Origin: Hyphomonadaceae bacterium
GTDB lineage: Bacteria > Pseudomonadota > Alphaproteobacteria > Caulobacterales > Aquidulcibacteraceae
Assembly (NCBI GenBank): GCA_022843225.1
Contig: JALHOC010000022.1
Location: 1 to 35,905, forward strand
Length of the DNA stretch: 35,905 nucleotides
Direction: 5' to 3'
Position numbers and translations under genes: made by a program
Shown here: positions 1-35,905 of the stretch, in pieces
Position numbering within the stretch: the stretch's first letter is position 1
How the letters are laid out: every line of letters begins with the position of its first letter
The notes under the pieces: generated by a model
What the model was told of the DNA's origin: nothing
What the model saw: the letters and a program-made list of their open reading frames with translations, nothing else
The model's database searches: none

Positions 1-75
1 TGGAGCGGGCGGGGGGAATCGAACCCCCGACATTCAGCTTGGGAAGCTGACGTTCTACCTCTGAACTACGCCCGC
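1..75 (-). tRNA. tRNA-Gly (anticodon CCC)
   Basis: On the minus strand the sequence folds as a complete cloverleaf. The acceptor stem GCGGGCG pairs with CGCCCGC, followed by discriminator T and an encoded CCA at position 1. The anticodon stem TCAGC/GCTGA encloses the seven-base loop TTCCCAA, giving anticodon CCC, which reads GGG glycine codons. The T arm carries the standard GGTTCGATTCC. The gene touches the window edge but appears complete. The adjacent 76-212 holds no other gene I can support. Confidence 0.95.
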
Positions 76-212
76 GAGGGGGCTCCTCATAGCGGCAAAC
101 TGGGGGGCATGGGAAGGCGGCCTTGTGCGGACTTGCCACAGCCCGATTTGGGGCCGAAAGCGGCCCGCGGAGACAGCGTCGGCTGGCTAAGGCGAAGCGT
201 CAGGAGGATGTC

Positions 213-1610
213 ATGCGCGGTTTCATTGTCGATCTCTGGGACAACGAAGTCGTTCCCACGCTCACCGAGTATATTCGCATTCCCAATAAGTCGCCGTCCT
301 TCGAGCCCGATTGGGACAAGCTCGGCCATATGGACCGTGCTGTAGATCTTTTCGTCGGCTGGGCCTCGGCCAAGCTTCAGGATTTGCCGGGCGCCACCTT
401 GAGTGTGGAGCGCTTACCCGGGCGAACGCCGTTGATCTTCATCGATGTGCCCGGCGCTAGCAACGACACGGTGCTGCTCTATGGGCACCTCGACAAACAA
501 CCGGAGATGACCGGCTGGGCCGAGGGTAAGGGGCCCTGGGTTCCGGTGCTCGAGGGCGACAAGCTCTATGGCCGCGGCGGCGCCGACGATGGCTATGCGA
601 TGTTCGGCGCGCTGACAGCGTTGCTCGCGCTCAAGCGCGAAGGGGCGCGGCACGCGCGGGCCGTGATCGTGATCGAGGCCAGCGAAGAATCCGGCTCGCC
701 TGATTTGCCATTTTATATGGATGCGCTGGCCGAGCGGATCGGCGATGTGTCGCTGGTCGTATGCTTGGATTCTGGTTGCGGCGATTATGAGCGCTTGTGG
801 CTGACGACATCGCTGCGCGGGATGCTCGGCGGTGTTTTACGGGTGGATGTTCTGGACGAAGGCGTGCACTCCGGCGACGCTTCGGGCGTTGTGCCGTCAA
901 GCTTTCGCATCCTGCGCCAATTGCTGGCGCGGCTTGAAGATATTGAAACCGGCGCTATCGCGGGCGCGGCGTTCAACACCGAGATTCCGCCAGCGCGCAT
1001 CGCGCAAGCGCGCGTTGCCGCGCAAGCGCTGGGCGATGAAGTCTACGCTAAGTTTCCATTTGTCTCGGGCATGCAGCCAGCGACCAGCGATCTGGCGGAG
1101 CTGGTGTTGAACCGCACCTGGCGGCCGGCGCTTTCGATCACAGGCTTTGCTGGGGCGCCGGCGCCGCGCGACGCCGGCAATGTCTTGCGTCCGTTCACGG
1201 AAGCAAAGCTCTCTTTGCGTGTGCCGCCGACTGCCGACGCGAAGGCAGCAAGCGCGGCTCTCAAGGCTTTGCTGGAGCGCGATCCGCCCTATGGCGCGCG
1301 GGTGAGCTATGAGCCGGAGAAGGCCGGCGCCGGCTGGAACGCGCCCGCTGTCGCGCCCTGGCTTGAGGTTGCGCTCGAAGACGCTTCGCGCGTCGCGTGG
1401 GGCAAGCCCATGGCGATGATGGGAGAGGGCGGATCGATTCCGTTCATGGGCATGTTGGGCGAAAAATTTCCGAAAGCGCAGTTTGTTGTGACGGGCGTTC
1501 TGGGCCCCGCGTCCAACGCGCATGGGCCGAATGAATTCTTGCACATCCCCACCGGAAAGCGCGTCACGGAAACAGTCGCGCGCGTGCTTTTGGCGCACGC
1601 CGCGCGCTGA
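213..1610 (+). CDS. M20 family zinc peptidase (dipeptidase-like)
   Basis: Predicted 465-residue cytoplasmic di-zinc peptidase of the M20 family, CNDP-like carnosinase branch. The metal-site motifs are in order: GHLD (His92, Asp94), GRGGADD (Asp125-Asp126), EASEES (Glu158 as general base, Glu159 as ligand), LDSG near 187, and NAHGPNE near the C-terminus supplying the last His. The dimerisation 'lid' domain lies in the middle, roughly residues 200-320. The start is taken at ATG 213 because AGGAGG sits 5 bases upstream; an in-frame ATG at 123 would add 30 residues unlike the family. It is convergent with the hybrid kinase, with only five bases between stops. The substrate cannot be read from sequence. 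Confidence 0.9.
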   Translation: MRGFIVDLWDNEVVPTLTEYIRIPNKSPSFEPDWDKLGHMDRAVDLFVGWASAKLQDLPGATLSVERLPGRTPLIFIDVPGASNDTVLLYGHLDKQPEMTGWAEGKGPWVPVLEGDKLYGRGGADDGYAMFGALTALLALKREGARHARAVIVIEASEESGSPDLPFYMDALAERIGDVSLVVCLDSGCGDYERLWLTTSLRGMLGGVLRVDVLDEGVHSGDASGVVPSSFRILRQLLARLEDIETGAIAGAAFNTEIPPARIAQARVAAQALGDEVYAKFPFVSGMQPATSDLAELVLNRTWRPALSITGFAGAPAPRDAGNVLRPFTEAKLSLRVPPTADAKAASAALKALLERDPPYGARVSYEPEKAGAGWNAPAVAPWLEVALEDASRVAWGKPMAMMGEGGSIPFMGMLGEKFPKAQFVVTGVLGPASNAHGPNEFLHIPTGKRVTETVARVLLAHAAR

Positions 1611-1615
1611 CCAGA

Positions 1616-3949
1616 TTAGCCTGTTTGCTTCTGCTGTGCGGGCGGCGCCATGATCGCGGCTGCCAGATTGGGGCGCTGGCGCGCATAGCGCATCACCGTG
1701 GCGGCGAGCACATCGCGATCGGCGGGCTTGATCATGTGTTCGGCGGCGCCTAGAGCGAGCGCGTGCGCCCGATCCTCGTTGACCGAAAGCACGATCACCG
1801 GGATGTCACGCGTTTTGGGGTCTTGCTTAAGACTCTGCAGCACGCGCCAGCCGGAGCGATCCGGTAGGAAGATGTCGAGCAACACCAAAGCTGGGCTTTT
1901 GGCGCGTGCAAGTGTGAGTCCGGCGTCGCCGCCGCCGACGCCTTGCACGGCAAAGCCCGCGCGCGTCAGCGCGCGCGCGACAAGTTCACGTGCGTCAGCT
2001 TCGTCTTCGATAACCACCACGAGCGGCGCATCAGGGGCGCCTTGCGGCGCGTCTATTGGCGCGGCCGCGCCCCGGGCGGCGGCTGCGTCCTGGAACAATG
2101 CTGGCACGTGCAGCGTGAATGTGGCGCCTTGGCCGAGCGCGCTCTCGACCGAGACGTCGCCGCCCAGCAATTGTGCGAGACGCCGCGTAATGGTGAGGCC
2201 AAGTCCAGTGCCGCCATATTGACGCGTGATTGACGCATCGGCTTGGACGAAAGGCTGAAACAGGCGTGACATGTGATCGTCCGACATGCCGATGCCGGTA
2301 TCGGCGACAGTAACGAAAATCTGGCTGACCCCGTGGTGATCGCGCAACGACACGCTAACGTCGATTTTTCCGTCTTTCGTAAACTTGCAAGCGTTGGAGA
2401 GCAGGTTGAGCACGCATTGGCGCAGGCGCGTTGCGTCGGTGTGGGCGACGTTTGGCGGCACGTCGCAGGCTAGCGATAGGGTATTGCGGTTCTGCTCGGC
2501 GAGCGGACGCACTGTTTCAAGCAGATCTTCCAGCAATTCCCCGGCGTCGAAGTGTGCGGGCGAAACATCGAGGCGTCCGGCTTCTATCTTCGAAAGATCG
2601 AGAATCTCGTTGATCAGGGTAAGCAGGTGACGCGCCGCCGCCAGAATACGGCTTAGGTCCTGCGCCGCAGGGCTGTCGCCCTTGTCTTCTGCGTCCTCCT
2701 GCAGCATTTCCGCATAGCCGATGATCGCGTTGAGTGGCGTTCGCAATTCGTGGCTCATGCCCGCGAGAAACTGCGACTTGGCTATATTGGCGGCCTGCGC
2801 CTCGTGATGCGCATGCACAAGTTCATTGATCGAGTTTGCGATGACGGCCCGTCGTTGCTCGATTAACGTGAGTTGCGTTTCCAGACGTGAGATTGGATCA
2901 GTGTTGGCGTGTTTAGGAGTAGTCTCCGGTGTCGTCGGAATTGTGCGGGTTCCGCCGTGCGACAATTCATTGCTGATCACCATGAACGACCGTGCTTGGG
3001 CCGCGAGCGTCTGCTCCGTTTGATCCACAAGAGACGAGAGCGCGGCCAAGTCAGCAGCCGCGCCCGCGCTGGGCTCTGTCGTGCAGGTCAGGCGCGCAGG
3101 CGTTCCGTCAGGCAGCGTCCGCATAAATCCTTGGTGGCGCACGCGCACACGAGAGCCATCGGAACGGATCACGTCGTGCTCGAGGGCGAAGGCGCGCATC
3201 GTGGTGCGGTCTGAGCCGAAGGCAGCGCGCACCAAGTCTCGCTCCGCCGCCGGTGCGAAGCAGGCGTTCTCGACGATGTCGCGGTATGTGACGACCCGCC
3301 CCAGAATATGTTCGAGACGGTCTGCGCCAAAGAGGGCTTCGGTGGTGAAGTCCGCCTCCCACGTTGCGGATGCGCCTGCGGCGTGGGTCATGTTGAGCTG
3401 GCGCACGAGTTCAGCGTTCTCGTCGCGCATCCGCGCGTTGACATTGACAACATAAAGCGTGGCTGCCGTAGCAAACCCGATGCAAGCCAGGATGCCCAAC
3501 GCGGATACAGGGGACCCCGACGATGCCGCGAATACAAACGCAAGAACGACGGAGGGCGCGATCGCTGGCAGCGCCTGGCGGAGCGTCGGTCCGGTGATCA
3601 TGGTATGAACGGCGATCGCACCTAGCATCGCAACTGCCGTGGCGGTTCCCATTGGATGAGGCGCGAACCAAGCTAGGGCCGCGGAAGCAGCAACGCCCGA
3701 CGCAACCGCCCCATCAAGCATCATCCTGACGTTGCGTTCGGAGATTTTGTTGGAAAGAGCTTTGCGTAGCTCTTCACCCAAGAGCGCCAGACCAAGCCAA
3801 ACGGCCGCCAAGGGCGCGCCTGCTGTGCTCGTCACCCCCCCGGCCAGGAGCGCCATCAGGACATGACGCGCGCGCGGCCCATGCAGCGCGGCGGCGGCAA
3901 TGCGCGCAATTCCAGCATGGTTGACGAAATCTTGCACGGCCCGCCCCAA
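1616..3949 (-). CDS. Hybrid sensor histidine kinase with C-terminal receiver domain
   Basis: A 777-residue membrane-bound hybrid kinase. Hydrophobic segments span about residues 30-170 (several TM helices, no large periplasmic loop). A PAS-like region follows (about 195-290), then a helical linker. The HisKA H-box is FLAGMSHELRTPLN with His400; the ATPase domain has Asn519 in the N-box, DTGIGM near 550 and GGTGLGL near 579. The receiver domain (about 640-755) has the acidic pair in EDEAD, phospho-acceptor Asp692 in LLDIFLPD and Lys741. All catalytic residues look intact. The start given is TTG without a clear ribosome site, so the true start may be internal (an ATG at residue 32). Signal and output partner are unknown; an orphan Hpt lies at 14506. 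Confidence 0.9.
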   Translation of the reverse strand: MGRAVQDFVNHAGIARIAAAALHGPRARHVLMALLAGGVTSTAGAPLAAVWLGLALLGEELRKALSNKISERNVRMMLDGAVASGVAASAALAWFAPHPMGTATAVAMLGAIAVHTMITGPTLRQALPAIAPSVVLAFVFAASSGSPVSALGILACIGFATAATLYVVNVNARMRDENAELVRQLNMTHAAGASATWEADFTTEALFGADRLEHILGRVVTYRDIVENACFAPAAERDLVRAAFGSDRTTMRAFALEHDVIRSDGSRVRVRHQGFMRTLPDGTPARLTCTTEPSAGAAADLAALSSLVDQTEQTLAAQARSFMVISNELSHGGTRTIPTTPETTPKHANTDPISRLETQLTLIEQRRAVIANSINELVHAHHEAQAANIAKSQFLAGMSHELRTPLNAIIGYAEMLQEDAEDKGDSPAAQDLSRILAAARHLLTLINEILDLSKIEAGRLDVSPAHFDAGELLEDLLETVRPLAEQNRNTLSLACDVPPNVAHTDATRLRQCVLNLLSNACKFTKDGKIDVSVSLRDHHGVSQIFVTVADTGIGMSDDHMSRLFQPFVQADASITRQYGGTGLGLTITRRLAQLLGGDVSVESALGQGATFTLHVPALFQDAAAARGAAAPIDAPQGAPDAPLVVVIEDEADARELVARALTRAGFAVQGVGGGDAGLTLARAKSPALVLLDIFLPDRSGWRVLQSLKQDPKTRDIPVIVLSVNEDRAHALALGAAEHMIKPADRDVLAATVMRYARQRPNLAAAIMAPPAQQKQTG

Positions 3950-3967
3950 TGGCTAACGTGTCTTAGC

Positions 3968-3980
3968 CTAATCGAATTAG
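3968..3980. promoter_or_regulatory. Inverted repeat CTAAT-CGA-ATTAG between divergent genes
   Basis: A perfect 5-bp-arm inverted repeat lies in the 111-base gap between the leftward hybrid kinase and the rightward threonine aldolase. It is AT-rich against a GC-rich background, which fits a promoter or operator. The binding protein is unknown and the arms are short enough to arise by chance. Confidence 0.3.
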
Positions 3981-4060
3981 AGTAAAGCAAGCGTTGTGGC
4001 GTCTGCGCGTATTGGGCGGATCTAGGATATATTGTACAAACAGGGCAGAGGTAAATTGCT

Positions 4061-5077
4061 GTGAAATTTCGTTCCGACAATACAGCGCCGGTCGCGCCGG
4101 AAATCATGGCCGCACTCGCGCGGGTCAATTCTGGGGACGCCCCCGCCTACGGGGCCGATGAGGCGTCGCAGAAGCTGGATCAAGTTTTCAGCAAGGTGTT
4201 TGAGCGCGAAGTTAAGGTGTTCACAGTAGCAAGCGGAACCGCGGCGAACTCGATCGCGTTAGCGAGCCTAGTGCGGCCGTGGGGCGCGATCCTTTGTCAT
4301 AGCGAGGCGCACATCGAATGCGATGAGGGCGGTGCGCCGACCTTTTATGCAGGCGGCGCCAAGCTGGTCCTGATGGATGGGGAAGCCGCGAAAGTTACCG
4401 CTGCCGCTGTAGAAGAGGCTGTGGCGCGAAACGCACGCGGTATTCACTCTGTCGTCCCGCAAGCCGTCTCCATTACGCAGGCGACAGAGCGTGGCGCGGT
4501 GTATCGCCCTGATGAGGTGGCCGCTCTTGGCGAAGTCGCGCGGCGCGTGGGGTTGGCGCTGCACATGGATGGGGCGCGGTTCGCCAACGCGATTGCCGCG
4601 CTGGGTTGCGCCCCGGCGGATGTGACGTGGCGCGCGGGTGTGGATGTGTTGTCCTTCGGCGCCACCAAGAACGGCGCGATGGCTGCGGAGGCGGTTGTCT
4701 GTTTTGACCCTGAGCTGGCTGGGGAGATCGAGCGCTGCCGTAAGCGTGGCGGACACTTGTTCTCGAAGGGGCGTTATGTTGCGGCGCAATTTCTCGCGTA
4801 CCTGAACGATGATTTGTGGCTTCGACTCGCGAGTCGCGCCAATGTGCTTGCACGCAGATTGGGCGACGCGTCGGCGCGCCATCGGTCGCACCCCGTTGAG
4901 ACAAACCAAGTGTTCATCAAACCGGGCGCGGCCGCGTTGCAGCGCCTGCGTGATCAAGGCGCGGAGTTTTACGACTGGGGCGCCGAAGGCTCGGGCGAGG
5001 CTCGGTTGGTCGTGTCGTGGAACCAGGCGGATGAGGAGGTTGATGCGATGTGTGCATTGCTTGCCTCGCTGCGCTGA
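4061..5077 (+). CDS. ltaE: Low-specificity L-threonine aldolase
   Basis: A 338-residue fold-type I PLP enzyme of the threonine aldolase / beta-eliminating lyase family, expected to cleave L-threonine and allo-threonine to glycine and acetaldehyde. Visible landmarks are RSDNTAP at the N-terminus, the SGTAANS phosphate-binding turn (about 58-64), His84 in SEAHIE that stacks on PLP, Asp170 in HMDGARF and the Schiff-base Lys203 in SFGATKNG. The start is GTG 4061 with GCAGAGG about 10 bases upstream. The length is usual for the bacterial family. It is convergent with the glycosyltransferase gene. Confidence 0.92.
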   Translation: MKFRSDNTAPVAPEIMAALARVNSGDAPAYGADEASQKLDQVFSKVFEREVKVFTVASGTAANSIALASLVRPWGAILCHSEAHIECDEGGAPTFYAGGAKLVLMDGEAAKVTAAAVEEAVARNARGIHSVVPQAVSITQATERGAVYRPDEVAALGEVARRVGLALHMDGARFANAIAALGCAPADVTWRAGVDVLSFGATKNGAMAAEAVVCFDPELAGEIERCRKRGGHLFSKGRYVAAQFLAYLNDDLWLRLASRANVLARRLGDASARHRSHPVETNQVFIKPGAAALQRLRDQGAEFYDWGAEGSGEARLVVSWNQADEEVDAMCALLASLR

Positions 5078-5097
5078 CGCGCCTTCAAAGCGCGCGT
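5077..5097. terminator. Possible bidirectional stem-loop between convergent genes
   Basis: ACGCGC (5077-5082) can pair with GCGCGT (5092-5097) around a nine-base loop in the 21-base gap between the aldolase and glycosyltransferase stops. There is no T-run on either side, so it is at best a weak or Rho-assisted end. Confidence 0.3.
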
Positions 5098-5098
5098 G

Positions 5099-6514
5099 TT
5101 ACCGCACGGATCGTCGCGATACGCCATGGGCTGTTTTTGACCAAAAATGCGGGCGCAACAGTAATTCAAATGCCGCTCGCACCGCCGCGATCGACTGCAA
5201 GGGCCAGTAGAGCGGCATGGTCAGCGCCGCGCGCGCATGGCTGAGACTGCCTGTGAGCGCGCTAGCGGTGAGCGCGGTGAACATAGCCACGCAATAGCCC
5301 AAGAGCGCTAGTGTGAAATCGGCTGGACCAAGAATATTATAGGGCGAAACCGCTGCTATGAAAACCACGCAGGCGATCGGGCCGTGTACGAAAGCTGCAA
5401 GCACGCCGCCGCCCAACACGAGATGCATGGATGCGAATGCGCCGATCCCCATCTCCGTTGCCGTTCGGATCGGATTGCGCATCAGCACGAGCCAGGTTTG
5501 CATGTGACCTTTGATCCAACGCGCGCGTTGGCCGAGCCACGCACCGAATGTTGCGGGCGCCTCCTCCCAAGTCGGAGGTGAAATCACATCAGCGCGCCAG
5601 CCGTCGCGCGCGAGGCGATAGCCAAGGTCAGCATCTTCGGTGACGTTATTCGGGTCCCAGCCGCCCGAGGCGCGCAAGGCCTCGGTACGGAAATGATTGC
5701 TTGAGCCGCCTAGAGGCAGTGGCAAACCCAGGCGTGCGAGCAGGGGCAGTATTTCGCGAAACTGGATCGCGTATTCCGCAGCGAATTGACGCGAGATCCA
5801 GGACGCATTGGCGTTGTCGATCTCAAGCGGCGCCTGAACGCACGCTAAGGAGGCGCCGCCATCCTCGAACGCGGCGAGCGCGGCGCGCAATTGTTGCGGG
5901 TGTGGGCGGTCTTCGGCGTCGTACACCACGACATAGTCTCCGCGCGCGCGCTCCAGGCCGGCGTTCAACGCCTTCGGCTTTGTACGCGGCGTCGCGGCGG
6001 GCACGACGATGACCTCGACATGAGGCTTTTCCACCACCATGGCGATCGCCGCCGCGATGGTGTCTATGTCGTCGCCTTCGACCAATAACTTGATGTCGAG
6101 GGATTGCTTGGGATAATCCAAACGCTCTAGCGCGGCGATCAAATCGGGTGTGACATTGGCCTCGCGATAGAGCGGACATAGGATTGTGTAGGTCGGCCAG
6201 ATGTGCGGTTCAGCGAGGCGCGACAAGAGCGGTGTGAGGCTCGCCGCGGCGATCAAGCGCCATAGGATCATCGCCGCGAAAAGCATCCAAGAGACTACGT
6301 GGGTCGCCGTGAGGGTGGTCTCAGGGGCGCTACGCAACGCAAACACAAGCGCGACAACAAAGAGCGCGATTGCCGCGACTTGCGTATAGTGAAAGACTCG
6401 TTTCGAGGACCTACGCGGGTAGGCAGAGTGAAAACCAAAACGCGCCCGATCGAGCGCCGCAGCGTCGAGAGTCATTGAGGCGCCATGCGGCCCTTCGGAG
6501 TCTGTGTCGGCCAT
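5099..6514 (-). CDS. Membrane glycosyltransferase, family 2
   Basis: A 471-residue inner-membrane GT2 enzyme of the cellulose-synthase-like type. Two TM helices (about 44-60 and 73-92) precede the catalytic domain; further TM helices follow from about 355. Catalytic signatures are the DxD-like YDAED (199-202 region, metal/UDP binding), TEDADLG (Glu293-Asp294, general base region) and QRARW (329-333), the processive-type QxxRW motif. These predict transfer of a nucleotide-sugar to a surface polysaccharide or lipid acceptor, but sugar and product cannot be read. There is no neighbouring polysaccharide operon. The start is ATG 6514; the divergent gene starts 104 bases away. Confidence 0.88.
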   Translation of the reverse strand: MADTDSEGPHGASMTLDAAALDRARFGFHSAYPRRSSKRVFHYTQVAAIALFVVALVFALRSAPETTLTATHVVSWMLFAAMILWRLIAAASLTPLLSRLAEPHIWPTYTILCPLYREANVTPDLIAALERLDYPKQSLDIKLLVEGDDIDTIAAAIAMVVEKPHVEVIVVPAATPRTKPKALNAGLERARGDYVVVYDAEDRPHPQQLRAALAAFEDGGASLACVQAPLEIDNANASWISRQFAAEYAIQFREILPLLARLGLPLPLGGSSNHFRTEALRASGGWDPNNVTEDADLGYRLARDGWRADVISPPTWEEAPATFGAWLGQRARWIKGHMQTWLVLMRNPIRTATEMGIGAFASMHLVLGGGVLAAFVHGPIACVVFIAAVSPYNILGPADFTLALLGYCVAMFTALTASALTGSLSHARAALTMPLYWPLQSIAAVRAAFELLLRPHFWSKTAHGVSRRSVR

Positions 6515-6617
6515 GGCTTACACGGAAGCGGATGAAGTCCAGCGACCTACTATAGATTGTTGTGCGCAACCTTGGGAAGTGGGAGTCTGATATCAGGAGA
6601 ATCGGAGCGGTTGAACA

Positions 6618-7916
6618 ATGCGAACCGAGGGCGGGCGGCAAACTTTCCTACCGGGCGAGGGAGGCGATGTGAGCCTTAGCGAAGCCGTGCACCTGGTGCG
6701 CAAAGGTACCTGGCCTCGCGCGGGGTTTTCAGTTCTGATGGCGCTCGCCGCCACAAGCATCCTACCTCTCGATATCTGTCTCTCATGGGCGGCGGCAATT
6801 GTAGCGTGGGAATGTTGGGTTCGGCGCTCTTGCGAAGACGCGTTGGCGCGCTCCGCTCGCGACCCGGAGATCGGGTTTCGCTGGCTTGCCGCGATCAATT
6901 TTTTCGGCGCGATCTTATTCGCGGCCTTTGCGGTCGCGACGTGGTCGACCGGCGATCCCGTCGGCCTGGTGCTTGCGACCGCATGGGTGGCGAGTACGGC
7001 CAACCACCTGTTCGTGTACTTCATGAGCCACCGTTTGCTCATGATCGCGGCGCTTGCGCCTTTAGTGACCTGTGCGCTTGCCACGCCTTTCCTCGTCGGC
7101 GGCGTTACGGTGCTGTCAGCGCTCGGCGCTGTTGCGCTTCTGTGTCTGGTTATTGCTGCGGGCGTATTCGGCTTCGACCGCCAAATTTTATTGCGCGCGC
7201 GCGCCGAGCAAGCGGCGGCGCGCATACGCGCCGAGGAAGCCAGCCGGGCGAAGTCAAGTTTCTTGTCGACAATGAGCGGCGAGCTCAGAGGGCCGTTGAA
7301 TGAAATCATCGGTTATGCGGAGTTGATTGAGGAGGAGGCTGCGGGAGCGACATCGCAAGACGCGGCGCGCATCAAGCTCTCGGCGCAGAATCTACTCAGA
7401 TTACTGAACATCGTCGCGGATGTCGCCAAGCTCGAAAGCGGCGTTGCCGAACTCAACCGCGATCTCGTTCCAGTGCAGGCTATTTTGAGAAGTGTGCGCG
7501 ACGCTGCATCCCCGCTCGCGGCGGCGACCGGGGTGTCTCTCAGCATCGACGAAGCCGCCAGCCTTGGCGATGCCGACCTCGATCATTTGCGTCTGCACCA
7601 TGCACTCCTGCAAATCGTGAGCGCGGCTCTGCACAATGCCAGTGGCGGCGCGGTGGAGGTGCGCGCGGCGCGCAAGATCAAGGATGGCGGCGACGTGCTT
7701 GAGTTTGAGGTGATCGACACCGGCCCTGCTCTCGATTTGGAGAAGGCTGCGCGTCTCTTCCAACCGTTTGCGGGTGCGGCCAGCGATGTCCAGGGCATTG
7801 GGCTTGGCTTCTCGCGCGATATCGTGCGCCTAATGGGCGGCGATGTTGCGTACAATGCCCAACCCGGGCGCCGTCCGAGTTTCTTCCTCTCGATTCCGAC
7901 CGTGCAGCAGGCTTAG
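6618..7916 (+). CDS. Degenerate histidine-kinase-like membrane protein (no phospho-acceptor His)
   Basis: A 432-residue protein with about six hydrophobic segments (35-185), a short helical linker and a HisKA plus HATPase-like C-terminal half. The H-box reads FLSTMSGELRGPLN: the phospho-acceptor His is Gly221, encoded by GGC at 7278-7280. In the ATPase part the N-box Asn is replaced by Ala336 (VSAAL), and G1 keeps DTG (367-369) but loses its second Gly. The G2 loop GIGLG (393-397) is retained. The neighbouring hybrid kinase has all of these residues. I infer a pseudokinase that might bind nucleotide or a partner without phosphorylating. GGAG lies about 10 bases before ATG 6618. The stop interlocks with that of the convergent SDR gene. 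Confidence 0.85.
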   Translation: MRTEGGRQTFLPGEGGDVSLSEAVHLVRKGTWPRAGFSVLMALAATSILPLDICLSWAAAIVAWECWVRRSCEDALARSARDPEIGFRWLAAINFFGAILFAAFAVATWSTGDPVGLVLATAWVASTANHLFVYFMSHRLLMIAALAPLVTCALATPFLVGGVTVLSALGAVALLCLVIAAGVFGFDRQILLRARAEQAAARIRAEEASRAKSSFLSTMSGELRGPLNEIIGYAELIEEEAAGATSQDAARIKLSAQNLLRLLNIVADVAKLESGVAELNRDLVPVQAILRSVRDAASPLAAATGVSLSIDEAASLGDADLDHLRLHHALLQIVSAALHNASGGAVEVRAARKIKDGGDVLEFEVIDTGPALDLEKAARLFQPFAGAASDVQGIGLGFSRDIVRLMGGDVAYNAQPGRRPSFFLSIPTVQQA

Positions 7917-8689
7917 CGCTGCGGCATCTCAGACCGCAACGCCTCGATAGCCGCGATCACGCCGTCCGCACGTGACCGCATGTCATCAGCAATGTGGGCG
8001 TGGGTGGGAATATAGAACAGGCCGAGATCCATGCCTTTGAGAGCGATCGCCGCGCATTGTTCGGGCATAAGAAAGTTAAGCCCCGGCGGAATCTGCGACG
8101 CGTCGGCGGTGCCGCGTGATACCAACGGCGTGAAAACGGGGCCAGGCAGGAGAACATGGATGTCGATGTTCGCGGCCTCGTCGCGCAGCCACTCGGCGGC
8201 GGCAAGCAATGCGTGCTTGCTCGCCGCATATGCGCCTAGGCCGAAACCGCGAACGCCGGCGGGAACGCTGAGCGAGTTCTCCGAAGCGGTAAACATGATC
8301 CGGCCGCGCGCGCCTTCGCCAAGTGCCGCTGCATAGGCTTGAGCTAACTTCACGCCGGCGCTGAAATTGACCGCGAACACACGCGCCATCTCAGCGTCAG
8401 ACTCCTTGAGTAGACGTTTAGATCGTCCGATTCCGGCATTGGAGCATAGCAGGTGAATCGACCCGTTTTTCGTTGCTGCTGCAATCAGGCGAGTAGGTGC
8501 ATCAATCTCGGCCAGATCAATCGTTATTGCATCGGCGCCGATCGATGTCGCGAATGCCTCGATCGGTGCGGCATCGATATCGGCGAGAACGAGTTTCGCG
8601 CCGCGCGCTGCTAACGCTTGCGCCAAAGCCTTGCCGATGCCCGAAGCCGCGCCAGTAACGAGGACGCGGGCGCCTGCGTGATCGATCAT
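7913..8689 (-). CDS. SDR family oxidoreductase
   Basis: A 258-residue classical-type short-chain dehydrogenase/reductase. The nucleotide-binding turn TGAASGIG is at about 12-19, the core motif appears as SNAGIG, and the catalytic region has TASEN (Ser) followed by YAASK (Tyr-x3-Lys). The start is ATG 8689, where the preceding monooxygenase stop lies seven bases upstream and TGAGG gives a ribosome site; a longer reading would run into that gene. It is the last gene of the leftward adaptor-pump-monooxygenase-SDR operon, so it may act on the same quinone- or carbonyl-type compound as its neighbours. The substrate is not readable. Confidence 0.88.
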   Translation of the reverse strand: MIDHAGARVLVTGAASGIGKALAQALAARGAKLVLADIDAAPIEAFATSIGADAITIDLAEIDAPTRLIAAATKNGSIHLLCSNAGIGRSKRLLKESDAEMARVFAVNFSAGVKLAQAYAAALGEGARGRIMFTASENSLSVPAGVRGFGLGAYAASKHALLAAAEWLRDEAANIDIHVLLPGPVFTPLVSRGTADASQIPPGLNFLMPEQCAAIALKGMDLGLFYIPTHAHIADDMRSRADGVIAAIEALRSEMPQR

Positions 8690-8696
8690 GGCGGCC

Positions 8697-9002
8697 TCAG
8701 GTTTCCATGATGGTGCGCTGGAGTTCGGCGGCGTAGACCTTGACGCTCGCACCGTGGATCTTGACTGCGCCGAGCGCTGCGTTGAAGGCCGCCATGTGCG
8801 GCGCGGCAAAGTGCGCCGTCAGGGCGGCTTCGTCGGCCCAGCGTTCGACAATGCGGAGCAGTCCGGGTTCGGCGATGTCGGCGGCGAAGGCGTAGTCAAG
8901 ACAGCCCGGCTCTTGACGCGTCGCCGCCACCATTGCTTGCCCGGCCGCCGAGAGCTTTGCCACATCGTCCGGCGCTATGCGAACCCAACCCTCAACAATC
9001 AA
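8697..9002 (-). CDS. ABM-domain putative quinol monooxygenase
   Basis: A 101-residue protein of the antibiotic biosynthesis monooxygenase (ABM, YgiN-like) family. The ferredoxin-like ABM fold shows as TRQEPGCLDYAF (about 28-39), VERWADEAAL and HFAAPHMAAF, all typical of the family. Members act as cofactor-free oxygenases on quinols or polyketides. The start is TTG 9002 with CGAGG upstream; the pump stop is 16 bases away and the SDR start seven bases downstream, so the gene sits inside the efflux operon. A dimeric cytoplasmic protein is expected from the family. The substrate is unknown. Confidence 0.85.
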   Translation of the reverse strand: MIVEGWVRIAPDDVAKLSAAGQAMVAATRQEPGCLDYAFAADIAEPGLLRIVERWADEAALTAHFAAPHMAAFNAALGAVKIHGASVKVYAAELQRTIMET

Positions 9003-9018
9003 CTCACTTGCCTCGGTT

Positions 9019-12000
9019 CTAAGCGCCAGCCGCGACCGACGTGTCTTTCGGCGCCAGCAACAGATACATCGCCGGCGTCACGATTCGCGCGATCAAGGTT
9101 GAACTAATCAAGCCCCCGATCAAGACCATGGCGATCGGCGAAAAAAGAGGTGAATTCTCGAGTAGGAGCGGCGTCATCCCGCCAATGGCCGTGGCGCTTG
9201 TGAGAAGCACGGGCAGGAAGCGTACTTCGCCTGCTTGCTCGATGGCGTCATGCAAGGTCGCGCCGCGGTCGCGCGCTTGGTTCGCGAACTCCACGAGCAA
9301 GATCGAGTTTTTGATCTCGATGCCGATGAGCGCCACGAAACCGATGATGGCTGTGTAGGAGAGGGACTCCCCGCCGATGAACAGCGCGATTAAGCCGCCC
9401 ATGATCCCGAAGGGAATCACGAACGCCACCACGCCTGTCACGGCGAAGCTGCCGAATTCCAAAAGCAACACGGCGAGGATGCCGAAAATTGCGATCAAGA
9501 TCGCGGGGCCTAGGCCGCTAAAGCTGCGCGCCTGGGCTTCCGCTTGGCCGCCGAACGTGACCGAGTAGCCGGGCGGCAGACGCAGCGCTTCCAAGCGCTG
9601 CGCGACATCGGCGGTGACATCTGTGATCAAAAATCCAGGTTCGGAATAGGCTTCGACGGTAGCGGTGCGTTCGCGTTGCACGCGGTCGATCGACGCGGGG
9701 CCGCTTTCGAGTTGCGGCCGCGCCAGTTCGTTGAGGGGGGTGGCGCCGCCTTGCCCGTTCCAAATGTAAAGCCGATCGAGCGCCGATACTGGCAGCGCTT
9801 CCTCGCGCGGCGCACGTAAGACGACTGGAAAGGCGTCGCCCGCCGGATCGCGGAATTGCGCAACCGGCTGCCCCGCGACCGCGATGCGCAAGCTTTGATC
9901 GATGGCGCCGGCCGGAACGCCGCGCAGCGCGGCCGCAGCCTCGTCGATGTTGAGGTTGATGTCGATCAGCTGCTCGGCCATCGGGTTGGACACATCCCGC
10001 ACGCCGGGTGTTTCACGAACGATGCGCTCGACTTCCGCCGCCAGCTCGCTCAATGCCGCGAGGTCGCTGCCGGTGATGCGCACTGCGATCGGCGCCTCGA
10101 TGGGCGGACCGTTCGTGAAACGCCGCAGATTGATGCGTGCGCCGGGATAGGCTTCGAGTTTGGCGCGAATGTCCGCGACCAAACGCGCGCCCTCTTCGGG
10201 GTGCCATTCGTCAAAACGACCGTAAACTTGGCCGACATTCGAAAGCTGCTCGGGTGGAATTTCATTGTAGTAGATCTGAGGATTGCCGCGACCGGTGTTC
10301 GCAAAGCGCCACTGCACCTGCGGATACTCCGCGAGCACGCTTTCAACGAATTGCACAGCGCGATCGGTTTCCGTAATTGCTGTGCCCTGGGGCGCCTCGA
10401 CGTCGACGAGGAAGTAAGGGCTGTCATTCTCGGGGAAGAGGCTGAACCCTAGCGCCGGAATAAGCCCGAGGGAAAGCACAAACGCGGCGATCCCTGCCGT
10501 GACGGTCTTGCGGGGATGAGCCAGCGCCACGTGCAGCGCCGGGCGGTACAGCGCATGAATCGCGCCCATGACGCTGTCGAGGAGCACGTTCGACTTGCCA
10601 ACCTCGGAGCGTGGCAAGAGCCGGCTGGCGAGGAACGGGATGATGGTGAGCGCCACAACCAACGAGGCGGTGATGGTCATGACTACCGCCATGGGCAGCG
10701 AACGGGTAAAGGCGCCCGCGCCTTCCGGCAGATTCAGGAGTGGCAGGAACGCCAACAGCAGCGTCGCGGTGCAGCCAAGCACGGCGACATTGATCTCGCT
10801 CACGCCGGCGACCGCCGCCTCTCGCGGCGCCATGCCTTGGCGCAGGTGACGCGCGATATTCTCAGTCACAACGATGGAATCGTCGACCAGCAAGCCCAAA
10901 GCCAGCACGAAGCCAGCAATCGACAGCTGATTGAGTGAGTAGCCCATCAGCTCAAGCGCCACGACGCCAATCGCCAAGGATAATGGGATCGACACCATGA
11001 CCACGACGGACGCACGGAATCCGAGCGGCAGGAGCGTGAGCATCACCAGCAGCAATGCGATGCTAAAGTCTCGCGCCAATAGGGTCAGGCGATGGCTTAC
11101 GGTTTCCGATTGATCGAAGCCGCGATGTAACGTGATATTGTCGGGAAGGGAGGTCTCGAAGGCGTCAACGCGATCGCGTACGCCACCTATAATGTCGAAG
11201 ATAGATTCGCCCAGTCTCCCGCGCGCGCTGACGAACACCGCCCTCTGGCCGTTGAAGCGCGTTATGTGCGTACGCTCATCATTTGCCCACTTGACGTCAG
11301 CGACATCGCCAACGGTCAGCACTGTGCCGTCCGAGGCGCGCAACGCCACACGACGAATCTCATCCAGGTTGTTGTAGGAACCCGATCCCTGCAGATTGAA
11401 CCGCCGCCCATCTGCTTCAACCGCGCCGATCGGCGTGTCGAGACCTTCACGCTGTAAAGCATCGGCGACGGCGGCGAGCGGCAATCGGTAGGCGGCCAAC
11501 TTATCCAAATCCGCCGCGATGCGCACTTCCGCCGGCGGCGCGCCCCAGATGTCGGCCTCTTGCACGCCGGGCGCGCGCTCGATTGAGTCACGAAGCGCTT
11601 TTGCATACGCCTCAAGCTGTCGGAAGGGCGCATCGGGGCTGGTCAGCGCCATCTGCACGATAGCGGCTTGCGCGGGATTGAAGCGTCGCGTGCGGATATC
11701 GACAATGCCGTCAGGTAGGCGCGGTCGCACGACATTAAGCTCGCGTACAACCTCGCCAAATTTTTCCTGAGCGTCCGCGCCCCACTCGAACTCGGCGACG
11801 ACGACAGCTACGCCCGCGCGCGAGGACGAACGAATTTCGCGCACATCCTCAATCGTGTTGAGCGCATCCTCCACTGGGATTGCGACGAGGCGCTCCATTT
11901 GCTCGGCGTCCGCCCCCGGAAGCACGATGGCGATTGAGACCCCCGGGAATTCAACGATTGGGTCTTCAGATTTCGGAATCGAGATGACGGCGGCGACGCC

Positions 12001-12075
12001 CAAAGCGGCCAGCAAGAAGAACAGAACGGCGCTGAACTGCCAGCGATCGACGAAGAAGCGGGTGATCGCCTGCAT
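9019..12075 (-). CDS. RND efflux pump, inner-membrane permease
   Basis: A 1018-residue resistance-nodulation-division transporter of the HAE-1/AcrB-like branch. It has the expected architecture: one N-terminal TM helix (about 12-33), a large periplasmic domain, a TM bundle, a second periplasmic domain and a final TM bundle. The proton-relay signature GLLVDDSIVVTENIARHL occurs in TM4 (paired Asp as in AcrB Asp407-Asp408), and IKNSILLVEFANQ occurs in TM10 with its conserved Lys. It probably exports hydrophobic compounds by proton antiport. Its ATG overlaps the adaptor stop in TAATG, so the two are translationally coupled. No outer-membrane channel gene is visible here, so a TolC-type partner must be encoded elsewhere. 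Confidence 0.94.
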   Translation of the reverse strand: MQAITRFFVDRWQFSAVLFFLLAALGVAAVISIPKSEDPIVEFPGVSIAIVLPGADAEQMERLVAIPVEDALNTIEDVREIRSSSRAGVAVVVAEFEWGADAQEKFGEVVRELNVVRPRLPDGIVDIRTRRFNPAQAAIVQMALTSPDAPFRQLEAYAKALRDSIERAPGVQEADIWGAPPAEVRIAADLDKLAAYRLPLAAVADALQREGLDTPIGAVEADGRRFNLQGSGSYNNLDEIRRVALRASDGTVLTVGDVADVKWANDERTHITRFNGQRAVFVSARGRLGESIFDIIGGVRDRVDAFETSLPDNITLHRGFDQSETVSHRLTLLARDFSIALLLVMLTLLPLGFRASVVVMVSIPLSLAIGVVALELMGYSLNQLSIAGFVLALGLLVDDSIVVTENIARHLRQGMAPREAAVAGVSEINVAVLGCTATLLLAFLPLLNLPEGAGAFTRSLPMAVVMTITASLVVALTIIPFLASRLLPRSEVGKSNVLLDSVMGAIHALYRPALHVALAHPRKTVTAGIAAFVLSLGLIPALGFSLFPENDSPYFLVDVEAPQGTAITETDRAVQFVESVLAEYPQVQWRFANTGRGNPQIYYNEIPPEQLSNVGQVYGRFDEWHPEEGARLVADIRAKLEAYPGARINLRRFTNGPPIEAPIAVRITGSDLAALSELAAEVERIVRETPGVRDVSNPMAEQLIDINLNIDEAAAALRGVPAGAIDQSLRIAVAGQPVAQFRDPAGDAFPVVLRAPREEALPVSALDRLYIWNGQGGATPLNELARPQLESGPASIDRVQRERTATVEAYSEPGFLITDVTADVAQRLEALRLPPGYSVTFGGQAEAQARSFSGLGPAILIAIFGILAVLLLEFGSFAVTGVVAFVIPFGIMGGLIALFIGGESLSYTAIIGFVALIGIEIKNSILLVEFANQARDRGATLHDAIEQAGEVRFLPVLLTSATAIGGMTPLLLENSPLFSPIAMVLIGGLISSTLIARIVTPAMYLLLAPKDTSVAAGA

Positions 12076-13088
12076 TAGCTGGCCGCCGCGATGCGCACGG
12101 CTTCCCCGTCTCGAACGTAAGCCGCGCCCGCCGACACGACGCGCTCACCGGCGGCCAGTCCTTCGACAATCATGACGCCGGCCTCGGTGACGCCAGCTGT
12201 GCGCACCGCGCGCCGATGAGCGACGCTCTGCGCATCGATCACATAGACAGAGCCTTGATCGGCGCGCGCATCGAGCAGGGCGAGCGCGGGGACAAGAATA
12301 ATGTTGCCGAGATTGGCGGCTGCTGCTGCGTCGATTTCGACTTCCCCCACCATGCCGCTGCGTAGGCCCTCAACGCCGGTGATCTCGACCTCGACCTCAA
12401 AGGCGCCGGTGCCGTCCGCGCCCTTGGCGCCGACACGCGTCACGCGGCCTTGACGCGGGTCGCCAGCGAGTTCCGACACGCGCACTGTCGCCGTATCGCC
12501 AACGCGGATCCGCGTTGCGTCCGCCGACGCCACTGATGCGCGCACGATCAAGCCGGAACCTGTTTCACCGAAGATCAGAATAGGCGTTCCCGCCGCGACC
12601 GTTTGCGCTGGTTCGGCGGCGCGACGCAGAATGACGCCATTCGCGGGCGCTGCGAGCACCGAGGCGCCACGTGAACGCTCAACAGCCAGACGCGCATCCT
12701 CAAGCCTAGCTTCCGATACAAAACCAGCGTCGAAGAGCGCTTGTGTGCGCGCGAGATCGCGCTCGGCGTTCGCTTGCGCAAGCGCGGCTTCGTCAGCGTT
12801 GGCGCCGACGCTGATGCGACGGATAGCGGCAAGGCGCTGTCCGCGGCGAACCGTATCGCCCGCATCGACAAAAATCTGGCTGACGACGCCAGGCGCCGCG
12901 AACGAGAGAGATGGCTCACGCCGGTAGCCGACCAAGCCACTGGCGCGCACGGCGCCGGCGGCGCCCGCAGGTGCGGCCTCGATGACTTGTACAAGCGGCC
13001 CCTGGGAAACGGCGACTTCTTCCTGCCCGCCCGCGCCGCAAGCGGCCACAATCAGGGTAAAGATCAAAATAAGGCTTCTGCCTCGCAC
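12075..13088 (-). CDS. RND efflux periplasmic adaptor, lipoprotein
   Basis: A 337-residue membrane fusion protein. The N-terminus is a lipoprotein signal: MRGRSLILIF then TLIVAAC with the lipidated Cys at 18. It is followed by a barrel-sandwich half (about 40-90), a short alpha-hairpin, and beta-barrel and membrane-proximal domains. This links the RND permease to an outer-membrane channel. I choose GTG 13088 because AGAGGAG lies seven bases upstream and the signal peptide begins exactly there; a longer frame reaches 13247 but would run across the operator palindromes and into tetR. The gene is divergent from the TetR regulator, which probably represses it. Confidence 0.9.
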   Translation of the reverse strand: MRGRSLILIFTLIVAACGAGGQEEVAVSQGPLVQVIEAAPAGAAGAVRASGLVGYRREPSLSFAAPGVVSQIFVDAGDTVRRGQRLAAIRRISVGANADEAALAQANAERDLARTQALFDAGFVSEARLEDARLAVERSRGASVLAAPANGVILRRAAEPAQTVAAGTPILIFGETGSGLIVRASVASADATRIRVGDTATVRVSELAGDPRQGRVTRVGAKGADGTGAFEVEVEITGVEGLRSGMVGEVEIDAAAAANLGNIILVPALALLDARADQGSVYVIDAQSVAHRRAVRTAGVTEAGVMIVEGLAAGERVVSAGAAYVRDGEAVRIAAAS

Positions 13089-13104
13089 GGAACTGCTCCT
13101 CTGC

Positions 13105-13139
13105 CTGACACTGTCTAGAAATCGCTTGACACTGTCAAG
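13105..13139. promoter_or_regulatory. Tandem palindromic operators between adaptor and tetR
   Basis: CTTGACA-C-TGTCAAG (13125-13139) is a perfect 15-bp palindrome, and a second copy of its core, GACA-C-TGTC (13107-13115), lies upstream. The centres, 13132 and 13111, are 21 bp apart, about two helical turns, so dimers would bind on the same face. The perfect copy contains TTGACA on both strands, so it may also overlap -35 elements. Position between the divergent efflux operon and tetR makes these the likely TetR operators. Confidence 0.75.
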
Positions 13140-13149
13140 TGACGGCGAG

Positions 13150-13749
13150 ATGACAATACCCATGCGGCCTGCCGAGGATCTACGCGCTAAACTGCTTGAA
13201 TCGAGCCTCGATCTCATCGCCAAAGAGGGGATCGAGGGGTTTTCCATGCGCGAAGTGGCCCGCCGCGCCGGCGTCAGCCATCAGGCCCCCTACCACTATT
13301 TCCAGGATCGCGAGGCAATCCTGGCCGAGATCGTAACCGAGGGCTTCGCGCGCCTGCGCGATGACATGATCGCGGCCCTGGGCGCATTCGAGGACCCTCA
13401 TGCCCGGCTGACCGCCATCGGCAAGGCTTACCTGCGCTTCGCGCTGGAGCATCCGGCGCACTTCAAACTGATGTTCCGCTCTGAACTGGTTCAGCAGGAA
13501 CGTCATGTCGAGGCCAAGGCGTGCGCGCAGGCCGCGTTCGATGTGTTGGTGTCAGTGGTTGGCGATGTCGCCAGCAAGGGCGGCAAGCCCGCTGACCTGA
13601 CCCTCGTGATCGCAGCGTGGTCGACCGTGCATGGCCTTGCCACTTTGATGTTGGAAGGCAAGCTTGATCGGCACTACGGCGATAGCCGCCGCGCTCAACT
13701 TGCGGCCGCTGATGAGGTGCTTCGGATATTTGAGAACATGGCCCGTTAG
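13150..13749 (+). CDS. TetR family transcriptional regulator
   Basis: A 199-residue TetR-type repressor. The N-terminal helix-turn-helix is clear: GIEGFSMREVARRAGVSHQA followed by PYHYFQDREAI (about 26-57). The C-terminal ligand-binding domain is helical, of the TetR_C_33/WHG-like type (AWSTVHGLATLML). The start is ATG 13150; an alternative ATG at 13162 would shorten the protein by four residues. A longer in-frame reading from 12982 would overlap the adaptor and its operator region, so it is rejected. It is divergent from the efflux operon and probably represses it and itself through the two palindromes at 13105-13139. The inducing ligand may be a pump substrate (inference). Confidence 0.92.
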   Translation: MTIPMRPAEDLRAKLLESSLDLIAKEGIEGFSMREVARRAGVSHQAPYHYFQDREAILAEIVTEGFARLRDDMIAALGAFEDPHARLTAIGKAYLRFALEHPAHFKLMFRSELVQQERHVEAKACAQAAFDVLVSVVGDVASKGGKPADLTLVIAAWSTVHGLATLMLEGKLDRHYGDSRRAQLAAADEVLRIFENMAR

Positions 13750-13772
13750 GCTGACTCGCACGGGAGGAGAGC

Positions 13773-14483
13773 ATGAACACGTTTGTTTGGGCTTTGGCCG
13801 GGTTCGTCGTGTTGCACATCGGCGTCTCGGCCACCGGCCTGCGCGCGCGTCTCGTCGGCGCTACGGGAGAAGGCGCGTATCGCGGCGTATTTTCGTTAGC
13901 TTCGCTCGGTTTGCTTGCGTGGATGATGCACGGTTATGGGACCATGCGGGCTGATCCCTTCGACGCCTTGAACGGCGCGATTTGGACGCCGCCGGATTGG
14001 CTACGTTGGCCCTCCATCATTCTCTCGGGGCTCGGTGTGACGCTGGCGTTTACTGGCCTTTTGACCCCAGGGCCGACCCTTGCCGGCTATGAGAAAATTG
14101 GTCTCGCCAAGGACGAGCCTGCCCAAGGCGTGCTGCGGATCACGCGTCACCCCTTCTTGTGGGGCGTGGCTTTGTGGGCGGCGGGGCATCTCTTAGCGAA
14201 CGGCGAGCGGTTCGCGGTGATGTTGTTTGGCGCACTGGGTTTGATGGTGATCCTGGGCGCGCGTTCTATTGATCGGAAAGGCGCCGCGCGCGCGCCCGTG
14301 GCTTGGGCGCGCTTTGCGGATGTGACCTCCAATGTGCCCTTCATTGCGATCACGCAGGGGCGCAATCGCTTGGCGTTGGGCGAGATCGGCTGGCGGGGGC
14401 TGGTTGGCCTCGCCATCGCTATCGGCATTGTACTCGCGCATGAATGGGTCTTCGGCGTCAGCGCGATTGCAACCAGCCCTTAA
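13773..14483 (+). CDS. NnrU-like integral membrane protein
   Basis: A 236-residue inner-membrane protein with about six hydrophobic segments. The family-typical motif ITRHPFLWGVALWAAGHL (about 122-140) identifies the NnrU family, originally linked to nitric oxide / nitrite metabolism but widespread in organisms without denitrification. The related isoprenylcysteine-methyltransferase-like fold shares the RHP motif. Start ATG 13773 has GGAGGAG immediately upstream. It begins 23 bases after tetR and may be cotranscribed with it. No nitrogen-oxide gene is nearby, so the name should not be read as function. Confidence 0.85.
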   Translation: MNTFVWALAGFVVLHIGVSATGLRARLVGATGEGAYRGVFSLASLGLLAWMMHGYGTMRADPFDALNGAIWTPPDWLRWPSIILSGLGVTLAFTGLLTPGPTLAGYEKIGLAKDEPAQGVLRITRHPFLWGVALWAAGHLLANGERFAVMLFGALGLMVILGARSIDRKGAARAPVAWARFADVTSNVPFIAITQGRNRLALGEIGWRGLVGLAIAIGIVLAHEWVFGVSAIATSP

Positions 14484-14505
14484 GCCCGATGCGCTAGGGT
14501 AGGGC

Positions 14506-14796
14506 ATGTTCCCCGTCTTCGATCAGGCGCACTTTGACCATATGACCGCCGGCGACCGCGCCCTGCAGGCGGAGGTGGCCGCGTTGTTTCGTGCGCAGGC
14601 CGACGCCTTGCGCACAGCCTGTGCGGGTGAAGATTGGCGAACCACCGTGCACACGCTGAAAGGCTCAGCGCGCGGTATCGGGCTGATGGCCTTGGCGCAT
14701 GCTTGCGAGGAGGCTGAGGCGGCGGGCGATGAAGCGGCGCGTGAGCGCGTGACAGCCGCGCTTTGTGAAGCACTTTCGGCGCTCGTCACTGCGTAG
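14506..14796 (+). CDS. Orphan Hpt (histidine phosphotransfer) domain protein
   Basis: A 96-residue stand-alone Hpt protein: an all-helical four-helix bundle with the phosphorylatable His in HTLKGSARGIG (about 49-59). Such proteins shuttle phosphate between receiver domains of hybrid kinases and response regulators. No kinase or regulator is adjacent; the nearest candidate is the hybrid kinase at 1616-3949, about 10 kb away. The start is ATG 14506 with TAGGG just upstream. It lies 22 bases after the NnrU-like gene. Confidence 0.85.
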   Translation: MFPVFDQAHFDHMTAGDRALQAEVAALFRAQADALRTACAGEDWRTTVHTLKGSARGIGLMALAHACEEAEAAGDEAARERVTAALCEALSALVTA

Positions 14797-14836
14797 CAAT
14801 TGAGTTGGCCCGCGACAGCGCCTAGCCTGGCGTTTC

Positions 14837-15238
14837 ATGCCCGCAGAAATCTTCTCTCAACGCTTCGCGATCGCGCCCGCCGACATCGACGAACTCGGCC
14901 ACGTCAACAACATCGTCTATCTTCGCTGGGCGCAAGAGATGGCGACCGCGCATTGGCGCCTGCGCGCGACGCCCGAGATGGTTTCCGCTTTTGTGTGGGT
15001 GGTGACGCGCCACGAGGCCGATTATCGCGCTTCGCTGGTGATGGGCGATGAAGTGGAGGCGCGCACCTGGGTTGAAGACAGCGCGCGCGGGGCGATCTGG
15101 CCGCGCTATGTTGAGATCGGCGCTGTCGGCGCGAGCAAACCCGCTGTACAGATCAAGTCGTATTGGTGCTTGCTTGACGCGGCAAGCCGCAAACCCAAAC
15201 GTGTGCCGCCGGAGATCGCGACGCGCTTCTTGATTTAG
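14837..15238 (+). CDS. Acyl-CoA thioesterase, 4HBT/YbgC-like hot-dog fold
   Basis: A 133-residue single hot-dog-domain protein. The signature DIDELGHVNNIVYLRWAQ (about 17-34) contains the Asp-x-x-x-x-Gly-His-Val-Asn-Asn element of the YbgC/4-hydroxybenzoyl-CoA thioesterase family, including the catalytic Asp position. Expected activity is hydrolysis of acyl-CoA thioesters; chain-length preference is not readable. No clear ribosome site is seen before ATG 14837. The stop interlocks with that of the convergent DUF4282-like gene (shared TTAG). Confidence 0.88.
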   Translation: MPAEIFSQRFAIAPADIDELGHVNNIVYLRWAQEMATAHWRLRATPEMVSAFVWVVTRHEADYRASLVMGDEVEARTWVEDSARGAIWPRYVEIGAVGASKPAVQIKSYWCLLDAASRKPKRVPPEIATRFLI

Positions 15239-15561
15239 AAATCGGGATGATTGGGGTCGGGCGCCGACCAGACCAAGCGATCGCGGATTTCGCCTAAGCG
15301 GTCGTAGGCGAGGAAGGCGAGCATGAATAATTCGCAGATGAAACGCCAATAGACGAAGCCGACAGCGCCGACAGCCGGTGAGGCGATCAATTGCATGGCG
15401 CCGCCGCCGATATTGCCGTTGAAGATCGAAATGAGCCCAGCGAGCACGCCTAGCCCGGTGGCGCCGATGATGAAGGCCGCGCCCACATAATACACGATCT
15501 TCACGAGCACGGGGCCAAGCAGGCGGTCAAAGCCGAGGAAACGCTGCAAAATGGATGGCAT
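15235..15561 (-). CDS. DUF4282-like small membrane protein
   Basis: A 108-residue protein with two long hydrophobic segments (about 18-48 and 55-72). The pattern of FDRLLGPVLVKIVYYVG near the N-terminus, then YWRFICELFMLAFLAYDRL near residue 70-88, resembles the DUF4282 family of two-helix membrane proteins, whose function is unknown. Start ATG 15561 has AAGGAG seven bases upstream. It follows the upstream leftward gene by about 36 bases and could be cotranscribed with it. Confidence 0.7.
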   Translation of the reverse strand: MPSILQRFLGFDRLLGPVLVKIVYYVGAAFIIGATGLGVLAGLISIFNGNIGGGAMQLIASPAVGAVGFVYWRFICELFMLAFLAYDRLGEIRDRLVWSAPDPNHPDF

Positions 15562-15597
15562 GGCCGGCTCCTTGGCGAATCGCGTTCGCCGCGCCGA

Positions 15598-16305
15598 TCA
15601 TAGCGCCTGTATGTCATCCACGACGAGGGTGGCGCCTGTCAGCGTGTGCTTATCCGACAAGAGAAAGGGCGCCATGCCCGTGACGTTATACCCAGGACAA
15701 CGCGCGACCGGCGACGCGCTGTTGGCGAGAGTCTCGAGCGTTGCGTGATCAAATCGGGTGACCGCGACCGCATTGCGCCACGCCGGGGCGTCCGCACCGC
15801 CAACGACGACGGCGTTCACGCGAACTTTGTTGGCCGCGCCTTCACCGGCCGCCGCACGCAAGACCTGCAGCACGTGCGCTTTCATCGCGGCTTGTGCTCC
15901 AAGAACCAATGCCGCGGCTCCCCCCTGCACATTGTTGCGTTGCAAGCGCCCGAGCGATCGCAGTGCGAGCTGCGCCGCGTCCAGATCAGCGAGACCAGTT
16001 TCTCCGCCGCGCGCATCCAAGGGCGGGGGGACGACCAAGACCCAATCGAGCCGGCCATAGTGGGCGGCGATGAAGCTGGTCCCGCGTTTCCACTCCTCCG
16101 GCGCGCGCGGATCGAAGGCCAATGTCGAGACGCGTTCCGGCGGTTTGGTCAGCGCATCGGCGGTAAAGTCGAGCGCGGCCTCGTCGCTATCGACAAGGAT
16201 CAATCCGCCCTCGGCGCGTCGTGAGATCGCCTGGGCGCACAAGGTCCCAAGACCGCTCGCCGCGCCGCACACAAGCGCGACTGGGTTTATGCGCTCCAAT
16301 TCCAT
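15598..16305 (-). CDS. SDR-fold protein lacking the catalytic tyrosine
   Basis: A 235-residue Rossmann protein related to short-chain dehydrogenases. The dinucleotide turn survives as CGAASGLG (13-20), and the end of the fold reads KVRVNAVVVGG, the usual KVRVNAVAPG strand. The NAG motif is replaced by VVPPPLD (91-97), and where Tyr-x3-Lys is expected the sequence is Gln138-Ala-Ala-Met-Lys142. The catalytic Tyr is therefore missing while Lys remains. It is probably a non-catalytic or altered SDR that might still bind NAD(P). ATG 16305 is preferred over an upstream TTG at 16341, giving a family-like N-terminus; neither has a strong ribosome site. Confidence 0.75.
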   Translation of the reverse strand: MELERINPVALVCGAASGLGTLCAQAISRRAEGGLILVDSDEAALDFTADALTKPPERVSTLAFDPRAPEEWKRGTSFIAAHYGRLDWVLVVPPPLDARGGETGLADLDAAQLALRSLGRLQRNNVQGGAAALVLGAQAAMKAHVLQVLRAAAGEGAANKVRVNAVVVGGADAPAWRNAVAVTRFDHATLETLANSASPVARCPGYNVTGMAPFLLSDKHTLTGATLVVDDIQAL

Positions 16306-16388
16306 ACCAGCGTTTAGGCCATGCGCGGCTGTCTCTATCAACCACTCTCTTTCAATGTCGCGCGCGAGCGCGCTATATGCCGGACCGA

Positions 16389-16850
16389 ATGACCCGGTTC
16401 GCCCTGCAATTCGGCCAGACCCAAGCTGGCCTCACCTACCTTGAGCGCATGAGCGCGTACGGCATTTGTCCGCGTGGCGAGGCGATGATCGCCTTGGTGC
16501 AAATCGGCAAGCGCGCGCCATTTGAATTCGATTTGCCGGGCGGCGGCATCGAGGCGGATGAGGATGAAGCCGCGGCCCTCATGCGTGAGTTTCAGGAGGA
16601 AACGGGGCTCACGGTTTGGCCGACACGCGTCATCGGTCGCGCCGGGCAGTTCTGGATCAACAAAGGCGAACCTAGAAACTCACTGGCCACCTTCTATGAG
16701 GTGGAGCTCTCAGCTGATGATAGTGAGCCCACAGAGCCTGATCATGCACTTGTGTGGACGCAGCCCGGTGAGGCGCTGAACAAAGTGCGTCACGAAGCCC
16801 ATGCTTGGGCGATCATGCACTGGATGCGCGGCCGCAGAACGATCGGCTAA
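16389..16850 (+). CDS. Nudix hydrolase
   Basis: A 153-residue protein with a perfect Nudix box, G-x5-E-x7-R-E-U-x-E-E-x-G-U, reading GGIEADE..., REFQEETGL (about 55-77 from this start). Nudix enzymes hydrolyse nucleoside diphosphates linked to another group, with divalent metal bound by the Glu residues of the box; the substrate here is unknown. ATG 16389 and ATG 16377 are both possible and neither has a good ribosome site. The stop shares CTAA with that of the convergent TIR-like gene. Confidence 0.9.
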   Translation: MTRFALQFGQTQAGLTYLERMSAYGICPRGEAMIALVQIGKRAPFEFDLPGGGIEADEDEAAALMREFQEETGLTVWPTRVIGRAGQFWINKGEPRNSLATFYEVELSADDSEPTEPDHALVWTQPGEALNKVRHEAHAWAIMHWMRGRRTIG

Positions 16851-17590
16851 TAGCCTTCTTCGTCGCGCCGGAGCGGATTGAGGGAAGCCAGGCGCTCGAT
16901 GAAGGTCGGGTCGCGCAGGTCCGGTTCTTCATAGACTGGTATCTCAAGCAACACAGGCTCAGGCTGCACTGGAAGCGGCGCCACCCGAAAGGCGCGCGCG
17001 CGGAAGGGAATGGTCTCGTCCATCGAGGCCGGCTCAACCGCAAACAAGGGGCCGCCGACCGCGATCTCAGAGATTTCGTTTGTCGCGGCCATTTGCTCTG
17101 GCGCGGCGGCAATCCCGGGTTCATTTGCCCTAAGAAACAGGGCGCCCGTGACCGCTGCCGCACTCATGAGGCCCATGGCAACGGCGGCACGCATCTGTGC
17201 AGGTTTGGGCGGCTCCATCGCGCGCGAAACCGAACGCAATCGATCGTTCAAGGTGTTCCACGCGCGCCCGCCGCGTTCACCGCGCCACGCCGAAAAGTCA
17301 ATCGGGTGCGCGCGCCGGTCGGACAGCGGCGCCCCCGGTGCGCGCGCGATCTCGACAAGTCGCGATGGATCAATGCCGCGCGCCCATTCGAGCATGTAAT
17401 GCTGCCCCGGCGCTTCATAGGACCAGATCAAGAGCACCGCGTCGCGCTCGGCGACGGCCTCTTCGAGCGCGCTGATGCTCGTGCGCCCATAGGTCAGGCG
17501 CACCTGGTGCTCCTCCGCTGCGAGCAGGCGCATCAGCGTCTCGGCGAAGCCGACCGCATCGTGGGTGCAGACTATGCGAATATCGATCAT
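16847..17590 (-). CDS. TIR-like domain protein with a C-terminal membrane anchor
   Basis: A 247-residue protein. Residues 1-125 fit a TIR fold: strand A IDIRIVCTH, helix AETLMRLLAAEE, then AVAERDAVLLIWSYEA, the strand preceding the TIR catalytic Glu region, YMLEWARG (candidate Glu68), and the closing HPIDFSAWRG seen in many alphaproteobacterial TIR proteins. A basic linker leads to one TM helix (about 134-153), followed by a 95-residue acidic, proline-containing tail. The topology is probably TIR in the cytoplasm and the tail in the periplasm. ATG 17590 is chosen because the domain starts there; no ribosome site is visible. NADase activity is not demonstrated. Confidence 0.6.
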   Translation of the reverse strand: MIDIRIVCTHDAVGFAETLMRLLAAEEHQVRLTYGRTSISALEEAVAERDAVLLIWSYEAPGQHYMLEWARGIDPSRLVEIARAPGAPLSDRRAHPIDFSAWRGERGGRAWNTLNDRLRSVSRAMEPPKPAQMRAAVAMGLMSAAAVTGALFLRANEPGIAAAPEQMAATNEISEIAVGGPLFAVEPASMDETIPFRARAFRVAPLPVQPEPVLLEIPVYEEPDLRDPTFIERLASLNPLRRDEEGY

Positions 17591-17896
17591 GGGAGGGTCG
17601 GACCGTGTGGACGCTAGTGCTAGCACGCGCGCTTCGCGACGCCATTCCCTACATTCAAGCTGGTTGTGCATAAGTCGCCTTGCGCACGGAAGTGCGACAC
17701 GAATACACCCGCACAAACACGGAACGTTAGTGCGTCACAAGCGAAGCGCGGCGTTAGCGTGCGCGCCAATGGCGAGGTTTTGTTACGGCGCTGCAATCTT
17801 GATTGTGAATTCGCGCTCTGGGCCTAAGCTCGCGGCGCTACGCGATCTTCAGCTCCTCCTTGGGGCGTGTGGGGCGTAGGGAAGGGGAGAACACAC
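17591..17896. other. Intergenic region, no gene recognised
   Basis: About 306 bases separate the leftward TIR-like gene and the rightward glycine-rich gene. I see no convincing coding frame. TTGATT near 17800 followed after 17 bases by GCCTAA is a weak promoter-like pair for the rightward gene. The region must hold both divergent promoters. Confidence 0.4.
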
Positions 17897-18202
17897 ATGG
17901 ATATGGCGACATTTATGCCGCTGATCGTTCAAGCACTCGGCGGCGCGATTGGCGGCAACGTCCTGGGCGGCATCACCCGCGGCGGCGGTGGTTTGATGGG
18001 ACGCACAATCATCGGCGCATTGGGCGGGCTGGCCGCTGGCTATGCAGGCGGCAACGTCGAGGCAGTCGGCAACATCACCTCGATTTGGTCGGGCCTGATC
18101 GAAGGTGAAAATGGCGCGCACCTGGCGAACCTGATTACAGGCGCTGGCGGCGGCGGCATTCTTGGTCTGATCAGCGGTCTGTTGATCCGCCCGCGCGACT
18201 GA
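17897..18202 (+). CDS. Glycine-rich small membrane protein, function unknown
   Basis: A 101-residue protein that I do not recognise by family name. It is very glycine-rich (runs such as GGAIGGNVLGGITRGGGG and GAGGGGILGLISGLL) with glycine-zipper-like hydrophobic stretches at about 8-25, 37-52 and 78-98, so it is probably membrane-inserted or self-associating. Start ATG 17897 has GGGGAG about eight bases upstream; an ATG two codons later is also possible. It is monocistronic and is followed by a strong stem-loop. Confidence 0.75.
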   Translation: MDMATFMPLIVQALGGAIGGNVLGGITRGGGGLMGRTIIGALGGLAAGYAGGNVEAVGNITSIWSGLIEGENGAHLANLITGAGGGGILGLISGLLIRPRD

Positions 18203-18224
18203 AACCTAAAAGTTTTCGTGGCGA

Positions 18225-18251
18225 GTGAAGCGCGCGTTTTGCGCGCTTCAC
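18225..18251. terminator. Strong bidirectional stem-loop between convergent genes
   Basis: GTGAAGCGCGC (18225-18235) and GCGCGCTTCAC (18241-18251) form a perfect 11-bp stem around a GTTTT loop. It separates the rightward glycine-rich gene and the leftward serine-hydrolase-like gene; the stop codon of the latter (18248-18250) lies inside the stem. There is no long T-run on either strand, so it may be a Rho-assisted or RNA-stabilising end rather than a classical terminator. Confidence 0.5.
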
Positions 18252-19255
18252 AAACCTTGCCACACCAAGCGCAGGAATTCGGCGTCCGACCAGTTCGCGC
18301 GTGCGCCAGGCTCAGCTTGACGCACAATGACCAAACCCATTGATTGCGACAGATAGAGCCGTTGGCCGCCGTCGCCCGCCGCCATCGCCAAATCGACGGG
18401 CGCTGGCGATTGGCCGCGCCACAGATCGCTGTCGAGTTCAGGCGGCTGACGCGATCCGTTCGACGGCGCCGCAAGCCATAGCCCGAAGCCCGCGCGAGAT
18501 TCCGCAAATGAGCCGCGTAGAGCTTCCCGCAAGGTGGAATCATCCGCCAATTGTTGGGCGCGCCACACGCCCTCGCGGCGAAAAAGTTCGCCCGCTTGCG
18601 CCCAGCCGCGCGCGCTGACAGCTGCGCCATCATCGAAGCGCGGCGCGCCGTCGGGCATGCGCGTCCAACCAATCGGCACGCAGCCAATAGGCAGCAAAGT
18701 GCGCTCGGTGAGGTAGCGCGCGGGATCGCTGCCGCGGCCGGCGGCTTCAAGTTTGCGCCGCGCGATTTCCGCAAACAGCACATACGGCGCGGCATCATCG
18801 TGAAACCGCACGCCGGGCGGGTCGGAGGGCTCAAGCGCCAGCGCTGTGGCAAGATCGCGGGGGCCGCGCCGCTCGAAGGCGATGCCGCTCGCGCCGCTCA
18901 GCAAGGATCGGATCGACATCGTGCTTTTGAGCGGATGAAGACCCCAATCGCCCAAGGTCATCGCCACTGGCTCATCTAGGCTCAGCAACCGATCCTCAGC
19001 CAGCGACGCCGCCAGCAAGGGTGCGAACATGCGCGTGCCGGTTCCGATCGGCCACCGCGCTTGCGCCATCGCGACGTGATATTCTTCGCCCATGATGACG
19101 CCGTGGCGGGCGACCAGGAAGGTCGCTCCGCCGCGATCGGCGCTGTAGCGAATGGCGTCGCTGAAACGCGAAAGGGTCTGCGCACGTGCTCGCCCGGCTG
19201 AGGCGGTGACGACGCTGCATGCGGCGGCGGTACTGAGAAAACCCCGGCGATCCAT
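18248..19255 (-). CDS. Beta-lactamase-fold serine hydrolase with degenerate active site
   Basis: A 335-residue exported protein. The N-terminus is a Tat-type signal, MDRRGFLSTAAACSVV, ending near Arg-Ala-Gln 26. The body resembles the beta-lactamase / class C serine hydrolase family (LDEPVAMTLGDWG, SIRSLLSGASGI, YLTERTLLPIG). Where SxxK is expected the sequence reads GTGTRMFAP (Thr72, Arg75), and where Tyr-x-Asn is expected it reads FHDDAAPY. Both catalytic elements seem lost, so it is probably not a conventional hydrolase. ATG 19255 is chosen because the twin-arginine signal begins there; the gene is divergent from a lipocalin gene 65 bases away. Confidence 0.72.
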   Translation of the reverse strand: MDRRGFLSTAAACSVVTASAGRARAQTLSRFSDAIRYSADRGGATFLVARHGVIMGEEYHVAMAQARWPIGTGTRMFAPLLAASLAEDRLLSLDEPVAMTLGDWGLHPLKSTMSIRSLLSGASGIAFERRGPRDLATALALEPSDPPGVRFHDDAAPYVLFAEIARRKLEAAGRGSDPARYLTERTLLPIGCVPIGWTRMPDGAPRFDDGAAVSARGWAQAGELFRREGVWRAQQLADDSTLREALRGSFAESRAGFGLWLAAPSNGSRQPPELDSDLWRGQSPAPVDLAMAAGDGGQRLYLSQSMGLVIVRQAEPGARANWSDAEFLRLVWQGL

Positions 19256-19320
19256 CGACTTTATCCCCGCGCCATTGTCGCCAACTTGATCCGATGCGAC
19301 AAGGAGGGCGTAGCAGCCAC

Positions 19321-19851
19321 ATGCGTCATTATCTGTTTCTCGCCGCCCTTGTGTTAACCGCCGCCTGCGCCAGCCAGCCGGCGAACCGGGTCGCGTCGAC
19401 GCCGCTCCCGGTCGCGGCGATCGAAACGCAGCCCTATCTCGGCCTATGGCACGAAGCGGCGCGCCTGCCGAATGGCTTTCAGCGCGACTGCGCACATTCG
19501 ACCGCCGAATACGCCCTGCGCCAGGACGGCATGCTCTCGGTGCATAATGTTTGTTACCGCGCCGACGGCCGCACGCGCGACGTGATGGGGCGCGCTCGCC
19601 GCGTCGACGCCGAGGAGGGGCGGCTGAAGGTCAGCTTCTTCGGGCCGTTCTGGGCCGATTATTGGGTGCTTGAACGCGCGCCTGATTATTCCTGGTCGAT
19701 CGTCGGCGAGCCGAGCGGGCGGTATTTGTGGGTGTTAACGCGGGCCGAGCACATCACGCCGGAAGACCGCGCGGCGTTTGAGGCGCGTTTGCGCGCGCTG
19801 GGGTACGATACTTCCCCATTGGTCTGGAGTGCGCGGTCGTCCCGAGCATGA
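19321..19851 (+). CDS. Bacterial lipocalin lipoprotein (Blc-like)
   Basis: A 176-residue outer-membrane lipocalin. The signal MRHYLFLAAL then LTAAC gives a lipobox with Cys at about 18. The first lipocalin signature is YLGLWHEAARLPNGFQRDC (about 41-59), matching the GxW-containing Blc pattern. Later strands are SFFGPFWADYWVL and YLWVLTR, with the conserved Arg at the end. Blc-type proteins bind lysophospholipids or fatty acids in the envelope. The start is ATG 19321; AAGGAGG lies about 14 bases upstream, a long spacing, and the alternative ATG 19294 would place that site inside the gene. Confidence 0.9.
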   Translation: MRHYLFLAALVLTAACASQPANRVASTPLPVAAIETQPYLGLWHEAARLPNGFQRDCAHSTAEYALRQDGMLSVHNVCYRADGRTRDVMGRARRVDAEEGRLKVSFFGPFWADYWVLERAPDYSWSIVGEPSGRYLWVLTRAEHITPEDRAAFEARLRALGYDTSPLVWSARSSRA

Positions 19852-19884
19852 CCATGTGGACAAACAGCGCCTGTGCGCACGATG

Positions 19885-21066
19885 CTACCTGCTTAACTCC
19901 CGCATCGCGCCGTCCAAGCCCTGGATCGTCAACGGGAACATGCGGTCTTGGCCGATGATTTCGCGCACGAGTTGGATGCTGGGCGTGTGATCCCAATGCG
20001 CGCGCGGCGTCGGATTGAGCCACACCAGGCGCTCATAGATTTGCGCCACGCGTTGCAGCCAGACCGCGCCGGGCTCTTCATTCCAGTGTTCGACTGAGCC
20101 GCCGGGGTACGTGACTTCATACGGGCTCATGGTGGCGTCGCCAACGAACACGATGCGATAATCGTGCGGGAAACGATGCAGCACGTCCCAAGTCAGCGTC
20201 TTTTCGTCATGGCGGCGGCGATTGTCCTTCCACACGCTCTCATAGAGGCAATTGTGGAAGTAGAAGAATTCCATGTGTTTGAATTCGGTGCGCGCGGCGG
20301 AGAATAATTCCTCGCAGAGCTTGATGTGTGAATCCATCGAGCCGCCGATATCGAAGAAGAGCAGCACCTTCACCGCATTGCGGCGCTCAGGGCGCAACAC
20401 GATATCAAGGTAACCCTCGCGCGCGCTCTTCTTGATCGTCCCGTCGAGATCGAGTTCATCGGGCGAGCCTGTGCGCGCGAACTTGCGCAGGCGGCGCAAC
20501 GCCACCTTGATATTGCGTACGCCCAGCTCGACGCCGTCGTCGAGATTCTTGTACTCGCGCTTGTCCCACACTTTGACGGCGCGACCCTGGCCTTTCTTGT
20601 CGCCGCCGCCAATGCGCACGCCTTCGGGGTTATAGCCGCCGTTGCCGTACGGGCTCGTGCCGCCGGTGCCGATCCATTTATTGCCGCCCTCGTGGCGTTC
20701 TTTCTGTTCTTCGAGCCGCTGCTTCAGCGTCTCCATCAATTTGTCCCAACCGCCGAGCGCCTCGATCTGGGCTTTCTCTTCGTCGGTGAGGAACTTCTCG
20801 GTGAGCAGTTTCAGCCATTCGGCCGGGATTTCGGCGTTAACGGCGTCGACAGTGTTTTCAAGCCCTTTGAAGACATGGCCGAACACGCGGTCGAATTTAT
20901 CGAGGTGACGCTCATCCTTCACCAGAGCCGCGCGCGAGAGGTAGTAGAAATCCTCCACATTGGGCGCGATGGCGTCTTTCTCCAGCGCCTCCACCAGCAC
21001 AAGGTATTCCTTGAGGCTGACGGGCACGCTCGCGGCGCGCAATTCGGTGAAGAAGCGTTGGAACAC
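19885..21066 (-). CDS. VWA-domain protein, CoxE/YeaD-like partner of MoxR ATPase
   Basis: A 393-residue cytoplasmic protein of the VWA_CoxE family. The N-terminal region (FFTELRAASVPVSLKEYL) is typical of CoxE-like proteins. A glycine-rich, charged linker (about 126-162) leads to a VWA domain whose MIDAS motif is FFDIGGSMD (Asp239-x-Gly-x-Ser243). These proteins work with MoxR AAA+ ATPases as chaperone or metal-insertion machines. Such an ATPase lies two genes upstream on the same strand (21850-22704). The start is GTG 21066; no ribosome site is visible. The client protein is unknown. Confidence 0.9.
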   Translation of the reverse strand: MFQRFFTELRAASVPVSLKEYLVLVEALEKDAIAPNVEDFYYLSRAALVKDERHLDKFDRVFGHVFKGLENTVDAVNAEIPAEWLKLLTEKFLTDEEKAQIEALGGWDKLMETLKQRLEEQKERHEGGNKWIGTGGTSPYGNGGYNPEGVRIGGGDKKGQGRAVKVWDKREYKNLDDGVELGVRNIKVALRRLRKFARTGSPDELDLDGTIKKSAREGYLDIVLRPERRNAVKVLLFFDIGGSMDSHIKLCEELFSAARTEFKHMEFFYFHNCLYESVWKDNRRRHDEKTLTWDVLHRFPHDYRIVFVGDATMSPYEVTYPGGSVEHWNEEPGAVWLQRVAQIYERLVWLNPTPRAHWDHTPSIQLVREIIGQDRMFPLTIQGLDGAMRELSR

Positions 21067-21115
21067 GGGGCGATGATATGGGCGGTGTGCGCCGAGCGCT
21101 AGCTTTTCCGCAACG

Positions 21116-21763
21116 TCACGGGATCGGGTTGGCCATCACGTCCGCCAAGGCGGTGCGCCACATCAGGCTTGAGGTCAGTTCGCCCTGGCGCGCTGCCTCG
21201 TCGTCGGGCGCGAGCAGGGTGTAGCGCATCTTGATCGTCCAGCCGCTGATTATGGCCACAGCAGCGCGGGAATACATGCGTGCGCCGTCCTCGCGCCGCG
21301 CCACGATAAACTCGACGGTGCGGAACGGCGGCGCGGCGCCATTGACGGCTAGAGTTGGCGTATAGGGTTGTGCGTTGGGATAGCGCGTGCGCAGCGCTTG
21401 TTCGGCGCCGGCGATTTGCTCGTCCAGCGTCGTGGTGCGAGGATAGCGGGTCGCGTAGAGGGCGACGCTCTCGCGCCCATCATTGGCGTCGCACGCCACA
21501 TCCTCGCCGCGCGGCAGCCCGCGAAACAGTACGATGCGACCGCCTGCGCCGTCGCGTGCGAAATGGCACACCAAGCCGCTGCGGATGTGGCGCACGCTGA
21601 CCTGGCCGTTGTGGACGATGTCGAAGATGCCCTCAGCATCGGCCGTTTCGATCATGCCAATGGCGATCGAACCCGGCGCGGCAGTGGGCTCTTCCTCTTG
21701 CGCACCGGCTGGCGCCGCCATCGCCAAGAAAAGCGCAAGCGCCCCCGCGACCCGCCTCAGCAT
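21116..21763 (-). CDS. Secreted protein of unknown function
   Basis: A 215-residue protein with a clear Sec signal peptide, MLRRVAGALALFLAMAAPAGA, cleaved before Gln. I do not recognise the mature domain. It has two cysteines (in GLVCHF and DVACDA) that could form a disulfide, and a predicted beta-rich C-terminal half. GGAGG sits four bases before ATG 21763, so I prefer that start over ATG 21781. It lies between the MoxR and VWA genes on the same strand, with gaps of 86 and 49 bases, suggesting a shared transcript. Confidence 0.75.
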   Translation of the reverse strand: MLRRVAGALALFLAMAAPAGAQEEEPTAAPGSIAIGMIETADAEGIFDIVHNGQVSVRHIRSGLVCHFARDGAGGRIVLFRGLPRGEDVACDANDGRESVALYATRYPRTTTLDEQIAGAEQALRTRYPNAQPYTPTLAVNGAAPPFRTVEFIVARREDGARMYSRAAVAIISGWTIKMRYTLLAPDDEAARQGELTSSLMWRTALADVMANPIP

Positions 21764-21849
21764 GCGTCCTCCAACCACCATGACCGGGAGTTTAAGCGGG
21801 CGACCGGGGGCTGTCGATGGTGGGATTCAGCTGTCTGCAGTTGTGCTGA

Positions 21850-22704
21850 TCATTGTCCCCCTCGGCTCTCCCGCCGCGCGAGGAACGCCAGGCGCTCGAA
21901 CAGCATCACGTCGGCCTCATTCTTCAACAGCGCGCCGTGCATGGGCGGGATGAGCTTCGAGGGATCGCGCTGCTTCAGCGTTTCCGGATCGATGTCATCG
22001 GTGAGCAAGAGCTTCAACCAATCCAGCAACTCGCTCGTGCTCGGCTTCTTCTTCAAACCCGGCACCTGGCGCATGTCGTAGAAAATCCGCAACGCTTCGT
22101 TGACCAAGCGCTGCTTCACATCCGGGAAGTGGCTATCGACGATCGCGCGCATCGTCGCTTCGTCGGGGAAGCGGATATAATGAAAGAAGCAGCGGCGCAG
22201 GAAAGCGTCGGGCAATTCCTTTTCATTGTTGGAGGTGATCATCACGATTGGGCGCACTTTCGCCTTCACGGTGCGATTGAGCTCATAGACATAGAATTCC
22301 ATCCGATCGAGCTCCTGCAGGAGGTCGTTTGGGAACTCGATGTCGGCTTTATCGACTTCGTCGATCAGCAAGACAGGGCGCTGAGGGCTTTCGAAGGCTT
22401 CCCACAATTTGCCGCGTTTGATGTAATTGGCGATGTCGCTGGCCCGGTCGTCGCCCAATTGGCTGTCGCGCAGGCGCATCACGGCATCGTATTCGTATAG
22501 GCCCTGCACCGCCTTGGTGGTCGACTTGATGTGCCACTCGATCAACGGTGCGCCGAGGGACTTGGCGACCTCGATCGCGAGCATGGTCTTGCCAGTGCCG
22601 GGCTCGCCCTTGACCAGCAGCGGGCGCTCGAGCGTGATCGCGGCGTTGACGGCGACTTTCAGATCTTCCGTAGCGACATAGTCTTTCGTGCCCTCGAACC
22701 GCAT
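21850..22704 (-). CDS. MoxR-family AAA+ ATPase
   Basis: A 284-residue MoxR AAA+ ATPase. Walker A is GEPGTGKT (33-40), Walker B is VLLIDEVDKAD (111-121), and sensor-1 lies in IVMITSNNEKELPDAF with the following arginine-finger region LRRCFFHYI. Such ATPases act with VWA proteins in assembling or activating protein complexes. A VWA partner follows at 19885-21066. Start ATG 22704 has GGAG five bases upstream. The gene is divergent from flbT with 122 bases between them. Confidence 0.93.
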   Translation of the reverse strand: MRFEGTKDYVATEDLKVAVNAAITLERPLLVKGEPGTGKTMLAIEVAKSLGAPLIEWHIKSTTKAVQGLYEYDAVMRLRDSQLGDDRASDIANYIKRGKLWEAFESPQRPVLLIDEVDKADIEFPNDLLQELDRMEFYVYELNRTVKAKVRPIVMITSNNEKELPDAFLRRCFFHYIRFPDEATMRAIVDSHFPDVKQRLVNEALRIFYDMRQVPGLKKKPSTSELLDWLKLLLTDDIDPETLKQRDPSKLIPPMHGALLKNEADVMLFERLAFLARRESRGGQ

Positions 22705-22765
22705 TTCCGCTCCTGCCTGTTTCGACAAAGCAATAAGGCGGCTTCGCCAGCGCGCGCAACCACTC

Positions 22766-22791
22766 GTTAACCGCAAACAGAGAAGGTTAAC
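22766..22791. promoter_or_regulatory. Paired GTTAAC palindromes upstream of flbT
   Basis: Two GTTAAC hexamers (22766-22771 and 22786-22791) lie exactly 20 bp apart between moxR and flbT, 36 bases before the flbT start. TTAAC is the half-site of the CtrA consensus, but the canonical spacing is TTAA-N7-TTAA (11 bp), not 20, so these are not a standard CtrA box. Two helical turns of spacing could still allow two dimers to bind on one face. Confidence 0.35.
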
Positions 22792-22826
22792 GACGTTGGA
22801 CTCCCAGAATCGGGAGGAGAGGGCTC

Positions 22827-23258
22827 ATGCCGCTGAAACTGTCCCTGCGCCCGGGCGAAAGATTTGTCGTCAATGGCGCGGTCGTCCAGAACGGAGATCG
22901 TCGCGCCGCTTTGGTTCTGCAGAACAAGGCCTCGGTGCTGCGCGAAAAAGACATCATGCAGCAGGACGAGGCGGACACGCCGGCCAAGCGCATCTATTTC
23001 CCGATCATGCTCATGTACCTCGACGATTCCGGGCGCGACAAAGCCTATACCGAGTTCGCCCAGCGGCTGAACGAGTTCATGGGCGTTGTGCGCGACCCCG
23101 TCGTGTTGGCCGAATGCATCGGCGTTTCCAAAGAAGTAATGGCCGGCGAATACTACAGAGCGCTGATGCGCTGTCGGAAGCTCATGTCTTACGAAGCCGA
23201 GCGCTTGGGGTTAAGGAATGTCGATCAAAGCCTACCAGCGCGTGGCCACGCAGGCTGA
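22827..23258 (+). CDS. flbT: Flagellar biosynthesis repressor FlbT
   Basis: A 143-residue FlbT, an alphaproteobacterial RNA-binding regulator that acts on the 5' leader of flagellin mRNA and promotes its decay when the hook is incomplete (known from Caulobacter). The N-terminus MPLKLSLRPGERFVVNGAVV and RRAALVLQNKASVLREKDIM are typical of the family. CGGGAGGAGAG precedes ATG 22827. Its 3' end overlaps flaF by 41 bases. The flagellin gene follows flaF, so FlbT and its RNA target lie together. The leader hairpins are at 23637-23697. Confidence 0.95.
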   Translation: MPLKLSLRPGERFVVNGAVVQNGDRRAALVLQNKASVLREKDIMQQDEADTPAKRIYFPIMLMYLDDSGRDKAYTEFAQRLNEFMGVVRDPVVLAECIGVSKEVMAGEYYRALMRCRKLMSYEAERLGLRNVDQSLPARGHAG

Positions 23259-23565
23259 GACGCCCCGGGATCTCGAATATCGGGCTTTTGGCCAAGTGAC
23301 CGCAGGCCTCGTGCGCCTCAAGGAGGAGAATGTGGGCCTAAGCGGCGTCGCGGAAGCGCTCGACGCCAATCGCCGGCTCTGGAATTTGTTGAGCGCCGAT
23401 TGCTCGCTGCCAGAAAACCAATTGCCGCTGCAATTGCGCGCGCAGATTATTTCGCTCGCGTTGTGGGTCGCGCGCTACTCAAGCGAGGTCCTGCGCAACG
23501 GCGCCGACATCGAGCCGCTCGTCGAAGTCAACAAGTCGATGATGGAAGGCCTCGCGGCCCGTTAG
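23218..23565 (+). CDS. flaF: Flagellar biosynthesis regulator FlaF
   Basis: A 115-residue FlaF, a small helical regulator required for flagellin synthesis and secretion and which acts with FlbT in Caulobacterales and Rhizobiales. Family features seen are AYQRVA near the N-terminus, ETPRDLEYRAFGQVT, and NRRLWNLLSADCSLPENQLP (about 53-72). It starts inside the 3' end of flbT (41-base overlap) with GTTAAGGA upstream, implying translational coupling. It ends 161 bases before the flagellin start. Confidence 0.95.
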   Translation: MSIKAYQRVATQAETPRDLEYRAFGQVTAGLVRLKEENVGLSGVAEALDANRRLWNLLSADCSLPENQLPLQLRAQIISLALWVARYSSEVLRNGADIEPLVEVNKSMMEGLAAR

Positions 23566-23636
23566 GTTCGGCATCGCAATCAACGCCAGATTAACCTATT
23601 TCGCTTACGAACAGGTTCAGGAGCGGGGAACTGCGT

Positions 23637-23697
23637 AAAACGCGGTCAATCGCGCCGTTTCGAATAGGGCAAACGCCCAACCGGCCAAAACGACCGG
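23637..23697 (+). promoter_or_regulatory. Three consecutive hairpins in the flagellin leader
   Basis: Upstream of the flagellin ATG lie three short stem-loops: AAACGCG...CGCG-C-CGTTT (23638-23660), GGGC-AAAC-GCCC (23667-23678) and CCGG...CCGG (23681-23697). The ribosome site AAGGGG follows at about 23713. FlbT, encoded two genes upstream, is known to act on flagellin 5' leaders, so these are candidate FlbT-responsive structures. Stems two and three are only 4 bp long. Confidence 0.45.
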
Positions 23698-23726
23698 GAA
23701 CAAGATGTCCAGAAGGGGCTTCGTGA

Positions 23727-24917
23727 ATGACCAGCGTTAATACAAATTACAGCGCCCTCGTTGCGCTGCAAAACCTCACCAAAACCAACACGGAACTGAG
23801 CCAAGTTCAGAACCGCATCAACACCGGCCTCAAGGTCTCGTCGGCCCGCGACAACGGCGCGGTGTTCGCCATGGCCGAAGGCCAACGCACCCGCGTGTCC
23901 GCGCTCGGCGCCGTTCGTGACGGCATCGATCGCGCCAACTCGGTGATCGACGTCGGTCTCTCTTCGGGTGAAGCCATCGGCGACATCCTGAAGCAGATGA
24001 AGGAAAAGGCCGTCGCCGCGCAAGCCAGCGATTTGTCGACCGACCAGCGCGCCGCGCTGCAGGCCGACTTCACGGCCCTGCGTACGTCGATCAACCAAAT
24101 CGCCAACTCGGCCACCTTCAACGGCATCAATCTGGTGGCGTCGGGCGGTTCGAACCTGTCAGTGATCACATCGGACCTGCAAAACTCGACGCAGGGTCGC
24201 CAAGTTCAATCGACGACGATTGCCGGCACGGCGCCTGGCCTGTCCGCTTATGTGGTTGGCAATGGCTCTGTCACGGCTTCTGACGATTCCACGTTCAACC
24301 TGAACGGCGTGGCGATCGGCACCGTCGACGTCACGTCAACGATGACTGTCGCGCAGTATCTGTCAGCAGTCTCGAGCGCCACTGGCGGTCGCGTCAGCGC
24401 CAGCTACAACCAAAGCACCGGCCAGTTCACGTATGTGGCGCCGGAAGCTGTCTCTGGCACCAACGAACTGAGCATCACCACGGCCGGCACGGCCCGTTCT
24501 TGGCTCGGCCAAGGCGTGGCGGCTGGTGCGGTCAGCTCGGCGCCGCTCACGGCCACGGTCAACGACCTCGACTTCACCGTCGATGGCTCGGGCGCTTTGT
24601 CGTCAGTGACTTCGTCGCTCGACCTCAACAACAGCACCAATGCCGGCACGGCATCGGCCGCGATCACGACCGCGATCGACACGCTGAACCGCCAATTGGC
24701 GACGCTCGGCTCGCAAGCCAAGGCGCTAGACACCCAAAAGACCTTCCTCGGCAAGCTGTCCGATGCGGTCGAAAAGGGTATCGGCTCCCTGGTCGACGCC
24801 GACCTCGCCAAGGAATCGGCGCGTCTGCAATCGCTGCAAGTCAAGCAACAGCTTGGCGCGCAAGCTCTGTCGATCGCCAACTCGGCGCCGCAGATCGTGC
24901 TCTCGTTCTTCCGCTAA
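23727..24917 (+). CDS. Flagellin
   Basis: A 396-residue flagellin, the filament subunit exported by the flagellar type III system. Conserved D0/D1 N-terminal helices (NTNYSALVALQNLTKTNTEL, INTGLKVSSARDNGA) and the matching C-terminus (KESARLQSLQVKQQL, ending in VLSFFR) are intact. The middle (about 140-300) is a Ser/Thr/Gly/Ala-rich variable domain, making it longer than typical Caulobacter flagellins (about 270). There are no cysteines. AAGGGG lies about nine bases before ATG 23727. It follows flaF by 161 bases and is closed by an intrinsic terminator. No convincing sigma-54 box was found. Confidence 0.96.
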   Translation: MTSVNTNYSALVALQNLTKTNTELSQVQNRINTGLKVSSARDNGAVFAMAEGQRTRVSALGAVRDGIDRANSVIDVGLSSGEAIGDILKQMKEKAVAAQASDLSTDQRAALQADFTALRTSINQIANSATFNGINLVASGGSNLSVITSDLQNSTQGRQVQSTTIAGTAPGLSAYVVGNGSVTASDDSTFNLNGVAIGTVDVTSTMTVAQYLSAVSSATGGRVSASYNQSTGQFTYVAPEAVSGTNELSITTAGTARSWLGQGVAAGAVSSAPLTATVNDLDFTVDGSGALSSVTSSLDLNNSTNAGTASAAITTAIDTLNRQLATLGSQAKALDTQKTFLGKLSDAVEKGIGSLVDADLAKESARLQSLQVKQQLGAQALSIANSAPQIVLSFFR

Positions 24918-24936
24918 ACGCGAAGATAACGAACAG

Positions 24937-24970
24937 GCGGCGGGAGACTTCGGCCTCCCGCCGTTTTCGT
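24937..24970 (+). terminator. Intrinsic terminator after flagellin
   Basis: CGGCGGGAG (24937-24945) pairs with CTCCCGCCG (24954-24962), nine bp, around a loop containing C-TTCG-G, a stable tetraloop. It is followed by TTTTCGTT. It lies 20 bases after the flagellin stop and is the clearest rho-independent terminator in the window. Confidence 0.85.
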
Positions 24971-25023
24971 TGCCGCTTGTCGGCGGTTAACGAGGTGTGA
25001 ATTTATTCGTTTCGGACTCGTTA

Positions 25024-25044
25024 GTGTTAATGTTTCGTTAACAC
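25024..25044. promoter_or_regulatory. CtrA box: TTAA-N7-TTAA inside a perfect inverted repeat
   Basis: GTGTTAA-TGTTTCG-TTAACAC is a perfect inverted repeat with seven-base arms. Its core, TTAA (25027-25030), seven bases, TTAA (25038-25041) followed by C, matches the canonical CtrA binding consensus exactly. It lies about 84 bases upstream of the flagellin-like gene in an AT-rich stretch. CtrA is the cell-cycle master regulator that drives flagellar genes in Caulobacterales. Confidence 0.7.
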
Positions 25045-25127
25045 ATTTGCTGTTGGTTCCCGCGTGCGGCGAAGCGCGCCGCGCGTTCTCACCTGCGTGG
25101 GGCGCGCGATCCGAAGGAGCGGGCAGC

Positions 25128-25877
25128 ATGGTCTCGACGATTGGTCCAAATTCAGCGCCGGGCGCGAGCGCGCTGGGCGTCGATCCGCGTTTTCAACGTC
25201 TAGGCCCGACCTCCACGGAGCATCGGCAGGACGCTACGCCACAAACGGACAGCGTTGAGATCAGCGCCGCGTCTCTTGCTGCCGCGCGCGAAAGCGTACG
25301 CGGCGGGCTCGATCAAGTGAATCAAGCGCTGGCGCTGGGGCGTGAAGCGCAGGCGTTTCTCGTGAACATCCAGGCTTTGGCCCGCGATGGCGCAGCGCAG
25401 GCTGACCTGGACGCCGCCTTGAAGGATTTCGCGCAACGGGTTGAGAGCGCTGTTCAGCGTGGCGCGCGGCTGGTGACAGGCGAAGATGTGGCCATCCACG
25501 CCGAGCCGGGCGCCGCGCCAGTGACCGCGCCGGGCGTGGACCTCCGCTTGAAGCAGCCGCCGCGCGCCAGCGATGTGCTTCAGGTCGGCGCCGACGCCAA
25601 GATCGAAGACGCGAGCTTGCCGCAAGCCGCTCAAAAATCTCTCGAAGCCCTGCAGACGGCGATGGGCCGCTTGCTTGACGCCGCCCGCGCGCTTGAAGCG
25701 CACCAGGGCTTCATTGGCGCGGCGGAAAGCGCCGTCGCGGCGAATGTACGCCGTGACCTCGACACCGAAGGCGCGCGCTTATTGGCGTTGCAAGTGCGTC
25801 AAGGCCTGGAGGCGGTGGGGGCGCGCGCGATTGCCAACGCTGAGCCGCAAGCTGTGTTGGCGCTCTTCCGGAGTTAA
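25128..25877 (+). CDS. Flagellin-like protein without the N-terminal D0 helix
   Basis: A 249-residue protein whose C-terminus mirrors flagellin: DLDTEGARLLALQVRQGLEA and IANAEPQAVLALFRS align with the flagellin C-terminal D0 helix, about half of residues identical over 38 positions. Residues 55-125 (VNQALALGREAQAFLVNIQA and later QRGARLVTGEDVAI) resemble the first D1 helices. The canonical N-terminal D0 helix is absent, replaced by a Pro/Ser-rich stretch and QTDSVEISAASLAAA, a motif also common in flagellar proteins such as FlgM. There is no variable central domain. AAGGAG lies about nine bases before ATG 25128. A CtrA box precedes it. A role in the filament or as regulator/cap is inference. 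Confidence 0.7.
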   Translation: MVSTIGPNSAPGASALGVDPRFQRLGPTSTEHRQDATPQTDSVEISAASLAAARESVRGGLDQVNQALALGREAQAFLVNIQALARDGAAQADLDAALKDFAQRVESAVQRGARLVTGEDVAIHAEPGAAPVTAPGVDLRLKQPPRASDVLQVGADAKIEDASLPQAAQKSLEALQTAMGRLLDAARALEAHQGFIGAAESAVAANVRRDLDTEGARLLALQVRQGLEAVGARAIANAEPQAVLALFRS

Positions 25878-27130
25878 AGCGGTCGCCACGAGGCGCTACG
25901 GATGTCGATGAGGTCGTCATCGCCTTCGTCGCGCAATTTCAGCCAAACCCGGCGTCCCGCCTGGTAGGCGTGGAATCCGAGGATCGCGAGCAATCCCATC
26001 AATGCCGCCGCCGCTACCGCGACCGCGATCGTGAGTTCACGTGTAAAGGTGAGCTGGCCGCGCGCCGCCTCCATCAAGTTGCCGTCGCGCTGCAATCGCT
26101 TGGCGGCTACCGAAGCCCGCGCGCCGGCGGCCTGGGCGACCAGTCTGAGCTTGGCGATATCGCGCATTTCGGTGGCGTGCGTGAGTAGCGCGACCGCCCC
26201 GCCATGGGTTGTCGCCTCGCTCATGGCGCCGATCTCCGCGAGTACGCCCGCCAGGCGCCGCGCCGCGTCGCGATCAACGGCAGCGCGAAAGGCGGCGGAG
26301 GCGTTGGCGTAACTGGAAAGGTCGCCATTCTGCGATCCCGCGATGGCGGCCTGGCGAAACGCCTCGATCGGGATCGCTGCTGACGCCAAAGCGCTGATCT
26401 CGGCGGCGAGGCCCTGCGGGTAGTCGTCACGGCGGCTGACATCCAGGAGCGCGGCGGCGCCTTTGGAGACTTGCGGAGAGACATCTCCAGCAAGGCCGAG
26501 GCTAAAGCCCGCCAAGATAAACTGGAGGGCATCCGTTGAAGGCTCAGCGAGAAGCGCGCGCGCCATCAATTCAAAGTCGCGCGGATCTATCAAACTGGTC
26601 TGCGCTACGCGCTCGGCGACGGCCGCAGAGGCGCGACGCGACAATAGCGGCACCATGGATTCGTAGCGCGCGCGTGTGCCAGGCGTCAGCATGTCAAGCG
26701 CGACCAACTCGATCTGGGCGTCATCGGCGCCGGCGGGCAGGCGCCGCTCCAACTGGTTGCGCGCGCTTTGTGGCAGCATGCCGCGCGCCGACAACAGGAA
26801 ACCGCGCGCGGCCTCGACGTCGCCGTCCATCAATTCCATGGCGACAAGGTCATCCCATTGGCGCTGACGGTCGAAATCGAGCTGGATCAGTTCGCCATTG
26901 AGCAGTTCGACGCGGTCGCTGATGGCGCGCGCGCCAGCCTCGGAATACGCGTAGGCATAGAGTTGATCGCGCGCGATAATGATGAACGCTGCGGCGCTCG
27001 CGAGCGGCAGCAACAGCAAACACACATTGAACGCCAGCGCCGTCATGGCGCCGAGCGATGATTGTCCGCCGCGCTGGGCCCGTACCGGACGCCATGCGCC
27101 TGACACTTTAGCGTGCCTCAAAATCCTCAC
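25874..27130 (-). CDS. Two-TM inner-membrane protein of unknown function in the flagellar island
   Basis: A 418-residue protein I do not recognise. It has a basic N-terminus, a TM helix at about 29-53, a large predominantly helical region (55-365, Ala/Leu/Arg-rich, with repeat-like helical pairs), a second TM helix at about 370-393, and a short acidic cytoplasmic tail ending in RSASWRPL. The middle is therefore probably periplasmic. The start is GTG 27130 with weak support; an ATG at residue 29 is a possible alternative. It is downstream of the flgI operon on the same strand (97-base gap) and convergent with the flagellin-like gene, with interlocked stops, so a motility role is plausible only by position. 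Confidence 0.65.
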   Translation of the reverse strand: MRILRHAKVSGAWRPVRAQRGGQSSLGAMTALAFNVCLLLLPLASAAAFIIIARDQLYAYAYSEAGARAISDRVELLNGELIQLDFDRQRQWDDLVAMELMDGDVEAARGFLLSARGMLPQSARNQLERRLPAGADDAQIELVALDMLTPGTRARYESMVPLLSRRASAAVAERVAQTSLIDPRDFELMARALLAEPSTDALQFILAGFSLGLAGDVSPQVSKGAAALLDVSRRDDYPQGLAAEISALASAAIPIEAFRQAAIAGSQNGDLSSYANASAAFRAAVDRDAARRLAGVLAEIGAMSEATTHGGAVALLTHATEMRDIAKLRLVAQAAGARASVAAKRLQRDGNLMEAARGQLTFTRELTIAVAVAAAALMGLLAILGFHAYQAGRRVWLKLRDEGDDDLIDIRSASWRPL

Positions 27131-27143
27131 CTCGAACGACCGA

Positions 27144-27163
27144 TAAAGCCGGCGAAGCCGGGG
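27144..27163 (-). terminator. Possible weak terminator after the flgI operon
   Basis: On the minus strand CCGGC-TTC-GCCGG (27149-27161) is a 5-bp stem followed by CTTTATCG. It lies about 67 bases after the FlbY-like stop and just before the next gene on the same strand. The short stem and T-run make it weak. Confidence 0.3.
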
Positions 27164-27227
27164 TCTCGCAAGATGAATTACAGGAAAGGCGAAATCATCG
27201 CCTGAGCGGCGTTTATGACCCGTCCGT

Positions 27228-27671
27228 CTACGCGCTGCGGTCGATCAAAGCGGGTCTTGGGCCTGATGCCGCCGCTACCCCGCCGCCGGCCCCGTATTGG
27301 GGCGCGCCGCCGCGTTGACGATTAACCTCTTCGGCCATGGCCTGCACCAGGCCTTCGCTCACCGTCTTCAGTGCGCCGAGCGCCAATTCATGCGCGGACA
27401 ATTCGGCTTGCAAGGCGGTCGCGCCTTCGCGCAGCGCGCGCAGGGCCGGTTCGGGGGCGCCTTGCAGCAGGAGGGGGTCCTGCTTGATGCGGGCCAATTC
27501 CAGCCGATAAGCATTAGCGAGGCGGTTTTTCTCATCTGCGTCCGCGCCGGCGAGCGGCGGCTTGCGCGCCTCCAACAGGCGTGTTTCCTCACGGATCAAC
27601 GCCGTCAGCCGTTCGGTGACGATGAGCAATTGCTCGGCCCGATCCTGGGCGTTGTCAGCCAGCAGCGCCAT
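27228..27671 (-). CDS. FlbY/FlgN-like flagellar protein
   Basis: A 147-residue helical, coiled-coil-prone protein (about 5-115) with a glycine-rich disordered tail (119-138). Position, as last gene of a flgI/rod-binding operon, and the pattern (RLTALIREETRLLEARK, then an antiparallel helical pair) fit the FlgN/FlbY-type chaperone-like flagellar proteins of Caulobacterales. The family assignment is by context and overall shape, not by a decisive motif. ATG 27671 is chosen because AGGAGG lies six bases upstream; a longer frame to 27767 overlaps the previous gene and is rejected. It overlaps the rod-binding gene by 17 bases. Confidence 0.65.
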   Translation of the reverse strand: MALLADNAQDRAEQLLIVTERLTALIREETRLLEARKPPLAGADADEKNRLANAYRLELARIKQDPLLLQGAPEPALRALREGATALQAELSAHELALGALKTVSEGLVQAMAEEVNRQRGGAPQYGAGGGVAAASGPRPALIDRSA

Positions 27672-28011
27672 CGGCGGCCTCCTGCGCGGCGCTCTGCATA
27701 CGCAGCATTTCGCGCACGACGCTGTCGGCGATGCCCACGCCGCCGGCTTTGGACAACGCCTCCGCATAGCGTTCGATCAACAAGGGGCGGAACATCTCTT
27801 CGCCCATGCCGCCGCCGCCCAAGCCGTCGGTTTTGATGCCGTCGAACATTGGCGCAAGCATTTGCGCGATGAAGATGGCTTCAAACTCCTCGGCCACCCG
27901 GCGCACTTCATCGGGCGCTTGTTGCTGTTGTTGCGTCGGTCGCGCGCCGCTCTGCGCCAGCGGGAGCGGTGCGCCGCGCAACGGGATGGGCGCGATAGCG
28001 TCGTTGGGCAT
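27655..28011 (-). CDS. flgJ: FlgJ-type flagellar rod-binding protein (no muramidase domain)
   Basis: A 118-residue protein corresponding to the N-terminal rod-binding domain of FlgJ. Seen are EEFEAIFIAQMLAPMFDGI (about 41-59), then the Gly-rich GLGGGGMGEEMFRPLL and VVREMLRM. FlgJ-type proteins cap the growing periplasmic rod. As is usual in alphaproteobacteria, the C-terminal muramidase domain is absent, so peptidoglycan cleavage must come from another enzyme. Its ATG overlaps the flgI stop (TAATG), and its 3' end overlaps the next gene by 17 bases: tight translational coupling. Confidence 0.88.
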   Translation of the reverse strand: MPNDAIAPIPLRGAPLPLAQSGARPTQQQQQAPDEVRRVAEEFEAIFIAQMLAPMFDGIKTDGLGGGGMGEEMFRPLLIERYAEALSKAGGVGIADSVVREMLRMQSAAQEAADGAAG

Positions 28012-29150
28012 TACATCACTTCGATTTCAGCTTGAATGGCGCCTGCCGCCTTCAGGGCTTGCAGGATCGAGATCATGTCGCGCGGGCTGACGCCAAGCGC
28101 ATTCAACCCGTTCACCAATTGGCGCAGCGGCACGCCGCCCGGCACCACGACCAGGCCGCCTTCTTCTTCCGCCACATCGACGCCGGAGGACGGAACGACG
28201 ACCGTCTCGCCCCCGCGATTGAACGGCGCCGGTTGGCTGACGAAAGGATCTTCCTGGATCGAGATGGTCAGATTGCCTTGCGCGATGGCGACCGTGGACA
28301 CTTTTACGTTCTCGCCCATGACGACGATGCCGGAGCTTTCATCGATGACGATGCGCGCGGGGGTGTCGACTTCCACTTCAAGATTTTCGATACGCCCTAC
28401 GAGCGAGACCATATCGCCGACATAGCCCTCGGGCCGGCGCAACACGATCGCGCCAGGATTTGTGGCGCGCGCGGCCTCGCCGCCAACAGCAGTGTTGATC
28501 ACGGTCGCGATGCGCTGCGCGGTGGTGAAATCGGGATTGCGCAGCGAAAGCCGCAATTCGGGTTGTGCGGCGATGTCGAAGCGCAATTCGCGCTCTACCA
28601 AGGCGCCGGAAGCAATGCGGCCGGCTGTGGGCACGCCGCGCGTTACGGAAGATCCCGAGGCGCCGGAGGCCGCAAAGCCGCCGATCGCCAGCGGCCCTTG
28701 CGCAACCGCGTAAACTTGTTGGTCCGCGCCCATTAGCGGCGTGACCAGCAATTGGCCGCCCGCGAGGCTGCGTGAATCGCCTAGCGCCGACACCGTAACG
28801 TCGATGCGCGAGCCTTGGGCGGCGAAGGGCGGCAAGTTTGCCGTCACCATCACCGCCGCGACGTTGCGCGTATTCAGATTGCCGTCAGTGGCGTTGACGC
28901 CCAGGCGCTCCAGCATCGACGCAAGGCTTTGGCGCGTGAACGGCGAATTGCGCAGGCTGTCGCCGGTGCCGGCGAGGCCGACGACCAAGCCATACCCGAC
29001 GAGTTGGTTTTCCCGTACGCCCTCGAAGTCGGCGACATCCTTGATGCGGGGCCCTGCCCAAGCCGGCGCGGCGCTGAGTGGCGCGGTCGCCGCCGTCAGC
29101 GAGGCAAGGGCGAGCAGGGCAGTGCGGGCTGCGCCCGTTGGGAGCTTCAT
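28011..29150 (-). CDS. flgI: Flagellar P-ring protein FlgI
   Basis: A 379-residue FlgI, the periplasmic P-ring subunit that surrounds the rod in the peptidoglycan layer. A Sec signal peptide covers about residues 1-32, with APAWA before the cleavage site. It is followed by the family hallmark RIKDVADFEGVRENQLVGYG, then GLAGTGDSLRNSPFTRQSL. The C-terminus (MISILQALKAAGAIQAEIEV) is also typical. ATG 29150 is chosen over GTG 29159, giving a standard signal peptide. It is divergent from fliX with 87 bases between them, and it heads an operon with the rod-binding and FlbY-like genes. Confidence 0.96.
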   Translation of the reverse strand: MKLPTGAARTALLALASLTAATAPLSAAPAWAGPRIKDVADFEGVRENQLVGYGLVVGLAGTGDSLRNSPFTRQSLASMLERLGVNATDGNLNTRNVAAVMVTANLPPFAAQGSRIDVTVSALGDSRSLAGGQLLVTPLMGADQQVYAVAQGPLAIGGFAASGASGSSVTRGVPTAGRIASGALVERELRFDIAAQPELRLSLRNPDFTTAQRIATVINTAVGGEAARATNPGAIVLRRPEGYVGDMVSLVGRIENLEVEVDTPARIVIDESSGIVVMGENVKVSTVAIAQGNLTISIQEDPFVSQPAPFNRGGETVVVPSSGVDVAEEEGGLVVVPGGVPLRQLVNGLNALGVSPRDMISILQALKAAGAIQAEIEVM

Positions 29151-29175
29151 AATTCCCACTACGAAACTGGTTTGG

Positions 29176-29190
29176 TTAACGGACGTTCAA
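29176..29190. promoter_or_regulatory. Near-consensus CtrA box between flgI and fliX
   Basis: TTAA (29176-29179), seven bases, TCAA (29187-29190) matches the CtrA consensus TTAA-N7-TTAA at seven of eight positions. Another TTAA lies at 29199-29202. The box is 48 bases before fliX and 26 bases before flgI, an early flagellar position where CtrA control is known in Caulobacter. A single match of this quality could arise by chance. Confidence 0.5.
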
Positions 29191-29237
29191 TCTAATCGTT
29201 AAGAGATCGGAAATCCGCAGCAGCGAATGCTGTGCTC

Positions 29238-29663
29238 ATGAAGATCGAAGGGCCACGTCCACCTACGCTCGCTGGCGGCGCGCGTCGCGGCAGCGGCGCC
29301 GCAGCGCCGGGCTTTGCGCCAAGCGTCGATGCCCCGCAGCGCGCGTCTCCAACGACGGGCGTTAGCGGCGTGACCTCGCTCGACTCGATCCTGGCGCTGC
29401 AGGGGGACGAGCCGCCGGCGCAGCGGCGCGCGCGCCAAGCTCGGCGCGGTCGAGACGCGCTCGATGTGCTGGAGAAGTTGGAGCGCGGCTTGCTGCTGGG
29501 CCGTGCCCCAGGCTCCTTGCGCGCCGATATGGAAAGCCTTCAGCGCGCCTCCCAAGCCACGGGCGATGCGGGCCTCGACGACCTCCTTCGCGAAATTGAC
29601 ACACGATTGGCTGTGGAAGTCGCCAAGTTGGATCAGCTTCGGAACATCCGAGGCGTAGCTTAA
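29238..29663 (+). CDS. fliX: Class II flagellar assembly regulator FliX
   Basis: A 141-residue FliX, the Caulobacterales regulator that couples early basal-body completion to FlbD-dependent late flagellar transcription. The N-terminus is low-complexity (Gly/Ala/Pro/Ser). The conserved part begins at GVTSLDSILALQGDEPP (about 45), continues as RRGRDALDVLEKLERGLLLG and ends in IDTRLAVEVAKLDQL. ATG 29238 is preferred over the in-frame GTG 29232 (short MK start as in relatives). It is divergent from flgI, as in Caulobacter, and shares a probable CtrA-controlled region with it. Confidence 0.93.
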   Translation: MKIEGPRPPTLAGGARRGSGAAAPGFAPSVDAPQRASPTTGVSGVTSLDSILALQGDEPPAQRRARQARRGRDALDVLEKLERGLLLGRAPGSLRADMESLQRASQATGDAGLDDLLREIDTRLAVEVAKLDQLRNIRGVA

Positions 29664-29766
29664 CCTCAAGATAATTAAGTCAATTTGGCGCCGTCCTTGC
29701 TCCATGGACGAGGCCCAAGCTGGGGGCTATAAGGCGCCACCTCGCGAGGGTGGACGGAGTGCGGAC

Positions 29767-30186
29767 ATGGCTACGAAAACGGTCGCGAAAGAATATCGCC
29801 CGAGCGACGACGAGCCGTTCATGAATGAGCGGCAGCGCGAGTATTTCCGCCAGAAGCTCAATGCTTGGAAAGAAGAGATCCTCGAGGAATCGCGCTCAAC
29901 GATCGCTTCCTTACAGCAAGACACCGTGGCCGAGCCCGATCTCGCCGATCGCGCCACCAGCGAAGCCGACCGTGCGTTGGAACTGCGCACACGCGATCGC
30001 CAACGCAAACTGATCTCTAAAATCGACGAAGCGCTGCGGCGCATCGAAGATGGCTCCTACGGCTATTGCGAGGAAACCGGCGAGCCGATCTCGCTCTCGC
30101 GCCTGGAAGCCCGCCCGATCGCGACGTTGTCACTGGAAGCCCAAGAGCGCCATGAGCGCCGCGAGCGCGTCCACCGCGACAGCTGA
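29767..30186 (+). CDS. dksA: RNA polymerase-binding transcription factor DksA (single-Cys type)
   Basis: A 139-residue DksA. It binds RNA polymerase through the secondary channel and works with ppGpp to tune rRNA and amino-acid promoters. The coiled-coil tip motif is present: DLADRA (Asp58, Asp61, Ala63), equivalent to DxxDxA. The globular end reads GYCEETGEPISLSRLEARP: only Cys101 remains of the four zinc cysteines, as seen in other alphaproteobacterial DksA proteins, so structural zinc is doubtful. ATG 29767 is chosen over 29704. It lies 103 bases after fliX. Confidence 0.93.
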   Translation: MATKTVAKEYRPSDDEPFMNERQREYFRQKLNAWKEEILEESRSTIASLQQDTVAEPDLADRATSEADRALELRTRDRQRKLISKIDEALRRIEDGSYGYCEETGEPISLSRLEARPIATLSLEAQERHERRERVHRDS

Positions 30187-30219
30187 CGCGAAGCGCGCGC
30201 CAGCGTTGGATAAGAGTCA

Positions 30220-31398
30220 ATGCACAGTCGATTGAAGCTCGACATCGGCTGGCGCGATTTGATCTGGACGGCGGCGGGGGCGCCGTCATCGAAGCAGGAC
30301 GCGGAGGATGCCATTGCGGCCATTCGCGCCACATTCGCATCAGGCCATGTTGTCGTGGGATTGTCCGTTCGAACGCTGTTCGATGCGTTGCTCGCCGAAA
30401 TGGCGACACCGGCAGGTGCGCCGGTCTTGATGTCAGGCGTCAACATCCAGAACATGGCCGATATCGTGCGCGCGCAAAGTTTGCGTGTTTTGGCGGTTGA
30501 TGTGACGGGGGACACTCTCGCGCCCGCGCCCGGTGCATTGGCGGCCGGGCAGGAGGCGTCCGGCGCCAAGATATGTGTCGTGACGCAATTGTTTGGCGCG
30601 GCCAATTTCTTTGAAGATCTGTCGCTGTTGCGGCAGCGCGGCGTGTTTGTGATTGAGGACGCCGCGCAAGCCTTCGCGGACGGCTCTCACATCGGGTTGC
30701 GGGAGGTCGATGTCTCGCTCTTTAGCTTCGGCCCCATCAAGCGCAGGACGGCTTTGGGCGGCGCGGTGGCGGTGTTCCGAGACGCGGAACTCGCGCGCCG
30801 CGTTGAAGAGCGGCTGCGGACTTATCCAGTCTTGCCGGAGGCTTGGCATCGCAAGCGCGCGGCGAAATACGTTGTCCTGAAAGCGTTGAGCGCGCCATGG
30901 GTGTATGGCCTGCTGGTGCGCGCCATTGCCTTAAGCGGCAAAGATCCGGACGCGGTGATTGGCGCCGCGGCGCGGGGCTTCAGCGGCAAAGCCATGCTGC
31001 AAGCCATCAAAAACCAACCGCCGCGGCGCATGGTGGTTTTGATGGCGCGCCAGATCGCCAATGCGCCCTCGGCGCAGACGCGTCGGCGGATTTGCGATGA
31101 ATTCGTCGGGGCGCTTCCCGAAACGGCGCGCGTCGGCTCGGCGGCCAGGGATAACGCATATTGGCTCATGCCGGTCAGGGCAAACAGCCCACAGAGTTTT
31201 GTGTCGCGTCTGCGCGCCGAGGGCTTTGATGCGTCGCGCGGCGCCACGAGCCTGCGCGCGCTTGACCCTGAGCGCACAGAAGGTGCTCGGATGCTCATGG
31301 ACGGCGTGGTCTATGTGCCCAATCCCGCCGACTTGACGTCGCGCGCGCGTAGCAAACTGCAAGGGGCCGTCCTAGAGGCGCTCACGGATCATGGCTGA
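30220..31398 (+). CDS. DegT/DnrJ/EryC1-like PLP-dependent enzyme
   Basis: A 392-residue fold-type I PLP protein of the DegT/DnrJ/EryC1/StrS aminotransferase type. The PLP-binding Asp147 and Gln150 lie in VIEDAAQAFAD, and the Schiff-base Lys174 lies in SFGPIKRRTALGGAVAVF. The N-terminal phosphate-binding loop is weak (GLSVRTLFDALL). Members transaminate keto-sugars, but no sugar-nucleotide genes are adjacent, so the substrate is not inferred. Start ATG 30220 is 33 bases after dksA, with TAAGAG upstream. Its 3' end overlaps convergent ribF by 17 bases. Confidence 0.82.
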   Translation: MHSRLKLDIGWRDLIWTAAGAPSSKQDAEDAIAAIRATFASGHVVVGLSVRTLFDALLAEMATPAGAPVLMSGVNIQNMADIVRAQSLRVLAVDVTGDTLAPAPGALAAGQEASGAKICVVTQLFGAANFFEDLSLLRQRGVFVIEDAAQAFADGSHIGLREVDVSLFSFGPIKRRTALGGAVAVFRDAELARRVEERLRTYPVLPEAWHRKRAAKYVVLKALSAPWVYGLLVRAIALSGKDPDAVIGAAARGFSGKAMLQAIKNQPPRRMVVLMARQIANAPSAQTRRRICDEFVGALPETARVGSAARDNAYWLMPVRANSPQSFVSRLRAEGFDASRGATSLRALDPERTEGARMLMDGVVYVPNPADLTSRARSKLQGAVLEALTDHG

Positions 31399-32320
31399 GC
31401 GCTTGCGCCAGGGCTGAGCGCGCATTGACGGCGTCCTCGCGCATTTGCTGTTTCAGTAGATCGACGCTCTCGAACTTGGCCTCATCGCGCAGGAAGGCGA
31501 CTAGCTCGACCTCAATCAGCTTGCCGTACAGGTCGCCGCTGAAATCCAAGAGGTGTGCTTCCAGCACGGGCTCTAGCAGCGCGCCTACGGTGGGATTGAC
31601 GCCCACGCTGGCTACGCCGGGCAGCAGCACCCCATCGCCAAGATCGACCCGTACGGCGTAAACGCCCAAGCGCGGGCGCACATAATCACCGAGATTCACA
31701 TTCGCGGTCGGGAAGCCGAACTCGCGCCCACGTTGGAATCCGCGCTGCACCGCGCCCTCGATCGCCCAGGGCCGCGTCAGCCCGCCTGTGGCGCGTTGCA
31801 TATCGCCTGCGGCAATGGCTTCGCGGATGTTGCTGGAGGATATCCGTGCGCCCTCGTGCGCAAGCGGGCTCACCACGTCGACGGTGAAGCCAAGCTCGCG
31901 CCCGAAGGCTTGAAGCGCTGCCGCATCGCCCATGCGCCCACGCCCGAAACGGAAATTGGCGCCGACGCTGACATGGCGCACGCCGAGGCAATCGCGCAGC
32001 ACGCGCGCGGCGAATTCACGATCTGAGGTTTGCGCCATGTCAGCGTCGAAGCCGATTTCGAACATCTCGACGATTCCGCAGGCGGCTAGCGCGCGCGCGC
32101 GCTGCCTCGCGGATTGGAGGCGAAAGGGCGGCGCATCGGGTTGAAAGAACCGGCGCGGATGCGGCTCGAACATGGCTGCCCCCAGGGCCGCGCCGTCGGC
32201 ATGCGCTTGGGCTGACGCGATCACGGCCTGGTGGCCAGCATGGACGCCGTCGAAATTGCCGAGCGCAATCGAAGCGCCGCGCGCATCGCCGGGAATGGAG
32301 GGGCCTAGGCTGGGGCTCAT
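31382..32320 (-). CDS. ribF: Bifunctional riboflavin kinase / FAD synthetase
   Basis: A 312-residue RibF, making FMN from riboflavin and ATP, then FAD. The N-terminal nucleotidyltransferase half has GNFDGVHAGH (21-30) and ISSSNIREAI, the family-specific ISSTxIR motif. The C-terminal kinase half has GREFGFPTANV with the PTAN motif that binds metal-ATP, and GVYAVRV. ATG 32320 is chosen from the family N-terminus; a longer frame to 32467 is not supported. No FMN riboswitch was recognised upstream. Confidence 0.95.
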   Translation of the reverse strand: MSPSLGPSIPGDARGASIALGNFDGVHAGHQAVIASAQAHADGAALGAAMFEPHPRRFFQPDAPPFRLQSARQRARALAACGIVEMFEIGFDADMAQTSDREFAARVLRDCLGVRHVSVGANFRFGRGRMGDAAALQAFGRELGFTVDVVSPLAHEGARISSSNIREAIAAGDMQRATGGLTRPWAIEGAVQRGFQRGREFGFPTANVNLGDYVRPRLGVYAVRVDLGDGVLLPGVASVGVNPTVGALLEPVLEAHLLDFSGDLYGKLIEVELVAFLRDEAKFESVDLLKQQMREDAVNARSALAQALSHDP

Positions 32321-32403
32321 GGAATTTCGCGTCGAGGTTTGGTTTGTCGTGGTTGCTAAAGCGTTTCCGCGACTTTGGCGCCGCATTTTTCGTTCATACG
32401 CGA

Positions 32404-32418
32404 TTAAGCCCGCTTTTA
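32404..32418. promoter_or_regulatory. Possible CtrA-like box upstream of the CheY-like gene
   Basis: TTAA (32404-32407), seven bases, TTTA (32415-32418) matches the CtrA consensus at seven of eight positions in the 252-base gap between ribF and the CheY-like gene, 155 bases from the latter. It is weaker evidence than the box at 25024 because of the mismatch and distance. Confidence 0.3.
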
Positions 32419-32486
32419 CCGAAAATTCTTGTCCGTTTGCTATGAGTAGCCTCACAACGCGGCGCAATAATCAGCCGAAAACGTCA

Positions 32487-32520
32487 CGCCGCCGGGCCGT
32501 CGCACCCCGGCCTGGCGGCG
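32487..32520. other. Strong orphan stem-loop between divergent genes
   Basis: CGCCGCC-G-GGCCG (32487-32499) pairs with CGGCC-T-GGCGGCG (32508-32520): 12 Watson-Crick pairs plus a G-T, around an eight-base loop. ACG/CGT outside it could extend the stem. It is upstream of both divergent genes (ribF and cheY-like), so it is not a simple terminator for either. On the minus strand TGACGTTTTC follows it; on the plus strand CGTCGTTTCC follows. It could be a leader structure or a small-RNA end. Confidence 0.45.
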
Positions 32521-32572
32521 CGTCGTTTCCATCATAACAGCGCTGGCGTGGGTAGAGCGGGAGAAACGACCC

Positions 32573-32956
32573 ATGGCTGTGTCCATGACAATGCCGATTC
32601 TGATCGTGGACGATTACAACACCATGATCCGGATTCTACGCAATCTCCTACGCCAACTCGGCTTCACCAATATCGACGAAGCCTGCGACGGCGGCGCCGC
32701 GCTGGCGAAGCTGCGCGCGAAAGACTATGCGCTGGTGATCTCCGACACCAACATGGCGCCGATGAGCGGCGTCGAATTGCTGCAGCGCGTGCGCGCCGAT
32801 GACCGTACTAAGGCCACGCCTTTTGTGATGATCGCCAACGATCCCAGCGAAGGCGCCGATGCGCAGACCCGCGCGGGCGCCTCGAACTACATTCTCAAGC
32901 CGTTCACGGCGCAATCTCTGAAAGCCAAACTCGAGCCGGTGATTGGCTCGTTCTAG
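32573..32956 (+). CDS. CheY-like single-domain response regulator
   Basis: A 127-residue stand-alone receiver. The acidic pocket is Asp13-Asp14 (IVDDYN), the phospho-acceptor is Asp58 (VISDTNM), and Tyr106 and Lys109 (NYILKPF) match CheY. The switch Thr (Thr87 in E. coli CheY) is replaced: the strand reads FVMIAND, with Ala88 at that place. It probably acts in motility or another phosphorelay; no che operon is adjacent. ATG 32573 has CGGGAG about ten bases upstream; ATG 32585 is an alternative. The stop is three bases from that of the convergent SDR. Confidence 0.88.
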   Translation: MAVSMTMPILIVDDYNTMIRILRNLLRQLGFTNIDEACDGGAALAKLRAKDYALVISDTNMAPMSGVELLQRVRADDRTKATPFVMIANDPSEGADAQTRAGASNYILKPFTAQSLKAKLEPVIGSF

Positions 32957-32959
32957 GCC

Positions 32960-33730
32960 TTAAATCGCGGTCTGGCCGCCGTCGATCACGAACGTCTGGC
33001 CGGTTGTGAACGCGCCCGCTTTTGACGCGAGAAACACCGCCATGCCGGCGATCTCATCCGGCTGGCCGATGCGCTTCAGGCACGAATGGGCGGTATAGGT
33101 CTTCAAGATATCGGGGTTGTCCCAAAGCGCCTTGGCGAAATCGGTCTGCACCAGGCCTGGCGCAATGGTGTTGACGCGTACATTGTCGGGGCCGAACTCA
33201 ACTGCGAGATTGCGCGCGAGCTGCATGTCGGCGGCTTTGGAGATATTGTAAGCGCCGATCACTGGGGTGCCTTTCAGGCCGCCAATCGATGAGATGATCA
33301 CCACCGATCCGTCCTGGCGCGCGCGCATCTCGGGGGCGACCATCTGGATGATCCAATGGTTCGACACGATGTTGTTTTGCAGGATTTTGCTGAATTGATC
33401 GTCGCTCATGCCGCCCATCGGTCCGAAATAGGGGTTGGACGCGGCGTTGCAGACGAGGATATCGATCTGGCCGAAACTGCGGCGGGTTTCATCCACGAGG
33501 TTCTGCAGCGCCGCCTTATCGGCGATGTTCGCTGGGATCGAGATCGCCGCCTTGCGCCCAACAGCAGCATTGATCTCGGCGACCGCCGCTTCGCAGGCGT
33601 CAGCCTTGCGCGAGGAGACCACGACACTCGCGCCATGGTCGGCCAGCCGGTGCGCGATGGCCTTGCCGATGCCCTTGGAGGAACCGGTGACAATGGCGGT
33701 CTTGCCCGAGAGATCGAAGAGATTGGCCAT
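32960..33730 (-). CDS. SDR family oxidoreductase
   Basis: A 256-residue classical SDR. Motifs are TGSSKGIG (15-22), CNAASN (about 93), IISSIGG (catalytic Ser), YNISK (Tyr about 160, Lys four later) and VNTIAPGLV. The C-terminus FVIDGGQTAI is typical of FabG-like enzymes. All catalytic residues are intact. AGGAG lies about seven bases before ATG 33730. It probably uses NADP(H) or NAD(H) on a small alcohol or ketone; the substrate is not readable. Confidence 0.92.
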   Translation of the reverse strand: MANLFDLSGKTAIVTGSSKGIGKAIAHRLADHGASVVVSSRKADACEAAVAEINAAVGRKAAISIPANIADKAALQNLVDETRRSFGQIDILVCNAASNPYFGPMGGMSDDQFSKILQNNIVSNHWIIQMVAPEMRARQDGSVVIISSIGGLKGTPVIGAYNISKAADMQLARNLAVEFGPDNVRVNTIAPGLVQTDFAKALWDNPDILKTYTAHSCLKRIGQPDEIAGMAVFLASKAGAFTTGQTFVIDGGQTAI

Positions 33731-33805
33731 GGGGTCGCTCCTTGCTAGGAGGGTCTTCTAAGCGTGCGGACCTGCCCTGGTCCAGACTGACGCTAGGAGG
33801 GGACA

Positions 33806-34741
33806 ATGAAGCGCGGACATTGGCTGCTGGGTGCGAGTCTTGCCTGTGTGCTCGTGGCCTGCGAGGAGCCCGATCCTTTGGCCGGTGTGCGCGCGGCGTG
33901 CGCTAATGCCGAGAGCGAGGCCGAAGCGCGCATCGAAGCCTGCGGCACTCTGATTGCGTCCGGCACGCTCAGTGAGGCTGATCGCGCTGCCGCGCTCGCG
34001 CACCGGGGAAGCGCGCTCTACGAAGCCGGAGACGCCGAAGGCGCCAATGCCGATTTTCGCGCCGCTTTGGCGGTCGATGAAGCGAATACGGACGCCATGC
34101 TTGGCCGCGCTTTGGTGTTGGTCGATTCCGGCCAGCTCGACGCCGCCGAGCCGTTGGCGCAGCGCCTGATTGAAGCGGGCGCGCATTTAAGCCCAGCGCA
34201 TCTGATCGTCGGCGATATCGCGTTACGGCGCGGCGACATTGGCGCGGCGACTGAAGCGTTCGACCGCGCGATTGAAGCTGACGCCCGCAACGCCGAAGCC
34301 TTCGCGCAGCGCGCGCGCACCAAGATCGGCAACGAGGACCCCGTGGGCGCGCTCGCCGACTATGACGCCGCGATCCGTATCAATCCGCAATTGTCGCCAG
34401 CTTATGCAGGGCGCTGCTGGGTGCGTGTGCTGCAGGAGGATGGCGATCTCGCCGCCGCGCGCCGCGACGCTGACGAAGCCGCATCACTCGACCCGCGCAA
34501 TGTGCAGGGGCAATTGTGCCGTGGCTTGCTGCAATTGCGCGCTGAGGAATGGGATTCCGCGCGCGACAGTTATAACGCCGCGCTTGAGGTCGAACCCGGC
34601 AATCCGCAGGCTTTATTCGGGCGCGGCGTCGCGCGCCGTCGCGGCGGCGATCGTGCGGGCACCGAAGACATGAACCTCGCGCGCGATTTCGATCGCCATG
34701 TCGGCGAATGGTTCGATGAGCGCGGCGTGCGGACGTTTTAG
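33806..34741 (+). CDS. TPR-repeat lipoprotein
   Basis: A 311-residue lipoprotein. The signal MKRGHWLLGASLACVLVAC gives a lipobox ending at Cys19. At least five tetratricopeptide repeats follow, for example ALAHRGSALYEAGDAEGANA, then AHLIVGDIALRRGDIGAATE, AFAQRARTKIGNEDPVGALA and ALFGRGVARRRGGDRAG. TPRs mediate protein-protein contacts, here at the periplasmic face of the envelope. GGAGGGG precedes ATG 33806. The stop interlocks with that of the convergent HAD gene (TTAG). Confidence 0.88.
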   Translation: MKRGHWLLGASLACVLVACEEPDPLAGVRAACANAESEAEARIEACGTLIASGTLSEADRAAALAHRGSALYEAGDAEGANADFRAALAVDEANTDAMLGRALVLVDSGQLDAAEPLAQRLIEAGAHLSPAHLIVGDIALRRGDIGAATEAFDRAIEADARNAEAFAQRARTKIGNEDPVGALADYDAAIRINPQLSPAYAGRCWVRVLQEDGDLAAARRDADEAASLDPRNVQGQLCRGLLQLRAEEWDSARDSYNAALEVEPGNPQALFGRGVARRRGGDRAGTEDMNLARDFDRHVGEWFDERGVRTF

Positions 34742-35586
34742 GCGAGCGCCGCCATGACATAGCTGGCTCGTGCGCCTTCGCTCGCGAGCGCGGAGTCCGC
34801 CTTGGCGGGATCGAGTGCGCCATTCGTCTTGAGCGCTTCGCCGTGCATGCCGGAGGCGATGAACAGGCAATCGAGGCCGGCGGCGTTGGCGCCGAGAACA
34901 TCGGTGCCGACGCCATCGCCGATGCACAGAATCCGGCTCTTATCGATGGGCTTACTTGTCAGCGTCTCAAGCTCGTGAAAAGCGAGATCGTAGATCGGCT
35001 TGTGCGGCTTGCCCGCCATCACCACGCGTCCGCCGAGCGCGGCATAGTCACGCGCGATTGCGCCCGCGCACCAAATCAGATCATTGCCCACGCGCACGAC
35101 GATGTCTGGATTGGCGCAGAGCAGCTCGAGATCGCGTGCGCGTGCTTGGCGGAGGAGATCAGCGTAATCCTCTGGCGTTTCGCGATCGTCGTTCAAACCA
35201 GAAATGCCGATGAAGCGCGCGTCCTCGATGGACGCGAGCTCAAGTCCCAAGCCCTCCCACAACGATTTGTCATAAGGCGGGCCGATCTTGTGCATCGGCC
35301 CCGGCGCGCGGGCGCTGAGCTCTGCGCGGATCGCATCGCCCGAGGTGACGATGTAATCGTAAGCCTCGCGTGGGAAACCTAAGCGATCGAGTTGCGCTGG
35401 GATCGGCCCGCGCGGCTTCGGCACATTGGTAAGCAAAACCACGATCTTGCCCGCCGCGCGCCATTGCGAGAGCGCCGCCGCTGCGTCCGCAAACACGTGG
35501 CGGCCATTATGGATCACGCCCCACACGTCGCAGAAGACAGCATCGTAGTCGGCGGTGAGGGAAGAAAGGGAATTCAAGCTTTGCAT
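34738..35586 (-). CDS. HAD superfamily class IIA hydrolase (TIGR01459-like)
   Basis: A 282-residue HAD protein of the class IIA group with the NagD-like cap. Motif I is CDVWGVIHNG with nucleophile Asp20; the usual second Asp is Trp22, a substitution characteristic of this subfamily. Motif II is VLLTNVPK, motif III MAGKPHKPIYD (Lys) and motif IV IGDGVGTDVLGA (Asp pair). A phosphatase-like fold is certain; activity and substrate are not. ATG 35586 is chosen because the partial kinase gene stops four bases upstream. Confidence 0.88.
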   Translation of the reverse strand: MQSLNSLSSLTADYDAVFCDVWGVIHNGRHVFADAAAALSQWRAAGKIVVLLTNVPKPRGPIPAQLDRLGFPREAYDYIVTSGDAIRAELSARAPGPMHKIGPPYDKSLWEGLGLELASIEDARFIGISGLNDDRETPEDYADLLRQARARDLELLCANPDIVVRVGNDLIWCAGAIARDYAALGGRVVMAGKPHKPIYDLAFHELETLTSKPIDKSRILCIGDGVGTDVLGANAAGLDCLFIASGMHGEALKTNGALDPAKADSALASEGARASYVMAALA

Positions 35587-35590
35587 TGGC

Positions 35591-35905
35591 TCACGTTGAA
35601 GCGAGAGCTGCGATGCGTTCAGCATCGCGCTCCGCGCTCTCGGGGTTGTCTTCGAAGGTGGAGTGCAACACGATCGTCGCGTGCGCGCGCTGCGGTACGA
35701 CATGCGCCTCGTGCATCGGGCGCACGTTTGCGAAGAATTGCGTGAGCACGCTGCGCGGGCTGCGGCCGCGCGCCTCCACGTCGCGGATCATACGCCGCCC
35801 GAGGCGCAACGCATCGTCGGCCTCGATAAATATTTTCAGATCGAACAGCGCGCGCAAGTCGGGCGGCACGAGTAGGTGAATGCCTTCAACAATCAAAGCG
35901 GGCGT
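35591..35905 (-). CDS. Uridine kinase, C-terminal part (runs off window)
   Basis: The frame is open to the window edge, so only the last 104 residues are present. They match the C-terminal half of uridine kinase: LIVEGIHLLV (Walker-B-like), DLKIFIEADD, RRMIRDVEARGRSPRSVL and VRPMHEAHVVPQRAHATIV. It would phosphorylate uridine and cytidine using ATP or GTP. Phosphoribulokinase-like relatives are possible, since the P-loop is outside the window. The stop is four bases before the HAD start, so the two are cotranscribed. Confidence 0.85.
   Translation of the reverse strand, partial: TPALIVEGIHLLVPPDLRALFDLKIFIEADDALRLGRRMIRDVEARGRSPRSVLTQFFANVRPMHEAHVVPQRAHATIVLHSTFEDNPESAERDAERIAALAST

What the first reader, a model, noticed from the sequence alone, without database searches (positions are those of the whole stretch)
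25128..25877. Flagellin paralogue missing its N-terminal D0 helix
The sequence shows a 249-residue protein whose last 39 residues align with the neighbouring flagellin C-terminus and whose residues 55-125 look like flagellin D1, but the N-terminal D0 helix and the variable domain are gone. Flagellins need both terminal helices to polymerise, so this may be a filament terminator, junction element, chaperone decoy or secreted regulator. The gene is intact with a good ribosome site, so it is not an obvious pseudogene.
Basis: partly seen in the sequence, partly recalled or inferred. Interest (0 to 1): 0.75.

Follow-up and report, generated by a model that had tools for sequence, protein, structure and literature searches.

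The report
Flagellin relative lacking its polymerising helix
Beside its single flagellin gene this bacterium keeps a conserved flagellin-derived protein that lacks one of the two helices needed to build a filament, and its gene context suggests it is a regulator that holds back flagellin production until the base of the flagellum is ready.

Summary

The evidence points to a regulator resembling Caulobacter FljJ, the flagellin paralogue reported to repress flagellin translation together with FlbT, rather than to a filament part. The gene follows flbT, flaF and the flagellin; 29 of 29 genus loci have a perfect CtrA-type box upstream; it lacks the covarying leader RNA of the flagellin and has its own. 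Of 39 carriers 36 have one flagellin; 19 of 21 non-carriers have several. The tree groups it with FljJ-type flagellins but does not reject another origin.

The mechanism (co-repressor removed by secretion) is inferred; no binding was tested. I found no description of such a protein in my searches. New variant of a known kind.

The parts
25128..25877 (+). Gene of the flagellin paralogue without the N-terminal D0 helix (249 aa)
25128..25259 (+). Residues 1-44: disordered, Gly/Pro-rich N-terminus in place of the N-terminal D0 helix
   Evidence: pLDDT under 50 for 1-42; replaces the helix of flagellins in the alignment
25260..25748 (+). Residues 45-207: flagellin D1 core with a short loop instead of the variable domain
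25749..25874 (+). Residues 208-249: C-terminal D0 segment; 16 of the 38 invariant columns lie in residues 210-249
   Evidence: helices 213-230 and 240-247 at low confidence
25057..25127 (+). Leader RNA of the paralogue (model R1): four short helices, Shine-Dalgarno inside a mini-hairpin
   Evidence: 68.8 bits, outside the training set; covariation counted
25027..25041 (+). TTAA-N7-TTAA, CtrA-type box (followed by C)
   Evidence: Only one in the window, 0.02 expected; 29 of 29 genus loci
23727..24917 (+). Structural flagellin, the only Flagellin_N match in the genome
23662..23726 (+). Leader RNA of the flagellin (model R2): hairpin with AAAA-type loop and Shine-Dalgarno mini-hairpin
23218..23565 (+). 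flaF
   Evidence: PF07309 E 1e-31
22827..23258 (+). flbT
   Evidence: PF07378 E 2.4e-46

Best explanation
It is this family's counterpart of FljJ: a flagellin turned into a regulator that cannot polymerise. Shown: an intact, conserved gene; flagellin D1 core and C-terminal D0 segment kept, N-terminal D0 helix gone; a CtrA-type box; a leader RNA different from the flagellin's; a place beside flbT, flaF and the single flagellin. Inferred: CtrA switches it on early, with the hook-basal-body genes. Together with FlbT it blocks translation of the flagellin mRNA through the hairpin leader. When the export gate is ready, FlaF hands the paralogue over for secretion, probably by its C-terminal D0 segment; the co-repressor leaves the cell and flagellin is made. 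Loss of the N-terminal D0 helix would let it be secreted without being built into the filament.
For: Conservation in 29 of 30 genus genomes and 39 of 60 family genomes; dN/dS 0.05-0.13 in 9 chosen pairs. FlbT present in 58 of 60 family genomes. CtrA-type box 91-103 nt before the ATG in 29 of 29 genus loci and in 7 of 8 loci of other genera; the same motif is the ChIP-seq consensus of CtrA in Hyphomonas neptunium (PMC7200025, passages). One such box in 20 flagellin upstream regions. Distinct covarying leaders. Leader model R2 ends exactly at the ATG of 3 of 5 structural-type flagellins in three Caulobacter-type loci and at 0 of 2 FljJ-type genes. The FljJ-type gene follows a FlaG gene there, and FlaG lies before the paralogue in 29 of 39 stretches examined. 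36 of 39 carriers have one flagellin. Tree: truncated clade with an atypical flagellin (98) and FljJ type (96). Precedent: passages of PMC7591256.
Against: No binding, expression or secretion data. The AU test does not reject an origin from the family's own flagellins (p 0.083). Long branches. The two FljJ-type genes have no full TTAA-N7-TTAA within 330 nt, and a review calls all six Caulobacter flagellin genes RpoN-dependent (PMC3930126). Only one of the three Caulobacter-type R2 hits is clearly above chance (20.8 bits; the others 16.4 and 11.9, with a chance hit of 12.8 in the window). G078 carries a weak paralogue with five flagellins and no box. The detection of the last two carriers came from looking at single-flagellin genomes on purpose.
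Confidence: 0.57

Rival explanations
1. A minor structural part: a hook-proximal, junction or terminator subunit that docks on flagellin or FlgL through D1 and the C-terminal D0 segment.
For: Well-kept D1 fold and C-terminal D0 segment. FljJ is reported to lie in the filament next to the hook (PMC7591256, passages).
Against: The N-terminal D0 helix is missing in every member seen; a separate CtrA-type promoter box and leader; genomes with several flagellins seem to do without it; the G030 form has almost no D1.
Confidence: 0.17
2. A secretion sensor or chaperone decoy that acts through FlaF alone: it occupies FlaF until export starts, without FlbT.
For: The C-terminal D0 segment is the most conserved part; FlaF binds all six Caulobacter flagellins, FlbT only FljJ (PMC7591256, passages); flaF is adjacent.
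Against: Does not explain the structured flagellin leader with the Shine-Dalgarno in a hairpin or the FljJ parallels.
Confidence: 0.13
3. A secreted protein with a role outside the cell, like FlaC of Campylobacter.
For: FlaC is a secreted flagellin-like protein not needed for motility (PMC4863622, abstract listing and passages).
Against: FlaC keeps D0 and D1 and lacks D2/D3, unlike this protein; close link to flbT, flaF and the flagellin here.
Confidence: 0.06
4. A decaying flagellin copy.
For: Lost N-terminal helix; mostly invisible to Pfam.
Against: Open frames of one layout in 29 of 30 genus genomes, dN/dS 0.05-0.13, conserved box and leader.
Confidence: 0.01

Closest known systems
FljJ of Caulobacter crescentus (regulatory flagellin, FlbT-dependent translational co-repressor)
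   Same: Divergent flagellin paralogue near flbT/flaF; reported CtrA-promoted; in Caulobacter-type genomes placed after flaG and without the R2 leader
   Different: FljJ type is full length with both D0 helices (L048) and goes into the filament; here the N-terminal D0 helix is missing and there is one structural flagellin
FlaC of Campylobacter (secreted flagellin-like protein)
   Same: Flagellin-like, not a motility flagellin
   Different: Keeps D0 and D1, lacks D2 and D3 (passages of PMC4863622)
FlgM (anti-sigma-28 factor; recalled)
   Same: Logic: a regulator exported by the flagellar gate to release late genes
   Different: Unrelated protein acting on transcription; best FliA match in this genome 66.7 bits against a cut-off of 189.6
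F41 fragment of Salmonella flagellin (1io1)
   Same: D1 core without a complete D0 (best structural match)
   Different: Laboratory fragment, also with the variable domains; here the N-terminal truncation is natural and the C-terminal D0 segment is kept

Membership tests
Structural flagellin | D1 core fold | tested here: met
Structural flagellin | Both D0 helices, N- and C-terminal | tested here: not met
   Residues 1-42 disordered; no Flagellin_N match; C-terminal segment present
FljJ-type regulatory flagellin | Groups with FljJ apart from structural flagellins | tested here: inconclusive
   Bootstrap 96 for the group, but AU p 0.083 for the alternative; FljJ-type genes identified by identity of 49-53% and position only
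FljJ-type regulatory flagellin | Beside flaG, flaF and flbT | tested here: met
   flbT and flaF adjacent; flaG before the gene in 29 of 39 stretches, not in the window, whose 210-base gap is too short
FljJ-type regulatory flagellin | CtrA-dependent transcription | tested here: inconclusive
   Perfect box in 29 of 29 genus loci; no expression data; no full box at the two FljJ-type genes themselves
FljJ-type regulatory flagellin | Binds FlbT, represses flagellin translation, removed by secretion | not testable with these tools
   Needs two-hybrid, reporter and secretion assays
FljJ-type regulatory flagellin | Full-length flagellin with both D0 helices | tested here: not met
   L048 FljJ type matches Flagellin_N and Flagellin_C; the window protein does not

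The most novel reading that the evidence does not exclude
A family of mostly single-flagellin bacteria uses a dedicated flagellin that cannot polymerise, made of D1 plus the C-terminal D0 segment, as a secreted translational checkpoint, with two different covarying leader RNAs, one on the target flagellin mRNA and one on the checkpoint gene; in one genus it may have shrunk to a disordered tail and the C-terminal segment alone.
Probability: 0.45. Interest if true: 0.75.

Novelty: new variant of a known kind. Interest (0 to 1): 0.62.

Why it matters
FlbT-FljJ control is described in Caulobacter, where six flagellins blur regulation and structure. Here one flagellin and one paralogue that should not polymerise would separate the two, and would show which part of a flagellin is enough to report that the hook-basal body is ready. 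The two defined leader RNAs also make it directly testable what FlbT recognises, which a 2015 review lists as unresolved (PMC4347634, passages).

Tried and rejected
Pseudogene: rejected (in 5 of the 9 pairs dS is above 1, so the ratios there are rough). Chance C-terminal match: rejected. FlgM-like sigma-28 control: not supported, no FliA match over the cut-off. Rfam at E up to 1 on 23300-25300: one match, ffh sRNA, minus strand 25148-25194, 24.9 bits against a gathering score of 35, taken as chance. PDB relatives of FlbT and FlaF: none at E up to 0.01. Wider distribution: profile A5 matched 42 of 299 order genomes, 37 of them in the family and 5 weak ones (E 5e-4 to 1e-3); I fetched 4 of these 5 and the matches lie in full-length flagellin frames. 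In the class 1 of 385 genomes matched, the window's own. A5 at E 0.001 had missed G079 and G030, so absence by A5 is not proof.

Weak points of the RNA work. R1 was built on 17 of 30 leaders, picked by me for similar length. Against 500 shuffles, cells paired (90.4 against 85.1%), double-change cells (21 against 5.8) and the covariation score are never reached, but pairs with a double change (6 against 4.6; 128 of 500) and further pair types (20 against 19; 181 of 500) are ordinary. The window leader alone folds only a little better than shuffles (z -1.75), and its own minimum-energy fold differs from the R1 structure. Off-target R1 hits reach about 30 bits, so the 7 of 30 leaders under 32 bits are not secured by score; 23 of 30 score 47 or more, 6 of them outside the training set. 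R2 was trained on leaders of nearly all carrier genera, so its presence there is circular; only the Caulobacter-type hits are independent, and they are weak.

Foldseek against the whole PDB did not run; only the second look by VIA-align 2 was obtained. The FljJ paper of 2020 in Developmental Cell is not held; I know it from passages of PMC7591256 and from recall.

Full report

Conservation. In the genus 29 of 30 genomes carry it, the window's own included. In the thirtieth, G013, the contig ends at base 3174, inside the flagellin gene. Nine pairs that I chose give dN/dS 0.05-0.13. Of 38 invariant columns, 16 lie in the last 40 residues. In the family, profile A5 matches 37 of 60 genomes. I then looked on purpose at the two single-flagellin genomes without a match, and with a broader profile found a diverged copy in G079, with a FlaG-like frame before it and a TTAA-N7-TTAA seen by eye, and in G030 a 115-residue frame that keeps the C-terminal segment but almost no D1. 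The G030 form may be a remnant. The same profile gave no truncated copy in the fetched pieces of three multi-flagellin genomes, G031, G080 and G033. Named records with close relatives are titled Hyphomonadaceae (4 of 6) or Alphaproteobacteria (2 of 6).

One flagellin or several. Counting these, 39 of 60 genomes are carriers. Of the 39, 36 have exactly one Flagellin_N match; the exceptions are G012 (2), G083 (2) and G078 (5). Of the 21 non-carriers, 19 have 2 to 16; the others are G013 (broken contig) and G082, which has no FlbT match and one sub-threshold flagellin match. This comes from 14 genera, 7 with and 7 without carriers, so there are few independent events.

Promoter. The window has one TTAA-N7-TTAA, at 25027-25041; 0.02 are expected. 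The box lies 91-103 nt before the ATG in 29 of 29 genus loci and before 7 of 8 paralogues of other genera (G078 lacks it). A following C is invariant in the 30 leaders aligned. TTAA-N7-TTAAC is the CtrA consensus found by ChIP-seq in Hyphomonas neptunium (PMC7200025, passages). Among 20 flagellin upstream regions of other genus genomes one has a box, and the window's flagellin has none. Against this, the two FljJ-type genes of Caulobacter-type genomes have no full box within 330 nt.

Leaders. The paralogue's leader is a four-helix structure ending at the ATG with the Shine-Dalgarno in a mini-hairpin; its limits are told under Tried and rejected. The flagellin has another leader: a hairpin with an AAAA-type loop, then a Shine-Dalgarno mini-hairpin. 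In 30 leaders 97.0% of 300 cells pair, with 25 double-change cells against 5.0 in shuffles, and all five measures exceed nearly every shuffle. Its model ends exactly at the ATG of 3 of 5 structural-type flagellins in three Caulobacter-type loci (20.8, 16.4 and 11.9 bits) and at 0 of 2 FljJ-type genes. In Caulobacter FlbT binds the flagellin 5' UTR and represses translation (PMC3930126 and PMC4347634, passages). That this hairpin is the FlbT site is my inference.

Link to FljJ. In Caulobacter FljJ controls translation of the other flagellins, is the only flagellin bound by FlbT, is relieved by secretion, lies next to the hook and cannot form a filament alone (PMC7591256, passages). G093's other flagellin is closest to Caulobacter FljL among solved structures. 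Calling the divergent ones FljJ is inference from identity and position. In the window family a FlaG-like frame lies before the paralogue in 29 of 39 stretches; the 10 misses include the window counted twice, the two Caulobacter-type stretches that Pfam does recognise, and one stretch cut short by a contig end. The window has no room for FlaG (210 bases) and its genome gave no FlaG match. The tree joins the 23 truncated sequences (support 100) with an atypical full-length flagellin of G033 (98) and the FljJ type (96); the AU test leaves an origin from the family's own flagellins open (p 0.083).

Reading. Together this favours a regulator over a filament part. The step from a full-length FljJ to this form would be the loss of the N-terminal D0 helix. 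FlbT binding, co-repression and FlaF-dependent secretion are inferred from FljJ. In searches of open-licence papers (listings, with passages read) I found no description of a flagellin paralogue without the N-terminal D0 helix; subscription papers are mostly not covered.

Noticed in passing
23662-23726: The structural flagellin has its own strongly covarying leader RNA (AAAA-type hairpin plus Shine-Dalgarno mini-hairpin), with no Rfam match.
   Followed up: partly
24918-25127: flaG, usually between flagellin and paralogue in this genus, is missing here; the genome gave no FlaG match. Two other genus loci (L005, L011) have an equally short gap.
   Followed up: partly
L056 (G030), minus strand, frame of 115 residues: A very short paralogue that keeps the C-terminal D0 segment but almost no D1; a minimal form or a remnant.
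   Followed up: partly
L060 (G033) 2706-3533 minus strand: An atypical full-length flagellin that branches next to the truncated clade; perhaps an intermediate.
   Followed up: partly
25874-27130 minus strand: A 418-residue frame with no Pfam match at E up to 1, convergent with the paralogue gene and overlapping its end by 4 bases.
   Followed up: no
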